Positions 1-64,000 of a stretch of 64,000 bases of DNA are shown here, one piece after another. The translations under genes and the position numbers were made by a program. The first letter of the stretch is position 1. Every line of letters starts with the position of its first letter. The notes beneath the pieces are model-generated. The model saw only the letters and a list, made by a program, of their open reading frames with translations. It searched no databases and had not been told where the DNA came from. The stretch spans positions 124,001 through 188,000 of the forward strand of contig JAVJQK010000122.1 in NCBI GenBank assembly GCA_040218145.1, given 5' to 3'. Origin of the DNA: Sandaracinaceae bacterium (lineage in GTDB: Bacteria; Myxococcota_A; Polyangia; Polyangiales; Sandaracinaceae).

Positions 1-487
<487 letters not shown>

Positions 488-587
488 GATCCCTCCGCGG
501 AGGGAGCTTACGACACCCTGCGTCCGGACTCATACGCCGTGCGATTCGCGACCCTCGGAGCGCGACCGCCGCCCGGTAGCGTGGTTC

Positions 588-725
588 ATGCGTTCCTGGC
601 TGCTCCTCGCGCTCCTCTCCCTCACCAGCTGCGACGGCGAGCCGTCCGCTCTCGACGGCTCGGTGGCCAGAGACGCCACGCTCAACCAGCCCCACGACGC
701 GCACCTCGCGGCGCCGCTTCCCTGA
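588..725 (+). CDS. Small predicted lipoprotein (45 aa)
   Basis: This is a 45-residue protein with a short basic N-terminus (MRSW), a Leu-rich hydrophobic core and the lipobox LTSC. About 30 mature residues rich in Asp, Ala and His follow (HDAHLAAP at the end). The start is 100 bp from the divergent start of the beta-helix lipoprotein. No clear Shine-Dalgarno is visible, and no family is recognised. The signal peptide and lipobox are the main evidence that it is real. It could be a degraded remnant of a longer lipoprotein, because the mature part is so short. Confidence 0.45.
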   Translation: MRSWLLLALLSLTSCDGEPSALDGSVARDATLNQPHDAHLAAPLP

Positions 726-743
726 GCTGAGGGGCGGCGTGAG

Positions 744-1649
744 TCAGCGGGCGCTGCAGCCCTGGATCTCGCCGTCGCTGCGCTCGCCGCGGAGGAGGCA
801 GTCTTCGGCCACGCGCTCGACCATCTCGCGGGTCGGGAGCCAGCAGGTGCCGTCGCGGTTGGTCTGACTGATCCACTTCACCAGGCCGGTGCGCCAGGCC
901 CAGAGGCGCGCGCCGCGGCCGTCGCTCCACTCGGAGAGGGTGAAGTCGTCGTTCCAGTTGAAGAACCGCCCCGACCAGTTGCTCTCCTCGCGCAGCCGCA
1001 CCATCGACTCGGGCGGGTCGGCCATGATCGTCTCGAAGCGGATGGCGCTCGCCTGCATGCAGCGGCGGCCGTGGTCCGTCCCCTCCGAGAAGCTGAAGGT
1101 GGGGCTGTGGCCGTCGGGCCACTGCTGCCAGAACTCGGTGCCGCCGAGCCCGAAGCCGTCGACGCGCGGGTACTGGTAGCTCTCGGGCGCGGCCATGTCC
1201 TCGGGGAACGAGACGAGCGCGAGCTCGGGGTCGCGCGCCTCGGCCCACGGGTCGACCTCGACCGGCGGGGCCTCGCAGCGCTCGGTGACGATCGCGACGA
1301 GCTGCTGGAGCGCCACCGGGCCGACCCAGGAGACCTCGTCCACCTCGGCGATGTCGGCGAAGAGATCGTCGTCTTCGGTGCCGAAGAGCCCGTCTTCGCC
1401 GTCGCGATGCGCGGCCAGGTTCTCGGCCGCCCGCACATGCACGCCCGCCTCGAGCAGCTCCTCGGCGCTCGCCCCCTCGTTCAGGTGCGAGACGACCTCG
1501 CGCAGCTCGCATTCGCTGTAGTCGCCGCCGTCGGCCTTGCCGCCCAGCACGACCCCGACCGCGTCTTCGGCGTCGGGCGAGGCGCCGGCGTCCATGGCGC
1601 ACCCGGCGAGGGAGAGGAGGCAGGCGACGGTGAGGGCGAGGCGGTTCAT
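744..1649 (-). CDS. Helix-hairpin-helix-containing lipoprotein with GGKAD motif
   Basis: This 301-aa protein has a signal peptide ending LAGC (Cys17). I chose the ATG at 1649 because the upstream in-frame extension would place 25 residues before the signal peptide. About 20 residues after the lipidated Cys comes GGKAD (36-40). Residues 96-122 look like a helix-hairpin-helix (IAEVDEVSWVGPVALQQL), a fold normally used for DNA contact inside the cell. The C-terminal 150 residues are rich in Trp, Phe and Glu with four or so cysteines and match no family I know. Both the GGK(A/T)D motif and the hairpin recur in the cytochrome-like lipoproteins downstream, so these three proteins may belong to one surface system. 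Confidence 0.75.
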   Translation of the reverse strand: MNRLALTVACLLSLAGCAMDAGASPDAEDAVGVVLGGKADGGDYSECELREVVSHLNEGASAEELLEAGVHVRAAENLAAHRDGEDGLFGTEDDDLFADIAEVDEVSWVGPVALQQLVAIVTERCEAPPVEVDPWAEARDPELALVSFPEDMAAPESYQYPRVDGFGLGGTEFWQQWPDGHSPTFSFSEGTDHGRRCMQASAIRFETIMADPPESMVRLREESNWSGRFFNWNDDFTLSEWSDGRGARLWAWRTGLVKWISQTNRDGTCWLPTREMVERVAEDCLLRGERSDGEIQGCSAR

Positions 1650-1910
1650 GCGAGGCGGTTCAGCAAGCGCCACGCCAGCCGCGACGGAGGTGAAGACCGC
1701 CCCGAGATGCGCCACAACCCCCACCTCGGGTGGCGGCTCGATCCCCCGGTGCGGCCTCGGGACCGGCTACTCTTGCCGCCACCCCTGGCGCACGATCCGC
1801 GGATCGAGGCGCCGACCGGGGCGGCATGCCCCTTGCCCCGGGGTCCCGGCGACGACGCGCCGCGGTATCGCCGCCTCCGCGTCTCGGTTCCCGAAAAAAA
1901 GCAGGCCGCC

Positions 1911-4900
1911 ATGCTCCGCTCCCTCCGACTCCCGCTCCTCCTCTCCGCCGTCAGCGCCATCGGCTGCGCGCCCGACACCTCTCCCACCGAGGTCGACGTC
2001 AGCTATCACTCGTCGAGCTCCCGCGTGCGCGTGCGGGTGACCCGTGAGCTGATGAGCGGGGAGACGCTCCACGCCCGCGTTCGGCGCGGGGAGATCGGCG
2101 CCCTGCAGTGCGCGTCGGAGAGCGGCGCCATCCCGCGCATCGACGAGGCGCGCGTGCCGAGCGAGGCGAGCCCGACCTTCGAGGGGCCGTCGATGACGCC
2201 CTCGGACTTCGACACGCCCTACGACTCCACCGACTGGCTCGAGATGGAGCCGACGGCGGAGATGCTCGCCGCCATCGCGGACGGTCAGGTGATCATCGAC
2301 GTCTGCCTGATGGCCGCGGACGGCGCGGTGGTCGTGCAGGCGGAGCTCGACGCGCGGCGGGCGCTCGATCGGCGCGGCATGAACGGGAAGTTCGACGGCC
2401 GCGAGGCGCGCATCGCCAGCACCGTCGCCTACGCCGAGCACTGCGTGGACGAGATGGGCGAGATCCCCTTCTTCCCGGAGATCGCCGAGGGCGACTACGA
2501 GACCTACGACTGCCTCGACTCGACCCCGATCCCGACGACGATCACCGGGCCGAGCGGCACCGTCAGCTACCCCGCGACCGAGGTCGACGACTGCGACAAC
2601 CCGCAGTTCATCTACAGCCTCTGCGAGCCCAGCGCGCAGGGCCCCGACGGTGTGCGCCCCGACGTCAACGGCCCCCGCGTCGCGAGCCGCGCCAACGATC
2701 AGGGCACTCACTGGGTGCTCCTCTGCCGCAAGGCGCGCAGCGACCTCGGTCAGTACAACGACATCGCGATGATCGGTCACAACCCCTACACGGGGCAGAC
2801 CTGCTACTTCCAGAACGCGCTCTACAGCCGCACCGACGGCAACCACGTGCCGCACCCCGGGGATCGCGTGCAGTCCGAGCGCTCGCCGCAGCAGTCCTCG
2901 AGCATCTGGGAGGGCATCCACGGCGGCCTCGGCGGCGGCATCGAGTGCGCGGAGTGCCACTCGACCGACGCCTTCATCCACACTCCGTGGATCGACGGCG
3001 CGCTCGACGAGGACGGCGACCCGGTGGTGCCGCGCATGGGCATCCACGAGGACTTCGCGCTCGGCTACAACGACGCGCCCTACCACATCCTCAACACCGA
3101 CGGTCAGGGCTGGACGATGCCGCGGCAGCTCGTCAGCGAAGAGGCGAGCGCTTGCACGCGCTGCCATCGCATCGGCGACGGACGCTGGACGCGCAGCTGG
3201 ATCGACCGCCTCGTCGGTGAGGACACGCGCTGGACGAACATCACGAGCGAGGCGTACCGCGCGTTCGAGCACACCTTCTGGATGCCGCCCGAGCTGGACG
3301 GGCTCGACGAGAGCACCTTCTGGCAGAGCGACTACGGCCTCGCCGTCCGCCACATCCAGGCCTGCGGCGACAACCCGAGCGACCCGGCCTGCGACTGGGC
3401 CGACATCCCGCGCGACTCCTCCGGCGAGGACGGCGCGCTGCCCACCGTGGATCTCGAGGGCCCGGCGCTGGCCACCGCGGCGCTCCGCATCCTCGGCGCC
3501 GACATCGACGACCCGAGCTGCCCGGACGGCAAGTGCGAGACGCGGCGCTGCGCCGAGTGCCACTCGGTCTCGCGCAACGGCCTGCGCCGCTGGCTCGACT
3601 ACACCGACCACGCCTGGCAGCGCTGCGGCGTCACCGAGGGCGCGCGGGATCTCGACCAGGCGGTGCTCGATCTCGTCAACCGCGCCGAGCAGGCCGCCCT
3701 CGACGACGACATCGGCATCCGCAGCGACGCGGCCGCCGCGATCGTGCAGGCGCGCCCCTTCGACTCGCTCGATCAGCTCGAGGCCGTCGACGGCGTCGGC
3801 CCGGCGACCATCCGCCAGCTCTCCGAGCACGCGCTGGGAGATCCCGCGCAGATGTCGCAGACCGAGGCGCGCGAGGTGGTCGACTGCTTGCGCGTGGATC
3901 CGACCGATCCGGAGAGCGTCTTCGCGGCCGAGCACCTCGGCATCCTGACCACCGGCGTGCAGTACGGCTGGTTCCGGCGGCTCTTCCGCCAGGCCTACGG
4001 CGACGGCTGGCTCATCCCCTACACGCGCTTCAAGAACCGCGTGTCGATGCCCAAGGGCAGCCACCCTGCCCTGAGCCAGCAGGAGTACGCGACCCTGCTC
4101 ACCTGGTTCCGCAACGACCTCAACGACCTCGAGACCGTGCTCGACGAGCCGCCTCCCCCCGCGACGTGCACCGACGCCTTCGACACGGTCGGCATCCAGA
4201 GCCACGTGGAGAACATGCAGTTCGAGGGCTGGGGCGTGCTGAACGAAGACGCGGGCGTGCGCATGTTCGGCTGCGCGGGCGCGGACCCGTCGGCCTGCTT
4301 CATGACCGGCGACTACGCCGACGAGCGCGAGCGGCTCGGCGGCACCATCGGCGTGCTCCGCAACCTGCGCGAGCTCGGCTTCCGCACCAGCTTCTGGACG
4401 CGCTCGAGCGCGGACGGCCGCTTCGTCGGCAACGGCGGGGGCGACGGCGCGCGCTCCACCATCACCGATCTCCTCACCGGGCGCGACATCGGCGTCGACG
4501 CCGCCTACGACCCGGGCTTCTTCCCCGACAACAGCGGCTTCATCTTCCAGGGCACCAAGGGTGGCGCGGGCATCTGCGCCCAGAGCGTGCTCGAGGACGA
4601 CGACCACATCGACTTCGAGGAGGCGGGCTGCATGACCGCCCGCGGCATCAACCTCTACCAGCACGTCGCCCGGGGGATCGGCGGCGGCGACTACTTCGTC
4701 ATCAACAGCCAGTTCACGAGCGACTCCGGACGCAACGCGACGCGCGATCCTGCGGCGAGCTTCAACGCGGCGTCCACCATGAAGCTCACGCCCATGATCT
4801 TCGACGGGACGCAGTACCAGCCGCAGGACGAGGTCATCGTCGACTCGCCCTACGAAGGAGACAGCGTGCTCTCTCCCTCGGGGCAGCTCGTCGGCAGCCG

Positions 4901-5267
4901 GCTCGCTGGCCCCGAAGGCCGCGGCCTCGGGTACGTGGTGCGGCGCGTGAACGCGACCCGCTTCGGCGACCGCTACTCGATCTCGCTGAGCGATCCCCTC
5001 GCCACGGTGTGCATGAGCGGCGCGAAGCTCAACTTCAGCTTCGACGAGCGCTTCTTCGTCACGCACCACCACGACGGCGAGGTGACGAACATCATCCTCG
5101 TGGATCTGATGACGGGTGAGCGACACGCCATCACCGACGTGCCGGCCGGGACGCGCGCGCTCTTCCCGCACTTCCGGAGCGACGGCTGGTTCTACTTCCT
5201 GGTGATGGACGGTGAGCGCGAGCTCATCATCGCCTCCGACGCCGCGCTCGTGATCGCCGGGGGCTGA
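1911..5267 (+). CDS. Large multihaem cytochrome c-like lipoprotein with HhH segment
   Basis: This 1118-aa protein begins at ATG 1911, which directly precedes a signal peptide with lipobox AIGC; the open frame extends further upstream but that part is not protein-like. Three CxxCH haem-attachment motifs are visible: CAECH (346-350), CTRCH (415-419) and CAECH (547-551). A helix-hairpin-helix (about 613-645, LEAVDGVGPATIRQL) follows. The last 230 residues look like a beta-propeller (SPSGQLVGSR, FSFDERFFVTHH, VDLMTGERHAITD, PHFRSDGW). It probably sits at the outer membrane as a c-type cytochrome, with electron transfer as the likely role. The stop overlaps the start of the next gene (TGATG), so the two are translationally coupled. 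Haem binding and the propeller are inferred from motifs. Confidence 0.85.
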   Translation: MLRSLRLPLLLSAVSAIGCAPDTSPTEVDVSYHSSSSRVRVRVTRELMSGETLHARVRRGEIGALQCASESGAIPRIDEARVPSEASPTFEGPSMTPSDFDTPYDSTDWLEMEPTAEMLAAIADGQVIIDVCLMAADGAVVVQAELDARRALDRRGMNGKFDGREARIASTVAYAEHCVDEMGEIPFFPEIAEGDYETYDCLDSTPIPTTITGPSGTVSYPATEVDDCDNPQFIYSLCEPSAQGPDGVRPDVNGPRVASRANDQGTHWVLLCRKARSDLGQYNDIAMIGHNPYTGQTCYFQNALYSRTDGNHVPHPGDRVQSERSPQQSSSIWEGIHGGLGGGIECAECHSTDAFIHTPWIDGALDEDGDPVVPRMGIHEDFALGYNDAPYHILNTDGQGWTMPRQLVSEEASACTRCHRIGDGRWTRSWIDRLVGEDTRWTNITSEAYRAFEHTFWMPPELDGLDESTFWQSDYGLAVRHIQACGDNPSDPACDWADIPRDSSGEDGALPTVDLEGPALATAALRILGADIDDPSCPDGKCETRRCAECHSVSRNGLRRWLDYTDHAWQRCGVTEGARDLDQAVLDLVNRAEQAALDDDIGIRSDAAAAIVQARPFDSLDQLEAVDGVGPATIRQLSEHALGDPAQMSQTEAREVVDCLRVDPTDPESVFAAEHLGILTTGVQYGWFRRLFRQAYGDGWLIPYTRFKNRVSMPKGSHPALSQQEYATLLTWFRNDLNDLETVLDEPPPPATCTDAFDTVGIQSHVENMQFEGWGVLNEDAGVRMFGCAGADPSACFMTGDYADERERLGGTIGVLRNLRELGFRTSFWTRSSADGRFVGNGGGDGARSTITDLLTGRDIGVDAAYDPGFFPDNSGFIFQGTKGGAGICAQSVLEDDDHIDFEEAGCMTARGINLYQHVARGIGGGDYFVINSQFTSDSGRNATRDPAASFNAASTMKLTPMIFDGTQYQPQDEVIVDSPYEGDSVLSPSGQLVGSRLAGPEGRGLGYVVRRVNATRFGDRYSISLSDPLATVCMSGAKLNFSFDERFFVTHHHDGEVTNIILVDLMTGERHAITDVPAGTRALFPHFRSDGWFYFLVMDGERELIIASDAALVIAGG

Positions 5268-7078
5268 TGCGACGCCTCTCTCTCGCTCTCTCCCTCTTGC
5301 TCGGCGCCTGCACGGCGTCGGGCGGGGACGGGCTCGACTTCCCGGTCGACGACGCGCCCGGCGGCAAGACGGATGTCTTCGGCCGACGGCTCGCGGGCGT
5401 GGCGGCGCCGTTCACGCCGAACCCGCTGCTCCGCGACGACGAGGACCGGCTCCGCGAAGATCTGCGCTACCGACGCGAGGTCGCCTGGGCCACTGCCCGC
5501 CACGTGCTCGAGCCGGTGCCGCTGCTCGGGCTGGCGGAGACGACCGAGACCGACCCCGAGCTCCGCCTCGAGGAGGGGGAGGTGCCGGACGTCGCGCGCT
5601 GGATGACCTGGTATGGCATCGACGATCTGCGGCGCGTGTTCCAGCAGCTCTACGAGGGCGCCGCGCCGTCCGAGCGGGTGGTCCGCGCCCCCTTCACGGA
5701 TGACGCGATCGACGCGGCCTTCCGCGAGAACGCGACCGCGCTCGATCGCTCCCGCCGCTGGCCCCTCGAGCGCTACCTGCAGCACGTCGAGATGCTGGGC
5801 ACCTGCCCCGAGGGCGTCAGCGAGGCGGAGTGCGCGCGGCGGCTGAACAGCAACTTCAGCGGCTCGACGGTGGGCAACGCGCGCATCCTCTACAGCCCGG
5901 CCACCGCGCGTCACATCATGGAGAGCTACGGCCCGATCATGGACTGCCTGGCCGAGGGGCTCGATGCGGCGGGCATCACCGCCGTGCCCGCCAGCGACGA
6001 GAACTTCACGACCTGCTTCGAGCGAGAGTTTCCGACCGACGCCGTGCTGATCAAGGCGCAGTGGGTCCGCGCGGACTTCGGCATGGACCTGCCCGCCTAC
6101 GACACCGACGCCGCGGCGATGACCCGCCGGCTCGAGGGCGGCGGCACGTGGGAGGAGAGCGGCGACCGCCGCGTCGATCCGAGCCCGGACGAGATCCTCA
6201 CCATCCGCCTGCGCAACGGCGACACCTACCGGTTGGCCGGGCTCCACATCATGACGAAGGAGCTGCGGCACTGGCAGTGGATCACGCTCTGGTGGAGCGA
6301 CACGCCCGAGCGCGACTTCGGCGCCGACCGCCCGGCGAGCTTCGCCGAGGGCCTCGACCCGGTCTGGGCGAACTACAAGCTCTGCAGCGTCACCTGGTAC
6401 GCCGAGCACGACGAGGACCCGGCGGCCCGCTTCGACGCGGACGCGCCGAGCCTCGCCGCTGCCCTCCGCGCGACCCACGCGGGCGCCGGCGCGCCCACCT
6501 GGTGCAGCAACCCCTACGTCGAGCACGGACAGAACAACGCGCGCACGAACTGCATCGGCTGCCACCAGCACGGCGGCGCCACCGTCGCGCACGACCTGGA
6601 CGACGACGGAATCTTCGATGCGTTCGACCTCGACCGCGTGATCGACGACGAGGCGCTCTACCCGCGCACCGGAACCACCGAGCAGCGCGCGGTCTTCCCC
6701 GCGGACTATCTCTTCAGCTTCAACCGCGTCGACGACTGGGCGGGCATGGTGCGGCGCGAGGTCGAGTTCTTCGAGCGCGTGGACGAGGACGCGGTGCGCC
6801 CCCGGGTGCGCGCGGTGCTCGACACCACGGGTGACGCCACCGCCGGCGCGGCGCTCTTCGACGAGAGCTGCGTGCGTTGCCACGGCGACGACGGCCGCGG
6901 CACGGAGCGCGCGCCCAGCCTCTTCGACCGTGTCCCCATGCGCGACGACGAGAGCGTGGTGCGCACGCTGCTCCAGGGCCGCGGCGGCATGCCGTCCTGG
7001 GCCGACACCTTCGAGGACGCGGAGCTGGCGAGCCTGCTCGCCCACCTCCGCGCCACCTTCGGCGCCCCCCCGGAGTGA
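5267..7078 (+). CDS. Diheme cytochrome c-like lipoprotein
   Basis: This is a 603-aa lipoprotein with a signal peptide ending LGAC (Cys15) and GGKTD at 32-36, the same motif as in the lipoprotein ending at 744. One CxxCH (CIGCH, 429-433) lies mid-protein. The C-terminal 85 residues form a class I cytochrome c domain: CVRCH (535-539), then a downstream GGMPSW whose Met is the likely axial ligand, and a closing helix. Its start overlaps the stop of the upstream multihaem gene, which indicates coupled translation and probably a functional partnership in periplasmic or outer-membrane electron transfer. The first 400 residues match nothing I recognise. It ends 10 bp before the convergent helicase gene. 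Confidence 0.87.
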   Translation: MRRLSLALSLLLGACTASGGDGLDFPVDDAPGGKTDVFGRRLAGVAAPFTPNPLLRDDEDRLREDLRYRREVAWATARHVLEPVPLLGLAETTETDPELRLEEGEVPDVARWMTWYGIDDLRRVFQQLYEGAAPSERVVRAPFTDDAIDAAFRENATALDRSRRWPLERYLQHVEMLGTCPEGVSEAECARRLNSNFSGSTVGNARILYSPATARHIMESYGPIMDCLAEGLDAAGITAVPASDENFTTCFEREFPTDAVLIKAQWVRADFGMDLPAYDTDAAAMTRRLEGGGTWEESGDRRVDPSPDEILTIRLRNGDTYRLAGLHIMTKELRHWQWITLWWSDTPERDFGADRPASFAEGLDPVWANYKLCSVTWYAEHDEDPAARFDADAPSLAAALRATHAGAGAPTWCSNPYVEHGQNNARTNCIGCHQHGGATVAHDLDDDGIFDAFDLDRVIDDEALYPRTGTTEQRAVFPADYLFSFNRVDDWAGMVRREVEFFERVDEDAVRPRVRAVLDTTGDATAGAALFDESCVRCHGDDGRGTERAPSLFDRVPMRDDESVVRTLLQGRGGMPSWADTFEDAELASLLAHLRATFGAPPE

Positions 7079-7088
7079 CGCAACCCGG

Positions 7089-9434
7089 CTATCCGCGGGC
7101 GCGCACGACGTGCATGCCGCGGCGGGTCTCGACGCAGATCTTGAAGCCCTCGAACTTGGGCAAGTAGGAGAGCGGCGGGGGCTTCGTGCGGGTGCCGCGC
7201 ACCATGCGGAGCAGCACCTGTCGGCGGTCGAGATCGTAGTCGACCTCGTAGCCCGCGTCGCCGAGGTCGACGCGCCGCGGGTAGCGCTCGTCGAGCAGGT
7301 CACGGATCCACTCGGGAAGCGCGTCGGGCAGGAGATCGTCGACCGACAGGAGCTGCGCGTCTTCGCCCGTCTCCAGCCCCAGCTCCGCGATGCGCGCGCG
7401 GAGGTGATCTTCGAGCGTGGGCACGGGCGCGTCGTCGACCTCGATCGGCACGCCCGAGACCTCGAAGCCCGCCGCGGCGAGGCGCTGCGCGAGCGCCTTC
7501 TGCGTCAGCCGCTCCTCGATCGCCTGGCGCGCGCCGCGGAGCATGCGGCCCTCGAGGATCAGCTTCGCCACGGCCCGCCGCGCGAGCGCCCCCTTTGGGC
7601 TCTCCTCGCGTTCGTCGAGCACCTTCTTCGCGTAGACGCGCTCGACGGTGGCCACGACCTTGCGGCGCGCGAGCTTCACGCCCGCGAGCCGGTCGCGCCC
7701 GAGGCCCGCGTCGCGCAGCCAGGCGAGCGGCGCCGGCATCGCGCAGGTGACGAAGACGCGCGTGTCGCGCTTGCCCACCCCGATGGCGCGCTCGTCGAGG
7801 GCGAGGATCGCCTCGAGCTTCTCCTCCGCCGCCTGCGCCGCGCTCTCTCGCCCGAGCTCGACCTCGGTCCCACCGTTGGAGAAGGCCACGCGTCGCTTGC
7901 GACGGCGAGCCACGTGGGCGAGCCGCGGGTCGGCGCGGAGGAAGAGCATCGCGAGCGCGCGGCGGTCGATCCGGGTCTCCTCCGGGTCCACGCGGTGCGC
8001 CTTCCGCAGCCGCTTCGCGTTCCGCCGCGCCTCGCCGAGCACCCACGCGTTCAGCCCGTGTCGGCGCGGGTCGCCCTCGCGCATCGCGCGCAAGACGGCC
8101 GTCACGTCGCAGCCGCTCTCGCGGAGATCGTCCGCCGGGTCCTCCGGGCGCCAGGAGAAGAGAGGCCGGCCCACCGCGAGGGCCGAGACGAGGTCGATCA
8201 CGTCGCCGAGGAGCGCGGGCTCCTTCTGCGCCTCGATCAAGAGCCGCGCGTGGGGCGCGTCGAGGGGCTGCTGGAAGAGCTCGCGCCCGAGCGCGGTGAG
8301 CGCGCCCGCCTCGTCGAGCGCGCCAAGCGCGGCCAGCTCCTCCTCGGCCGCGTCGAGCGCGTAGTCCTTCGGCGCGTCGAGCAGCGGGAGGTCACGCAGG
8401 CGACGTCCCGCCGCCGCCGCCGCGAGCACCATCGGCACCAGCGACTCGCGGTGCACCTCCGGCGGCGTGCGCGGCTCGAGGATCGCCGCCTCGCTCCAGA
8501 GCCGGTAGGCCACGCCCGGCCCCGTCCGGCCCGCGCGGCCCGCGCGCTGCTCGGCGCTGTCCATCGCGATCGGCGAGAGCGTGAGATGGCCACGACCCTT
8601 GTGATAACGCGTACGGCGCACGAGCCCGGCGTCGATGACCACGCCGATGCCGGGGATGGTCACGCTGGTCTCCGCGACGTTGGTCGCGAGCACGACCTTG
8701 CGGCGCTGGGTCTGGCGGAAGGCCCGGCCCTGCTCGTCGAGGCTCAGGCTCCCGTGCAGCGGGACCACCTCGAAGGGGCCGCGGATGGCGTCGGCGCAGG
8801 CGGCGATCTCGGCGCGGCCCGGCAAGAACACCAGCACGTCCCCCGGATCGTCCGCCGCGCGCGCGAGGGCGCTCACCACGCGCTCGGTCAGGTCCTTCCC
8901 CTCCGGCAGCTGCGCCCCGCTCCCGAGGTAACGCGTCTCGACCGGATGCAGGCGCCCCGTGCCCTCGAGGTAGACGCCGTCGAGGTGCGCCGCGACCCGC
9001 TCTCCGTCCAGGGTGGCGCTCATCACGGTCAGCCCGCGCGCGCGCCGACCGAGCAGGCCGAGCAGGAGATCCACGTCCAGCCGCCGCTCGTGCAGCTCGT
9101 CCAGGATCACGTGGTCGGCGCGCTCGAGCGCCTCCAGATCCCGCAGCGCCACGCCCGGCGTGACGAAGCGGACCCGGGTGTCGGCCGAGGCGCGCACGTC
9201 GTCGCGCACCACGTAGCCGATCTCCCCGCCGAGCTTCGCCCCTTCGAGCTCCGCGACCCGGGCCGCCAGGCTCCGGCACGCCACGCGGCGCGGCTCCACG
9301 ACGATCACCCGCCCCGGCAGCCATCGAGGGACCTGCGTGGATTTGCCGCTGCCCGTCGGCGCGGCGAGCACGAGCGGGGCGCGCTCCACGGCCGACAGCA
9401 CCTCCTCGCGGAGGGCGTCGATCGGGAGGATCAA
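7089..9434 (-). CDS. hrpB: ATP-dependent helicase, HrpB-like (DEAH/RHA family)
   Basis: This 781-aa superfamily 2 RNA/DNA helicase has Walker A GSGKST (28-33), DExH box DELH (112-115), motif III SAT, and motif VI QRAGRAGRTG. A ratchet-like region with many Leu and Arg follows. Length and order fit HrpB (about 800 aa). The family usually has a conserved HrpB C-terminal domain; here the end is Arg- and Leu-rich and diverges, so HrpB is a closest-family call. The start is a TTG at 9434 that overlaps the TGA of the upstream small membrane protein (TTGA), so translation is probably coupled. No ATG or GTG in a sensible position competes, and the first motif begins only about 20 residues in, as usual for HrpB. 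Confidence 0.85.
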   Translation of the reverse strand: MILPIDALREEVLSAVERAPLVLAAPTGSGKSTQVPRWLPGRVIVVEPRRVACRSLAARVAELEGAKLGGEIGYVVRDDVRASADTRVRFVTPGVALRDLEALERADHVILDELHERRLDVDLLLGLLGRRARGLTVMSATLDGERVAAHLDGVYLEGTGRLHPVETRYLGSGAQLPEGKDLTERVVSALARAADDPGDVLVFLPGRAEIAACADAIRGPFEVVPLHGSLSLDEQGRAFRQTQRRKVVLATNVAETSVTIPGIGVVIDAGLVRRTRYHKGRGHLTLSPIAMDSAEQRAGRAGRTGPGVAYRLWSEAAILEPRTPPEVHRESLVPMVLAAAAAGRRLRDLPLLDAPKDYALDAAEEELAALGALDEAGALTALGRELFQQPLDAPHARLLIEAQKEPALLGDVIDLVSALAVGRPLFSWRPEDPADDLRESGCDVTAVLRAMREGDPRRHGLNAWVLGEARRNAKRLRKAHRVDPEETRIDRRALAMLFLRADPRLAHVARRRKRRVAFSNGGTEVELGRESAAQAAEEKLEAILALDERAIGVGKRDTRVFVTCAMPAPLAWLRDAGLGRDRLAGVKLARRKVVATVERVYAKKVLDEREESPKGALARRAVAKLILEGRMLRGARQAIEERLTQKALAQRLAAAGFEVSGVPIEVDDAPVPTLEDHLRARIAELGLETGEDAQLLSVDDLLPDALPEWIRDLLDERYPRRVDLGDAGYEVDYDLDRRQVLLRMVRGTRTKPPPLSYLPKFEGFKICVETRRGMHVVRARG

Positions 9435-9745
9435 CGCCGGTTGCCGAAGTCGATCGAGCCGGCGCGCGTGCGGTCGCGCGGCTGGATCCGCGCGCCGATC
9501 AGCCCGAGGAGGACCGGCACCCAGATCGCGAGGCCGACCATGCCGATCAGGCCCGCGAGCTGCTTGTCGTCCAGCGCCACGTAGACGCCGATGGCGGCCG
9601 CGAGGAAGACGACGGGCACGACGGCGGCCGCGACGCGGTAGCGCTTCAGCTTGAGCTTCGCCGCCTCGAGGGCCAGCGCGCGCGCCTCCGCTTCCTGCTC
9701 GCGTTGCTCGCGCCGCTTGTCCTTCTTCGTCTTCTTCTTGCCCAT
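9431..9745 (-). CDS. Small two-helix membrane protein
   Basis: This is a 104-aa protein. The first 35 residues are an extremely basic and acidic helix (KKKTKKDKRREQREQEAEARALALEAA has to be read in pieces: KKKTKKDKRR then EQREQEAEA), predicted to be cytoplasmic and possibly coiled coil. Two hydrophobic segments (about 40-57 and 63-84) are likely transmembrane, with a short periplasmic or cytoplasmic loop between them. The stop overlaps the TTG start of the helicase. No family is recognised. The gene is divergent from the exonuclease at 9769, with only 23 bp between the two starts. Confidence 0.75.
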   Translation of the reverse strand: MGKKKTKKDKRREQREQEAEARALALEAAKLKLKRYRVAAAVVPVVFLAAAIGVYVALDDKQLAGLIGMVGLAIWVPVLLGLIGARIQPRDRTRAGSIDFGNRR

Positions 9746-9768
9746 GGCTGGCCTCAGGGTAGCCCACG

Positions 9769-10356
9769 ATGGACGATCGGCCGGTGATCTATCTCTCCAT
9801 CGACGTCGAGGCGTCGGGCCCCTTCCCTGGCCTGTTCTCGCTCGCGAGCGTGGGCGCCGCGCCCGTACGGCGCGTGGACGGGCTCTGGCAGGTCGACCGC
9901 GCGCAGACCTTCTACGTCGAGCTGAAGCCGCTCGAGGGCGCGGGCGAGATCCCGGAGGCGACCGCGGTGCACGGCCTCACCACGGAGCACCTCGAGCGGG
10001 AGGGGACCGCGCCGGCCGACGCGATGCGGGCCTTCGCGAGCTACCTGGAGGCGCTGGGCGCGCCGCTGAAGAGCGCGGCCTGGCCAGCGAGCTTCGATCA
10101 CCCCTACGTGGGCTGGTACCTCCAGCGCTTCCTGGGACGGAACCCGCTGGGCCACTCGGGCTTCGACATCGCGAGCTACGCGATGGGCCTGTTCGGGACC
10201 ACGAGCCGCAACGCGACCTTTCGCGCCATGGACCGCGCCATGAAGGCCGAGGGGTATCGGCCGCCCGAGAACGAGCAGCCGCACCACGGCCTCCACGACG
10301 CGATCGAGCAGGGCGAGACCCTGGCCTGGCTCCTCCGGCACGCCGAAGCGCGCTGA
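9769..10356 (+). CDS. DEDD-family 3'-5' exonuclease (RNase T/DnaQ-like)
   Basis: This 195-aa protein has the N-terminal DxE exonuclease signature (D12, E14 in SIDVEASG), a central SFDHPYVGWYL that supplies the next Asp, and a C-terminal HHGLHDAIEQGE matching the HxxxxD motif of DEDDh enzymes. It should cleave nucleotides from 3' ends of DNA or RNA using two metal ions in the cytoplasm. It is short and stand-alone, without polymerase or helicase domains, so the substrate cannot be told from sequence. It starts with ATG 23 bp from a divergent gene. Confidence 0.85.
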   Translation: MDDRPVIYLSIDVEASGPFPGLFSLASVGAAPVRRVDGLWQVDRAQTFYVELKPLEGAGEIPEATAVHGLTTEHLEREGTAPADAMRAFASYLEALGAPLKSAAWPASFDHPYVGWYLQRFLGRNPLGHSGFDIASYAMGLFGTTSRNATFRAMDRAMKAEGYRPPENEQPHHGLHDAIEQGETLAWLLRHAEAR

Positions 10357-10361
10357 GCCCT

Positions 10362-10388
10362 TCTTCTGGGTCAGCTCTTCTGGGTCAG
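10362..10388. repeat. 13-bp tandem direct repeat
   Basis: TCTTCTGGGTCAG occurs twice with a 14-bp period (10362-10374 and 10376-10388) between two convergent genes. The second copy contains the stop codon of the DUF1328 gene. It looks like a small slippage duplication; no function is evident. Confidence 0.6.
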
Positions 10389-10564
10389 GTGCGGCGGACG
10401 AGGCCCGCGACGAGGGCCACGACGGCCAGGACCACGAAGCCGATGAAGAGCAGCTTCGCGATGCCAGCGGACGCGCCCGCGACCCCGCCGAAGCCGAAGA
10501 AGGCCGCGATCAGGGCGACGACGAAGAACGCGAGGGCAAACTTGAGCAGAGTCGAGAAGTTCAT
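10385..10564 (-). CDS. DUF1328 (YtjA-like) small membrane protein
   Basis: This 59-aa protein consists of two hydrophobic helices with a Gly/Ala-rich turn (FFGFGGVAGASAGIAKLLFIGF), the standard signature of DUF1328/YtjA proteins, whose usual length is 55-60 aa. The start at 10564 is supported by a strong Shine-Dalgarno (GGGAGGA) 4 bp upstream. These proteins sit in the inner membrane and are often linked to envelope stress; their biochemical role is not known. The gene converges on the exonuclease gene. Confidence 0.9.
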   Translation of the reverse strand: MNFSTLLKFALAFFVVALIAAFFGFGGVAGASAGIAKLLFIGFVVLAVVALVAGLVRRT

Positions 10565-10826
10565 GGGGTCCTCCCGAGCGGACAACCGCCGCTCGCTGTC
10601 ACTCCCAAACACCCTTCGTGCCAGCCGTGAAACCATCGCGTAGGGGGATCACCAGCGAGGCGGCCTGCCCCGCGACCGCCTGAAAGCCACAGCTCGGGAG
10701 CTGGATCAGGTCCCGATCCCGGGGCGTCTCGAGCCGCCTTGCTCCCCAGGGGCCCCTCCTCTATGGTTCGCGGCCGCTCTCGCTCCCACGGCTAGCCTCG
10801 CATTTTCGCGGCGTAAAGGACGCTCC

Positions 10827-12572
10827 ATGCTGGAGAACATCGGCAAGCGCATCCAGACCTTCCTCCTCCTGTTGATCATCGTGCTGCTCAGCTTGGTGAT
10901 GGCGGTGATCGGCTTCGGCACCCCCGGCGCCGAGGGCTGCGCCACCGACGGCCCGATCTACGCGGCCAAGGTGTACGGAGAGACGATCACGGAGGGAGAC
11001 TTCCGCGCGGCCTACAACCTCACCGGGTTCAACCGCTACGAGACGGAGCGCGCGCGCACCCTCCGCCTGCGCGAGTACACCCTCGACGGCCTCATCGAGC
11101 GCGAGCTCCTCGTGAAGGAGGCCGAGCGCCTCGGCTTCAACGCCAACGAGGACGACATCATGCGCGAGGTCGCGCGGGAAGAGGTCGTGTGGCTCGGTGG
11201 CCCGGTGGACGCGCCCGACGGCTACCCGGCCGGCGCCATCCCGCAGAACTTCTCCGACCGCGACGGCAACCTGTCGGGCGACAACATTCGCCGCTTCATC
11301 CAGTACTACCTTCGCCGCAGCGTCGACGAGTTCGTGCAGTGGCAGGTCCGGGAGCACCTCGCGAACGACGTGCGCGACACCGTCACCGCGAGCGTGTCCG
11401 TCAGCCCGCGCGAGGTCTGGGACGCCTACGTCCAGGACACCGACCGCGCCCGCATGAGCTACGTGCGCTTCGACCCGGCCTACTACGGCGACCAGGTGGA
11501 GATCACGGACGCCGCGCTCACCGCGTGGATGGGTCAGAACGAGGAGGCGGTCGATCAGGAGTACCGCCGTCAGCGTCACCGCTACACCGACCTGCCCGAG
11601 CAGGCGCGGGTGCGTCAGATCCTCGTCGAGGTCGCCCGCGACGCGACCGACGCCGACCGCGCGGACGCGCGCCGACGCGCCGAGGATCTGCTGCGTCAGG
11701 TCCAGGGCGGCGCGGACTTCGCGACGGTGGCGCGGCAGCACAGCGACGCCAACGCGAGCCGCGGCGGCGACATGGGCTGGTTCCCGCGTGGCCGTCACCC
11801 GGCGCCCTTCGAGGAGGCCGCGTTCTCGCTCGAGGACGGCGCGCTCGCCGAGGAGATCGTCGAGACCAACATCGGCTTCCACGTCGTCAAGGGCATGGGG
11901 CAGCGCCAGGGCGACGTGCCGGAGGCCGACGCGAAGCGCGAGCTCGCCGAGGACCTCTACCGCGACGCGCGCGCGGGCGAGCTGGCCCGCGAGGACGCCG
12001 ACCGTGCGCTCGCTTACCTGAGCGACGGGCACACCATGGAGGAGCTCGACGCGCGCCTCCAGGACGGCTGGGCCGAGCCCACCCCCGCGCCCGAGGGCGA
12101 AGTGGTCGAGGGCGAAGAGGCGGCCGAGGGCGAAGCGCCCGAGCCGGAGGAAGAAGAGCCGGCGGAGCGCGATCCCCGCTCGCCGCAGGTCCGCGAGACC
12201 CGCTCCTTCACGCGCAGCGAGCGCGCCATCCCGGGCCCGTTCGACAGCGGCCCCCTCACCGAGGCGGCATTCGAGATGAGCCTCGACGATCCGCTGCCCG
12301 AGGCGCCGATCGAGCTCGGAGACAGCTGGTTCGTGTACCAGCTCACCGAGCGCACCGAGGCGACCGAGGACGGCTTCGACGCGGAGACCCGCGCCGCCAT
12401 CGAAGAGCGCCTCCTGCGCCTCAAGCGCCGCGAAGCGCTGAGCATCTACATCGGCCAGCTCCGCGAGCGCGCGGAGGCCGAGGGGGCGATCCGGATCAAC
12501 CCCGCGATCCTCTCGTACGGCGCCAGCGAGGAAGAGGACGAAGAATCTGGTGAAGAGACCGCCAGCCTCTGA
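10827..12572 (+). CDS. PpiD/SurA-type peptidyl-prolyl isomerase, membrane anchored
   Basis: This 581-aa protein has one N-terminal transmembrane helix (about 10-32), a SurA-like N-terminal chaperone region, and a parvulin (rotamase) domain at about 255-360 (VRQILVEV, GGDMGWFPRG, EIVETNIGFHVVK). A Glu-rich linker (about 410-445) precedes a second helical region. This matches the PpiD layout: an inner-membrane anchored periplasmic foldase that assists outer-membrane protein folding. The next gene overlaps it by 23 bp. A Cys in CATDGP just after the membrane helix is not in a lipobox. The family call is firm; the substrate range is unknown. Confidence 0.88.
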   Translation: MLENIGKRIQTFLLLLIIVLLSLVMAVIGFGTPGAEGCATDGPIYAAKVYGETITEGDFRAAYNLTGFNRYETERARTLRLREYTLDGLIERELLVKEAERLGFNANEDDIMREVAREEVVWLGGPVDAPDGYPAGAIPQNFSDRDGNLSGDNIRRFIQYYLRRSVDEFVQWQVREHLANDVRDTVTASVSVSPREVWDAYVQDTDRARMSYVRFDPAYYGDQVEITDAALTAWMGQNEEAVDQEYRRQRHRYTDLPEQARVRQILVEVARDATDADRADARRRAEDLLRQVQGGADFATVARQHSDANASRGGDMGWFPRGRHPAPFEEAAFSLEDGALAEEIVETNIGFHVVKGMGQRQGDVPEADAKRELAEDLYRDARAGELAREDADRALAYLSDGHTMEELDARLQDGWAEPTPAPEGEVVEGEEAAEGEAPEPEEEEPAERDPRSPQVRETRSFTRSERAIPGPFDSGPLTEAAFEMSLDDPLPEAPIELGDSWFVYQLTERTEATEDGFDAETRAAIEERLLRLKRREALSIYIGQLRERAEAEGAIRINPAILSYGASEEEDEESGEETASL

Positions 12573-13890
12573 GCCGCTGGAGCGCGAGCTCGGCAACGGG
12601 CTCCGCGTGGTGGTCTCGCCGCTCCCACACCTGCGCGCCGCGTCCATCGTCGTCGCGTTCGGCGTGGGATCGCGGCACGAGGCCCCAGAGGACAGCGGGC
12701 TGACGCACCTGCTCGAGCACATGGTGTATCGAGGCACGGCTCGCTTCCCGACCGCCTACGAGCTGAACCACGCCATCGAGTCGCTCGGCGGCGACCTCGA
12801 CGGCGCGACGATGAGCGACGCGACCACCTTCGCGGTCACCGTACCGCCGGGCTCGGTCGCGGAGGCGCTCGACGTGATGAGCGAGGTCTTCGTCTCTCCC
12901 CGCTTCGGGCAGCTCGACGTCGAGAAGCGGATCGTCAAGGAGGAGATCCTCGAGGGGCTCGACGAGGACGGCGTCTGCATCGACGCGGACGACCTCTCGC
13001 GGCGTCAGATCTGGGGCCAGCACCCGCTCGGCCAGCCCATCATCGGCTCCGAGGCGCGCATCGACGCGTTCGACGAAGGCGATCTACGGCGCCACCTCGA
13101 GCGCGCGTTCGTGGCCGGCAACGCGGTGCTCTCCGTGGCCGGCCCGGTGGACGCCGAGGCGGTGTTCGAGGCCGCCGCGTCCACCTTCGGCCGACTGCGC
13201 GCGGGCGTCTCCGCGCCGCCCGAGCCGCCGCCCGACCCGAGCGCGGGGCCCAGCGTCGAGCACGTCGAGGACACGGGCAGCCAGACCACGGTGCGCCTGG
13301 CCTTCCCCGCCTTCGGCGAGCGCGATCCGCGCTGCGCGGCGCTGATGCTCCTCGTCCGGATCCTGGACGACGGCATGAGCGCGCGGCTGCACCGTCACCT
13401 CATCGACGAGCGCGGGCTCGCGTACGACGCGTGGGCCGGCCTGGATCTGCACGTCGACTGCGGGGTGCTCGACGTCGGCGGGACCTGCGCGCACGAGAGC
13501 GCGCCCGAGCTCGTGCGCGAGATGCTCGCGGTGCTGGGCGACCTCGCCTCGTCTCCGATCGCGCCGAGCGAGCTCGAGCACGTGCGCCGCAGGCACCTCT
13601 GGGATCTCGAGGCGAGCGTCGACGACGCGGAGGACGTGGCCGAGCACGCCGCCCTCGCGACCCTCTTCCAGCTCCCGCGGAGCACGCAGATCATGGCCGA
13701 GGCGATCCGTCGGGTGACCCCCGAGGAGATCGAGGCCGTGGCGCGCGAAGTCCTGAAAAGCCAGCGTTTGCACGTGGTGACGGTGGGCATGCTCTCGCGG
13801 AAGAGGCGGTCCGAAGTGGACGCGATCGCGCGGAGATGGCATCCCGACGAGGCGTCATGCAGCTCGCGCTCCCGTTCGCCCGCGTCCTGA
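12550..13890 (+). CDS. M16 family zinc peptidase
   Basis: This 446-aa protein starts at GTG 12550 and overlaps the end of the PpiD-like gene by 23 bp, suggesting coupled translation. It has the inverted zinc motif HLLEH (53-57) and the downstream Glu in a KEEILEGLDE segment, the catalytic set of the pitrilysin/mitochondrial processing peptidase family. A second M16-like domain fills the C-terminal half. No signal peptide is present, so it is predicted cytoplasmic. Bacterial members degrade peptides or process proteins; the substrate is not deducible here. Confidence 0.88.
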   Translation: MKRPPASEPLERELGNGLRVVVSPLPHLRAASIVVAFGVGSRHEAPEDSGLTHLLEHMVYRGTARFPTAYELNHAIESLGGDLDGATMSDATTFAVTVPPGSVAEALDVMSEVFVSPRFGQLDVEKRIVKEEILEGLDEDGVCIDADDLSRRQIWGQHPLGQPIIGSEARIDAFDEGDLRRHLERAFVAGNAVLSVAGPVDAEAVFEAAASTFGRLRAGVSAPPEPPPDPSAGPSVEHVEDTGSQTTVRLAFPAFGERDPRCAALMLLVRILDDGMSARLHRHLIDERGLAYDAWAGLDLHVDCGVLDVGGTCAHESAPELVREMLAVLGDLASSPIAPSELEHVRRRHLWDLEASVDDAEDVAEHAALATLFQLPRSTQIMAEAIRRVTPEEIEAVAREVLKSQRLHVVTVGMLSRKRRSEVDAIARRWHPDEASCSSRSRSPAS

Positions 13891-14669
13891 GGCCGCCCCC
13901 GCCGGCGACGCCCTCGCGTGCGCCTTCGCCTCCGCGCCCTGCCGCGGCGCCGGCCCGCGCGCCCGCCCCACCCAAAGGCCGCGCGGCGCTCGAGACCCGG
14001 ATCCGACGCGCGCTCGCGGTGCCGGCCGACCTCGTCGTGACCGACAACCGCCGCACGATGATCTCGACCAAGCGGCGCGGGGAGCGCCTCGAGGTGCGGC
14101 TGCACCACATGTTCCTCGACGCGCCCGACGGCGTGGTCGAGGAGCTGCTGACCTACCTCGCGGAGGGAGACTCACGGAGCTCGCGGCAGATCACCCGCTT
14201 CATCGAGTCGAACCGGCACCGCATCAAGTCGCGCCGACGACGCATCCTGCTGCGCACCCGCGGCGCCGAGCACGATCTGAAGAGCATCTTCGACGAGGTG
14301 GTCGCCACCTTCTTCCCCGACGGGGTCGGAGACGCGCGCATCACCTGGGGCAAGGAGCCGCCGCGCGCGCGCCGACGCCGGAGCAGCATCCGCCTGGGCA
14401 CCTACACGCACGACCAGCAGCTGGTGCGCATCCACCCCGCGCTCGACCAGGAGAAGGTGCCGCGCTTCTTCGTCGCGTTCGTGGTCTTCCACGAGCTGCT
14501 GCACCACGTCGTGCCGGCCGAGCGTCGCGGCGGCCGCATCGACTACCACCCGCCGAGCTTCCGCAAGCGAGAGCGGATGCACCCCGACTACGGGCGCGCC
14601 ACGAAGTGGGAGACGGAGAACCTGGATCTCCTGCTGTCCTATCGGACGGCGGCGATCGCGCGGCGCTGA
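13857..14669 (+). CDS. SprT-like / HExxH zincin-family protein
   Basis: This 270-aa protein starts at ATG 13857, overlapping the previous gene by 34 bp. A Pro/Ala-rich N-terminus (about 40 residues) is followed by a basic region and then HELLHH (212-217), a zinc-binding HExxH motif in a SprT-like setting: FFVAFVVFHELLHHVVP followed by a C-terminal H and E-rich segment. Such proteins act on DNA-associated proteins (SprT/Spartan) or are of unknown role. The basic linker (RHRIKSRRRRILLR) would suit nucleic-acid contact. The function is an inference from the motif only. Confidence 0.7.
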   Translation: MQLALPFARVLRPPPPATPSRAPSPPRPAAAPARAPAPPKGRAALETRIRRALAVPADLVVTDNRRTMISTKRRGERLEVRLHHMFLDAPDGVVEELLTYLAEGDSRSSRQITRFIESNRHRIKSRRRRILLRTRGAEHDLKSIFDEVVATFFPDGVGDARITWGKEPPRARRRRSSIRLGTYTHDQQLVRIHPALDQEKVPRFFVAFVVFHELLHHVVPAERRGGRIDYHPPSFRKRERMHPDYGRATKWETENLDLLLSYRTAAIARR

Positions 14670-14816
14670 GCCAGCAGGCCGTCGAAGTCCCGAGCCCGAA
14701 GGATCTCGGAGCGGGACGGCCCGGTTCTCCGTTCGGGGCGACGAGGAAATGCTTCAGTTTCGAGGAGACACCCGCCCGAGAGACGAGGAGCGAGGGTCTT
14801 CAACGGACTGCTAGCG

Positions 14817-15149
14817 TCACTCGCCGACGGCGGACTTGAAGAGCTGGTTGAAGGCCCAGACCTCGCGCGCCCGGAGGCTCCCGAACTGCACGCCCATGCC
14901 GTCGGGCTTCTCCCAACGCACGATGGCGGCGACCTTCACGTCCTCCTTGAGCGCCGGGAGGTAGATCTCGAGCTCCACCTTCGCGCCGTACGGAAGGCAC
15001 TCGTTGGCCACGAGGTACATGCCGCCGAGGCTGATGTTCCGCGTGATCGTCTCGATCTGACGGCCGTCGTGATGGACGATCACTTTCAGGCGCCTCTCGA
15101 ATCGTTCGTGGACCCGACGGCCCGTAGAGGCGTTGCTGCCCGTAGACAA
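14817..15149 (-). CDS. PilZ domain protein (c-di-GMP binding)
   Basis: This is about 110 aa and consists almost wholly of a PilZ domain: RRVHER supplies RxxxR (12-16) and RNISLGGMYL supplies the (D/N)xSxxG motif, the two elements that bind c-di-GMP. I placed the start at TTG 15149 because AAGGAAG lies about 6 bp upstream; another TTG at 15221 would add 24 residues without domain content. It probably acts as a cytoplasmic c-di-GMP effector in motility, polysaccharide or development. It is divergent from the next gene, and the promoters of the two must lie within about 60 bp. Confidence 0.87.
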   Translation of the reverse strand: MSTGSNASTGRRVHERFERRLKVIVHHDGRQIETITRNISLGGMYLVANECLPYGAKVELEIYLPALKEDVKVAAIVRWEKPDGMGVQFGSLRAREVWAFNQLFKSAVGE

Positions 15150-15208
15150 TGCGCTTCCTTTCCCGCGCGAACGCGCAAGAGAACGGGCGATCGGAGTATC
15201 CTTCGAGA

Positions 15209-16072
15209 GTGGGGAAGTCAAGGTTGGGAAATACGGAAGAGGGCTCCAACAATGAAGGGGGGCGCGGACGGCTCGGAGCGAGCGTCGCCTTGCTCGCCGT
15301 GCTCGTCACGCCCGCCCTGCTGATGTGGGCGTGGAGCCGACCGATGGCCGTGGCGCCGCGCGAGATGCCGCCGCTCTCCCTGTCGCCGACGGCGGTGAGC
15401 GCCCGCCTCGCAGAGGAGGCCCGCCTCGCCGCGACGGCGCCCGAGGGCGAAGACGCGACCGCGCGCGCGCGCCGGTTCGCCGAGCTCAACCAGAGCGAGC
15501 TCGACGCGCGCGACACGCCGGGGCAGGCGGCCGAGCGCAGGCGCCGCCTGCTCGCCGCGACGAACGCGCTGATCCGGGAGCACGGCGAGGAGGTGCTCGG
15601 GCCGATGCGCGCCTCCGATCTGCGAGATCTCGAGCCCGCGCTCCGCGGACGACCGAGCCAGGAGCGCGCGGTGGAGGTGCTCGGCGGCTTCCTGCGCATG
15701 ATGGAGCGCTACGGGATGATGGCCGACGGGAGGCAGCGCGCCCCCGCGTTCGTCGTGCGCGCGACCTGGCTGGCCCGCTGGAACGCCATGCACGGGCGGC
15801 CCCTGACGGAGGGCTTCGCGCCGATCGATCTGCAGGCGTACTGGGGCTGGCTCGCGCTCGGGGCCGAGAACGCGCCGGCCGAGCGTCGGCTCGAGGCGCT
15901 CGAGAACTACGCGGCGGCGGGCGGGCGCGGCGCCGACGAGGCGCGCGGGGTCCTGCTCCTCGAGGCCGGCCTGCGCGAGGAGGCGCGCGAGGCCTTCCTC
16001 GCCGGCTACGAGGCCAGCCCGAGCTTCCGGCTGCGCAATCACCTGCTCGCCGCGACGGAAGATCCCCGCTGA
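15209..16072 (+). CDS. Hypothetical membrane-anchored helical protein
   Basis: This is about 287 aa from GTG 15209; the start is uncertain, since the frame is open to 15149 and a TTG at 15224 is also possible. A single hydrophobic segment near residues 24-44 (SVALLAVLVTPALLMWAW) anchors it in the inner membrane. The remaining 240 residues are Ala-, Arg- and Glu-rich and look helical, with repeated pairs of helices that resemble TPR-like folding (EAREAFLAGYEASPSFRLRNHLLAA at the end, read in two parts). No family is recognised. It precedes pssA by 70 bp on the same strand. Confidence 0.65.
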   Translation: MGKSRLGNTEEGSNNEGGRGRLGASVALLAVLVTPALLMWAWSRPMAVAPREMPPLSLSPTAVSARLAEEARLAATAPEGEDATARARRFAELNQSELDARDTPGQAAERRRRLLAATNALIREHGEEVLGPMRASDLRDLEPALRGRPSQERAVEVLGGFLRMMERYGMMADGRQRAPAFVVRATWLARWNAMHGRPLTEGFAPIDLQAYWGWLALGAENAPAERRLEALENYAAAGGRGADEARGVLLLEAGLREEAREAFLAGYEASPSFRLRNHLLAATEDPR

Positions 16073-16142
16073 ACGCGCGTATCCCGTGCCGCTGGACGGC
16101 CGCGCGCGAGCCGCCCATACTGGCCGAGGGGGAACGCGGGGC

Positions 16143-16946
16143 GTGAAGAAGAAGGTCAATTTGAGGAAGACGCTGTTCCTGCTGCCGAGCCTCTTCACGC
16201 TCTCCAGCATCTTCTGCGGCTTCTACGCCACGCTGCTCGCGCTCGAAGGCGCGGACGCGGGCACGTTCTACCGCGCGTCGCTGCTCATCGTCTTCGCGAT
16301 GTTCTTCGACCTCATCGACGGTCGGGTCGCGCGGCTGACCAAGACCCAGAGCGCGTTCGGCGTGCAGATCGACTCGCTCGCCGATCTCGTCTCCTTCGGC
16401 GTGGCCCCCGCGGTCCTCGTCTACCGCTGGTCCCTCGCGGAGCTCGAGCTGGCGGGGCTGGTCGTCGCGTTCGTCTTCGTCGCGTGCGGCGCCATTCGCC
16501 TTGCCCGCTTCAACGTGCTCGCGGCCGCGGCGGACGGCGCCCCGAAGAAGCCGGGCAAGTACATCGTGGGCCTCCCCACCCCGGGCGCGGCCGGCGTGCT
16601 CGTCTCGCTGGTGGTCGCGAACCACGCGGTGGGCGGACACCTCGAGCGCTTGACGGGCGGCGTGCTCGCCATCGTGCTCACGCTCTCCTTCTTCATGGTG
16701 AGCACCATCAAGTTCCGGTCCTTCAAGGACCTCAAGCTCAACGGCCGCACCCTCGCGCTCTTCGCGGTGGCCCTCGGCTCGAGCGCCGCCTTCGCCCTGC
16801 TCTTCCACCCCTCCTTCGCGCTGGTCTGGCTCCTGGCGAGCTACCTCGCGATCGGCGTGGCGGAGACGCTCTTCAACCTGTCCCGTCGCGGCTTACGTCG
16901 CGGACCGACGGAGCCGGAAGAAGAGGAAGAGCCGGCCGACGCCTGA
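16143..16946 (+). CDS. pssA: CDP-diacylglycerol--serine O-phosphatidyltransferase
   Basis: This 267-aa integral membrane enzyme makes phosphatidylserine from CDP-diacylglycerol and serine, the first step toward phosphatidylethanolamine. The CDP-alcohol phosphotransferase signature DG-x2-AR-x8-G-x3-D-x3-D is complete (DGRVARLTKTQ, then SAFGVQIDSLAD). About eight hydrophobic segments follow. The GTG at 16143 is used, since the upstream frame has no family content and the protein then starts with basic residues as usual. The acidic C-terminus (EEEEEPADA) is unusual but not diagnostic. The choice of serine over glycerol phosphate rests on the general PssA-like pattern (PSLFTLSSIFCGF) at the N-terminus. 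Confidence 0.9.
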   Translation: MKKKVNLRKTLFLLPSLFTLSSIFCGFYATLLALEGADAGTFYRASLLIVFAMFFDLIDGRVARLTKTQSAFGVQIDSLADLVSFGVAPAVLVYRWSLAELELAGLVVAFVFVACGAIRLARFNVLAAAADGAPKKPGKYIVGLPTPGAAGVLVSLVVANHAVGGHLERLTGGVLAIVLTLSFFMVSTIKFRSFKDLKLNGRTLALFAVALGSSAAFALLFHPSFALVWLLASYLAIGVAETLFNLSRRGLRRGPTEPEEEEEPADA

Positions 16947-16959
16947 TAGATTCCGCGCG

Positions 16960-17481
16960 ATGCGGAACCTCTCGTCCCCGACGCTCGCGATGCTGGTCGC
17001 CTGTGGGCTGCTCACCGCGTGCGAGTCGGCCCCCTTCGACGCGAGCTGCGCCGGGAGCGCGGTCGATCTGTGTGGTCCTCACGAGTACGCGCTGGTCGGC
17101 GAGGCGTCGGTCGAGCCGCCGATGCTCCCCATCGCCGACTTCGCGGTGAACGCCATGGTGCGCGTGGAGGTCGAGCGCTGCCCCGACGCGCCCGCGCCTC
17201 ACGAGATCGAGCTGGCCGTGCTCGTGCCCGACGAGGACCCGAGCCCCGATGGCGGCGTGCCCGTTCGGGTCATGAGCCTCGTGACGCTGCGGGACGGCGA
17301 GGACGGCGACACCCCGGGGGACGGGCGCGTCGAGGTCGAGATCCCCAACCCGTTCATCGCGACCGTGCCCGAGAACACCGACGTCACGCTCCGCTTCACG
17401 GTGAAGTCCACGACCCCGGCCGGGTGTACGAGCGGCTTCGTGGAGATCCCCTACCGGACCGGGCCGCGCCGCATGATGTGA
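16960..17481 (+). CDS. Predicted lipoprotein, unknown function
   Basis: This is a 173-aa lipoprotein with a signal peptide and lipobox LTAC. The mature part is acidic with several Cys and a likely beta-sandwich pattern (VRVEVERCPD, VTLRFTVKSTTPAGC). No family is recognised. It starts 13 bp after pssA on the same strand and converges on the glycosyltransferase gene, with only 2 bp between the stops. Confidence 0.75.
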   Translation: MRNLSSPTLAMLVACGLLTACESAPFDASCAGSAVDLCGPHEYALVGEASVEPPMLPIADFAVNAMVRVEVERCPDAPAPHEIELAVLVPDEDPSPDGGVPVRVMSLVTLRDGEDGDTPGDGRVEVEIPNPFIATVPENTDVTLRFTVKSTTPAGCTSGFVEIPYRTGPRRMM

Positions 17482-17483
17482 TC

Positions 17484-19205
17484 TCAGTCGCCCTCGCGCC
17501 CGGCCTCTCGCTCCCGGCGGAGGCGCCGCGCGGCGTGGCGCGGGTTCTCGTAGACGCTGATGATGGGGACGCCGTCGTAGCTCAGCACGTGCACGGGCGC
17601 GACGGAGCCCCACGCGGTCCAGAGCTGGTAGTCGACCTCCACGAAGTGATGCTCGTGGTGAACGATCGCGTAGTCGGCCGAGATCATGTCGCCCGACGCG
17701 CGGATGTTCTCGTTCAGGTGTCCGTCCTCTTGCAGCATGCGCCACGCGGTCCACGTCGTGTCGCAGATCCAGACGCGCCCGCCGTCCGGCATCTGCGCGT
17801 TGAACCAGTCGGCGAGGCTCCCCGTGGTGAAGCCCCAGAACTGCCGGTTCATCCCGTGGTCGGCCGCGCCCGGGACCCCACCCGCGGCCGCCGTGTAGTG
17901 CGACAGCCCGAAGGGGTGGGAGTGGACCGTCTCGACCACCGCGGGCGACAGCAGGAGGACGAAGGCCACGAGGCGCGCCGTGAGCTTGCCGCTGCCGAGC
18001 GAGGCGGGCCAGCGGCGCCGCAGCTCGCGCGCGACCCGGACGAAGGCCACGCCCGCGAAGATGCAGAGGAACGGGTAGCCGGAGAACCAGTGCTTGGTGC
18101 CGCCGAAGATCGGCGTCCACGGCATGCTGATCACCACCAGCGGCGCGATCATCACGCCGAAGAAGAGCACGTCGGTGCGTGACGAGTCGGGGAGCGCGCG
18201 GCCGGTCGGCCAGAGGCGCTCCATCAGCCCGGGCGGGAGCAGCGCGCGCAGGCGGGTGAAGAGCCCGGTGACCGCGAGCGCCAGCGTCACGAAGGGCACC
18301 GTGAAGAGCACCATCACCCACGGGTAGCCGACCGGCAGCGGCGGCCGGAAGTAGTTCACCCCGAAGTAGGCCATGTTGTAGTGCTCGTGGTTCAGGTGGA
18401 ACGCGGCGTACTCGTTGAAGCGCGCGAGCGTGTCGAACCACATCCAGGGCCAGAGCGCGACGAAGATGGGCGGCCCCAGCAGGGCCATCGCGAGGAGCCA
18501 CCACGGCACGTAGCTGGTGCGCTTCGGCTCGCCGCCCCTGCGCGCCCGCCGCTCGGTGAAGACCACGAAGAGCCAGTGGATCAGGAAGATGGCCGGAAGC
18601 GTCCAGGCGTTGTGCTTCGTCTCGAGCGCGAGCCCGTAGGTGATCCCCGTCCAGATGGCCCAGCGTGGATCGGTCAGCGACCGCCAGTAGCAGTACGTGA
18701 CGAGCGTCATCATCAAGACGATCGGCACGTCGAAGGCGTCGAGGTGCGCGTGATAGAAGACGCGCGGCAGGAGCGCGAAGGCGACCGCGGCGAACACCCC
18801 GACCTGTCGCCCGAAGGAGCGCGCCCCGAAGATGTAGATCAGCCACAGCAGGAGCCCTCCGGTGAGCATCCCGAAGAATCGGAAGGCCATCGAGGGCTGC
18901 TCGAAGAGCGCGTGATCCTCCTGGGCGAGGTGGAAGAACGCGAACATCGACTTCACGAGCGAGGGGTGCTCGTGGTTGTGGGTCCAGTGCCGGTCGACCA
19001 CCGCCTGCTCGGTCGCCGCGCTCGGGTCCTCGGCCAGCGCGCTGAACCACGTCGCGTACTGACGGGCGGCGTCGACGTAGAAGCCCTCGTCGCGGCTCAT
19101 GCCGATCTCGGCGGAGCTGACCAGCAGGAGCGCCACGTAGCTCGTGCACAGCGCCAGCCCGATGAGGTGGTCGCGCCACCCGATGAGACGATGCCGCCCG
19201 CTCAT
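17484..19205 (-). CDS. GT39-like (PMT/ArnT superfamily) membrane glycosyltransferase
   Basis: This 573-aa protein has about 11-13 hydrophobic helices. The first periplasmic loop carries DEGFYVDAARQYATWF, with the conserved Asp-Glu of GT-C fold enzymes that use lipid-linked sugars, and the next loop has NHEHPSLVK, typical of PMT_2 members. It should transfer a sugar from a polyprenyl phosphate to a protein or lipid in the periplasm. The ATG at 19205 overlaps the stop of the upstream gene by 4 bp (ATGA), so the two are co-translated and probably work together. The acceptor is unknown. Confidence 0.8.
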   Translation of the reverse strand: MSGRHRLIGWRDHLIGLALCTSYVALLLVSSAEIGMSRDEGFYVDAARQYATWFSALAEDPSAATEQAVVDRHWTHNHEHPSLVKSMFAFFHLAQEDHALFEQPSMAFRFFGMLTGGLLLWLIYIFGARSFGRQVGVFAAVAFALLPRVFYHAHLDAFDVPIVLMMTLVTYCYWRSLTDPRWAIWTGITYGLALETKHNAWTLPAIFLIHWLFVVFTERRARRGGEPKRTSYVPWWLLAMALLGPPIFVALWPWMWFDTLARFNEYAAFHLNHEHYNMAYFGVNYFRPPLPVGYPWVMVLFTVPFVTLALAVTGLFTRLRALLPPGLMERLWPTGRALPDSSRTDVLFFGVMIAPLVVISMPWTPIFGGTKHWFSGYPFLCIFAGVAFVRVARELRRRWPASLGSGKLTARLVAFVLLLSPAVVETVHSHPFGLSHYTAAAGGVPGAADHGMNRQFWGFTTGSLADWFNAQMPDGGRVWICDTTWTAWRMLQEDGHLNENIRASGDMISADYAIVHHEHHFVEVDYQLWTAWGSVAPVHVLSYDGVPIISVYENPRHAARRLRREREAGREGD

Positions 19206-20179
19206 GGCCCGCCATCTCCGGGCGCGGTGCGCGTGGTGGCCGCCCAGCAGAGCGTGCGCAGGTGCGGGTCGTCCGACGTGACCTCCACCCGGACCTCGCC
19301 GCGCTCGCGATCCCCCCGCGCCGCGTGACGGGTGGAGGCGACCATGCGCTTCCAGCCGTCCCCGTCACGGTGCGTCATGCGCCCCACCGGCTCGTCGTCG
19401 ACGAACAGAGCCACGGAGATGGGGGCGTGCTCCCGGTGGCGCTCGTGCTCGTAGTAGAGGTCCGCGTAGAGCACGATCTCGTCACCCAGGGGCACGTTCG
19501 GGAAGCGGGCGCGGATGGGCTCGGCGCCCTGCGGGTGCTGCCAGATGCAGTGACGGGGCTGCATGTCGAGATCGTCGAGCACCGTCTCGCCGACCCAGAG
19601 CCACGGGCGGGCCGGGTCACAGAGATGCCGGCGCGCGGGCGTGATCGGGCCCGCGCCGAGCCCCCCACCCTGCGGCCGACCGCCGGGCACGAACCGACAC
19701 GGGAGCTCGCGCTCTCCCTCGACGCGGCTCACCCGCGCGTCGCCGACGTGCTCGACGAAGTCGTAGAGGACCTCTTGCGGTTGCGGCAGCTCCCACCGGA
19801 GCACGCGGACCCGCCCGATCTGCTCGCTGAGCTGGGGCGCGGTCGGGGGCGCGATCTCGGGGCGATGCCCGCGGATCGAGAGCACCCAGAGGCGCCGGTG
19901 CTGCGCGAGGTCGGCCGGGGCTGCGTCCTCGAGCGACATCAGCTCTCCCAGCTCGCGGCGCACCAGGGGGTCGGCCCACGACGGCGAGGCGACGATGAGA
20001 TCCCCGGGGGCGTAGCCGTCGCGCACCCGCGCGGCCGCCTGCGACCAGTCGTCGTCGTCCACCACGCGCGCCTGGATCACGGCGTGCGCGGCGAGCTCCA
20101 CGACGGCGAGCGCCAAGAAGGCGAGCCAGCCAACCCCGCGCCAACCGCGCGCTCCCCCTCTCTGGTCGTCGTTCGCCAC
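19202..20179 (-). CDS. Membrane-anchored protein coupled to the glycosyltransferase
   Basis: This 325-aa protein has a single N-terminal hydrophobic segment (about 14-35) followed by a predicted extracytoplasmic domain. Its middle region (LYDFVEHVGDARVSRV, LCDPARPWLWVGETVLDDL) and the beta-rich C-terminus (ISVALFVDDEPVGRMTH) suggest two small domains, the second perhaps carbohydrate-binding-like. That is only an impression. It overlaps the glycosyltransferase by 4 bp, which supports a joint role in cell-envelope glycosylation. No family is recognised. Confidence 0.65.
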   Translation of the reverse strand: MANDDQRGGARGWRGVGWLAFLALAVVELAAHAVIQARVVDDDDWSQAAARVRDGYAPGDLIVASPSWADPLVRRELGELMSLEDAAPADLAQHRRLWVLSIRGHRPEIAPPTAPQLSEQIGRVRVLRWELPQPQEVLYDFVEHVGDARVSRVEGERELPCRFVPGGRPQGGGLGAGPITPARRHLCDPARPWLWVGETVLDDLDMQPRHCIWQHPQGAEPIRARFPNVPLGDEIVLYADLYYEHERHREHAPISVALFVDDEPVGRMTHRDGDGWKRMVASTRHAARGDRERGEVRVEVTSDDPHLRTLCWAATTRTAPGDGGP

Positions 20180-20220
20180 GCCGAGCCGGCCGCTGGGATA
20201 TCACGGCCGGCTGCGCCGGG

Positions 20221-22695
20221 CTATTCGGTCGGCACGCAGGTGAAGCGCGTCTCGAAGCTGTTCAGCACCGGGGTCTCGCTTCGATCGGCGTTCGCGCGGA
20301 GGACCGCCGTCACCCGAAGGAACGGGAGGTTGTTCGGCACGCCGGCGCCAGCGAGCCGGTTGGCGATGTCGATGGGGGGCGTGGTCGGCGGCGCGGTGAA
20401 GGTGACCGGCGTCGTCGAGGCCAGCCGCGAGAGCGAGTCCGCCGCGCGCAGCTCCCAGCGGATGCTCGTGCCGGCCGGCATGGAGACCGTGGTCCACGTC
20501 AGCTCCCCCCAGTCGGGGCGCTCGTTGTCGGCGCAGTGCACGGTGCTGTCGTAGTCGCGCCAGTACGTGCCCTCCGGCGGATACATCGGCCGGTTCGGGG
20601 GCACGAGGATCCGGACCGGGATGCGGTCGAGCACGAACGTGCCGTCGCCGATCACCTCGATGAAGAAGTCGAAGACCTGCGGCACCGAGGTCGGCATGAC
20701 GATGTCGTTCCGGAACGCGATCCGGAAGTCGACGTTCGTGCCGGGCAAGCACTGCACGAACGAGCGGCCGCCGCTGATCCCGGCGCAGCTGCCGGGACCC
20801 CAGCCCACCGCGGTGATCGAGTCGACGAAGCCGCGCTCGTCGATGGCCGTCGCCGCGTCGTCGACCGCGCGGGCCGAGATGTCCATGCGGTTGTAGTTGG
20901 CGAGATCGACCACCGCGTCGACGACCGAGCGGCCGAGGCCGGTTCCGGCCGCGCTGATGGGGAAGACGTAGCGCGAGCCGGAGCTGGAGTAGCTCGAGGT
21001 CGCGTCGGCCAGCGCGTTGGCGTCGTCGCGCCCGTAGCTGCCTCCGCTGTGCACGGTGATCACCCGGATCCCGGTCGCGTTCAGGGCCGAGACGGTGTCG
21101 CTCCAGCTCACCGGCCAGCGGCCCGTCGCGCGGCCCACGCTGAACCGGTAGGGCCCGCAGTTGGTCCCGTAGCCGAGCACGACCGCGTAGTAGGTGCCCG
21201 GGTTGAGCGTGCGCACGATGGTCGAGGTCCCGGCGGGCCCGGAGTCGTCGTCGCACGCGACGGAGTTGAACCCCGAGTCCATCAGCATCATCGCGGTGTC
21301 GTATCCCGAGCCCTCCGTGGTGAGCGTGATGGTCTCCCGGGTCGAGACCGTGAAGCGGAAGACGACGTCGCGCGACGAGTCCCAGAGGCACGGCGCGCTG
21401 TAGTTGTTGGCGTGCGAGCAGGTGTTGCCGGTCCAGCCGGTCCAGCTCGTCGCGGCGTCGCCCGTGAAGCGCGCGGTGGCCTGGGTGTCGTTGCCGCTGA
21501 CCGCCGTCGTCGGAGGCAGCGAGGTGCCGCCGATGGCGTAGTCGTAGCCGTACGGGCCGTTGTGGAAGGGCGCGTCGGTGAAGAGGATGAGGATCGGGAT
21601 CGTCCCGGCGCGGAAGCACGGATAGCCCCAGCCGGTCCCGCCGCACGGGCCGTTGGGCGCGAGGTAGGTGCCGAGGCCGCCGCCCGTCGCGACCGCCCAG
21701 AGCGCCTGCGCCTGGCTCTCCGGCCCGTCCATGCCGTAGTGCAGCCGGAGCCGGTTCACCGCGGTCTGCGCCGCGGAGACGCTCGCGGTGATGTCCTGGA
21801 AGTTCTGGTAGACCACGTCGCCCGAGGGCCCGCTGCCATACGGGCTGACCGGGTAGTCGTCGTGGGCGCCGACCCCGAACCAGGCGTCCGGGATCGTGCA
21901 GCGGATGGCGCCGATGATTCCGCCGCCGCAGCCCGAGATGAACGTGCCGCTCGTCAGATCGCGCTGGAGGTTGAAGATCTCGCCGCCCATGGACCCGGTG
22001 GTGTCCATCAGGAAGTAGACGTCCGCGGTCCGCACCTGGACCCGCACGTCGAGCGGGTCGATCTCGGCCGGGCCGCCGTAGGGCAGCTCGTGGAAGAAGA
22101 ACGTGTCGCCGTAGCAGGAGCCGTCGGCCGCGCGGTACGCGCCCGGACCCGGACACTCGTCCGCCACGTCGGGCACGCCGTCCCCGTCGGAGTCGGGGAG
22201 CGCGGCGGGGCCCGAGCCGTCGGTGCGGAGGCGGATGCCGCCCGCGCTCGGGTCGTAGCTGACGTCGGTGCTCCGACCGGGCAGATCCGCCGACGACGGA
22301 ACGTCGCGGCTGACCGCGCAGGTTGGATCACACGGGTTGCAGCTCGTCGGGCCGGTGATCAGCGGAGAGACGCCCGGCGCCGACCGGAGCGTGTAGGCGT
22401 GCACCGAGAGGCAGTCCGTCCACGCGTTGCCCTGGCAGTAGCGAGTGCCGCGCTGACAGACGAGAGAGCCGTCTTCCTGTGTCAGCGGATCGAGGTAGCA
22501 GTCCACGGGGCCCTGGTCGGGTTCGCAAGCGCAGCCCTCGGCGGGGTGCGCGCACGTACCCGCGTCGCCTCCGATCGGGACCGGGTCCAGGCCGGGGTCC
22601 TCGGCGGGTGCCAGCTCGGGCGCCTCCAGGGAGCAGCCGCCGAGCAGCGTCAACGCACAGAGCCACCGCATCCAGCCGGTCACAGCGATCCCCAT
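20221..22695 (-). CDS. vWA-like lipoprotein with TSP3-type repeat (paralogue A)
   Basis: This is about 824 aa from ATG 22695 (ATG 22671 also possible). A signal peptide with lipobox LGGC is followed by Cys-rich sections and one calcium-type repeat (DSDGDGVPDVADE). A von Willebrand A-like domain begins at about 227 with the metal-site motif DTTGSM (Asp231). Inserted around residue 390-530 is a beta-sandwich segment with RFTVST and NPGTYYAVV, reminiscent of PPC-like domains. The C-terminal third (from DFRIAFRNDIVMP) is shared with its neighbour. It is probably an outer-membrane surface adhesin or binding protein. It is a full-length paralogue of the gene directly upstream, so the pair arose by tandem duplication. 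Confidence 0.8.
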   Translation of the reverse strand: MGIAVTGWMRWLCALTLLGGCSLEAPELAPAEDPGLDPVPIGGDAGTCAHPAEGCACEPDQGPVDCYLDPLTQEDGSLVCQRGTRYCQGNAWTDCLSVHAYTLRSAPGVSPLITGPTSCNPCDPTCAVSRDVPSSADLPGRSTDVSYDPSAGGIRLRTDGSGPAALPDSDGDGVPDVADECPGPGAYRAADGSCYGDTFFFHELPYGGPAEIDPLDVRVQVRTADVYFLMDTTGSMGGEIFNLQRDLTSGTFISGCGGGIIGAIRCTIPDAWFGVGAHDDYPVSPYGSGPSGDVVYQNFQDITASVSAAQTAVNRLRLHYGMDGPESQAQALWAVATGGGLGTYLAPNGPCGGTGWGYPCFRAGTIPILILFTDAPFHNGPYGYDYAIGGTSLPPTTAVSGNDTQATARFTGDAATSWTGWTGNTCSHANNYSAPCLWDSSRDVVFRFTVSTRETITLTTEGSGYDTAMMLMDSGFNSVACDDDSGPAGTSTIVRTLNPGTYYAVVLGYGTNCGPYRFSVGRATGRWPVSWSDTVSALNATGIRVITVHSGGSYGRDDANALADATSSYSSSGSRYVFPISAAGTGLGRSVVDAVVDLANYNRMDISARAVDDAATAIDERGFVDSITAVGWGPGSCAGISGGRSFVQCLPGTNVDFRIAFRNDIVMPTSVPQVFDFFIEVIGDGTFVLDRIPVRILVPPNRPMYPPEGTYWRDYDSTVHCADNERPDWGELTWTTVSMPAGTSIRWELRAADSLSRLASTTPVTFTAPPTTPPIDIANRLAGAGVPNNLPFLRVTAVLRANADRSETPVLNSFETRFTCVPTE

Positions 22696-22803
22696 CTCCA
22701 CCCCACGCAGGAGGCGGCTACACGACAGCAATCTTCGGACCCGAATCGTATCGCGAGGATCAGCTCGGGATCACTCGCGAACAGTCACATCTCGGTTGCA
22801 GAG

Positions 22804-22822
22804 CTGCGAATCTTTTTCGCAG
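22804..22822 (-). other. 7-bp inverted repeat after paralogue B
   Basis: CTGCGAA and TTCGCAG flank a 5-base loop, 8 bp beyond the stop of the paralogue B gene on the minus strand. A hairpin is likely, but no U-rich tract follows, so I call it a possible processing or attenuating hairpin rather than a terminator. Confidence 0.4.
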
Positions 22823-22829
22823 GGCTGCG

Positions 22830-25349
22830 CTATTCCGTCGGGACGCACACGAAGCGCGTCTCGAAGGAGCGCAGCACTGGCGTCGCGCTCCGGTCCGCGT
22901 TGGAGCGCAGGACCGCGGTGACGCGCAGATAGGGCAGGTTGTTGGGCACCCCGGCGCTCGAGAGCCGGGCGGCGATGTCGATGGGAGAGGTGACCGGTGG
23001 CGCGGTGAAGCTCACCGGCGTCGTCCCCGGCAGCGCCGCGAGCGAGTCGGCCGCGCGGAGCTCCCAGCGGATGCTGGTCCCCGACGGCATGCTGACGGTC
23101 TGCCAGGTGAGGTTGCCCCAGTCGGGCCGCTCGTTGTCGGCGCAGTGCACGGTGCTGTCGTAATCGCGCCAGTAGCGCCCCTCCGGCGGGTAGAGGGGAC
23201 GGTCCGGCGGCACGAGGATGCGCACCGGGATGCGGTCGAGCACGAAGGTCCCGTCCCCGACCACCTCGATGAAGAAGTCGAAGACCTGGGGCATCGAGGT
23301 CGGCATCACGATGTCGTTCCGGAACGCGATCCGGAAGTCGACGTTCGTGCCCGGCAGGCACTGCACGAAGGTGCGTCCGCCGCTGATGCCGGCGCAGCTG
23401 CCGGGCCCCCAACCGACGGCGGTGATGGAGTCGACGAAGCCGCGCTCGTCGAGCCCCGTCGCCGCGTTGTCGGTCGCGCGGGCGGAGATGTCCATGCGGT
23501 TGTAGTTCGCGAGGTCGACCACCGCGTCGACGACCGAGCGGCCGAGGCCGCTGCCGGTGGAGCTGATCGGGAAGACGTAGCGCGAGCCGGAGCTGGAGTA
23601 GCTCGACGTCGCGTCCGCCAGCGCGTTGGCGTCGTTGCGGCCGTAGCTGCCGCCCGAGTGCACGGTGATCACGCGGATGCCGTTGCGGTTCAGCTCGGTG
23701 ACGGCCTGGCCCCAGGTGACCGGGTAGCCGGTCGGGGCGCCGCCGCCCGCGGTGGAGGGATCGCCGATGCTGAACCGATAGTTGCCGCAGCGCGTGCTGT
23801 AGCCGCCGATCACCGCGTAGTAGGTGCCGGGGTTCAGGGTGCGCCGGATCTGGGACGTGGTGCCGGGCCCGCCGTCGTCGTCGCAGGCGACGTCGCGGAA
23901 GCCGCCGTCCTTCAGGGTCAGGACGGTGTCGAAGCTCGAGCCCTCGGTGGTGAGCGTGATGGCGCGGCGGGTCGAGACCGTGAAGCGGAAGACCACGTCG
24001 CGCGAGCTGTCCCAGGCGCAGGGCGCGCCGTAGTCGTTGCGGTGAATGCAGGTGTTGCCGCGCCAGCCGGTCCAGGTCCTCGCGGCGTCGCCCGTCCAGC
24101 GCGCGCTCCAGCGGTTGTCGTTGCCGCTGACGTAGCGAGGGGAGGGGAGCGCGCCGCTGCCGCCGCCGCCGAACGCGTAGTTGTAGCCGTACGGGCCGTT
24201 GTGGAACGGCGCGTCGGTGAAGAGGATGAGGATCGGGATGGTGCCCGGCCGGAAGCACGGGTAGCCCCAGCGCCCTCCGCCGCAGGAGCCGCGCGCGCCG
24301 AGATAAGGGCCGAGCCCGCCGCCGGACGCCACCGCCCAGAGCGCCTGGCTCTGGGACTCGGGCCCATCCATGCCGTAGTGCAAGCGCAGCCGGTTCACCG
24401 CGTTCTGCGCGGCCGACACGCTGGACGTGATGTCCTGGAAGTTCCGGTAGACGACGTCGCCGCTGCCCGCGCTGCCGTAGGGGGAGCGTGGGTAGTCGTC
24501 GTGGTTGCCGACCCCGAACCACGCGTCCGGGATGGTGCAGCGGATGGCGCCGATGATGCCGCCGCCGCAGCCGGAGATGAACGAGCCCCGCGTCAGGTCG
24601 CGCTGCAGGTTGTAGATCTCGCCGCCCATGGACCCGGTGGTGTCCATGAGGAAGTAGACGTCCGCGGTCCGCACCTGCACCCGGATGTCGAGCGGGTCGA
24701 TCTCCGCCGGGCCGCCGTAGGGCAGCTCGTGGAAGAAGAAGGTGTCGCCGTAGCAGCTGCCGTCGGCGGCGCGGATGGCGCCCGGGCCCACGCAGTCGTC
24801 GGCCGCGTCGGGGATGCCGTCGCCGTCCGAGTCGGGAAGCATCGCGGTGCCGGAGCCGTCGACCTCGAGGCCGATGCCGCCCGCGCCCGGGTCGTACTCG
24901 ACGTCGGTGCTGCGGCCGGGCAGATCGCGCGTGCTGGGCACGTCGCGGCTCACGGCGCACGCCGGGTCGCACGGGTTGCAGGAGCTCGGGCCGGTCACGA
25001 GCGGAGCGGTGCCCGGCGCGCTGCGGAGCTCGTAGCTCCGGACCGACTCGCAGCCGGTCCAGGCCCCGCCGCGGCAGTAGCGGGTGCCTGCGTTGCAGGT
25101 CAGCGTGCCATCGGGGTTCTCGATGGGGTCGAGGTAGCAATCCACGGGCGGCTGGTCCGCGTCGCAGGCGCAGCCCTCAGCGGGACGGACGCAGTCGCCC
25201 GCGTCCCCGTCGATGGGCGTGACGTCTCCGGGGTCGCCCTCATTGCCCTGGTCCTGTTCGCCCTGGTCCGCCCCGGGAGGAGGCGCTTCGATCGCGCATC
25301 CTCCCATGAGGAGCAGACCGAACATCCAAGGCTGCCAACGCTGCATCAT
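22830..25349 (-). CDS. vWA-like lipoprotein with TSP3-type repeat (paralogue B)
   Basis: This is about 839 aa from ATG 25349 (or the adjacent ATG 25346; GGGGA lies just upstream). It has the same layout as the neighbour at 20221: signal peptide with lipobox MGGC, Cys-rich part, calcium-type repeat (DSDGDGIPDAADD), vWA-like domain with DTTGSM at Asp236, PPC-like insertion and the shared C-terminal third. The vWA metal site reads DxTGSM rather than the usual DxSxS, in both copies. The region upstream of the start, 180 bp, is unusually AT-rich for this window and may hold the promoter. Confidence 0.8.
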   Translation of the reverse strand: MMQRWQPWMFGLLLMGGCAIEAPPPGADQGEQDQGNEGDPGDVTPIDGDAGDCVRPAEGCACDADQPPVDCYLDPIENPDGTLTCNAGTRYCRGGAWTGCESVRSYELRSAPGTAPLVTGPSSCNPCDPACAVSRDVPSTRDLPGRSTDVEYDPGAGGIGLEVDGSGTAMLPDSDGDGIPDAADDCVGPGAIRAADGSCYGDTFFFHELPYGGPAEIDPLDIRVQVRTADVYFLMDTTGSMGGEIYNLQRDLTRGSFISGCGGGIIGAIRCTIPDAWFGVGNHDDYPRSPYGSAGSGDVVYRNFQDITSSVSAAQNAVNRLRLHYGMDGPESQSQALWAVASGGGLGPYLGARGSCGGGRWGYPCFRPGTIPILILFTDAPFHNGPYGYNYAFGGGGSGALPSPRYVSGNDNRWSARWTGDAARTWTGWRGNTCIHRNDYGAPCAWDSSRDVVFRFTVSTRRAITLTTEGSSFDTVLTLKDGGFRDVACDDDGGPGTTSQIRRTLNPGTYYAVIGGYSTRCGNYRFSIGDPSTAGGGAPTGYPVTWGQAVTELNRNGIRVITVHSGGSYGRNDANALADATSSYSSSGSRYVFPISSTGSGLGRSVVDAVVDLANYNRMDISARATDNAATGLDERGFVDSITAVGWGPGSCAGISGGRTFVQCLPGTNVDFRIAFRNDIVMPTSMPQVFDFFIEVVGDGTFVLDRIPVRILVPPDRPLYPPEGRYWRDYDSTVHCADNERPDWGNLTWQTVSMPSGTSIRWELRAADSLAALPGTTPVSFTAPPVTSPIDIAARLSSAGVPNNLPYLRVTAVLRSNADRSATPVLRSFETRFVCVPTE

Positions 25350-25529
25350 TCGATCCCCGCGGTACAGATCTCCGCCGACGGAATGCCGACGCCCCTCGTT
25401 CCTCCGCTCGTGTTGCAACGATCGGACCCGCTCTTGGAGATTGAAATCACTGATATTTTCGGCAGTCAGGGAGCGTCGGGCTGTGTCGTGATTGCGGGGG
25501 TCTGAAAAGATTTCATACGTGGACGCCGA

Positions 25530-26582
25530 TCAGAGCGGCCGGCTGATGCAGCGCGGCGCGCCTCCGGCCAGCGGCACCCCGCACACGGCCCCGGCCGAGC
25601 AGTCGCTCTGGCTCGTGCAGGATCCGCCGCTGGGCACACACTCGGTGACCCCGTCGCCCCAGAGATCGCGGCACTCGAAGCCGGTGGCGCAGTCTCCAGC
25701 GGTCGCACACGGGCCGAAATTGCCGCACACCCCGTCGATGAATTCCGGGTGAGTGCCGCAGACCTCGCCCAGCATCGGGCAGTCCGCGTTGTTGCGACAG
25801 CTCGGCCCACCGCTCCAGTGGCAGATCGTGGACCCCGTCCCGGTCACGTCGCGGCACGCGCCGAACCCCGGACAGGCGGCCACCGAGTTGCACGGGCTGT
25901 GCGACTTCAGGCAATAGGCCGCGCCGCGCATCCCGGACGCTTCGCAGTAGAACCCCCACGGGCAGGCGGCGGTCGGACCGCAGCCGATGCGACGATCGAC
26001 GCAGCTGCCCGCGTCACAGCTGTGCCCCGCGGGGCAGTCGCGGGAGTCGTTGCACGTGCCGGGGGTCGCGGCGCCGCACACCCCCATGCAGGTGCTGCCC
26101 GCCGCGCAGTCCATGTCGTCGGCGCAGCCGCGGCCCGCGGGATAGCAGCGCATCTGCCCGCAGCCGTTGGCGATGCAGGCCTCGTCCGCGGCGCAGTCCA
26201 CCCCGCTCGCGCAGGGCGTGCCCGGAGTGACCATCGAGCAGAAGTCGATCGACGAGTCGCCGGGATCGAAGGGGCCGCTGTCCGTGGGATCGCTCGCGTC
26301 GATCGGCGCTCCGTCCGGCAGCGTGGCCGCGTCCATGGTCGCGCCGTCGCCCGTCGTCGCGCCGTCCATCGGGGTCGCGCCGTCCATGCCGGTCGCCCCG
26401 TCGGGAAGCGCGCCGTCCGGCAGCGCGCCGTCCGGCAACACCATCGCGTCCATGTCCATCACGCCGGTGTCGGCGCGGGGACCCGAGTCGGGCACGGGGG
26501 GCGGAGGCGGCGGCCGGTTGGTCTCGCCGTCGCACGCCCCCAGCAGCACGAGCGCCGCGAGCCCCAGCCGTGCGCGGATCAC
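25530..26582 (-). CDS. Asp/Gly-rich, Cys-rich lipoprotein
   Basis: This is a 350-aa lipoprotein. The start is GTG 26582, preceded by GGAGG six bases upstream and overlapping the stop of the upstream gene (GTGA). The lipobox is LGAC. A low-complexity linker of about 70 residues repeats PDGA, MDGA and TDGA-like units. Then come about 230 residues with a Cys roughly every 8-12 positions, in a CxxxxxC pattern resembling EGF-like or Dickkopf-like Cys-rich repeats. All Cys pairs are expected to be disulfides in the periplasm or outside. A surface role is likely; the binding partner is unknown. Confidence 0.75.
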   Translation of the reverse strand: MIRARLGLAALVLLGACDGETNRPPPPPPVPDSGPRADTGVMDMDAMVLPDGALPDGALPDGATGMDGATPMDGATTGDGATMDAATLPDGAPIDASDPTDSGPFDPGDSSIDFCSMVTPGTPCASGVDCAADEACIANGCGQMRCYPAGRGCADDMDCAAGSTCMGVCGAATPGTCNDSRDCPAGHSCDAGSCVDRRIGCGPTAACPWGFYCEASGMRGAAYCLKSHSPCNSVAACPGFGACRDVTGTGSTICHWSGGPSCRNNADCPMLGEVCGTHPEFIDGVCGNFGPCATAGDCATGFECRDLWGDGVTECVPSGGSCTSQSDCSAGAVCGVPLAGGAPRCISRPL

Positions 26583-27895
26583 GACCCACCTCCGCAGCGC
26601 AGCAGCCCGAAGCGGACCTCGGTGCCGCCGGCCGCGTCGTCCGCCCAGGCCACGCCGATCTGACCGTCGCCGGTCACGCGCACCGTCGTGCGTCCTCCGC
26701 CCTCGGCCGCGTCGGTCAGCGTGATCGTCTCGACCACGTCCCCGAACTCGCTGACGAGCAAGACGCGGATCTGCGCGGGCATGCCGCCCTCCGGCAGCGC
26801 TCGATAGCTGACCACGTAGCCTCCGGCGAAGCGCGCGATCGACGCGTCGGTGCCGACGGTCGGGGGATCGGTGAGGATGCGCTCGTCCCCGACCAACGCG
26901 CCCTCCATGTCGAGCGCGCGGAAGCGGACCTCGCTGCGCACGCCGCCGACGAGGACGCCGAACACGACCGCGCCGCCCGTCACGCCGAGCGCCGCGTCGA
27001 CGGTGCCGTCCGCGTTGCCCTCCGCGCTGAGCGTGCTGACCGCGCCGCGGCGCGCGCCGCTGGCGTCGAGGCCCTGCATCAGGACGTCGCCCGTGCCGCC
27101 GACGCCCTCGCTCCAGACCAGGACGGGGCCGGCGTCGAGCTCGCCGATGGCGATCTGTCCGGGCTTGTTGGCCGCGGCGGTGGTCGTCTGCACGCCGCCG
27201 CTCGCCGAGCCGTCCGCGTTGAGCGCGCGCGCGCGCCCGGTCCGGGTCAGGGCGATCATGTCGTCCTCGACCCAGGAGAGCAGCACCCCGCTCGCGCCGC
27301 CGAGGAAGACGGGGTTGTCCTCGAGCTGCGCCGGGGTGTCGGTGACGATGTTGGGCGAGCCGACGAGCGAGAGGTCGGCCGAGAGGAGCTGCGTCCGGAG
27401 CTCGAAGCCCGTGGTGCCCTCGTTGCTCACGTAGGCCGCGATCCACTGGGTGCCGACCGGCGTGATCTGCGGCGCCCGGTCCTGGCTGGGATCGCTGGTG
27501 ATCTCGACCTCGGGGCCAGGGATGCCGTCGGAGCCGATGCGCTGCCCGTAGATGTCGGGGAAGCCGTCCCGCGTCTCGTTCCAGACCACGCCGAAGCCGT
27601 CCGCGGCGGCGGCGAAGCCGACCAGGCGAGGCGCGGCGCGCGGATCCACCGCGAGCGCGTAGACGTCGTCGGGCGAGACGGTGCAGGAGAGCGGACCCGC
27701 GTCGCCGGGCGGCGGAGTGCTCGAGTCGCCGCCGTCCATGGGATCCTCGCCTCCATCCATCGGGGGCCCGACGTCGGCCATCCCGGTGTCTCGCAGACCC
27801 GAGTCGTTGGGCGGCGGCGGCGGCGCGGGGCCGTCGTCGCACGCCGCGAGGAGCAGAAGGCAAGCCGCAGCCGGCGTGAGCGCGGAAAGTTTCAT
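26579..27895 (-). CDS. Predicted lipoprotein with repeat-type beta domain
   Basis: This is a 438-aa lipoprotein with lipobox LAAC and a Pro/Asp/Gly linker (DDGPAPPPPPNDSG). The rest is a series of roughly 50-residue segments, each with a Trp or Val-rich beta pattern and Asp-Gly turns (GFGVVWNETRDG, PQITPVGTQWIAAYV, PVFLGGASGVLLSW, GPVLVWSEG). This suggests a beta-propeller. I used ATG 27895; ATG 27904 is in frame too. It overlaps the downstream Cys-rich lipoprotein by 4 bp. Its promoter region contains a tRNA-like fragment. Confidence 0.7.
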   Translation of the reverse strand: MKLSALTPAAACLLLLAACDDGPAPPPPPNDSGLRDTGMADVGPPMDGGEDPMDGGDSSTPPPGDAGPLSCTVSPDDVYALAVDPRAAPRLVGFAAAADGFGVVWNETRDGFPDIYGQRIGSDGIPGPEVEITSDPSQDRAPQITPVGTQWIAAYVSNEGTTGFELRTQLLSADLSLVGSPNIVTDTPAQLEDNPVFLGGASGVLLSWVEDDMIALTRTGRARALNADGSASGGVQTTTAAANKPGQIAIGELDAGPVLVWSEGVGGTGDVLMQGLDASGARRGAVSTLSAEGNADGTVDAALGVTGGAVVFGVLVGGVRSEVRFRALDMEGALVGDERILTDPPTVGTDASIARFAGGYVVSYRALPEGGMPAQIRVLLVSEFGDVVETITLTDAAEGGGRTTVRVTGDGQIGVAWADDAAGGTEVRFGLLRCGGGS

Positions 27896-27915
27896 CACGA
27901 TCATCGTAGCGCAGG

Positions 27916-27941
27916 TCCCGGGTTCGAATCCCGTTTTGGGT
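27916..27941 (+). other. tRNA 3'-end-like fragment
   Basis: The sequence reads as the T-arm and acceptor strand of a tRNA: a TTCGAAT loop at 27923-27929 flanked by CGGG and CCCG (four paired bases), followed by TTTGGGT. No matching acceptor 5' strand (ACCCAAA) or other arms occur in the 75 bp upstream, so no complete tRNA is present. Fragments like this are typical leftovers of integration at a tRNA gene, but chance cannot be excluded. Confidence 0.45.
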
Positions 27942-27997
27942 ATACGGGCGTGCGACGCCGCGCTTGACGGGTCCGAGATGCACCGCAAGCTGCAGGC

Positions 27998-29407
27998 GTG
28001 AGACCCCTGCCCGCTGCCTCCGAGCGCGCGACCCTCGCGCTCGAGCGCTCGCTGCCGAGCGGCGCGGTCTGCCTCGATCGAGACGTGCGGGAGGCGCACG
28101 CGCGGGACGAGAGCGAGACCGAGCCGACGCTCCCGGACGCGGTGATCCGGGTCTCGAGCACGGAGCAGGTCGCGGCGGTGATGCGCGCGGCGCATGCCCA
28201 TCAGGTCCCGGTGACCCCGCGCGCGGCCGGCACCGGGCGCACGGGCGGCGCGGTCCCCCTGCGCGGTGGCTGGGTGATGTCTTTCGAGGGTTTCCGGGGC
28301 ATCGACGAGATCCACCGAGGCGACGGCGTCGCCGTGGTCCGGCCGGGGCTCGTGCTCGCCGACCTCCACGCCGCGGTCGAGGCCGAGGGCCTCTTCTACC
28401 CGCCCGACCCGAACAGCCTCGCGAGCTGCACGCTCGGGGGAAACATCGCGGAGAACGCGGGCGGCCCCCGCGCCTTCAAGTACGGCGTGACCGGCGACTA
28501 CGTGCTGGGGCTCGAGGCGGTCATGGCCGACGGCACGGTCCTCGAGCTGGGTCGGCGCACGAAGAAAGGCGTGACCGGCTACGACCTGACGCGCCTGATC
28601 GTGGGCAGCGAGGGCACCCTCGCGCTCGTGACCCGCGCCACGCTCCACCTCGTGCCGAAGCCGGAGGCGCTCCGCACGATGGTGGTCTTCTTGCCCTCGG
28701 CCGAGCACGTCGCGCCGGTCGTCTCGGCCTGTCTCGGTCAGCGCGTGGTGCCGCGCTGCGTGGAGCTGCTCGACGCGATCACGCTGGAGGTCCTGCGCGA
28801 GGAGAAGGCCATCGCGATCCCGGACGCGGCGCGCGCGCTGCTGCTCGTGGAGATCGACGGCGAGGACGCCCACCTCGACGCGGAGCTCGAGCGTCTCGGC
28901 AACGCGATGAGCGACGCGGGCGCGCTCGAGATCCTGGTCGCGAAGCACGGCGGCGACCGAGAGCGGCTCTGGGGCGTGCGGCGCGAGATGTCCCGCGCGC
29001 TCCGACGCCGCGCGGTGAACAAGCTGTCCGAGGACGTCGTGGTCCCGCGCTCCCGGATCGGCGCGCTGCTGGCGAAGTGTCGCGAGATCTCGGACGCGCA
29101 CGACGTGACGATGCCGAGCTACGGCCACGCGGGCGATGGCAACCTGCACGTCAACTTCCTCTGGGACGCGCCCGAGGAGAAGCCCCGCGTCGACGCGGCG
29201 ATCGAGGCGCTCTTCCGCGCGACGATCGCGCTCGGCGGCACGCTGAGCGGCGAGCACGGCATCGGCGCGCTGAAGGCGCCCTACCTCGGCCTGGAGCAGA
29301 GCCCCGAGCTCATCCGCGTGCAGGAGGGGATCAAGGCGCAGCTCGACCCGCGCGGCGTGCTGAACCCGGGCAAGATCTTCCCGCGCCCGGGCCACCGTTC
29401 CTGCTGA
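27998..29407 (+). CDS. glcD: FAD-binding oxidase, GlcD / D-lactate dehydrogenase family
   Basis: This 469-aa enzyme starts at GTG 27998. The N-terminal half is a PCMH-type FAD-binding domain: TPRAAGTGRTGGAV, then NSLASCTLGGNIAENAGG, KYGVTGDYVLGLE, and LTRLIVGSEGTLALVT. The C-terminal half is the FAD-linked oxidase domain with GHAGDGNLHVN and SGEHGIGALK. It should oxidise a 2-hydroxy acid (glycolate or D-lactate) and pass electrons to a quinone or other carrier. No glcE or glcF partner is adjacent, so the D-lactate type is as likely as the glycolate type. It is divergent from the lipoprotein gene at 27895. Confidence 0.87.
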   Translation: MRPLPAASERATLALERSLPSGAVCLDRDVREAHARDESETEPTLPDAVIRVSSTEQVAAVMRAAHAHQVPVTPRAAGTGRTGGAVPLRGGWVMSFEGFRGIDEIHRGDGVAVVRPGLVLADLHAAVEAEGLFYPPDPNSLASCTLGGNIAENAGGPRAFKYGVTGDYVLGLEAVMADGTVLELGRRTKKGVTGYDLTRLIVGSEGTLALVTRATLHLVPKPEALRTMVVFLPSAEHVAPVVSACLGQRVVPRCVELLDAITLEVLREEKAIAIPDAARALLLVEIDGEDAHLDAELERLGNAMSDAGALEILVAKHGGDRERLWGVRREMSRALRRRAVNKLSEDVVVPRSRIGALLAKCREISDAHDVTMPSYGHAGDGNLHVNFLWDAPEEKPRVDAAIEALFRATIALGGTLSGEHGIGALKAPYLGLEQSPELIRVQEGIKAQLDPRGVLNPGKIFPRPGHRSC

Positions 29408-29425
29408 GCCAGCCTGCTGAGGCTG

Positions 29426-30691
29426 CTACAGCAGCATGAGCACGGGCGACTCGGCGATGCGCTTGAACGCCGCGAGCCACTCCGCGCCGATGGCGCCGTC
29501 GACCACGCGGTGATCACAGCTCAGCGTGACGCGCATGCGCTTGCCGGGGACGATCTGTCCGTCCTTCACGACGGGCTCGTCGCGCAGGGTGCCGACCGCG
29601 AGGATGCAGCCCTCGGGCGGGTTGATGACGGCCGAGAACTCCTCGATGCCGTACATGCCGAGGTTCGAGACGCTGAACGTGCCGTTCTGCATCTCCTCGA
29701 GGGTGAGCTTCTTGTTGCGCGCCTTCTCGGCCAGCTCCTTCACCTCGGCCGCGATCTCGCGGATGCCCTTCTGGTCCGCGTCACGCAGCACCGGGGTCAC
29801 GAGGCCCTCGGGCACCGCGACCGCGACCGAGATGTCGACCACCTGGTGGTAGTGGATCGCGTCGCCCATGAAGCTGGCGTTGGCGGCCGGCACCTCGCGC
29901 AGCGCGGCCGCGCACGCCTTGAGGATGAAGTCGTTGATGGACGCCTTCTCGCCGCCCTTGGCCAGCGCCTCGTTGATCTGCTTCCGGGCCGCGAGGATGG
30001 GCGAGGCGTCGAAGTCGATCGTCAGATAGAAGTGCGGGACGGTCTGCTTCGACTCGGTGAGCCGACGCGCGATCGTGCGCCGCATCGAGGAGAGCTTCTC
30101 CACCCGGGGAGGCCGCCGCTCGCCGCGCGCCGGCGCCGAGGGGCGCGGCCGGCTGAGGTAGTCGTCGATGTCGCGCTTGATGATGCGACCGCCCGGGCCG
30201 CTGCCGTCGACGGTGCTGAGATCGATGTCGTGCTCACGGCCGAGCTTGCGCACCAGGGGCGACGCGAGCACGCGGCCGTCGCTCCGCGCGGCCTTCTTCG
30301 GCGGCGCGCTCGGCTGGGGCGCCTCGGCCTGCTGCGCCTCGGACGATTGCGCCTCGGACGATGGCTCCTTCGCCTCCGCCGACTCGGCCTTCGGAGCCTC
30401 GGCCTTGGCGGCGCCGCTCTCGACCTCCTCGAGGAGCTTCGAGATGTCTTCGCCCTCTTCGCCGAAGATGGCGACGGGCGCGTCGGGCTCGAGCACCGCG
30501 CCCTCCTCGACGAGGCGCTTGAGCAGCACGCCGGGATCGAACGCGCGCCACTCCATGGTGGCCTTGTCCGTCTCGATCTCGGCGATCAGGTCATCGACCG
30601 CGACGCGGTCCCCCTCCGACTTCTCCCAGCGCGCGAGGGTGCCCTCTTCCATCGTGGGAGAGAGCTTCGGCAGTCCGACGATCTTGGCCAT
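29426..30691 (-). CDS. pdhC: Pyruvate dehydrogenase E2, dihydrolipoamide acetyltransferase
   Basis: This is a 421-aa E2 core subunit. An N-terminal lipoyl domain has the lipoyl-lysine motif ETDKATM (Lys43). A Glu/Ala-rich linker leads to the E1/E3-binding domain (LASPLVRKLGREH to GRIIKRDID), and the catalytic domain ends with DHRVVDGAIG, containing the active His and Asp. It transfers acetyl groups from E1 to CoA. It is the last gene of the three-gene operon, and GGAGGAG precedes its ATG. No E3 gene is in this window. Confidence 0.94.
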   Translation of the reverse strand: MAKIVGLPKLSPTMEEGTLARWEKSEGDRVAVDDLIAEIETDKATMEWRAFDPGVLLKRLVEEGAVLEPDAPVAIFGEEGEDISKLLEEVESGAAKAEAPKAESAEAKEPSSEAQSSEAQQAEAPQPSAPPKKAARSDGRVLASPLVRKLGREHDIDLSTVDGSGPGGRIIKRDIDDYLSRPRPSAPARGERRPPRVEKLSSMRRTIARRLTESKQTVPHFYLTIDFDASPILAARKQINEALAKGGEKASINDFILKACAAALREVPAANASFMGDAIHYHQVVDISVAVAVPEGLVTPVLRDADQKGIREIAAEVKELAEKARNKKLTLEEMQNGTFSVSNLGMYGIEEFSAVINPPEGCILAVGTLRDEPVVKDGQIVPGKRMRVTLSCDHRVVDGAIGAEWLAAFKRIAESPVLMLL

Positions 30692-30703
30692 GAGAGCTCC
30701 TCC

Positions 30704-31690
30704 TCAGTCGAGGTAACAGACCTTGCGAACCGCGGCGCGGATCCGGTCTTCGTCGACGATGACCTCTTGTTCGAGGTGCAGGGCGTAGGGCATGGGGACG
30801 TCGAGGTTGTGGGCGCGCAAGACGGGCGCGTCGAGGTAGTCGAAGGCCTCGCGCTGGATGCGGTCGACGATCTCGGCCCCGGGTCCGCCGTAGGGCCAGT
30901 GCTCGTGCACGATGACGCAGCGGTTCGTCTTCTTCACCGACTCGACGATGGTCTCGTGATCGAGGGGCCGCAGGGTCCGCGGGTCGATGACCTCGCAGGA
31001 GACGCCGTCCGCCTCCAGCTCCTCGGCCACCTTCATCGCGACCGGGTACGGGCGACCCCACACGACGATGGTGCAGTCCTTCCCCTCGCGGGCGACGCGC
31101 GCCTTGCCGAACGGGATGGTCTCGTCGTCGCCCTCGTCGGGCACCTCGCCCTTGGCGTTGTAGAGCGTCTCGCCCTCGAGGAAGACGACCGGGTTGTCGC
31201 TCCGGATCGCCGTCTTGAGGAGGCCCTTCGCGTCGCGCGGCGTCGACGGGTAGACGACGTGGAGCCCGGGCACGTTGGCGTAGAACGCCTCGACGGCGTG
31301 GCTGTGCTGCGAGCCGACCTGGCGCGCCGACGCGTTGGGCCCGCGGAAGACCACGGGGACCGAGAACTGGCCCGCGCTCATCTGGTACATCTTCGCCGCG
31401 TTGTTGACGATCTGGTCGAACGCCACGAGCGAGAAGTTCCAGGTCATGAACTCGACGATGGGGCGGAGCCCGGCCATCGCGGCGCCGACCGCGACGCCGG
31501 CGAAGCCCGCCTCCGCGATGGGCGTGTCGATCACGCGCTCGTCGCCGAACTCGTCGAGCAGGCCCTGGGTGACCTTGTACGCGCCCTCGTAGTGGCCGAC
31601 CTCCTCGCCGAGGAGGAAGACCTTCTCGTCGCGGCGCATCTCCTCGGCCATCGCCTCGCGGAGCGCCTCGCGGTAACGGATCTCACGCAT
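30704..31690 (-). CDS. pdhB: Pyruvate dehydrogenase E1 component, beta subunit
   Basis: This 328-aa subunit has the family pattern LGEEVGHYEGAYKVTQGL, RVIDTPIAEAGFAGVAVGAAM and SQHSHAVEAFYANVPGL. It forms the thiamine diphosphate-dependent decarboxylase with E1 alpha. It starts 7 bp inside the end of the E1 alpha gene, and its Shine-Dalgarno (GGGAG) is within that coding region. A branched-chain 2-oxoacid or acetoin enzyme is an alternative for the whole operon, but the order and patterns fit PDH best. Confidence 0.92.
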   Translation of the reverse strand: MREIRYREALREAMAEEMRRDEKVFLLGEEVGHYEGAYKVTQGLLDEFGDERVIDTPIAEAGFAGVAVGAAMAGLRPIVEFMTWNFSLVAFDQIVNNAAKMYQMSAGQFSVPVVFRGPNASARQVGSQHSHAVEAFYANVPGLHVVYPSTPRDAKGLLKTAIRSDNPVVFLEGETLYNAKGEVPDEGDDETIPFGKARVAREGKDCTIVVWGRPYPVAMKVAEELEADGVSCEVIDPRTLRPLDHETIVESVKKTNRCVIVHEHWPYGGPGAEIVDRIQREAFDYLDAPVLRAHNLDVPMPYALHLEQEVIVDEDRIRAAVRKVCYLD

Positions 31691-32663
31691 CGGCGTCTCC
31701 CTCGGGGGCGAGCACGTAGTCGAACATCGACTCTCGCTTGGCCGGCTCGCTCTCCTCGGCGAACTTCACCGCGTCCTGGACGCCCTCCTCGACCTCCTCG
31801 TGGAGCGCGTCGAGGTCGGCCTCGCTGATGCCCTCATCGAGGAGCTTCGCGCGCGAGATGCGGAGGGGGTCGTGCTTCTTCTTTCGCTCCTCGACCTCTT
31901 CGGACGTCCGGTACTTGCCCGGGTCGCTCATCGAGTGGCCGCGGAAGCGATAGGTCAGGATCTCGATCAGGGTGGGCCCGTCCCCGGCGCGCGCGCGCTC
32001 GACGGCCTTTGCGATGCGGTCGCGGACCTCGAGCACGTCGTGGCCCTCGAAGCGGTCGCCGGCCATGGCGTAGCCGGGCGCCTTCTTCGTCAGGTCCTTC
32101 TCGGGCATGGTCCGGACCAGGGGGGTGCCCATCGAGTAGAGGTTGTTCTCGCAGATGAACACCGCGGGGAGCTTCCACAGCCCGGCCAGCGACATGCCCT
32201 CGTGGAAGCCGCCGATGTTCGTCGCGCCCTCGCCGAAGAAGCAGAGGGTCACGTTGTCCTGCTTCAGGTACTTCGCCCGGAAGGCGATGCCCGCCGCGAC
32301 CGCGACGTGACCGCCGACGATGGCGTGACCGCCGAAGAAGCGGTTGTCCTTGTCGAACATGTGCATCGAGCCGCCGAGCCCGCGGCTGCAGCCCGTGTCC
32401 CGACCGAAGAGCTCGGCCATGACCGCGCGGGGCGTGGTGCCGCGCGCGAGGGCGAAGCCGTGATCACGGTAGGTCGTGAGCACGTTGTCGTCCTTGGTGA
32501 TCGCGGCCTCCGTGCCGACCGCGATCGCCTCCTGGCCGATGTAGAGGTGCAGGAAACCGCCGATCTTGCCCTGCACGTAGGCTTTGGCCGACTCCTCTTC
32601 GATGCGGCGAATTTGCAGCATCTGGCGGTAGAGCGGCAGCAGCTCGTCACTGACGGACGTCAC
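31683..32663 (-). CDS. pdhA: Pyruvate dehydrogenase E1 component, alpha subunit
   Basis: This is about 326 aa from GTG 32663, which has GGGAG eight bases upstream; a GTG at 32678 is possible but has no spaced Shine-Dalgarno. The thiamine diphosphate fold motif reads FFGEGATNIGGFHE to ICENN, and the phospho-loop region RGHSMSDPGKYR is present. It decarboxylates pyruvate and passes the acetyl unit to lipoyl-E2. It is the first gene of the operon E1 alpha, E1 beta, E2. Confidence 0.93.
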   Translation of the reverse strand: MTSVSDELLPLYRQMLQIRRIEEESAKAYVQGKIGGFLHLYIGQEAIAVGTEAAITKDDNVLTTYRDHGFALARGTTPRAVMAELFGRDTGCSRGLGGSMHMFDKDNRFFGGHAIVGGHVAVAAGIAFRAKYLKQDNVTLCFFGEGATNIGGFHEGMSLAGLWKLPAVFICENNLYSMGTPLVRTMPEKDLTKKAPGYAMAGDRFEGHDVLEVRDRIAKAVERARAGDGPTLIEILTYRFRGHSMSDPGKYRTSEEVEERKKKHDPLRISRAKLLDEGISEADLDALHEEVEEGVQDAVKFAEESEPAKRESMFDYVLAPEGDADA

Positions 32664-32740
32664 TCGTTCATCTCCCACTCCCCCGGCCCATCTCCGGGGG
32701 CCGCGAGCCTAACGTGCGCGCATGACGCCGGCAAAATGAA

Positions 32741-32770
32741 ACGGCCCGACACCGTGAGGTGCCGGGCCGT
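32741..32770 (-). terminator. Rho-independent terminator of the giant metzincin gene
   Basis: The arms ACGGCCCG and CGGGCCGT, with inner arms CACC and GGTG, form a long GC-rich hairpin about 23 bp past the stop of the minus-strand gene ending at 32794. It is followed on that strand by TTTCATTTT. This is a good intrinsic terminator, and it separates that gene from the PDH operon. Confidence 0.85.
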
Positions 32771-32793
32771 GCTTCGGAGCGAGCCGCTCTAGA

Positions 32794-35700
32794 TCAGAGC
32801 CAGCTCGTGATGCCGAAGATGCGGGAGACCTCGATGAGCGACTCCAGGAACGACTCGTTCCCGACGAGGTCGCGGCGGAGCCGGCTCAGCTCGGTGCGCT
32901 CCTCGGCCGTGGGGCTGGGCAGCGCCTCGAGGGCGCGGACCCGGTCCTGCAGCTCCGCCACCTGGAGCAGGAGCTGGAAGCCCAGCTGCTCCTCTTCGAG
33001 GTTGAAGGTGAGCCGCTCGCGCAGCTTCACCGCGACGTACGGCACGTGGAGGCGGTCGGACGTGTAGATGATGTAGTCCGCCTCCGCCGGGTCGGTGGTG
33101 ACCGCGTGGCCCGAGCCCGGGATGGCCTGACCGTAGGCCTGCGTGGGCAGTCCGTCGGTCTGGGTGTCCGGGATGTCGAAGCCGTCGGCGTTCTCGAGCT
33201 TGAAGATCGCGAGCCGGCTCTCGAACGACGGGTCGTAGAAGACCGGGATGCGGGACAGCGCGAAGACCGACGCGTAGAGGCGAAGGATCTCGTTGCTGGT
33301 GCCCTCGAGCGGCGGGTCGGTGAACTCCACCTCGTTCGAGTCGCGGCACACCGTGAAGATGCCCGTGGTCTCGTCGCGGCAGTTCCCGCGGAGGTAGTTC
33401 AGGTAGTAGACGTGCGGCTCGCCGTCCTCCATCCGAACGCGCGGGGCGTACCACTGCTCGTCGTCGATGACGTAGCCGCCGTACAGCTCGGTCATCTCGA
33501 CCGGGAAGAGGTCGTAGAAGTTGATGAAGTACCGCTCGTCGACCGTGAAGCTCAGGCCCCAGTCACGAATGGTCAGCGCGTTGAGGGCGATGAGCTTGTC
33601 CCAGAAGCTGCCGGCGACCTCCATGCGGAAGAAGCCGTACAGGCCGTCCTGGTACTGCGACCAGGTCCGGAAGCCCTGACCGGGCGCGAGCGAGAAGGTC
33701 GCCCCCGCCATGTCCATCTCCTCGCCGAGGTGACGGTAGGCGTACTGACAGGCGGGATCGTTGCCGGGCGCGTCGGGATCGGTCGCCGAGCACGTGGCCG
33801 GGCCGTCCGTCTGCACGAGCTGGTAGGAGCCGACGTCGGGAAGCTGCGCGAGCTCCGCGAGCCAGTTCATCGCGTCGACCGACGCGAGGTACTGGTCGTT
33901 GAAGCCGAGCGGGCCCGTCTGACGGCGGAACTCGGGCTCGTAGAAGTACCGGAAGAAGAGGTGCTGGTACATCTTCGCGGCGTCGACGATGTAACGCGTC
34001 GAGCGAGCGCCCGTGAAGAAGTTCCGGCGGTAGTTCCGGTAGTAGTTCCGCGGGTACCCCTCCTGCCACATCTGGCGGAAGTGGTCGACGGTCTCCTGGA
34101 AGCTCTCACCCGCGTCGAAGGTGTTGCACCACGAGATGTCGCCGAGGCGCGGGTTGCTGCAGAACATGTACTCGACGCGGTCGTAGTCGACGACTCCGTC
34201 GCCGTCCGCGTCGGACATGTAGCGGGGCTCCGCCTGCTCGACGAAGTCGATGAAGTCCTCGTCGAAGTTCGAGCACACGCAGTTGCGCGAGCCGTCACAG
34301 GGGACCGGGATGTTGCTGTAGCGCGGGTTCTGGATGCAGCGCTGGAAGATGCCCTGCGAGTCGGTGAGCGCCTCGGAGCCCGCGCCGTAGGGGCAGTCGC
34401 GGTCGAGGTCGCAGGACTCACCACCCTGGTACCAGGTCCAGAGGCGGCGCGGGGTCACGTCCGAGCGGAGGAGGCCGTCGAGCGAGGAGCTCGCGCCCTC
34501 GCGGTAGAGCGGGTCGCCCTGATAGGCCTCGACCAGGTTGAAGTAGTTGTAGAAGACCGCCGCGTGGTCGTACCGGCCGAGCCCGGACATGTCCGAGAGG
34601 TCGCCGTTGTAGTCCATGAGCGTCGAGGTCATCGTGTTGCCGAGACCGGCGAGCGACCGCGTGGTGCGGATCTCGCGAACGGCCTCGACCCAGCGCACGG
34701 CCTCGTCGTCGGTCAGGATGGTGTCCCGCTCGCCGTCGTCGGGCGCGGTGTAGCCGGGGTCACCCTCGCAGAGGCCGTCCTCGCCGCAGTCGTACTCGTC
34801 GAGCGTCGGCAGGGCGTAGGGGCGGTCCTCACCCTCACGGGCGGTCACGAGGTTGAAGTAGCCGTCGTGGTAGTGGTCGCGGTCGTAGCTGCCCGCGAAG
34901 TTGTGCTCGAGGCCGAGACCGTGGCCGAGCTCGTGGAGCATGACCGCGCGGTGGAAGGCCTGGCGCCAGCGAATGTGCGCTTCCTCGTACGGGCGGCCCT
35001 CGAAGGCGTTGGCCCAGTACTGGTTGTAGCGGGAGGTGAAGATCGCGTCGCGCGGGTAGTAGATGTGGTTCTCGGCGAACGCCATCTCGCGCATGTGATC
35101 CTGCGTCAGGAGCGACTGGAAGTTGTCGCGGAAGGGCGACAGCTGCTCGAGCATCTGCGCGGAGTCCGGACGGGTCGCCCCGCTGGTCTCCATGTTGAGC
35201 GCCATGAGCGGGTCCGACTCGGCGAGGCCGCCGAAGCCCTCGGCCGCCATCGCCCCGACCAGGCGACGCTCGATCTGCGTGCCCGCGAGGTTGTGGAGGC
35301 GGTCGCTCATGATCTGCGCGCGACCCTCGTTGCCCGCGCGGAGCGACTCGAAGCGAGGCGCCATCTCACGGAACATGTCGTTGAGGTGCTCGTTCAGGCG
35401 GGTCGACATGCCGCGGCTCGCGAGGCCCGTCGGGCGGCCGAGGTCGCCAGGCGTGTACTCCGCGCCGTTGATCGCCGGCGCGAGGCCGACCGGCACGTGC
35501 ACGTTGCCGAGGCGCTCGTAGTAGCCGCGGACGTTCTCACCGGTGAACAGCGTGCTCTCGTCGACTTCACCGCGGAGCACCGGCCAGAGGTCCAGCGCGT
35601 TGGTCGCGATGCGGTCTTCGCAGAGGCCGCCCATGTTGATCGGGATGCTGATGGCCTCGCCGTTGGTCGGGTCGGACATCTGCTGCATGACGCCGCACCA

Positions 35701-37833
35701 GCCAGCGCCGGCGCCCGTGGCGTAGTTGTAGAACTGGTAGCGGATGTCGCCGAGCTCTTCGCAGGCGGCGGGATCCTCGTCCGCACCCACGGGCACGTCG
35801 CAGCTGTTGACGTTCAGGCGGAGCATGCACTCCTCACCCACGAACGCGTAGCGGTAGACGTCCTCGGGGTAGTCCTCGTGGCTGGTCGGGTTCGCGGGGT
35901 TGATCCCCTCGTCCGTGGTGGGCGTGCCGTCGGCGCCGACGATCGCGACCCAGCAGTCGTACGGGTTGTCCTCACCGCGCGCTTCGGGCGGCTGGAAGTA
36001 GTCCGTGCGATGCACGCAGGTGTTGTCCGCGCCGACCTCGGGGGCCTTGATGCTGCCGTCCGCCGAGCAGAAGCAGTAGTCGGTCGGGATGGCGTTCTGA
36101 CACGCCACCGGCGCGCCGGTGGGGAGCGCCTCGCCGTGAAGCTCGCGGTTGCCCCGCATGAACCCGTCGTTCCACTGCGCGATGACCTCCATGGAGGTGC
36201 GCACGAGGTGCTTCGGGAAGTGCGGGTTGAGGTAGTAGTCGACCGGGCGGATGGGCCGGTTGCGCAGCGGGATGGTGCAGCGCGAGGCGGCCGGGTCGCA
36301 GGTCGAGCCCGAGGTGATGTCGGCGGGGGTCAGGTCGCGCTCGAGCATGGTGCCGAGCTCGCCCACCCACGCGCTGCTCATGAGCGCGCCGCCGTCGACC
36401 GTGTCGTGGCGGTTGTCGCACTGCCAGTCCGCGATGCAGCGACCGCCGGTGTGACGGGGGTCGTCCGCCGCGGCGAGCGAGCGGGAGTAGAAGTTGTGGC
36501 GGAGGCGCCAGTAGGCCAGGAAGTCGGTCTCCCCGTACTCGGGGGTGAGGCCGCCCTGGCAGAGGTGGCTGTCCATGTTGCAGAGGCCGGGGCCACAGTC
36601 GGCGTCGATGTCGTTCTGGCAGCGGCCGGTGGCGTAGTCCGCCATCACGCCCACGCCGCAGTCGTCGACGTCCTCCATGGTGCCCGCGGTGCAGCGGCCC
36701 ACGCCGTCCGCGCCGAAGGTGCACGCGCCGCCGGCGCCGCAGTCCTCGTCGAAGTCGCAGGTCGCGACCGCGCGGGCGTCACAGTAGGTGCTCAGCTCGG
36801 AGCGATCCTCACCGCCGCGGATGTAGGTCCGGGCCTCGGTGCGGATGATGCCGAAGCGGTCGTACTCGTCGTTCTCGAGCGACTCGGCCGCGTACTGATG
36901 GTTCGGCGGGACGCGAAGGAACGAGTTGCGGATGCTGATCCGGATCGAGGTCTGGCAGACGTCGGTCGGGCAGTTGGTCGGCGTCCACAGCTCGTTCGTG
37001 ACGAACGACATGTAGTGGACCTTCTCGCGCTCCTCGAGGGGCCACTCGTCCGCGAAGCGGTACTCGAGGTCGTCCTCGACGCGCACGAACTGCGGCCGCC
37101 AGCTGTCGGGCGTGCGCGAGTCGCCGCCCTCCTGGACGAAGTTGGTGACCGGCTCGCGGCGGAACTGGCCGAACATCTCGTTCAGCTCGAGGCTCGCGCC
37201 GAAGAGGCCGAAGGTCACCAGGTTCTGCGACCAGTCGACGCGAAGGTACTGACGGTCGTACCAGCGGCGGTCCTGGCTCTCGCTGATGACGTTGGTCGGC
37301 TCGCCCGTGATCGAGCTGTACTCGCGACGCACGTCGACGTGCCCGGTGATCGGGAAGATCGCGAGCGGCTGACCGAGGTAGTCGTCGTCGTCCGCGTCGT
37401 CCGCGCCGCCGAAGATGATCTCGTGCGAGCGGTACGCGTAGAGGAAGTCCTCGTCGATGACCCAGCGGATCCGACCCATGATGCCGGAGCGCGAGGCGAT
37501 GTCGAAGTTGGCGGTCGCGCCAGGCCACGGGGCGCCGGCGCCGGCGCCGTTGATGGCCCAGGACGCGTCGTCGTCGATGTCGGCGACGGTGCGCGTGTAC
37601 CACCACTCACCCTCGAAGATGCCCTTGTCGACGAGGTTGGTCTGGACGCGGTTGATGTCCGCGCCAGGCTCGGCGCAGCCCGCCACCCCGAGGGAGAGGG
37701 CTCCCACGGCGAGGGCGAGCGCGGTGAGCAGGGCGCCGGAGAGGCGCTTGCGCTGGGAGAGCATGGTGTTGGTTCCGTGATCCATGGCTGAGTCCTGGCT
37801 GTTCCGGTGATTCGAAGTGCGCGTCGATTCCAT
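32794..37833 (-). CDS. Giant metzincin-like lipoprotein (paralogue A)
   Basis: This is a 1679-aa predicted zinc metalloprotease. The zinc-binding motif HELGHGLGLEH lies at 967-977 and is followed by a Met-turn (STLMDY) near 1071, the two hallmarks of metzincins. The signal peptide ends VAGC. The start ATG 37833 is preceded by AGGAG that overlaps the TAG stop of the upstream gene; ATG 37785 would give a more normal n-region. The N-terminal third (IRWVIDEDFLYAYR, VDWSQNL) is shared with the next gene, and a Cys-rich section sits at about 345-430. The closest family I know is the DUF4953/DUF5117-like zinc metalloproteases. It is probably anchored at the outer membrane and acts extracellularly. 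Confidence 0.8.
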   Translation of the reverse strand: MESTRTSNHRNSQDSAMDHGTNTMLSQRKRLSGALLTALALAVGALSLGVAGCAEPGADINRVQTNLVDKGIFEGEWWYTRTVADIDDDASWAINGAGAGAPWPGATANFDIASRSGIMGRIRWVIDEDFLYAYRSHEIIFGGADDADDDDYLGQPLAIFPITGHVDVRREYSSITGEPTNVISESQDRRWYDRQYLRVDWSQNLVTFGLFGASLELNEMFGQFRREPVTNFVQEGGDSRTPDSWRPQFVRVEDDLEYRFADEWPLEEREKVHYMSFVTNELWTPTNCPTDVCQTSIRISIRNSFLRVPPNHQYAAESLENDEYDRFGIIRTEARTYIRGGEDRSELSTYCDARAVATCDFDEDCGAGGACTFGADGVGRCTAGTMEDVDDCGVGVMADYATGRCQNDIDADCGPGLCNMDSHLCQGGLTPEYGETDFLAYWRLRHNFYSRSLAAADDPRHTGGRCIADWQCDNRHDTVDGGALMSSAWVGELGTMLERDLTPADITSGSTCDPAASRCTIPLRNRPIRPVDYYLNPHFPKHLVRTSMEVIAQWNDGFMRGNRELHGEALPTGAPVACQNAIPTDYCFCSADGSIKAPEVGADNTCVHRTDYFQPPEARGEDNPYDCWVAIVGADGTPTTDEGINPANPTSHEDYPEDVYRYAFVGEECMLRLNVNSCDVPVGADEDPAACEELGDIRYQFYNYATGAGAGWCGVMQQMSDPTNGEAISIPINMGGLCEDRIATNALDLWPVLRGEVDESTLFTGENVRGYYERLGNVHVPVGLAPAINGAEYTPGDLGRPTGLASRGMSTRLNEHLNDMFREMAPRFESLRAGNEGRAQIMSDRLHNLAGTQIERRLVGAMAAEGFGGLAESDPLMALNMETSGATRPDSAQMLEQLSPFRDNFQSLLTQDHMREMAFAENHIYYPRDAIFTSRYNQYWANAFEGRPYEEAHIRWRQAFHRAVMLHELGHGLGLEHNFAGSYDRDHYHDGYFNLVTAREGEDRPYALPTLDEYDCGEDGLCEGDPGYTAPDDGERDTILTDDEAVRWVEAVREIRTTRSLAGLGNTMTSTLMDYNGDLSDMSGLGRYDHAAVFYNYFNLVEAYQGDPLYREGASSSLDGLLRSDVTPRRLWTWYQGGESCDLDRDCPYGAGSEALTDSQGIFQRCIQNPRYSNIPVPCDGSRNCVCSNFDEDFIDFVEQAEPRYMSDADGDGVVDYDRVEYMFCSNPRLGDISWCNTFDAGESFQETVDHFRQMWQEGYPRNYYRNYRRNFFTGARSTRYIVDAAKMYQHLFFRYFYEPEFRRQTGPLGFNDQYLASVDAMNWLAELAQLPDVGSYQLVQTDGPATCSATDPDAPGNDPACQYAYRHLGEEMDMAGATFSLAPGQGFRTWSQYQDGLYGFFRMEVAGSFWDKLIALNALTIRDWGLSFTVDERYFINFYDLFPVEMTELYGGYVIDDEQWYAPRVRMEDGEPHVYYLNYLRGNCRDETTGIFTVCRDSNEVEFTDPPLEGTSNEILRLYASVFALSRIPVFYDPSFESRLAIFKLENADGFDIPDTQTDGLPTQAYGQAIPGSGHAVTTDPAEADYIIYTSDRLHVPYVAVKLRERLTFNLEEEQLGFQLLLQVAELQDRVRALEALPSPTAEERTELSRLRRDLVGNESFLESLIEVSRIFGITSWL

Positions 37834-37841
37834 GTCCACTC

Positions 37842-40800
37842 CTAGATCTCCGGACGCTGGTAGATGGCCGGGAACTCGATTCCGTAGAACCGCTCCAGCT
37901 GGACTACATAGAAGAAGAAGCCCTCGAGGCTGCGAAGCCGCGTGTCGAGACGATCGATCTCGAAGTCGACGTCGCCCGCGGCGGGAAGCTCGTAGCCGAT
38001 GGCGGCGAGCTCCGCCTGCTCGGCGGCCGAGAGGTTGGCCACGTCGTAGGGGGTGCCGCCTTCGTCGCCGCGGAACTTCTGCAGCATCTCGACGATGAAC
38101 GCAGAGTCACGCGCCTCCTTGACCATCGCGAACGCGATGGAGGTCTGCTCGGCGACGCCCTCCTGGGGGTCGACCTGCCACGCGAGGAAGGTCTTGCCGA
38201 ACCGCGTGCTGGTGTGCCGCACGAAGTCGACGCCTTCGACCGAGCCCGGGGACGGCTGGTTGCAGTCTCCCTGGCCTTCCACGCACAGGAACATCTGATT
38301 CTGGAACGTGGTGTCGTAGTAGATCGGGAAGTTCGAGAGGCTGAAGATCGCCGCGTACGACTGCAGGAAGAAGCGCGTGCCACCGTTGAGCACGTCGAGG
38401 TCCTGGTAGGTCACGTCGGTCGGCGGGCGGCACTGCGACGGGTCCACGACGCCTTCGGCGTTGGGGAAGCAGTTGCCTCGGTAGAAGTCCATGTAGACGA
38501 CGCGACCGTCGGGGCAGCGGCGGGACGGCCCGTCGCAGCCTTCGAGCCGCGGCATGTACTCCTCGGGCCGCGCCGCGATCATCCCGGTGAAGATCTGCTG
38601 AATCTCGTTCGGGAAGATGTCGTAGAAGTTGGTCTGGAAGACCACGTCGGCGCCGTAGAAGGGCGACAGGCCGCGGATGGTCATGAGCTGCATCGCGAGG
38701 ATGGCGTCGTAGATCGACCCGATCCGCTCGATGCGCCAGATGCCCGAGAGGCCGGTCTGGTAGACCGAGTTCAGGTAGCGGCCCTCACCGAAGGGCACGA
38801 CGAACTGGGCGTCGGGCTCTGCGTCGAGGCTCGTCAGCTCGTACCGGTCCCAACCCGCGTTGTACGAGTAGGAGCCGATGCTGGGCTGCGCGAGGAGGCG
38901 CGCGAAGAGGTTCATGACGTCGGCGGTGGCGAGGAACTCGTCCTCGAAGCCGAACGGCCCCTCCTGCTCGCGGAACGCCGGGTCCGAGCCGTAGCGGTAG
39001 ATCAGGTTCTGGTAGATCCCGAGGAGCGGGTCGAAGAACCGGATCAGGCGGCCGAAGTAGTTGCCGGTGCTGAAGCGACGGCGGAAGCGGCGGAACGCGC
39101 TGAAGATGTAGTCGCGGTCGTACGCAGCCACCTGGTTGCGGACGATCTCGCGGAAGCTGTCACCCTCGTCGAAGACCGCGCAGCCGGGGAGGCTTCGGGT
39201 GCTCGAGCGGATGTCCTCGCAGTAGAAGTAGTCGACCGGGACGAGGGTCCCGCCGGCGTCCGCGAAGGCGCGCGCGTCGTCGTCGAAGTTCGAGCAGACG
39301 CTGAGCCCGTCGGTGCGTTCCGAGGGTACGCAGCGCTGGGTCAGGCCCGAGTCCGTGTTGGCCGGGAGCAGCTCCGCGGAGCGGGAGCCGGTGGCCGAGT
39401 ACGGGCACTGCGCGTCGCTCTCACACGCCTCGCCGCCCTGGTAGTACTTGACGCCGACGCGCATCGTGTTGACGGGCGTGAGGGCGTCGACCGGGAGCGG
39501 AGGCCGCGCCGTGCCGTCGGCCGCGCGGGTGTTGTCGTAGATGTCGACGACGTCGCCGTAGCCGAAGCTGATGGCCATGAAGTCGTGGTAGCCCGCGCCG
39601 TTGATGCGCTGGTACCAGTTCGGCGTGTAGTCCATCACCGAGCTGTTGGCCCACTGGTCGATGCCGGCGAGCTCGCGGAGGCGGGTGGCCTCCTCGTAGG
39701 CGTCCTCGAACGCCATCTGCTCGTCGGGGTTCAGGCCGACCGTGCCGTCCGTGTCGAAGTCGCTGGGCGACGGGACCGGGAAGCGCTCGTTGATGGTGTA
39801 GTAGCCGTCGAAGTAGTTGCCCGGGTCCGCCGTGCCGCCGAAGTGGTGGCGGAGGCCGAGGCAGTGACCCAGCTCGTGGACCTGCGTGTCGCGGTAGAGG
39901 CGGCGGTTGAGCTCGAACTCCACCCGGACGCGCGACCAGTCGCGGTGCTGGTTGACGAAGAAGAGGACCGAGTCGTCGGTGTAGCTGGTCGGCAGGATCA
40001 TGTTCTGCAGACCCATGCGGAGCTGCTGGTCCTGCATCTCCAGGTAGCGCTCACCGAAGTCGAGGCGGAAGGGCGACATCGCCTCGAGCGCGTCCTCGGT
40101 GGGCAGGTCCGCGGACATGCCCTCGGGGAGCGCGTCGAAGCCGGCCATCGCGAACGCGTCCTGCCCGGAGGCGAGGCGGCGCTCGATGTCGGTGCCCGCG
40201 AGGGTGTGGAGGCGATCGCTGTAGATCGCGGCGCGACCCTCGGGACCCTCGAGGTCCTGAGCGCGGCCCCAGGCGCGGTTCATCACGCCTTCCATGCCCG
40301 CGCGGAACGCCGGGTTGACCGACAGGCCCGCGGTGGCGGCGCGCTGGCGGAAGTCGATGCGGGGCTCCGGGTTGAAGGAGCCAGCGCCGATCGACTCGAG
40401 GTACGCACGGACGTCCTGGCCCGTGTAGTACTCCTGCTCGGTGATGTTGCCGTTGATGAGGTCGTAGGCCTCGAGCGCGCGGGTGCGCTGGGTCTGCATC
40501 GCCGGGCCGCCGATGTTGGCGTCGCCCGTGACCACGCGGCCGGTGAGGGGGTCACCGCGCAGCTGCGCCACGCCGAGGAACGGCGTGCCGGGCTGGTCGA
40601 CGTAGCTGAGGAGCTTGTATCGGACGTCGCCGCGGTTCTGGCAGTCGAGGTTGCCCCACTCCTCCTGGTTGCCCAGGTGGCAGGTGTTCATGCGGAGCAC
40701 GTTGATGCACTCGGAGCCGACCATCGCGGTGTTGAACCACGGGTTGAAGTCGGAGTCGCTGAGGCCGAGGTTGTTGAAGTCGGGCTCGTTCGCCATCGCG

Positions 40801-42266
40801 TCGCCGGTCACGTTGCCTTCGGCGTCGACGGTCGCGACGTAGCAGTCGTAGGCCTCACCCGAGGTGATCCGGCCCGCGGCGTCGGTGGGCGACTCGAAGG
40901 GGTCGTAGCGTCCGGCGCAGGTCGGGTTGAGGACCTCGCCCGTGTCCGGGTGCTCCTGGCAGTAGCAGTAGCCGCCGGGATCGTCGCGCTGGCAGTCGAC
41001 CGGAGCGTACTGCGGGGTCGCCTCGCCCTTAAGGTTCCGCACCATCTGCATGAAGGTGTGGTTCCACTCGCTCGCGACCTCGTAGGTCGACTTGATGAGG
41101 TGCGCGGGCACCTCGCGGCTGGCGTACCAGACGATCTGACGGGTGCCGCGCTCCTCGTACGGGAGGAGGAGGGGACGGCCCGCCTCGTCGCGCATGATGT
41201 TGCCGTCGCCGTCGCGCTGGAACCAGCGGAGCCAGATGTTGTGCCGGTTGGCCGACTGGTTGGTGAAGTCGGTCACGCCGTAGCTGGGGTCACCCGCGTC
41301 GTGCGTGCGGTCGTACGTGGTGCGGTCGAGCGCGAAGTAGCCGGCGCGGTTGAAGCGGTCGTTCGTCCAGCCGACCGCCTCGTACTCGTGGCGGTCGCTC
41401 ACGCGCAGGAAGCTGGTGCGGATGAAGATGCTGACCGTCGCGCACTCGGGAGCGCTCGGGAAGAAGTTCTCGACGTCGTCGCTCCAGCGGCAGAGGAAGC
41501 CGAAGAACGGGATCTGCGCGGGCCGCAGCAGCGCCTGGTTGACGAAGCTGAAGCTGTACATGTCGCCCTGGTCGTAATCCATGGCGTAGTCCTGGTCGTC
41601 CGCGTCGCAGCTCTCGTCGTCGGTGCCCTCGCAGCTCATGAAGTGGAACTGCGGGCGCCACTCGCTCGGGAACCGCGACTCGTCCTGGACGAACATCGGC
41701 GCGGAGTCGGCGCCGACGAAGCCGCCGCCGGCCTCGAAGGTCGGGTTGACCAGGTTCTGCGACCAGTCGACGCGCATGAACTGGCGCTCGTACCAGTGAC
41801 GGTCGGTCGTGTTCTCGACCACCACGTTCTGCTCTTCACCGGTCACCGAGTTGTAGGTGCGGCGAATGTCGAAGTGGCTCTCGATGGCGAACGCCGCGAC
41901 GGGCTGGCCGAGGTAGTCCTCGTCCTCGTCGCCGCGCACCGCGAACGGGTCGGTCGGATCGCCGACCGTCTCGTAGTCGCGGTAGGCGTACAGGAAGTTT
42001 TCGTCGATGACCCAGCGGATCCGCGGGAGGCTGAAGCCGAGGAACCCGCCCGTCGCGTCACCGGCGTTGGCGCCGACGAAGCCCGTGGGGGCGCCCTCGT
42101 ACTCCATGTCGATGATGGTCTGGTGCATGTACCAAGACCCCGTGAACGCGCTCTTCTCGACGACGTTCACGCCGACGCGGTTCACTGGGGGCTGCTCGAT
42201 ACCGCAGCCCACCGCCAGCACGGCGATCGCGCAGAGCAGCGCGAGCATGTTTCCGAGTCGCCTCAT
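37842..42266 (-). CDS. Giant metzincin-like lipoprotein (paralogue B)
   Basis: This is 1474 aa from ATG 42266, chosen for GGAGG eight bases upstream and a signal peptide ending AVGC. The zinc motif HELGHCLGLRH is at 797-807 and the Met-turn SSVMDY near 876. The long N-terminal region (FLYAYRDYE, YLGQPVAAF, VDWSQNL) matches paralogue A. Sequence identity is obvious but moderate, so the duplication is old. Only 8 bp separate its stop from the paralogue A start, so they are in one operon. It probably degrades or processes extracellular proteins, or serves predation. Both zinc sites look intact, so both should be active. Confidence 0.8.
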   Translation of the reverse strand: MRRLGNMLALLCAIAVLAVGCGIEQPPVNRVGVNVVEKSAFTGSWYMHQTIIDMEYEGAPTGFVGANAGDATGGFLGFSLPRIRWVIDENFLYAYRDYETVGDPTDPFAVRGDEDEDYLGQPVAAFAIESHFDIRRTYNSVTGEEQNVVVENTTDRHWYERQFMRVDWSQNLVNPTFEAGGGFVGADSAPMFVQDESRFPSEWRPQFHFMSCEGTDDESCDADDQDYAMDYDQGDMYSFSFVNQALLRPAQIPFFGFLCRWSDDVENFFPSAPECATVSIFIRTSFLRVSDRHEYEAVGWTNDRFNRAGYFALDRTTYDRTHDAGDPSYGVTDFTNQSANRHNIWLRWFQRDGDGNIMRDEAGRPLLLPYEERGTRQIVWYASREVPAHLIKSTYEVASEWNHTFMQMVRNLKGEATPQYAPVDCQRDDPGGYCYCQEHPDTGEVLNPTCAGRYDPFESPTDAAGRITSGEAYDCYVATVDAEGNVTGDAMANEPDFNNLGLSDSDFNPWFNTAMVGSECINVLRMNTCHLGNQEEWGNLDCQNRGDVRYKLLSYVDQPGTPFLGVAQLRGDPLTGRVVTGDANIGGPAMQTQRTRALEAYDLINGNITEQEYYTGQDVRAYLESIGAGSFNPEPRIDFRQRAATAGLSVNPAFRAGMEGVMNRAWGRAQDLEGPEGRAAIYSDRLHTLAGTDIERRLASGQDAFAMAGFDALPEGMSADLPTEDALEAMSPFRLDFGERYLEMQDQQLRMGLQNMILPTSYTDDSVLFFVNQHRDWSRVRVEFELNRRLYRDTQVHELGHCLGLRHHFGGTADPGNYFDGYYTINERFPVPSPSDFDTDGTVGLNPDEQMAFEDAYEEATRLRELAGIDQWANSSVMDYTPNWYQRINGAGYHDFMAISFGYGDVVDIYDNTRAADGTARPPLPVDALTPVNTMRVGVKYYQGGEACESDAQCPYSATGSRSAELLPANTDSGLTQRCVPSERTDGLSVCSNFDDDARAFADAGGTLVPVDYFYCEDIRSSTRSLPGCAVFDEGDSFREIVRNQVAAYDRDYIFSAFRRFRRRFSTGNYFGRLIRFFDPLLGIYQNLIYRYGSDPAFREQEGPFGFEDEFLATADVMNLFARLLAQPSIGSYSYNAGWDRYELTSLDAEPDAQFVVPFGEGRYLNSVYQTGLSGIWRIERIGSIYDAILAMQLMTIRGLSPFYGADVVFQTNFYDIFPNEIQQIFTGMIAARPEEYMPRLEGCDGPSRRCPDGRVVYMDFYRGNCFPNAEGVVDPSQCRPPTDVTYQDLDVLNGGTRFFLQSYAAIFSLSNFPIYYDTTFQNQMFLCVEGQGDCNQPSPGSVEGVDFVRHTSTRFGKTFLAWQVDPQEGVAEQTSIAFAMVKEARDSAFIVEMLQKFRGDEGGTPYDVANLSAAEQAELAAIGYELPAAGDVDFEIDRLDTRLRSLEGFFFYVVQLERFYGIEFPAIYQRPEI

Positions 42267-42366
42267 CGTGGGAGCCTCCAACCGATCCTCTGAAGTCCGA
42301 AGACCAAATCCATCATCCGTCCCGGGAATACGTCCGCGGGCAGAAACCGTCACAAGGTGATGCGAT

Positions 42367-42391
42367 CCCGCACCTCCGCAAGGGAGGCGGG
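42367..42391. other. Hairpin between barrel gene and metzincin operon
   Basis: CCCG plus CCTCC pair with GGAGG plus CGGG around a 5-base loop, with a two-base bulge. No U-rich tract follows on either strand. It may modulate read-through between the barrel gene and the metzincin genes; the call is weak. Confidence 0.3.
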
Positions 42392-42445
42392 ACGCGTCGG
42401 GCATTACGCCGCGGGGGTCGCGGCGGTTCGAGGGGATACGCGCCA

Positions 42446-43936
42446 TCAGAAGCTCCCCCCGGTGCTCGGGCCGGACGCCAGGCCCTGCTGGCGGCGCTGC
42501 CGCTCTTCCGGCGTGAGGTTGTCCTCGGCGCCGACGAACACGTCCGTGTAGAGCGTGTCGAGCCCGATGGTCGCGCCCAGGAAGACCTGGGTGTCGGGCG
42601 TGATGAGCGGGTTCCGGATGCTGCCGTCGGGGTTGTAGGCCGAGGCGAGGAAGCCGGAGTTCTGCACGCCGAGCGAGACGTTGAGCCAGGGCAGGAACTG
42701 GTACGCCACCGAGACGGCGAAGTACGTGAAGTTGCGCCAGTGGGTGCGGCTCTGGTCCGGGACGACGAGGGGGTCACCCTCGGGGCGCGTGGGGATCTGG
42801 TCGCGGCCGATCTCGGCCGGCGCCAGCTCGAAGTTGTACGTGTTGAACAGGAACGCCGACGCGTTGATCGAGAAGCCGCCGAAGGGCGTCATCGTCAGCG
42901 AGACGCCGGCGAGGATGATGTCACGCGCCGCCGTGGCGCTGCCGAGCTGGCCGCAGAAGACGCTGGACGCCTCGGGCGCGCCGCCGCCCGCGGGGGCTTG
43001 CAGCGTGGGTCCGCAGGTGTCGGGCTGCGGGGTGTCGACGAGCGTCACGTTGCTGCCCGCGAACCAGCGGCGGTAGGCGAAGAGGCCGGCGATCGTGAGG
43101 TTGATCTCGGGCACGACGCGCACGATGGTCGTGCCGAGGCCCGTCTGCAGGTAGCGCTGCGCCGCCTGGCTGGCCTTGCTCACCGGGAGGCCGACGCGGG
43201 CCTGGCCGATGAGGATGAAACCCTCCCAGGGGATCATGTGCCGGATCTCGACCACGGGGTCGGCGATCTGCGGGTCGCGGTTGAGCGCGTTCCCGTTGGT
43301 GTCGGTGATCTCGAGGTTGAGCGAGACGTTGGCCCAGAAGAACGTCATGGGCGCGACGTACCAGCGAGGCGAGAGGCTGAAGCTCTGCTGGTAGGTGGGG
43401 TCGTAGCTGAGCTGACCGTCGCGCACGAAGCTGTTGAACGTGGCCTGGTTGGTCCAGGTGAAGAACGAGCTGCGCCAGGGGAGCGGCGCGGGGCCGCTGT
43501 CTTCCTCGGCCTCTTCGGCCTCCTCGGCCGCTTCCTCCGTGGCCTCTTCGGCGCCCTCTTCGGCGCTCTCGTCGACCTCGGGCGCGGCGAGCTGGCTGGA
43601 CGCCTCCTCGCTGGGCTCCGCCGAGGCCTCCTCGCCGAACTCGAGGTTCGGGTCGGTGGTCTCGGTCGCCTCCGGCGCTTCGGCCGCGTCCGCCTCGGGC
43701 GCTTCGACCGCGTCGGCCGCGTCGCTCGGGGCGTCAGCGGCGTCGGTGGCCTCGGCGGCGTCGTCGGTCGTCTCTTCGGCGCCCTCGTCCGCGGTCTCCG
43801 CGGCGTCGGTCGCCTCTTCATTTTCGTCGGGCTGGTTTTCGTCGGTCTGAGCGAATGCGAGCGTGCCCGACGCACTCCAGAGGAGCATCGCCGCGAGGCA
43901 CGCGATCCACTTCACCGCCGTCTTTGCGTTCTTCAC
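42446..43936 (-). CDS. Outer-membrane beta-barrel protein with acidic linker
   Basis: This is a 496-aa protein starting at GTG 43936, with AGGGAG nine bases upstream. The signal peptide ends at LAFAQ. Residues 31 to about 150 are almost only Glu, Ala, Asp and Thr, a low-complexity acidic segment. From about 155 onward there are alternating short beta strands with aromatic girdle residues (FFTWTNQATF, RWYVAPMTFFWANVSLNL, YFAVSVAYQFLPWLNVSLG), as in a transporter-like or transparent-pore barrel. Function is unknown; transport or envelope anchoring of the metzincins is a reasonable guess, because the genes are in the same direction with a 179-bp gap. Confidence 0.75.
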   Translation of the reverse strand: MKNAKTAVKWIACLAAMLLWSASGTLAFAQTDENQPDENEEATDAAETADEGAEETTDDAAEATDAADAPSDAADAVEAPEADAAEAPEATETTDPNLEFGEEASAEPSEEASSQLAAPEVDESAEEGAEEATEEAAEEAEEAEEDSGPAPLPWRSSFFTWTNQATFNSFVRDGQLSYDPTYQQSFSLSPRWYVAPMTFFWANVSLNLEITDTNGNALNRDPQIADPVVEIRHMIPWEGFILIGQARVGLPVSKASQAAQRYLQTGLGTTIVRVVPEINLTIAGLFAYRRWFAGSNVTLVDTPQPDTCGPTLQAPAGGGAPEASSVFCGQLGSATAARDIILAGVSLTMTPFGGFSINASAFLFNTYNFELAPAEIGRDQIPTRPEGDPLVVPDQSRTHWRNFTYFAVSVAYQFLPWLNVSLGVQNSGFLASAYNPDGSIRNPLITPDTQVFLGATIGLDTLYTDVFVGAEDNLTPEERQRRQQGLASGPSTGGSF

Positions 43937-44452
43937 CGAACGTTTCTCCCTGATTCGCGGCGTGACCGGCTCACCAGCCTCACCTCTCCGAGGGCCATCT
44001 GCCCTGCGGCGCCCGCCGTCTTTGGAACCGTGCGCCGACCTGGTGCGTGACCCCGCACACCCCTGAGGGCGGCGAAGTAAGCGCCATCGTCACCGCACTG
44101 TCAACGTCTCGCCCCCTCGGGCCAGCCGCCTGTGCCCCGATCCGGGCACACCGAGGACTTTGGTGCGGCTCTGCCTCAGGCAACGCATGTGCCAGGGATC
44201 GAGGGATCCGCTCAACGCTCCGAAATCAGGACGGAAACGCCATTCGATCCTACAGCGTTCCGATCCACTTCCTCGCGCGACAGCCTGTCACACGGCTCGG
44301 CTCGGGCGAGGCGCCGATCGCATGAAAAGCCTTTTATTCCCGGCTCATGCATCAATCGCGAGAGATCGGCGCCGTAAGAACCTTGACGGCGATGTCGGAG
44401 GACGTAGGTGGGCCGCGAACGTGCGGCGACGCCGATTCGCTCGTGTGACAGC
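43937..44452. other. 516-bp intergenic region upstream of the barrel gene
   Basis: This is the only gap over 300 bp in the window. It holds the sigma-54-like promoter at 44180-44195, oriented toward the barrel gene, with about 235 bp of leader between it and the start. Most of the rest is without recognisable coding pattern; short open frames have no signal peptide, Shine-Dalgarno or family content. Upstream activator sites would be expected between the promoter and 44452, but I cannot identify them. Confidence 0.6.
44180..44195 (-). promoter_or_regulatory. Candidate sigma-54 promoter (-24/-12)
   Basis: On the minus strand the sequence is TGGCAC-N5-TTGC, that is, GG and GC separated by exactly 10 bases, matching the RpoN consensus. 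The orientation is toward the barrel and metzincin genes. No sigma-54 activator gene lies nearby, so the activator would have to act from elsewhere. Confidence 0.6.
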
Positions 44453-44471
44453 TCACACGTTTTCGTGTGAG
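44452..44471. other. Perfect 8-bp hairpin over an M16 gene stop
   Basis: CTCACACG and CGTGTGAG flank TTTT. The stop codon of the M16 gene on the minus strand lies within the stem. There is no U-tract, so it is probably a stabilising or attenuating 3' hairpin. Confidence 0.45.
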
Positions 44472-45775
44472 ACCACGTCGACCTGACGCACGCCGTCGAT
44501 CTGCTGCAGCGACGCGACCAGGGCGTCGTCGGCCGTGGCCAGGAGCGCGATCGACAAGTCGTCGTTCGGGATGCGACGGCTCGTCGCGTCGTTCGCGGCG
44601 GCGCGGGAGACCCCGCCCACGTGACCCCGGAAGCTGGCGAGCCACGAGGGGTCGAGGCCGAAGAGCTCCGTGTCGATCTGCGGGTCGAGGCGCTTCGCGG
44701 CGGTCTCGAGATCGAAGGCGTGGCTCTTCTTCAGGTACTGCTTGGACCGGCGGATCTCGTCCCCGGTCAGGCCGTTGGAGACCCAGTCGTCGAGGAGCTC
44801 CAGCTCCAGCTTCAGGCAGTCCACGGCCTGCTCGGCCCCGGGGTGCGTCCAGAGATAGAAGGCATCCGGCTGCCGGTCGACGCCGACCTTGCTGCTGGCG
44901 CCGTAGCTCCAGCCGCGCTCGCTGCGCACCTCGTGCACGAGCCGGGAGGTGAAGGTGCCGCCGAAGGCGGTGTTGGCGACGAGCAGCGGCCAAAAGTCTG
45001 GATCGCCCATCGCGAGGCCGAGCCCGCCGACGTAGAGCTGGGTCTGCGTGCGCTCCGGCTTGTCGATGACCAGCACGCGCCGCCCCTTCGCGGCCCGCGG
45101 CTTCGGCGCACGCTGCTTCCAGGCCTTCGCTTTCGGGACGCCCGAGAGCGCCGCCTCGAGCGCCGGGCGCACCGCCTCCGCCGTCACGTCCCCGGCCAGC
45201 CCCACGATCAGATTGCCGCTCGCGACGAGCTGGGTGAAGTGCGCCTTCACCTGGGCGAGCTTCAGCTTGGAGACGGTCTCCAGGGTGCCGGACACGGGGC
45301 GGCCATAGAGGTGCTGCCCGAAGATGTGGTGACGGAACGCGCGCGCCGCGAGGGCCCGGTCGTGGTCACGCAGCTGCACGAGCTCCGCCTCGGTCTTGCG
45401 GCGGAGCCGCGCGAAGTCGGCGGCGCGCATGCCGGGCGAGGTCAGCACCCGCCCGAACAGCTCGAGGTAGGGCTCGAGGTTCCGGCGAATGACCGAGCCG
45501 TGCATGCGGATCCACTCGGTCGAGACGCTCATGCCCAGGGTCGCGCCGAGCGCGTCGAGGGTCTCGTCGAAGCGCTCCGCGCTCATGCCGCGCGGGCCTC
45601 GGCGGGCGAGACGCGCGGCCATGCGGGTCAGCCCCTCGCGGCCCTCGGGGTCCGTGATGGCGCCGAGCCGGAAGACGATCTCCACGTCCACCAGCGGCAG
45701 CGCGTGGGAGGGCTCGAGGAAGACCGGGATGCCCGCCTCGGTGACGAAGCGGGGCCCGGGGACGCGCGCGCTCAT
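44453..45775 (-). CDS. M16 family protein, catalytically inactive partner
   Basis: This is a 440-aa M16 fold protein starting at ATG 45775, overlapping the stop of the upstream M16 gene (ATGA). The zinc motif position reads GLTRMAARLARRG instead of HxxEH, so zinc binding and catalysis should be absent. In known bacterial pairs (PqqF/PqqG-like or YmxG-like) one subunit is active and the other shapes the substrate chamber. The coupled translation suggests a 1:1 complex with the active partner. Confidence 0.87.
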   Translation of the reverse strand: MSARVPGPRFVTEAGIPVFLEPSHALPLVDVEIVFRLGAITDPEGREGLTRMAARLARRGPRGMSAERFDETLDALGATLGMSVSTEWIRMHGSVIRRNLEPYLELFGRVLTSPGMRAADFARLRRKTEAELVQLRDHDRALAARAFRHHIFGQHLYGRPVSGTLETVSKLKLAQVKAHFTQLVASGNLIVGLAGDVTAEAVRPALEAALSGVPKAKAWKQRAPKPRAAKGRRVLVIDKPERTQTQLYVGGLGLAMGDPDFWPLLVANTAFGGTFTSRLVHEVRSERGWSYGASSKVGVDRQPDAFYLWTHPGAEQAVDCLKLELELLDDWVSNGLTGDEIRRSKQYLKKSHAFDLETAAKRLDPQIDTELFGLDPSWLASFRGHVGGVSRAAANDATSRRIPNDDLSIALLATADDALVASLQQIDGVRQVDVVSHENV

Positions 45776-47157
45776 GCCGCTCCCTTCGGGCGCACGTGCA
45801 CGATCGAGCGGCGCCCCGGCTTCAGGTACTTCGCCGCGACCCGGCGCACGTCGTCGGCCGACACGCGCCGCAGCTCCTCCAGCCGGACGAAGGTGTGCGC
45901 CGGATCGCCGGTCACCGTCTCCCCGAAGCCGAGCTGCGAGGCCTTGCCGCTGGTGGTCTCGATCTCGCCCAGGAAGAACAGCTCCGTGCGGGCCTTGACC
46001 TTCGACAGCTCCGCCTCGGGCACCGGCTCGGCGACCAGGCGGGCCACCTCCTCGTCGATGACGTCGAGCGCGCGCTCGGCCGCGATCCCCTCGCGCATCG
46101 AGACCCAGAGATCGAAGAGGCCACCGTGCTGGAGGCCGGAGACGCCGCCTCGGAGCTCGGCCACGATCTCCATATCGTCCACCAGCCTCCGGCGGAGCCG
46201 CGCGCTGCGGCCGCCCGTCCAGAGCTCGTCGATGATCTCGAGCACCGCGTGGTCGAAGCTGGCGTGTGGGGCGGCGTGCCACGCGATCGCGAGCTTCTCC
46301 GACGGGGTCGGCCAGCGCATCTCGGCCCGACGCTCACGACGCTGCCGGGTCGAGCGGGGGGCCGGGCGCTCGCTGATGCGCGAGGGCTTCAGCGCGCCGT
46401 ACTTCTCCTGGATGCGGGGCAGCAGGTCGGCCGGGTCGACGTCGCCCACCACGATCACGGTGGCGTTGTTCGGCGCGTACCAGGTGTCATAGAAGCGACG
46501 GCAGTCCTTGACCCGGTAGCCCTCGATGTCGGCCATCCAGCCGATGGTCGGCCAGCCGTGCGGGTGCTCCGCGCCGTAGGCGAGCGCGTGCAGCTTCTCG
46601 TCGGCGGCGCCGTGCACGTCGTCCTCGACCGCCATGCGCCGCTCGTTCGCGACGACCTCTCGCTCGGACTCGACCTGCTCCTCGCGCACGACGAGGTTGG
46701 CCATCCGGTCCGCCTCGAGCTCCACCGCGAGGCCCACCTCTTCCTTGGGCAAGCTCTCGTAGTAATAGGTCCAGTCGATCCAGGTGGCGGCGTTGGTCTC
46801 TCCGCCCGCCGCCTCCATCTTCCGGTCGAACTCGCCCCAGGGCAGGCTCTCGGTCTCGTTGAACATCATGTGCTCGAAGAAGTGGGCGAGGCCGGTCTTG
46901 CCCTCCTCCTCGTAGCGGGAGCCGACGCGATACCAGGTGTGGTAGCTGACCACCGGCGCGGCGTGGTCCTCGAGCAGGAGGACGGTCAGGCCGTTCCCGA
47001 GGCGCCATCGGTCGATGGAGAGCGCCTCCCCGAAGGGCACGCGGCCCTCGTAGGTGATGCGCGCGTGCTTCTTGCGCACGCCCCGGTTGAGCTGAACGGC
47101 GAGCGCCTGTGGCTCGGCGGTTTGGGGGACGATCCTGGCCATGAAGGGGTCGGCCAT
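45772..47157 (-). CDS. M16 family zinc peptidase, active subunit
   Basis: This is 461 aa from ATG 47157; ATG 47142 is also possible, and neither has a strong Shine-Dalgarno. It has the full HFFEH zinc motif (near 100) and the downstream Glu in a SEREVVANERRM segment. It has the two-domain M16 layout. The gene partners the inactive M16 gene with a 4-bp overlap. No signal peptide is visible, which suggests a cytoplasmic processing protease. Confidence 0.88.
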   Translation of the reverse strand: MADPFMARIVPQTAEPQALAVQLNRGVRKKHARITYEGRVPFGEALSIDRWRLGNGLTVLLLEDHAAPVVSYHTWYRVGSRYEEEGKTGLAHFFEHMMFNETESLPWGEFDRKMEAAGGETNAATWIDWTYYYESLPKEEVGLAVELEADRMANLVVREEQVESEREVVANERRMAVEDDVHGAADEKLHALAYGAEHPHGWPTIGWMADIEGYRVKDCRRFYDTWYAPNNATVIVVGDVDPADLLPRIQEKYGALKPSRISERPAPRSTRQRRERRAEMRWPTPSEKLAIAWHAAPHASFDHAVLEIIDELWTGGRSARLRRRLVDDMEIVAELRGGVSGLQHGGLFDLWVSMREGIAAERALDVIDEEVARLVAEPVPEAELSKVKARTELFFLGEIETTSGKASQLGFGETVTGDPAHTFVRLEELRRVSADDVRRVAAKYLKPGRRSIVHVRPKGAA

Positions 47158-47260
47158 CGTGGGGTCTGGGCTCTGGAGGGTCAACCGTCTTCGCGAGCGT
47201 CCGCGGCGGCGCTCCAGCGCGCTTGCTGTGGGGAGCGGCGATTGCTACTTGCCTCCGACC

Positions 47261-48706
47261 ATGAAGCCTCGCCTCCGCTTCGCGCCCTCTCCCACCGGCT
47301 ACCTCCACATCGGCGGGGCGCGGTCCGCGCTCTACAACTGGCTCTGGGCCAGGAAGACGGGCGGCACCTTCGTGCTCCGCATCGAGGACACCGACCGCAA
47401 GCGCAGCACCGAGGAGAGCGTGCAGGCGATCTTCGACGCGCTGACCTGGCTCGGCCTCGACTGGGACGAGGGCCCCGGCAAGGGCGGCGATCACGGGCCC
47501 TACTTCCAGACCGAGCGGCTGGAGCTGTACCGGAAGCACGCCGACGCGCTGGTCGAGAGCGGCCACGCCTACCGCTGCTACGCGACCAAGGAGCAGCTCG
47601 CCGAGGCGCGCGAGGCGTTCCAGAAGGAGCACGGCCGCCAGGGCTTCAAGTACCCGGGCTGGTGGCGCGACAAGGGCCCGAGCGACTGGCCCGACGACCA
47701 GCCGTTCGTCTACCGGATCAAGGTTCCGAAGGAGGGCGCGACCGGCTGGGACGATCTCGTGAAGGGGCGCATCGAGATCGGGCACTCGGAGATGCAGGAC
47801 GAGGTCCTCCTCCGCTCCGACGGCGTGCCGCTCTACAACTTCGGCTGCGTGGTCGACGACCTCGAGATGGGCATCACGCTCGTCGCGCGGGGCGACGACC
47901 ACATGATCAACACGCCGGTGCAGCTCCTCCTCTACCAGGCGCTGGGCGCGGAGCCGCCGCAGTTCGCGCACATGCCGATGATCCTCGACGAGCGCGGCAA
48001 GAAGATGAGCAAGCGCGACGACGCGGGCTCGGTCGAGGTCTACGAGGACCGCGGCTTCGTGCCCGACGGCGTGGTGAACTACCTCGCGCGCCTCGGCTGG
48101 AGCCACGGGGACCAGGAGCTGTTCACGCGCGAGGAGCTGATCGAGGCGTTCGACTGGGCCTCGGTCGGCAAGGAGGGCGCGCGCTACGACGAGAAGAAGT
48201 TCCTCTCGGTCCAGGCGCACCACCTCCGCGAGATCCCCGGCCCCGCGCTGGCGAAGGCCGCCCTGCCCTTCGCGAAGAGGAACGGCCTCGAGATCGATCC
48301 TGGCGACCCGCGCCTCGTGCCGGCGGTCGAGACGGTGCGCCAGCGCGCCGAGACCCTCGTCGAGGTGGCCGACATGATCGACTACTACTTCCGCGAGACG
48401 CCGACGCCGGACGAGAAGGCGACGAAGAAGTTCCTGAAGGCCAAGTTCGCCGAGCCCGTGCGGAAGTACCGCGCGCTGCTCGCGGCCCAGGACGCGTTCG
48501 ACCGCGAGAGCCTCGAGGCCGTGACGAAGGCCTGGATGGAGAAGAACGACATCGGCTTCAAGGACTACGCCCAGGCGGTCCGCGTGTCGCTCAGCGGCCG
48601 CAGCGCCACGCCGGGGCTCTTCGAGGTGATGGAGGTGCTCGGCAAGGAGCGCTGCCTCGCGCGCCTCGACGCCGGCGTCGCCGCGATGGAAGCGCGCGCC
48701 GACTGA
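47261..48706 (+). CDS. gltX: Glutamyl-tRNA synthetase
   Basis: This is a 481-aa class I aminoacyl-tRNA synthetase. The HIGH motif reads HIGG (16-19) within FAPSPTGYLHIGGARSAL, and KMSKR is at 248-252. The C-terminal part is the helical anticodon-binding domain. It charges tRNA-Glu with glutamate. The start ATG 47261 gives the conserved N-terminal RFAPSPTG at the expected place. In a Myxococcota genome with a GatCAB route this enzyme might be non-discriminating; sequence alone does not decide. Confidence 0.95.
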   Translation: MKPRLRFAPSPTGYLHIGGARSALYNWLWARKTGGTFVLRIEDTDRKRSTEESVQAIFDALTWLGLDWDEGPGKGGDHGPYFQTERLELYRKHADALVESGHAYRCYATKEQLAEAREAFQKEHGRQGFKYPGWWRDKGPSDWPDDQPFVYRIKVPKEGATGWDDLVKGRIEIGHSEMQDEVLLRSDGVPLYNFGCVVDDLEMGITLVARGDDHMINTPVQLLLYQALGAEPPQFAHMPMILDERGKKMSKRDDAGSVEVYEDRGFVPDGVVNYLARLGWSHGDQELFTREELIEAFDWASVGKEGARYDEKKFLSVQAHHLREIPGPALAKAALPFAKRNGLEIDPGDPRLVPAVETVRQRAETLVEVADMIDYYFRETPTPDEKATKKFLKAKFAEPVRKYRALLAAQDAFDRESLEAVTKAWMEKNDIGFKDYAQAVRVSLSGRSATPGLFEVMEVLGKERCLARLDAGVAAMEARAD

Positions 48707-48714
48707 GCGGGCCC

Positions 48715-50310
48715 ATGGCGCGGCGGCGAAAGAAGCGGCGCGAGCCCGAAGCTCACCTCGCGCCGATCCCCACGTGGGTTGGCGCGGCGACCCGCGTGGC
48801 GTGGGTGCTCTTCGGCGCAGGCGCGCTGGCCGTCGCAGTGACCCAGGGCGAGCTGCCAGGCTTGATCGGCGCGGCCGTGATGCTCGCCGCGACGGGCCTC
48901 CGCATGCTCGCGCGGGTTCGGCGGGACGCGGACGCGCGCCGAGCCGGCGCCGGGGTCCCGACGGACGTCTGGAGCCTCCCGCTCGGCGTGCTCTTGATCG
49001 CCGGGGGCGCGGCTGGCCTCCTCTACCCAGCGCTCGTCGACGTCGAGACCTTCCGGGCCATCGTCGCGGCACACCCCTATGGCCCCTTCGTCTCCATCGG
49101 GCTGATCGTCTGCGGCCTGCTCACCCTGCTCGATCACCTCGACCGCGCCGCGCCGAGCGAGCCCGACTTCGCGGTCCCCGACCCGCCCTGGAACTTCTCC
49201 TGGGCCGGGTTCGGCGCGATGGTGGTGGCGCTGCTCCTCGCGGGCTGGGGCGCGCACGGCGTGCTCGAGGCGATGCAGCAGGAGGCGTCGCCGCCCGGCC
49301 TCGAGTACTCGTACATCGCCCTGGGCCTGGGCGTGGTCATGGCCTGCTCGCTCGGCTTCATCTTCCCCATGTGGGGGAGCGGGCGCTGCGGCCTCATCAG
49401 CCCCCACCAGCTCCTCATCGCCCCCGCCGCGTTCTTCGAGCCCCGCCTCTGGCGCAAGGTGCCGCTCGCGATGTTCCTCTACGAGTCGTGGGTCGAGCTC
49501 GACCGGGAGGCGTCGAAGGAGAAGGAGGCCCGCCGCGAGCAGGGGGAGTACGACTGGCGGCCGCTCGCGGTCTTCTGCCTGGGCGCCGTCTTCCTCTCCT
49601 TGATGGAGTACTTCGGCCACGGGCCCGACCTGCGCGATCTGATCGGGACGATGAACACCCCCGCGGAGGGTGAGGACGTCTCGGCGTTCTGGGCCCGCAT
49701 GAAGGAGATCCAGGACGGCCCGTTCGGGCGCCTGCTCTCGTTCATGTGGTGGTCCGGCTGGCGCCTGCTCGGCTTCTTCCTCCTGCCCGCGTTCGTGCTG
49801 AAGGTGATGCTCTCGGAGCGCATCGCCGACCACGGCCTGCAGGTCCGCGGCTTCACCGAGCACGCGTGGATCTACGGCCTCTTCCTCATCCCCGTCATCA
49901 TCGCGGTGGGCGTCGTCTCCTACGAGGAGAGCTTCAAGACGTATTACCCGTTCTACTCGGCGGCGTCGCGGAGCTGGTACGACTTCTGGGCCTGGGAGGC
50001 GCTCTACGCGGTGCAGTTCTTCTCGCTCGAATTCTTCTTCCGCGGCTTCTGGGTCAAGGCCTCCAAGTCGATGATGGGCAGCCACGCGATCTTCGCGATG
50101 GTCGTGCCCTACTGCATGATCCACTTCGGCAAGCCGATGCCCGAGACCCTCGCCGCCATCCTCGCCGGGGTCGTGCTCGGCACGCTCGCGCTGCGCACGC
50201 GGAGCATCTGGAGCGGCTTCTTGATCCATGTGACCGTCGCGATCAGCATGGACCTCGCGGCGCTGATGCAGACGACGGGGCTGCCCACGCGGTTCTGGCC
50301 GGACCTGTAG
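48715..50310 (+). CDS. CPBP-type (CAAX-like) intramembrane protease homologue
   Basis: This is a 531-aa membrane protein starting 8 bp after gltX. It has a long basic N-terminal stretch ([12 protein letters not shown]), about ten hydrophobic helices, and in the C-terminal quarter the CPBP motifs: LEFFFRGF (Glu439, Arg443), [10 protein letters not shown] and [11 protein letters not shown]. The usual motif 1 is EExxxR; here the first Glu is Leu, so activity is uncertain. Known members cleave membrane-anchored substrates or process signal peptides. The first 300 residues are a long N-terminal extension not typical of the family. Confidence 0.75.
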
Positions 50311-50352
50311 CTCCCGTGACCCCGGGAGCGCCCGCGCGCTACCCTGGTACGC

Positions 50353-52029
50353 ATGAGGCTCTCGAAGTTTGGGAGGGCGCTCGGTTGGGTGCTGATGGTC
50401 GCGGGGTGCGCCTCCGAGGGTGAGCTGGTGGTCGACCTGGTGACCGACCTCCGCCCGGGGGTCGAGATCGTCTCCGCGGTGGCCGAGGTCTACGCAGGGC
50501 CGCAGCGCGGTGAGGTGATCGGCGCGACGGCGCCCCGCCCGATGACCGCCGATCTCGATCTCGTCGGCGGGACCCGCGTGGGCCAGCTGAGCGGCGTCCC
50601 CTTCGGCGCCCATCTCGTGCGCGTCTCGCTCCAGGACGCGGCCGGCGAGGAGGTCGCGGAGGGTCTCGTGGTGGTGAGCCTCGACGCGCCAGCGAGGGCG
50701 GTGACCGTGCGAGTCACGCGGGACTGCCTGGACGTGAGCTGTCCCGACGACGGCAGCCCCACCGCCGTCGCGTGTCTGGGCGGCGCCTGCGTCGAGCCGA
50801 CGTGCAGCCCGGAGACCCCCGAGACGTGCCCCGAGCCAGAGTGCGCGGCGGACGCCGACTGCCCGAGCGACGGGTGCGTGGTCGGACGGTGCGAGATGGG
50901 CGTGTGCTTCGCGCGCGCGGACGACGCGCAGTGCAGCGTCGGCAGCTGTCACCCCACCCGGGGCTGCGAAGGATGGTCTTCGCTCAGCGTCGGCGAGAAC
51001 CAGGGGTGCGCCATCCTCGATGGGACCGCGTGGTGCTGGGGCGCGCAGCTCGGCGGGGTCGTGTCGGTCCCCACGCAGGTCGAGGGGCTGCCCTCGGGCG
51101 TCACGCAGGTCAGCGCGGGCTGGGCTCACGCCTGCGCCATCGCCGAGGGGCGCGCGTTCTGTTGGGGCAGCGGGGAGGACGGGGAGCTCGGCGACGGCGC
51201 CGCGCGCTCGAGCCGCGCCGCGGTAGAGGTGTCGCTCTCGCCTCCGGTGGCCGAGATCTCCGCCGGAGACGGCGCCACCTGCGCGATCGCGGGCGGAGGG
51301 CCCTTCTGCTGGGGTCAGGACAGCTACGGGCGGATCGGCAACGGGCCCACACTTGGAGAGACGAGCGAGCCCGGTCCCCTCGACATGCCGGCCGAGGACG
51401 CGGACCTCGCCGTCAGCGTGACCGCCTCGGGCGACAAGGGCTGCGTGCGCCTCTCCGACGGGCGCGCCTCCTGCTGGGGCCACAACGACAGCAGCGTGTC
51501 CATCGGCGTCGGTGAGATCATGCAGGATGTCTTTCAGTCACCCGCGGAGATCCTCGCCACCGACGTGGCGCGCCTCGCCGTCGGCGGCTGGCACACGTGC
51601 GCGCTCTCCCGCGCGGGCGCGGTCTCGTGCTGGGGCGACGGCCGCCGCGGCATGCTCGGCGACGGGCAGGAGAGCAACAGCGGAGAGCCGGTCACGCCCA
51701 TCGGCCTCGACGACGGAGTCACGGCGCTCGCGGTCGGCACGAACACGTTCGAGCTGGACGCGACTTGCGCGATCCGCGCCGGACAGGTTCTGTGCTTCGG
51801 CTCCGGCTGGGGAGGTCGCCTCGGCGTGGGCAGCACGGACAACGCGCTCGAGCCCGTGGCGCACACGAGCTTGCCGGCGGACGCGGTCGACGTCGGCGTC
51901 GGGCGAGCCCACGCCTGCGCCTTGCTCGTGGACGGCAGCATCCACTGCTGGGGCCGCGGCAACGAGGGCCAGCTCGGCGACGGGACCATGACGACCTCGC
52001 TCGAAGCCGTCCGCGTCGTCGCCCCGTGA
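50353..52029 (+). CDS. RCC1-repeat lipoprotein
   Basis: This is a 558-aa lipoprotein with lipobox VAGC. After a beta-rich section (25-115) and a Cys-rich section (about 125-205), seven RCC1-type repeats follow, each with the pattern (C)xWGxxxxGxLGxG: [57 protein letters not shown] and [12 protein letters not shown]. They should form a seven-bladed propeller exposed at the outer membrane. Such proteins are abundant in myxobacteria and of unknown function. The Cys next to each Trp is unusual and could make regular disulfides. Confidence 0.85.
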
Positions 52030-52102
52030 GTCGCGCGGCTCGGCCACTGGGATGACCAGCTCCGGCATTGCGCAGCGGCGTGACGCGAGCGACGCTGTTC
52101 GC

Positions 52103-52447
52103 ATGCGAATCAGAGCCCGCGCGACCTTCGCAGCCTGCCTCGCCGCCGGCGCCCTCCTCGCCTCCACCGCGCTCGCCGATCCCCCGCGGCGCGTGGCGAT
52201 CCGCGTCGACGAGCGGGGCTACCACCCTGGCAGCGTCGAGGTCGAGCGGGGCGAGACGGTCACGCTGGTGTTCACGCGCACGAGCGAGCGCGGCTGCGGA
52301 GGCACGCTCGTGATCCCGAGCCGCGACCTGCGGCGCTCGCTCCCGGTCGGAGAGGCGGTCGCGGTGACGCTGGAGGTGGGCGAGCGCGACCGGATCGCGT
52401 TCACCTGCGGCATGGGCATGTACCGGGGCGCGCTGGTCGTGCGCTGA
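52103..52447 (+). CDS. Small periplasmic cupredoxin
   Basis: This is 114 aa from ATG 52103 (ATG 52052 would add 17 residues before the signal peptide). A signal peptide ends at STALA, and one cupredoxin-like beta sandwich follows, with ERGCGGTLVIP and a closing FTCGMGMYRGALVV. The C and CGMGM cluster supplies likely copper ligands (Cys, Cys, Met). The family is EfeO-like or plastocyanin-like, and a paralogue is encoded at 54063. It probably binds copper in the periplasm. Confidence 0.8.
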   Translation: MRIRARATFAACLAAGALLASTALADPPRRVAIRVDERGYHPGSVEVERGETVTLVFTRTSERGCGGTLVIPSRDLRRSLPVGEAVAVTLEVGERDRIAFTCGMGMYRGALVVR

Positions 52448-52450
52448 GAG

Positions 52451-52954
52451 GTGCGGGCCGCGACGGCGTGTTTGCTCCTCTCGCTGGCCTGCCGCGGTCC
52501 CGTCGAGCCGCTGCGCCCGCCCCCGCGAGACGCGGGCGATCCGCTCCCCACGGTGGGCGGACGGTGCGAGCCGTGGCCGGCGTCGCAGTACAACACGAGC
52601 CTGATGATGCCCGGGCGCGCCTGCCTGGGCTGCCACGGTGAAGATCCGAGCGACCGCGGCTTGCTCACCGTCGCGGGCACCGTCTTCGCCGACGTCCGAC
52701 AGGAGGACGACTGTCCGGGCGTCGACGGCGCGGAGGTGGAGCTGACCGACGCGGCGGGTCGGCGGGTGCGGCTGCCGACGAACCTGGCGGGGAACTTCTA
52801 CCTGCGCACGCCGGTCGTGTTTCCGCTGCGGGCCCGCGTGATCGCGGGCGGCCGCGTCCGGGCGATGGAGGACGACGTGGAGCACGGCGACTGCAACGCG
52901 TGTCACACCGCCAGCGGCGAGGCCGACGCGCCCGGGCGGATCGTCCGACCGTAA
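52451..52954 (+). CDS. Small lipoprotein with two CxxCH motifs
   Basis: This is a 167-aa protein from GTG 52451, 3 bp after the cupredoxin stop, so probably co-transcribed. The signal peptide with Cys near residue 14 (SLAC) suggests a lipoprotein. It has CLGCH (about 58-62) and CNACH (about 149-153), so it may be a dihaem cytochrome. A middle region (GTVFADVRQEDDCPGV, AGRRVRLPTNLAGNFYL) resembles a carboxypeptidase-regulatory beta fold. The gene's TAA stop forms part of the -35 element of the downstream promoter. Confidence 0.72.
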   Translation: MRAATACLLLSLACRGPVEPLRPPPRDAGDPLPTVGGRCEPWPASQYNTSLMMPGRACLGCHGEDPSDRGLLTVAGTVFADVRQEDDCPGVDGAEVELTDAAGRRVRLPTNLAGNFYLRTPVVFPLRARVIAGGRVRAMEDDVEHGDCNACHTASGEADAPGRIVRP

Positions 52955-52975
52955 GCTCGCCCCGCTCGATGCGTC
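52950..52975 (+). promoter_or_regulatory. ECF-type promoter CGTAAG-N16-CGTC upstream of copZ
   Basis: CGTAAG at 52950-52955 and CGTC at 52972-52975, spacer 16. It matches three other elements in this island with the same spacer. The gene start is 45 bp beyond the -10 element. Confidence 0.65.
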
Positions 52976-53020
52976 CTCGGGGGGAGGCCACTTCGGCCCA
53001 CTCACTGGAGGAACGACGTC

Positions 53021-53248
53021 ATGTGCACCACGAACGAACGACGAGAGATCACCCTGGACGTGCAGGGCATGACCTGCGCCACCTGCGCTCAGCGCGTCTC
53101 CGGGGCGCTGCGCGCCGTGGACGGCGTGCTGGAGGTGCAGGTCCATGTGCGCGAGGGCCGGGCGACGGTCTCGCACTCCGGGGCGTCCACCGACGCGCTC
53201 ATCCACGCGCTCGAGCGCGTCGGCTACACCGCGGCCCAGGCGGCCTGA
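53021..53248 (+). CDS. copZ: Heavy-metal-associated copper chaperone
   Basis: This 75-aa single HMA domain has the metal motif GMTCATC (about 17-23) and the beta-alpha-beta pattern of CopZ/Atx1-type proteins. The start has GGAGG nine bases upstream. It should carry Cu(I) in the cytoplasm to the CopA-like ATPase encoded on the other strand. It is under the CGTAAG-N16-CGTC promoter. Confidence 0.88.
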   Translation: MCTTNERREITLDVQGMTCATCAQRVSGALRAVDGVLEVQVHVREGRATVSHSGASTDALIHALERVGYTAAQAA

Positions 53249-53321
53249 GCCTCCCTGGCCTTCGACTCGACGAGGCGCCCCGGGCCAGTGGCTCGGGGCG
53301 CCTCGTCGCGTGGGCTGCGAT

Positions 53322-53975
53322 CTATCGTCCGCAAGTACAGTCGACGCAGCCGCGGCTCGCGCACGCGCCGCACGTGGCGGTGACCTTCTCGCGCAAGGCG
53401 GCCCGCGCTCGGAAGACACGCACGCCGGCGTTGTTGCTCGTGATCCCCTCCTCGGCGGCGTAGTCCTTGACCGCGACGCCTTCGACGTCGATGCGGCGGA
53501 TGGCGGCCGAGTACTCAGGCTTCAGCTCGTCCGCGATGGCCGCGACGCAGCGGCAGATCTGGTCGTGCGTCTCGCGCCCCGCGCGAGCGACCTCCAGCTC
53601 GGTGGCGAACGCCTCGAGGGCGCGGCGCGAGGCGCCTCCGCGTCGCGCGTGGTCCGTGCTGGCGTTCCGGAGCGTGCGATAGAACCAGGCCACCGCCGCT
53701 CCCGGGTCTCGGAGATCGGCGAGCTTGTCGAGGCTTCGGACGAACGCGTCCTGCAGGATGTCCTGCGCGAGGGCGCGGTCCCCGAGCCTCCGCTCCAGGA
53801 AGCCCAGGAACTCGGGCTGGCGCGCCGCGAGCGCCGTCGCGAGCTCGGTCGGCGTCGGCCGCTCGGATGTGGGCCGCTCGGAGGTGCGCCGCTCGGGCAT
53901 GACGTCGTTCTCCTCGAATCCAATCTGGGGCTTCGGCGCGGCTCCGCGCAAGGGTGCATCGTGGCTCGAACGCAT
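53322..53975 (-). CDS. corE: CorE-type ECF sigma factor with Cys-rich C-terminal domain
   Basis: This is a 217-aa sigma-70 family protein from ATG 53975, chosen because GAGGAGG precedes it and a CGTC -10 element ends only about 24 bp upstream; ATG 53900 is a second candidate, also with a Shine-Dalgarno. Region 2 (RALAQDILQDAFVRSLDKLAD) and region 4 (VKDYAAEEGITSNNAGVRVFRARAAL) are ECF-like. The C-terminal tail holds CxxCx4CxxCxC (202-215, CGACASRGCVDCTC). In Myxococcus xanthus, CorE uses such a Cys-rich tail to sense copper directly, without an anti-sigma factor. This gene probably does the same and is the regulator of the surrounding copper genes. Confidence 0.87.
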   Translation of the reverse strand: MRSSHDAPLRGAAPKPQIGFEENDVMPERRTSERPTSERPTPTELATALAARQPEFLGFLERRLGDRALAQDILQDAFVRSLDKLADLRDPGAAVAWFYRTLRNASTDHARRGGASRRALEAFATELEVARAGRETHDQICRCVAAIADELKPEYSAAIRRIDVEGVAVKDYAAEEGITSNNAGVRVFRARAALREKVTATCGACASRGCVDCTCGR

Positions 53976-53998
53976 GGCGACCTCCTCTGTCCCGAGCG

Positions 53999-54024
53999 GA
54001 CGGAGGAGGTCGCCGGTCATTACA
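53999..54024 (-). promoter_or_regulatory. ECF-type promoter TGTAAT-N16-CGTC upstream of the sigma factor
   Basis: The minus strand reads TGTAAT (54019-54024) with CGTC (53999-54002), spacer 16. It implies autoregulation. The Shine-Dalgarno of ATG 53975 would lie within a very short leader. Confidence 0.65.
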
Positions 54025-54050
54025 CCCGTCATTACACCCGTCACTACACC
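54019..54050. repeat. Three 12-bp direct repeats at the sigma-factor promoter
   Basis: ATTACACCCGTC, ATTACACCCGTC and ACTACACC (truncated) occur at a 12-bp period. The first copy is the -35 element of the sigma-factor promoter, and the others lie upstream of it on the minus strand. They may be extra binding sites or simple duplication of the -35 element. Confidence 0.65.
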
Positions 54051-54062
54051 CCGGGGGGGCGC

Positions 54063-54416
54063 CTATCGCGGCAGAACGACGATCGCGCCGCGGATCATGC
54101 CCATCCCGCATCGGAACGCGTACTCCCCGGGGGACAGCGCGGGCAGCTCGACCACGGTGGCGCGGTTCAGCGCCAGGGTGCGGCGGATGCCCAGCTCGGG
54201 GAAGACGACGTCCGCCACGCAGGGCGACGGGTCGCGACGCAGGAAGCGGAGGCGCACGCGCTCGCCGACCCGCACCGAGACCCGATCCGGTCGGTACGCG
54301 CCGTCGACGATGATCTCGATCTCCCGGACCTCGTCCGCGTACGCGAGCTCGGCGGCGCCCGCGAGGCCCAGCGCCAGGGCGCCAGCCAGCCACGGAAAGT
54401 TGGTGACCTTCTTCAT
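54063..54416 (-). CDS. Small periplasmic cupredoxin (paralogue)
   Basis: This is a 117-aa protein from ATG 54416, with AAAGGAG upstream. It has a signal peptide (to about LAYA) and a cupredoxin domain with CVADVVFPELGI and a closing AFRCGMGMIRGAIVV. It closely resembles the cupredoxin at 52103. It lies 31 bp after the CopA gene on the same strand, so it is co-transcribed with it. The Cys and CGMGM ligand set is typical of copper-binding EfeO-like proteins. Confidence 0.82.
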   Translation of the reverse strand: MKKVTNFPWLAGALALGLAGAAELAYADEVREIEIIVDGAYRPDRVSVRVGERVRLRFLRRDPSPCVADVVFPELGIRRTLALNRATVVELPALSPGEYAFRCGMGMIRGAIVVLPR

Positions 54417-54447
54417 GAGAGACTCCTTTCGATCGGTTGCAGACGCC

Positions 54448-56739
54448 TCATCCCGCGAACCGCCGGAGCCGGAGCGAGCTGAGGAGGACGGAGACACTCG
54501 AGAGCGACATGGCGGCGCTCGCGAGCACGGGGGAGAGCAGCCAGCCCGTCCACCCGTAGAAGAGGCCGGCCGCGATCGGGATCCCGACCAGGTTGTAGAT
54601 GAAGGCCCAGAACAGGTTCTGGCGGATGGTGCGCAGGGTGGCGCGCGCCAGGCGGAGCGCGGTGGGGAGCTTGGCCAGGCCGCCGCTCGCGAGCGCGATG
54701 TCGGCGGCCGCGACCGCGACGTCCGCGCCCGAGCCGAGCGCGACGCCGACGTCGGCCCCGGCGAGCGCGGGGGCGTCATTGACGCCGTCCCCCACCATCG
54801 CGACCCGCCGGCCGAGCCTTCGCTCCTCGGCGACCACGGCCGCCTTGCCTTCGGGCTTCACCCCGGCGATCACACGCTCGATGCCGAGCTCCGCCGCGAC
54901 CGCGCGCGCGGTCCCCTCTCGGTCCCCGGTGAGCATCGCGACGTCGATGCCCATGGACCGGAGGGCGGACACCACACCGCTGGCGCTCGCGCTGGGTCGG
55001 TCCGCGACCGCGACCATGCCCGCGAGCGCGCCGTCCACGGCGACGAAGGACGGGGTGCGCCCACCGGCCGCGAGCGCTTCGGCGGCCGCCTCGAGGTCGG
55101 CCGTTTCGACGCCCGCGAGGGCGAGCCAGTCGGCGGTGCCCACCCGCACCCGGCGGCCGCTCACCTCGGCTTCGACCCCGAGGCCCGGGCGGCTCGCGAA
55201 CCCGACCGGGCTGACGACGCGGGCGCCACGATCCCTCGCACCTTGCACGAGCGCCCGCGCGATGGGGTGCTCGCTCTCGCTCTCCACGGAGGCGACCAGC
55301 GCGAGCAGCTCGGCCGCGTCGAACCCCTCCACGCCGATGACGTCCGTCAGGCGGGGTTGGCCCTCGGTGAGGGTGCCCGTCTTGTCGAGGAGCACGGTGT
55401 CCACGCGGCTGGCCGCCTCGAGCACCGCGCCGCCGCGCACCAGCACCCCCAGCTCCGCGCCGCGGCCGGTCCCGACCGCGATGGCGGCGGGCGTGGCCAG
55501 CCCGAGCGCGCAGGGGCAGGCGATCACGAGCACGGCCACGAAGCGCTCGACGGCCGTCGCGAGGCCGGTGGCCGTCGGGTCCATGAAGAGCCAGACGCCG
55601 AAGGTGATGGCGGCGACGACGAGGACCGCGGGCACGAAGTACGCGCTCACCACGTCGGCTAGACGCGCGATCGGAGCCTTCGACCCCTGCGCCTGGCGCA
55701 CGGCCTCGACGATGCGGGCGAGGGCGCTGTCCGCGCCGAGCGAGCCCACGCGGACCGTGAGGGAGCCGCTCTGGTTGAGCGTGCCGCCGAACACCGGATC
55801 GCCCGCCTCCTTGTCGACGGGCAGACTCTCCCCGGTCAGCATCGACTCGTCGACGGCGGAGCTCCCCCGCATCACCTGACCGTCCGCGGGCAGGCGCTCA
55901 CCGGGTCTGACGAGCACGAGGTCGTCCAGGGCCAGCGCCGTGACGGGGACCTCCTCCACGCCCTCTCGCCCGAGCCGACGCGCGGAGGAGGGCTGGAGCG
56001 CCACGAGCCCCCGCACCGCATCGGAGAGGCGCTTCTTGGCGCGCCCTTCGAGCACCTTGCCGAGGAGGACGAAGGTGAGGATCGCCCCCGCGGCCTCGAA
56101 GTACACGTGCGGCACCGCTCCGTGCTCGGCGTGCGGGAAGAGCTGCGGCGCGACCACCGCGACGAACGAGTACGCGAAGGCCGCGCCCGTCCCCATGGCC
56201 ACCAGCGTGTTCATGTCGCTGGTGCGGTGCTTCGCCGCGATCCACGCGAGGCGGAAGAAGCGACGGCCCGGACCGAGCACGACCACGCTCGCGAGCACGA
56301 GCTGGAGCGCGCGACCCAGCGGCCCGTCGGCGCCGGGGATCGCGCCGTGGGACATGCCGAGCACCAGCAGGGGGATCGTGAGGGTCATGGCCACGAAGAA
56401 GTCGCGGTAGAGAGCCTTGCGCTCGCGCTCCTCGGCCGCCTCGCCTTCGTCGGCGCGCTCCGTCGGCGTCTCCTGCCGCGCGACGGGCACGGAGTAGCCG
56501 GCGGCCTCGACCGCGCGGGCCAGCGCCGCGGGGTCGGTGCGAGCTGGGTCGTAGGTCACCGTCGCTCGCTCGGTCGCGAAGTTGACGGCCGCCTGCGACA
56601 CGCCGTCGACGTCCGACAGGGCGCGCTCCACGCGGCGCACACAGCTCGCGCAGTTCATCCCGGCGATCGGCAAGAGGCAGACCTCGCCCTCGCTCTCGGC
56701 GGGCCCTGTGCTCGCCGGCATTTGCATCGTTCCTTGCAT
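54448..56739 (-). CDS. copA: Copper-exporting P-type ATPase
   Basis: This is a 763-aa P1B-type ATPase. The single N-terminal HMA domain has GMNCASC (27-33). It carries the CPC motif (408-410), DKTGTLT (Asp452), SEHPIARA and [10 protein letters not shown]. It exports Cu(I) from the cytoplasm. Eight hydrophobic segments are in the expected places. The start ATG 56739 has GGAGG at four to five bases upstream. The promoter CGTAAT-N16-CGTC directly precedes it, with its -35 overlapping the stop of the multicopper oxidase gene. Confidence 0.93.
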
Positions 56740-56772
56740 GTGTCCTCCACTCGTCTCGGGGTCCGAGGAGAA

Positions 56773-56798
56773 GACGCAGCGGGCGGCGGCGCATTACG
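56773..56798 (-). promoter_or_regulatory. ECF-type promoter CGTAAT-N16-CGTC upstream of copA
   Basis: CGTAAT (56793-56798) and CGTC (56773-56776) on the minus strand, spacer 16. The TAA of the upstream multicopper oxidase gene is built into the -35 element, so copA can be transcribed separately from the operon above it. Confidence 0.65.
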
Positions 56799-58107
56799 CG
56801 TCGGGGACCGAGATGCCGTCCGCGCGAAGGCGCGCCGCGTCCGCACGCGCCGGGACGGTCCCCGCGGGGTGCTGGTACCAGGCGCCAGGGTCGGCGCGCT
56901 CGGGCTCGTCGCGCACCTTCAGCACGGTGAACATGCCGCCCATGTCGATGTACGAGAACGGCCCCTCGCCGCCCCGCATCGGCAGGCTGTTCGGGGGCAC
57001 CGGCATCTCCATCTCGCCCATGCCGCCCATTCCGCGCGCCCCCATCGACATGTAGCCGGGCGCGATCCGGCGCATGCGGCGGTCCAGACGCCGGGTGTCC
57101 GCGCCGACCATGTTGGGCATGCCGTGACCCATCTGCGTCATCACGTGGTGCGTCATGTGGCAGTGCATCGCCCAGTCTCCGGGCTCCGTCGGCACCATCT
57201 CGATCACGCGCGTCGAGCCGACGGGCACGAGGACCGTGGTCTCCGGGATCTGCGCGCTCGGGGACACGTAGCCTCCGTCGGTGGCGGTCATCACGAAGCT
57301 GAGCCCGTGGATGTGGATCGGGTGATGATCCATCGGGCTCAGGTTCCCGAGCCGGATGCGCACCCGCTCCCCGGTGCCCACGAGCAGCGGCTCGGTCCCC
57401 GGGAAGGACTTGCCGTTGAAGGTCAGCACGTTGAAGTCGCTCATCGCGTTCGGATCCGGCCGACGGGCGCCCACCTCGAGCCTCCACTCGTGCGTCATGA
57501 GCGCGAAGTCGCGATCGACCCGCGGACCACGCGGTCGGCGCGGATGCACGATGAACATGCCCGCCATGCCGAGCGCGATCTGCGTCATCTCGTCGTAATG
57601 CGAGTGGTACATGAACGTGCCGGCGTGCCGCAGGTCGAACTCGTAGACCCACGTCTCCCCGCGGGGGATCGGCGCCTGATTGAGGCCGGCCACGCCGTCC
57701 ATGCCGTTGGGCAGGATCAGCCCGTGCCAGTGCACGGTCGTCGGCTCGGGCAGCCGGTTGGTCACGTAGATCCGGACGCGATCCCCCTCGACGGCCTCGA
57801 TCGTCGGGCCCGGCGTGCCGCCGTTGTAGCCCCAGACACGCGCTCGCATGCCCGGCGCGAATTCGTGCTCGAGCTCCTCGGCGACCAGGTGACCCACCTT
57901 GACGCCGTCTCGCGTCGTCCAGGGCAGGGTCGCGCCGTCGGGCGTGACCACCGCGGGCTGGCCGGGGGTGACCATGACCGCCGGGCCGCCGCGCGGTCGC
58001 GAGGGCGGGAGGAGCGCCGTCTCCTGCGCGCTCGCCGGCGCCGCCCGCGTCAACAGCGCCGCTCCGGCCGCCACGCCGCCCCATCGAAGCAGTGATCGTC
58101 GATCCAT
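56794..58107 (-). CDS. Multicopper oxidase, Tat-exported
   Basis: This is a 437-aa protein starting with a twin-arginine type signal (MDRRSLLRWGGVAAG). Copper sites are complete: HWHG (near 119-122), HSHYD, HPIHIHG and HCHMTHH. A Met-rich segment (MSMGARGMGGMGEMEM) near 340-370 resembles the copper-resistance Met-rich loops of CueO/CopA-type oxidases. It probably oxidises Cu(I) to Cu(II) in the periplasm. Its start is one base past the stop of the TolC-like gene (TGAgATG), so they are co-translated. Confidence 0.9.
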   Translation of the reverse strand: MDRRSLLRWGGVAAGAALLTRAAPASAQETALLPPSRPRGGPAVMVTPGQPAVVTPDGATLPWTTRDGVKVGHLVAEELEHEFAPGMRARVWGYNGGTPGPTIEAVEGDRVRIYVTNRLPEPTTVHWHGLILPNGMDGVAGLNQAPIPRGETWVYEFDLRHAGTFMYHSHYDEMTQIALGMAGMFIVHPRRPRGPRVDRDFALMTHEWRLEVGARRPDPNAMSDFNVLTFNGKSFPGTEPLLVGTGERVRIRLGNLSPMDHHPIHIHGLSFVMTATDGGYVSPSAQIPETTVLVPVGSTRVIEMVPTEPGDWAMHCHMTHHVMTQMGHGMPNMVGADTRRLDRRMRRIAPGYMSMGARGMGGMGEMEMPVPPNSLPMRGGEGPFSYIDMGGMFTVLKVRDEPERADPGAWYQHPAGTVPARADAARLRADGISVPDA

Positions 58108-58108
58108 C

Positions 58109-59500
58109 TCAGTGCCCTCCTTCCGTGCCCGGGTCGCTCGCGAGCGTCGCGCTCGTGCCCCCGGTGAAGCTCACCCTCTGCCCGCGCAGGAGCGCGTCGA
58201 GCGCGGCCCGCGCCGTCCAGTAGTCTCGCCGCGCGGCGATCCCCTCGAGCTCGGCCGAGAGCTGCGCGCGGAGCGCGGCGAGGAGCTCGAAGACGCCGAC
58301 CTGCATGGCGTCGTACTGGAGCAAGGTTTGCTCCAGTACGACGCCGCGCGCGGGCACGATGACGTCCGCGTAATGCGTCGCCCGGAGTCGCGCGCTCGTC
58401 AGCCGGTTCCGCGCCTCGCGCGCCGCCGAGCGGACGTCGACGGCGGCGCCCAGATACCGCTCCGTCAGGGCGTCGAAGCGCGCCTGGAACGCGGCGGTCT
58501 CCCCCTCGCGACGGTCGAAGAGGGGAATGGACAGGCTCGCGCCGCCGCCGTACTCCCAGGTCTCTCCGTCCTGCTCGGCGTGCACGTCCACGCTGATCTC
58601 GGGCAACCAGCCCTCCGTCCGCGAGAGCCCCACCCTCTGCGCCAGCGCGGCCAACCGGCTGCGGGTCTCGGCGAGCTCGAGGCTCGCCGTCAGCGCTTCG
58701 CGCTCCAGCGTCTCTGGCAGCTCGTCGCCCGGGGGGACGTCCGGCAGCGTGCCCGCCATCGTCAGCTCGAGCCCGGCGCCGTGCAGCCCCAGCGCGCGGG
58801 CCAATCGCTCGCGGGTCGAGGCGCGCTCGAGCTCGATCTGCGCCACGACGGCCCGCGCCTCTTCGTACGCCGCCACTTGCGTCGCGACGTCCAGCGCCGC
58901 GGTGTTGCCCGCTTCGTAGAGCATCTGCGCGGCGTCGCGAGCGGCGGCGAGGGCCTCGAGCGAGCGCTGGGCGACGGCGAGGGACTGCTCCGCCGCTTGC
59001 GCGGCCAGATACGCGGCCCGCGCCTCGTAGGCGAGCTGCAGGACACGCCCGGCCGCGCGATGCCGCGCCGCCTCCAGGTCGTGCCCGGCCGCCTCGACCC
59101 TCATCGGCGTCAACAATGCGTGCGTGATTGGATACTCGACATAGAGCTCCACCTGCAGCGGCTGGCCGGCATCCTCCTGGCGACGCAGATCGATCTCGAC
59201 CTCCGGGTTCGGCAGCAGGTGTGCCTGGGCCAGCAGCCCGCGCTCCACGCCGAGATCCCGGAGCGAGGCGCGGAGCTCGCGGTTGTTCGCCAGCGCGAGC
59301 CGAACGGCGCCGTCCACGGTCAGAGGCTCGCGCAGGGCTCGCGACACGTCGGCAGGCTCACCGAGGTCCACCTCGCCGAGCACCTCGCGCGGGAGGCGCT
59401 GCGCCGTGAGCTGCTCGATGCGGCTCAGATCGGAGCGGAGCGAGGGCACGCACCCGGTCAGGAGCCCCACGAGCGCCACCAGTCGGAGCTCAGCGCCCAT
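58109..59500 (-). CDS. TolC-type outer membrane factor lipoprotein
   Basis: This is a 463-aa protein from ATG 59500, with GGAGG upstream. The signal peptide has lipobox LTGC. The rest consists of long Ala/Glu/Leu-rich helices in two repeats (EARAAYLAAQAAEQSL, ARNRLTSARLRATHYAD), as in TolC/CusC proteins. It makes a trimeric exit channel. No membrane fusion protein or RND pump is adjacent, so the inner-membrane partner is unclear. It lies between a His-rich lipoprotein and a multicopper oxidase, suggesting copper export. Confidence 0.85.
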   Translation of the reverse strand: MGAELRLVALVGLLTGCVPSLRSDLSRIEQLTAQRLPREVLGEVDLGEPADVSRALREPLTVDGAVRLALANNRELRASLRDLGVERGLLAQAHLLPNPEVEIDLRRQEDAGQPLQVELYVEYPITHALLTPMRVEAAGHDLEAARHRAAGRVLQLAYEARAAYLAAQAAEQSLAVAQRSLEALAAARDAAQMLYEAGNTAALDVATQVAAYEEARAVVAQIELERASTRERLARALGLHGAGLELTMAGTLPDVPPGDELPETLEREALTASLELAETRSRLAALAQRVGLSRTEGWLPEISVDVHAEQDGETWEYGGGASLSIPLFDRREGETAAFQARFDALTERYLGAAVDVRSAAREARNRLTSARLRATHYADVIVPARGVVLEQTLLQYDAMQVGVFELLAALRAQLSAELEGIAARRDYWTARAALDALLRGQRVSFTGGTSATLASDPGTEGGH

Positions 59501-59744
59501 GACGGTGCCCTCCGTGGTGTGCGTGCCCCCCCGGCGCTGCGTCGCCCAGACCCTCCCAGCCCTCGCGGCGCTCACCGGGAAGGGGCGGCGCCTCCGTCAG
59601 GGCCAGACCCACTCTCGAGGGGCGGGCCTCGGGCGCGTCGGGGGACGCGGCGGATCCACGGGGGAGCGCGGTTGGGAGCGCGGGCGTGCAGCTGGCGAGC
59701 GCGGCGACGGCCGCGACGGCGGTCATGGTTCGAGCGATCGGCAT
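59490..59744 (-). CDS. Small His-rich lipoprotein
   Basis: This is an 84-aa protein from ATG 59744, with GGAGG five bases upstream. The lipobox is LASC. The mature part is Pro/Ala/Glu-rich and ends with GHAHHGGHRHGR, a likely Cu(II) or Zn(II) binding tail. It overlaps the TolC gene by 11 bp. It lies directly behind the TGTAAT-N16-CGTC promoter, so it is the first gene of the operon. No family is recognised. Confidence 0.78.
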   Translation of the reverse strand: MPIARTMTAVAAVAALASCTPALPTALPRGSAASPDAPEARPSRVGLALTEAPPLPGERREGWEGLGDAAPGGHAHHGGHRHGR

Positions 59745-59762
59745 CTCGTCCTCCACCTCGCG

Positions 59763-59788
59763 GACGCAGCCCACCGCCGCCCATTACA
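59763..59788 (-). promoter_or_regulatory. ECF-type promoter TGTAAT-N16-CGTC upstream of the His-rich lipoprotein operon
   Basis: TGTAAT (59783-59788) and CGTC (59763-59766) on the minus strand, spacer 16. This promoter would drive the His-rich lipoprotein, TolC and multicopper oxidase genes. Confidence 0.65.
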
Positions 59789-59886
59789 GCGCGCCCAGCG
59801 ATAGCTCCTCGCTATGTTCAGCATCGCGAACGGATCTCGGCGTCCGTCCCGCGCCGCCGCTACGCTGCTCCCGAGAGGCAGGCGGC

Positions 59887-60153
59887 ATGGACACCAAGAA
59901 GCTCTTTCACGCCCTGGTCATGGGGGGCGCGCTCCTGGCCGCGGGCTGCGAGTCCGAGGACGCCACCGACGGCGGCGGCGGGCAGCCCGACGACGCCACG
60001 GCGCCCGTCGCCGACGCCGGGGTGACGCCCTCCGACGCGGGGCCGCCGATGGAGTGCGGGTTCTGCCCCAACGAGGCGTGCTGTGAGACGGCCGAGGACG
60101 GGACCGCGCGGGAACGCGAGGGGCTCGTGTGCTGCTGGGGCACCTCCTGTTGA
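59887..60153 (+). CDS. Small Cys-rich lipoprotein
   Basis: This is an 88-aa protein from ATG 59887, with a GAGGCAGG-like Shine-Dalgarno. The lipobox is AAGC. An Asp/Gly/Thr-rich linker is followed by a C-terminal section with eight cysteines in about 35 residues (CGFCPNEACC, VCCWGTSC). This looks like a metal-binding or disulfide-rich knot. Position next to the copper and mercury genes suggests metal binding, but that is inference. Confidence 0.72.
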   Translation: MDTKKLFHALVMGGALLAAGCESEDATDGGGGQPDDATAPVADAGVTPSDAGPPMECGFCPNEACCETAEDGTAREREGLVCCWGTSC

Positions 60154-60160
60154 GCGAGCT

Positions 60161-60805
60161 GTGAGACGGGAGCGGGCCGCCGCGCGCGTCTGGGCCTTCC
60201 GCGAGCGCACGGAGCTCGAGGCGGGCGCGCTCTTCGACGGGCTCGCCCGCGATCTCGAGTCGAGCGGGGCTCCCCGCGCGCTCGTCCAGCTCGCCGCGCG
60301 CTGCGGCGACGATGAGCGAGAGCACGCCGTGCGATGCCGCGCGGTCGTGGACGCGCTCGACCCGGGGCTCGAGGCGGGCGCGCCCGACCTCCGGAGCACC
60401 CTCGGGCCGGGGTCGCTCTCCGTGGAGGCGCGCGCGCTCTACGCGTCGGTCGCGGTGGGCTGCGTCACCGAATCCCTGAGCACGGCGCTGCTCCTCGAGA
60501 TGCGCGCGCACGTCACCCACCCCGAAGCGCGGGCGGCGGTCGCCGCCATCGCGCGCGACGAGCCGCGCCACAGTCAGCTCGGGTGGGCGCACCTCGCGCA
60601 CGCAGCCTCGCGCGGGAGCGTCGCCTGGTTGCGCCCTCACGTGGACGCGATGGTGCGAGCGGCGAGAGGGGCGGAGTCTCCCCCCGAGCCGGACCTGGAT
60701 CTCCGGCCCTTCGGGATCCTCGACGCGAGGCGAGCGGACGAGATCTGCGCCGACGCGCTCGAGCGCGTCGTTCTCCCAGGCCTCCGCCTCCACGGCGCGA
60801 TCTGA
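60161..60805 (+). CDS. Ferritin-like diiron protein
   Basis: This is a 214-aa protein from GTG 60161, 7 bp after the small Cys-rich gene. It is helical with a duplicated ferritin-like motif: E18 or E20, then DDEREH (Glu52, His55), and in the second half Glu104 and DEPRH (Glu134, His137). This gives an E-ExxH-E-ExxH diiron set. Members of the wider family act in iron storage, metal detoxification or oxidation. No signal peptide is present. Confidence 0.75.
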   Translation: MRRERAAARVWAFRERTELEAGALFDGLARDLESSGAPRALVQLAARCGDDEREHAVRCRAVVDALDPGLEAGAPDLRSTLGPGSLSVEARALYASVAVGCVTESLSTALLLEMRAHVTHPEARAAVAAIARDEPRHSQLGWAHLAHAASRGSVAWLRPHVDAMVRAARGAESPPEPDLDLRPFGILDARRADEICADALERVVLPGLRLHGAI

Positions 60806-60824
60806 GAAAGCGTCGAACCGGGGG

Positions 60825-60856
60825 TTGACTCCGTACCTAGGTACAGGCCCCACAGT
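60825..60856 (+). promoter_or_regulatory. mer-type operator/promoter
   Basis: TTGACT (60825-60830) is followed by CCGTAC and a perfect palindrome GTACCTAGGTAC (60833-60844), then a weak -10 (CACAGT at 60851-60856). It matches the MerR operator pattern TTGACTCCGTAC with a long (about 20-bp) spacer that needs MerR-induced DNA untwisting. The predicted transcription start lies at about the ATG of the next gene, so the mRNA may be leaderless. Confidence 0.75.
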
Positions 60857-60862
60857 GGGCGC

Positions 60863-61564
60863 ATGCCGAAGGTAGAGCTGCTCGTCGATCCCGAGTGCCC
60901 GAACGTCGAGGCCGCGCAGCGCGCCCTCTCCGCCGCCCTGCTCCGCGTGGGTCTTCCGGCCGTGTGGTCGGAGCTCCGTGTGGGCGGGAGGGACCTGCCG
61001 GCCCACGCGCGCGGCCACGGCTCACCGAGCGTCTTCGTCGACGGCGTGGAGATCTCGGGCGCCGCTCCGGGACACGGCAACAGCTGCCGCGTCTACGCGG
61101 GCGAGGATGGGCTCTCCGGGGTGCCTCGAGTCGAGGACATCGAGCGCGCCCTGCGTGGGGCCCGCCCGCCTCGGGCCCGCCGCGCCCTGGCCGCCGCGCC
61201 CGCGCTCGGGCTCGCGCTGCTCCCCAAGGTGGCCTGCCCCGCCTGCTGGCCCCTCTACGCGGGCGTCCTCGGGTCGCTCGGCCTGGGCTTCCTGATGCAG
61301 ACCACCTACCTGCTGCCGCTCGTGTCGCTCGCGCTCCTCGTGGCGCTCGCGGCGCTCGCCATCGGCGCACGCGCGCGCCGCGGCTTCGGCCCTCTCGCCG
61401 TCGGCGTGCTGGGCGCGGCGACGGTGCTGCCGGGCAAGTTCCTCTGGGGCTCCGATCTGGCGACGTACGGTGGCGTGACCCTCATCGCGGTGGCCTCGCT
61501 GTGGAACGCGTGGCCCCGTCGCCGGGTCAGCCCTTGCTGTGAGGCGACCGCCTCGTTTCCCTGA
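60863..61564 (+). CDS. Thioredoxin-like/MerC-like membrane fusion protein
   Basis: This is a 233-aa protein. Residues 1-85 are a small thioredoxin-like domain with DPECPN (Cys near 12) and a cis-Pro loop (GSPSVFVDG). From about 110 the protein has four hydrophobic helices, with CPACWPLYAGVLGSLGLGFL at the start, a close match to the Cys pair and first helix of MerC mercury transporters. The C-terminus has CC (RVSPCCEATA). It may bind Hg(II) or another thiophilic metal and move it across the inner membrane. It is the first gene behind the mer-type operator. Confidence 0.78.
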   Translation: MPKVELLVDPECPNVEAAQRALSAALLRVGLPAVWSELRVGGRDLPAHARGHGSPSVFVDGVEISGAAPGHGNSCRVYAGEDGLSGVPRVEDIERALRGARPPRARRALAAAPALGLALLPKVACPACWPLYAGVLGSLGLGFLMQTTYLLPLVSLALLVALAALAIGARARRGFGPLAVGVLGAATVLPGKFLWGSDLATYGGVTLIAVASLWNAWPRRRVSPCCEATASFP

Positions 61565-61579
61565 GGAGAGGAGACCGAC

Positions 61580-61846
61580 ATGACCAAGAGAGAACAAACC
61601 GTCGAGATCTTGAGCGCTGGCTGCAGCCTCTGCGACGACGCGGAGCAGCTCGTCCGCGCGATCGCCTGCGACCGATGCGACGTGCGAGTCGTCGACGTGA
61701 GCGCTCCCGAGGGAGCCGCGCGAGCGCGCGAGCTGGGCGCCGAGCGCGTCCCGGCCGTCGCGGTCGACGGGGTGCTCCTGTCGTGCTGCGCCGGCGGCCT
61801 GACGGAGGCGGCGCTGCGCTCGGCCGGCGTCGGCGCCGACGGCTGA
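61580..61846 (+). CDS. Glutaredoxin/thioredoxin-like protein
   Basis: This is an 88-aa protein from ATG 61580, with GAGGAGAGGAG upstream. It has a thioredoxin-fold pattern with CSLC near residue 14 (ILSAGCSLCDDAEQ), further cysteines (CDRC, SCC) and the cis-Pro loop (ERVPAVAVDG). It could relay thiols or carry the metal between the MerC-like protein and MerR. The stop overlaps the merR start (TGATG). Confidence 0.78.
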   Translation: MTKREQTVEILSAGCSLCDDAEQLVRAIACDRCDVRVVDVSAPEGAARARELGAERVPAVAVDGVLLSCCAGGLTEAALRSAGVGADG

Positions 61847-62235
61847 TGCGCATCAAGGAGGCCGCCGAGAAGGCCGGCGTCGGCGTGGAGACCCTGCGCT
61901 ACTACGAGCGGCGTGGCCTGCTGGACGCGCCCCCTCGGACGGGAGCTGGCTACAGGAGCTACGACGCCGAGGCCGTGCGAGTCGTGCGCTTCATCAAGGG
62001 GGCCCAGGAGCTCGGCTTCACGCTGAAGGAGGTCGCGGAGCTCCTCGCGCTCCGGGAGGGCGGCACGTGCTCGGAGGCGCGGGCCGCGGCCGAGCTGAAG
62101 CTCGAAGACGTCGGCCGCAAGATCGAGCGGCTCCGCGCCATTCGCGCGGCGCTCCAGGAGCTCGTGAGCACGTGCACGGGGACGGGCAGCACGCGCAGCT
62201 GCCCCATCCTCGAGGCGATGGAGGGGCAGGAGTGA
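61846..62235 (+). CDS. merR: Mercury-type MerR regulator
   Basis: This is a 129-aa MerR family protein. The helix-turn-helix and wing (KEAAEKAGVGVETLRYYERRGLL) are typical. The three Hg-binding cysteines fall at C75, C110 and C119, giving spacings of 35 and 9, exactly those of MerR (82, 117, 126). The ending SCPILEAMEG also matches. It should activate the upstream operator when Hg(II) binds. It is the last gene of the operon it presumably controls, and it converges on the second multicopper oxidase gene with 7 bp between stops. Confidence 0.9.
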   Translation: MRIKEAAEKAGVGVETLRYYERRGLLDAPPRTGAGYRSYDAEAVRVVRFIKGAQELGFTLKEVAELLALREGGTCSEARAAAELKLEDVGRKIERLRAIRAALQELVSTCTGTGSTRSCPILEAMEGQE

Positions 62236-62242
62236 CGGGCGC

Positions 62243-63649
62243 TCAGCGCGGGTCGACGACGATCTCGCTCATCATGCCCAGCTCCGCGTGCTCGAGGATG
62301 TGGCAGTGCGCCATCCAGCGGCCCGGGTTGTCGAGGTGGGCGATGATCTCCACCGTCTCGGAGCCGCCGACGAGCACCGTGTCGTAGAGCCCCGGGCGGC
62401 CCGGGACCTCGAAGAACTGGCCGTGCAGGTGGAAGGGGTGCTCCTGGCCCGCGAGGTTGGCCAGCGTGATCCGGACCGTCTCGCCCTGACCGAAGGTGAA
62501 GAGCGGCTCCATGCGGTGGGCCTCGCCGTTGATGCGCCAGAGGATGCCCTCCTCCGGATCGTTGATCGCGTCGAAGCTCATCTCCACCTCGCGATCGACA
62601 GTGCGCGGCTCGGGCGTGGCGAGCTCCGGCCAGACCAGCTCGCGCGGCTCCACGGCCTCCCCGTCGACGTCGACGACGTAGACCGGGATGGCCTGCTCCA
62701 CGACGTCGCCCGCGTCGTTCACCACCAGCACGTGGCTCTGCAGCGCCACCGTGCCAGCGGCGCCGTAGCGCACCTCGAGCTCGTAGCGCTGCCCGACGGG
62801 CAGCTCGAGCCGATCCGTCTCGAACGGCTCCGCGATGCGCCCGCCGTCGGTGGCGATCACGCGCATCGTCGCCCCGGAGAGCGAGAGGCTCATCGTACGT
62901 GCGTTCGCCGTGTTGACGATGCGCCAACGCTCGATCTGTCCGGGTCGGGCCGTCCGCTCCGGGCCGGGGCTCACCTGCCCGTCCGTCAGCAGGACGTTGC
63001 CGCTCCTGCCGTGCACGAGCTCGGGGTGGAAGCGGAGGAAGGGCGCGATCTGGTCGGTGGCGGGATCGATGAGCACGTCGTCGAGCACGATCATGCGCTC
63101 CGCGTCGAAGACCGGATCCTCGCGGTCGTGCACGATCAGCGTGCCGACGAGCCCGAGCTCGAGCTGCTCGTTGGTGCGAACGTGCGGGTGGTACCAGAAG
63201 GTCCCCGCCTCCGGCACGACGAACCGGTAGGTGAAGGTGCCGCCCTCGGCCGCCACGGGCTCCTGGATGCGGGGCGAGCCGTCCATCTCGTCGCTGATCC
63301 GCAGGCCATGCCAGTGCACGGTCGTCGCGTCCCACGTGTGGTTCTCGAAGTGCACGATCACCTCGTCGCCCACCTTCGCCTGCAGGACCGGCCCCGGGAC
63401 CATCCCGTTGTAGCCGAGCATGGGACGCGTGGTCCCATCGCCCAGATCCACCTCGACCATCTCGGCCCGCAGGCTGACCTCGACCACGTCGGGGTCCGGG
63501 TTCGTGTCCTCGAGCGACGCCTCGGGTCCGATGAGGGCGGGCGCGCTCCAGGCGGGCTCCGTCGAGGCGTCTCCACCCGCGTCGGGTCCGGCGGTGGGCT
63601 CGGCGCAGGCGACGAGAAGGATGGGCAAGAGAGCGGCGAGACGCGACAT
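62243..63649 (-). CDS. Multicopper oxidase lipoprotein
   Basis: This is a 468-aa protein with a signal peptide ending LVAC (lipobox), unlike the Tat-type oxidase at 56794. Copper sites are HWHG, WYHPH, HPFHLHG and HCHILEHAELGMM (type 1 site with Met). The length and order match laccase-like enzymes of the three-cupredoxin type. It is probably anchored to a membrane and faces the periplasm. A plausible sigma-70-like promoter (TTGACC and TAGACG, 17 bp apart) lies just upstream of its start; no copper-type element is seen there. Confidence 0.9.
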   Translation of the reverse strand: MSRLAALLPILLVACAEPTAGPDAGGDASTEPAWSAPALIGPEASLEDTNPDPDVVEVSLRAEMVEVDLGDGTTRPMLGYNGMVPGPVLQAKVGDEVIVHFENHTWDATTVHWHGLRISDEMDGSPRIQEPVAAEGGTFTYRFVVPEAGTFWYHPHVRTNEQLELGLVGTLIVHDREDPVFDAERMIVLDDVLIDPATDQIAPFLRFHPELVHGRSGNVLLTDGQVSPGPERTARPGQIERWRIVNTANARTMSLSLSGATMRVIATDGGRIAEPFETDRLELPVGQRYELEVRYGAAGTVALQSHVLVVNDAGDVVEQAIPVYVVDVDGEAVEPRELVWPELATPEPRTVDREVEMSFDAINDPEEGILWRINGEAHRMEPLFTFGQGETVRITLANLAGQEHPFHLHGQFFEVPGRPGLYDTVLVGGSETVEIIAHLDNPGRWMAHCHILEHAELGMMSEIVVDPR

Positions 63650-63710
63650 GAAGACCTCCGAAGGCCTCGCGTCTACCGGTCTCGCGCCGGGTGGTCAACC
63701 GGGCGGAGGC

Positions 63711-64000
63711 TCAGGGGAGCGGGCTCTGTCGGATCCAGCGCTCGATCGCGGCGCGCCCGTCCGGGTCGATGGCCTCGGTGCCGAGGGGCGGCATGCCCAG
63801 CTCGCCGCGCAGGCCCATGCGCACGTAGATCTGGGACGCGTCGGGATCGCCGGGCACGAGGAGCTGCCGGGCGCCACCGATGTCATGGAAGGCGACTTGC
63901 TCGACGCTGGTTCGCCACGCGGGGGCCTCGAGCGGGTCGTCGAGACCGACCGGAAGGCTCAGCCGGAGAGACCGGTGCATCGCGAGCGGGTGAGACTCCG
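63711..64000 (-). CDS. 3' end of a cytochrome-like secreted protein (partial)
   Basis: The frame is open past the right window edge, so only about 95 C-terminal residues are seen. They contain LLVPGDPDASQIYVRM and MPPLGTEAIDPDGRAAIERWI, the typical ending of large secreted proteins with a cytochrome c-like domain (as in PSCyt or DUF1588-type proteins), whose Met would be the axial haem ligand. No CxxCH is inside the visible part. The function cannot be stated. Confidence 0.7.
   Translation of the reverse strand, partial: ESHPLAMHRSLRLSLPVGLDDPLEAPAWRTSVEQVAFHDIGGARQLLVPGDPDASQIYVRMGLRGELGMPPLGTEAIDPDGRAAIERWIRQSPLP

Follow-up and report, generated by a model that had tools for sequence, protein, structure and literature searches.

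The locus studied here raises the question of what a mercury-type regulator controls when its operon contains no mercuric reductase. The operon occupies positions 60825-62235 of the window (the whole 64,000-nucleotide stretch of Sandaracinaceae DNA that was analyzed) and comprises, tightly packed and all on the + strand, a MerR-type promoter and the genes for a 233-amino-acid protein, an 88-amino-acid protein and MerR. An earlier note on this DNA, the coordinates of which were checked and found to be right, had described a mer-type operator with a palindrome, a thioredoxin-MerC fusion, a small CxxC protein and a MerR with three mercury-binding cysteines, and all four elements were confirmed by the comparisons given here. 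It had also remarked on the absence of a mercuric reductase, MerT and MerP, and had suggested a thiol relay or buffer, a supply of mercury to a reductase encoded elsewhere, or a sensor for some other thiophilic metal.

The regulator (61846-62235, + strand), whose start codon overlaps the stop codon of the 88-residue grx gene, found its best family in TIGR02051 MerR with 134.1 bits, compared with 108 for ZntR and 99 for CueR, a score that lies below the TIGR02051 equivalog cut-off of 150.85 bits. In a profile search the top PDB matches were 5crl, which is Tn501 MerR, and 4ua1, which we take to be a Bacillus MerR, and both came ahead of CadR and CueR. Residues C75, C110 and C119 could be aligned without gaps to C82, C117 and C126 of Tn501 MerR, the three Hg ligands of that protein (PMC5027573). 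These cysteines are all kept in 20 of the 23 MerR homologues from modules of this kind, and the first of them is missing in the other three. In a MerR tree, of which 15 of the 36 forks were unsupported, the module regulators and the merA-linked ones did not form separate groups. The closest plasmid-borne MerR, on Nocardia pNF2, adjoins an alkylmercury lyase gene, and some other near relatives (Rhodococcus) adjoin ars genes. The predicted role of this MerR as a mercury-type sensor, and with it the sensing step, is well supported at the sequence level.

The promoter/operator (60825-60856, + strand) consists of a -35 hexamer TTGACT (60825-60830), the palindrome GTACCTAGGTAC (60833-60844), which shows the GTAC/GTAC pattern, and a -10 hexamer CACAGT (60851-60856). 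As is characteristic of Hg(II)-type MerR systems, the palindromic operator sits within a promoter spacer of 19 or 20 bp, here 20 bp. The layout is common to 25 module loci, with the consensus TTGACTCCGTACCATGGTACGGGGTGTACACT; at 20-bp spacing the -10 hexamer of these loci holds its A in 25/25 and its T in 24/25 cases, and the mean match to TATAAT was 3.36 at 20-bp vs 1.16 at 19-bp spacing. Gram-positive mer promoters typically have a 20-bp spacer and Gram-negative ones a 19-bp spacer (PMC5027573), and it is the Gram-positive promoters that the module resembles in the distance between -35 and -10, while differing from them in operon contents. When the host genome was scanned with the operator pattern, sites with no more than one mismatch were found solely at copies of the window operon, namely the window operon itself, two other full copies and one truncated copy, and matches with two mismatches elsewhere were at control level. 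Since the sites with at most one mismatch are confined in this way, the operator is not a product of chance. The start codon lies 6 bases past the -10 hexamer in the window (60851-60865) and at L020, L021, L064, L068, L077 and L081, so that the transcripts from the window operon and from several other loci may be leaderless.

The 233-residue protein (60863-61564, + strand) is a fusion of a DF-family thioredoxin-like domain (NF049942; residues 1-100) to a MerC-like domain with four transmembrane helices (PF03203; residues ~105-220). The MerC match (residues 115-215, encoded at 61205-61507 on the + strand) scored 39 bits against PF03203, above the Pfam cut-off of 27.6, and 27-28 bits against the NCBIfam MerC equivalog models, below their cut-offs of 140 and 170. 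The N-terminal 100 residues matched NF049942 over the whole profile with 43.9 bits, below the cut-off of 70, and the same domain match was present in 17 of 17 fusions. Likeness to the DF family of (seleno)proteins is thus limited to this N-terminal domain, which differs from the family in its score below the curated cut-off, its cysteine form and its attachment to MerC. MerC-type features of the fusion are the four transmembrane helices, a CxxC motif in the first helix (CPAC, residues 125-128) and C-terminal cysteines, present in the window protein as a vicinal pair (residues 225-226) just past the MerC domain; the C-terminal pair is missing from the fusion at L035. Among the fusion homologues C12, C75, C125 and C128 are invariant, and the DF domain holds one N-terminal cysteine (CPN) and lacks a CxxC pair. 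The AF2 model of the fusion had a pLDDT of 75, with the thioredoxin-like N-domain at ~90 and the helical membrane part at lower confidence, and a fold search returned weak thioredoxin and glutaredoxin matches (best E 0.09). By the positive-inside rule, positively charged loops of a membrane protein face the cytoplasm. Since the loops at residues 100-112, 165-178 and 216-233 are rich in arginine and those at 134-148 and 191-200 carry little or no charge, both termini of the fusion, together with the thioredoxin-like domain, would be placed in the cytoplasm. A fusion gene of 99% identity is present in the Sandaracinaceae MAG MED-G138.

Selenoproteins are covered by the DF model, and one TGA codon was present in several DF matches. 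A selenoprotein reading was rejected for L079 (host genome) and L080, where the TGA is the terminal stop of a cysteine-form protein. These two DF proteins are stand-alone (L079 at 7801-8097, on contig 8 of the host genome) and have no adjoining MerC or MerR gene.

The 88-residue thioredoxin/glutaredoxin-like protein (61580-61846, + strand) carries a SAGCxxC motif, the cysteines C30/C33 and a C69C70 pair. Its match to Thioredoxin_3/Glutaredoxin was weak, the Thioredoxin_3 score of 24.4 bits being just below the cut-off of 24.8; its homologues were TIGR00412-like in 23 of 23 cases, and the AF2 model displayed a thioredoxin fold (pLDDT 84). All six cysteines (C15-x2-C18, C30-x2-C33 and C69-C70) are kept in nearly all of the 23 homologues. 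Relatives of the small protein also adjoin MerR on cyanobacterial and Halobacillus plasmids.

The genome search for merA that the earlier note had proposed was run on the host assembly (11.06 Mb in 148 contigs, estimated to be 100% complete), and no protein scored above the MerA profile cut-off of 454 bits, the best value being 327 bits. The matches were identified as dihydrolipoyl dehydrogenases, glutathione reductase and Si-specific transhydrogenase, alongside a glutathione-reductase-like protein (L011) and a weaker match (L014). None of these candidates ends in the C-terminal CC pair that is present in the true MerA controls L083 and L088. MerT was not found in the host genome either, while four of the seven comparison genomes (merA-bearing relatives) gave matches; MerB gave no match in the host genome and none in the control genomes. 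No operator site was located near any reductase of the host. The absence of a mercuric reductase and of MerT that had been claimed for the operon was thus borne out by profile searches of the host genome, in which neither the merA nor the merT of a detoxifying mer operon was found.

MerC occurs three times in the host genome, each time adjoining a MerR of this type. At the two sibling copies, L020 and L021, the gene order is merR, fusion, grx and an HMA lipoprotein gene, and the L021 copy has a second HMA protein. The claim that MerP is lacking therefore stands for the window copy but not for its siblings, which carry MerP-like HMA proteins. The L021 copy lies inside an element of 8,345 bp (142-8486 of contig 98) that has inverted repeats of 38 bp at its ends (142-179 and 8449-8486, 37/38 matching) and encodes a Tn3-family transposase (DDE_Tnp_Tn3, 442 bits). 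Its cargo is merR, the DF-MerC fusion, grx, two HMA proteins, an outer-membrane-like protein and an NHL-repeat protein; no reductase or merA is present within the element, and the 5-bp target duplication expected of Tn3 was looked for and not seen. A truncated fourth copy, at 10911-11909 of L020, combines the end of a Tn3 transposase gene with the same operator and a merR cut at ~116 amino acids. Genes for an NHL beta-propeller lipoprotein adjoin the module at three loci (L021 207-1133, L064 and L077 3071-4045), and this lipoprotein is possibly an extra periplasmic partner.

Other genomes were searched for the same gene order, a further check that had been suggested, and the order merR-merC-grx recurs in ~25 loci of Myxococcota and Acidobacteria. 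No merA-like gene was found inside the module loci, the criterion being resemblance to Lpd and glutathione reductase. The acidobacterial modules contain either the fusion (L037) or a stand-alone MerC (L039, from Acidipila rosea DSM 103428, and L040), and MerP-like HMA genes are present at 12 of 26 module loci. In a survey of 379 Myxococcota genomes, with counts taken from the match table, the full fusion was present in 13 genomes and the small protein in 22, in 18 of which it was directly beside a MerC domain. MerA scored above cut-off in 11 of the 379 genomes, and these 11 include no full-fusion genome; as only ~0.4 MerA-bearing genomes would be expected by chance among the 13 with the full fusion, the zero is not significant and does not allow an exclusion of MerA by the full fusion to be deduced. 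Genomes with the small protein carried MerA more commonly than those without (3/22 vs 8/357; Fisher p = 0.02, a test that ignores relatedness). Where the operon could be read, most Myxococcota merA genes had MerT and/or MerP-like genes as companions, and the operator type with the 20-bp spacer recurs in three canonical merA operons (L113, L121 and L122). At L118, merA is followed 1.5 kb downstream by a merR-grx-HMA set.

The window copy has copper-type genes on both sides (53021-59575 and 62243-63649), encoding an HMA protein, a heavy-metal P-type ATPase, two multicopper oxidases and an outer-membrane efflux protein. The multicopper oxidase gene at 62243-63649 (- strand; Pfam Cu-oxidase domains) is convergent with the operon and outside it. 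Directly upstream of the operator, 60083-60805 encodes a rubrerythrin/ferritin-like protein with a weak Pfam match just below cut-off. Genes for a multicopper oxidase and an efflux protein follow as a second set at L027.

The module shares several features with the canonical mer operon (merRTPA; MerC variants, e.g. Tn21), namely the three-cysteine MerR, the TTGAC..GTAC..GTAC operator, a MerC-type membrane protein, the MerP-like HMA proteins of the sibling copies and carriage by a probable Tn3-family element. It differs in being without merA and merT, merB being undetected, in the fusion of MerC to a DF-type thioredoxin-like domain, in its small CxxC partner, and in a merR that is co-directional with the other genes. 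Previously, merC had been found only in merA operons of Beta- and Gammaproteobacteria (Boyd and Barkay, PMC3466566). In Pseudomonas pseudoalcaligenes CECT 5344, Hg strongly induces the merP1T1R5 cluster, which contains no merA, that gene being present in a second cluster of the same genome (PMC10433974); like the module, merP1T1R5 pairs a mer-type regulator and a transporter without merA, and unlike the module it has MerT/MerP in place of MerC and no DF fusion. A cluster on the Burkholderia contaminans plasmid pB1701 (grx-merR-merT-merP-GDCCVxC; L097 4001-5609) has the same small thioredoxin-like protein and no merA nearby, but again MerT/MerP and not MerC, and no DF fusion. This cluster lies near DUF692, DUF2282 and DoxX genes. 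No description of a DF-MerC-grx module was found in the open-access literature that was searched. Since MerA-less mer clusters of the MerT/MerP type already have precedents, the module, which is conserved and, to judge by the L021 element, probably mobile, represents a new combination of known parts and not a new category.

The best interpretation of these data, to which we would give an even chance, is that the operon is a MerR-controlled, merA-independent variant of mer, in which Hg(II) is moved onto protein thiols and not reduced to Hg(0). A soft metal, most likely Hg(II), would bind the three-cysteine site of MerR, and the metal-bound regulator would switch on the promoter with the 20-bp spacer. 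The induced MerC domain would then bind Hg(II) through the CPAC cysteines in the first of its membrane helices and pass it to the C-terminal cysteines and the N-terminal thioredoxin-like domain of the fusion, both in the cytoplasm. The small CxxC/CC protein, with its six cysteines, would take Hg(II) next, either as a buffer or as a carrier that hands the metal on to an efflux pump or to thiols of low molecular weight. Protection would come from thiol transfer and sequestration rather than from the formation of Hg(0). We infer the identity of the metal, the direction of its transport, the order of transfer and its eventual fate, as we do every step after sensing. The earlier idea of a thiol relay or buffer is, as an inferred mechanism, favoured by the evidence, and the missing reductase means that the cells probably handle mercury by thiol binding.

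Counted in favour of this merA-independent variant were the Hg-type MerR, the operator like that of merA operons, the conserved gene order and cysteines and the HMA genes, together with the proximity of merA at L118, the association of the small protein with MerA, the alkylmercury lyase neighbour on pNF2 and the lack of MerA in the host. Counted against it was the harm to be expected from uptake without a reductase, the title of Nakahara et al. (1979), cited in PMC4570782, being that of a report of Hg hypersensitivity from cloned mer transport fragments. A transporter working without MerA would be expected to damage its cell, so tolerance of the module is probably due to the partner proteins. 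Also counted against it were the MerR score below the equivalog cut-off, the absence of the first cysteine in 3 of 23 homologues, the low DF and MerC equivalog scores, the MerR tree without resolution and the ars neighbours of some near MerR relatives.

The copper genes around the window copy (P-type ATPase, HMA, multicopper oxidases and outer-membrane efflux), and the CopA-type ATPase or multicopper oxidase genes that lie near several other copies, would suit an operon serving a soft metal other than inorganic Hg(II), such as Au, Ag, Cu(I), Cd or an organomercurial. CadR, too, has three cysteines, which lends some substance to the earlier suggestion of another thiophilic metal. However, the C-x8-C loop of MerR and the GTAC/GTAC operator agree with Hg-type MerR and with the local merA operons, and CueR, ZntR and CadR scored lower for this regulator, so that such a role seems unlikely. 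We are more doubtful of a thiol redox relay in which the CPAC motif of MerC carries electrons across the membrane, as in DsbD/CcdA, linking the thioredoxin-like domain, the small CxxC protein and periplasmic thiols in the repair of metal or oxidative damage. Such a relay would be in keeping with two thioredoxin-fold partners and with the CPxC in the first helix that is conserved in the family, but the DF domain offers a single N-terminal cysteine (CPN) where a CxxC would be wanted, and the sequence family is that of MerC, not DsbD/CcdA.

It is improbable that the module feeds Hg(II) to a MerA, or a MerA-like flavoprotein, encoded elsewhere. Genomes with the small protein do carry MerA somewhat more often, merA and merR-grx-HMA are neighbours at L118, and in Synechocystis a MerA-like enzyme is controlled by Glutaredoxin 1 (Marteyn et al. 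2013, as described in PMC8261052). Nevertheless, no MerA exceeded the cut-off in the essentially complete host genome or in any of the 13 full-fusion genomes, and the host has no further operator site, near a reductase or otherwise, and this suggestion of the earlier note was not supported. Export of the metal by the MerC domain would turn the operon into a small efflux system and would account for there being no need of a reductase. The characterized MerT, MerC, MerE, MerF and MerG transporters, however, move Hg inward (PMC3466566), and the MerP-like HMA partners of the sibling copies suit inward transfer, leaving export a very small chance.

Returning to the merA-independent variant, the module may, more tentatively and at rather less than even chance, represent a widespread and mobile form of reductase-free mercury resistance, in which MerR senses Hg(II) and the MerC-thioredoxin fusion and the six-cysteine carrier form a dedicated thiol relay. 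If this is true, Myxococcota and Acidobacteria would have a genetically encoded means of handling mercury without volatilizing it. MerA is commonly treated as synonymous with mercury detoxification, and merA is the gene that surveys count; if genomes without MerA hold a conserved Hg-type operon, the number of Hg-responsive bacteria would be underestimated. Mercury could then stay in biomass and not be volatilized, which bears on mercury cycling, and the finding would also bear on how MerB-positive, MerA-negative cells cope with cytoplasmic Hg(II), a question raised in PMC8261052.
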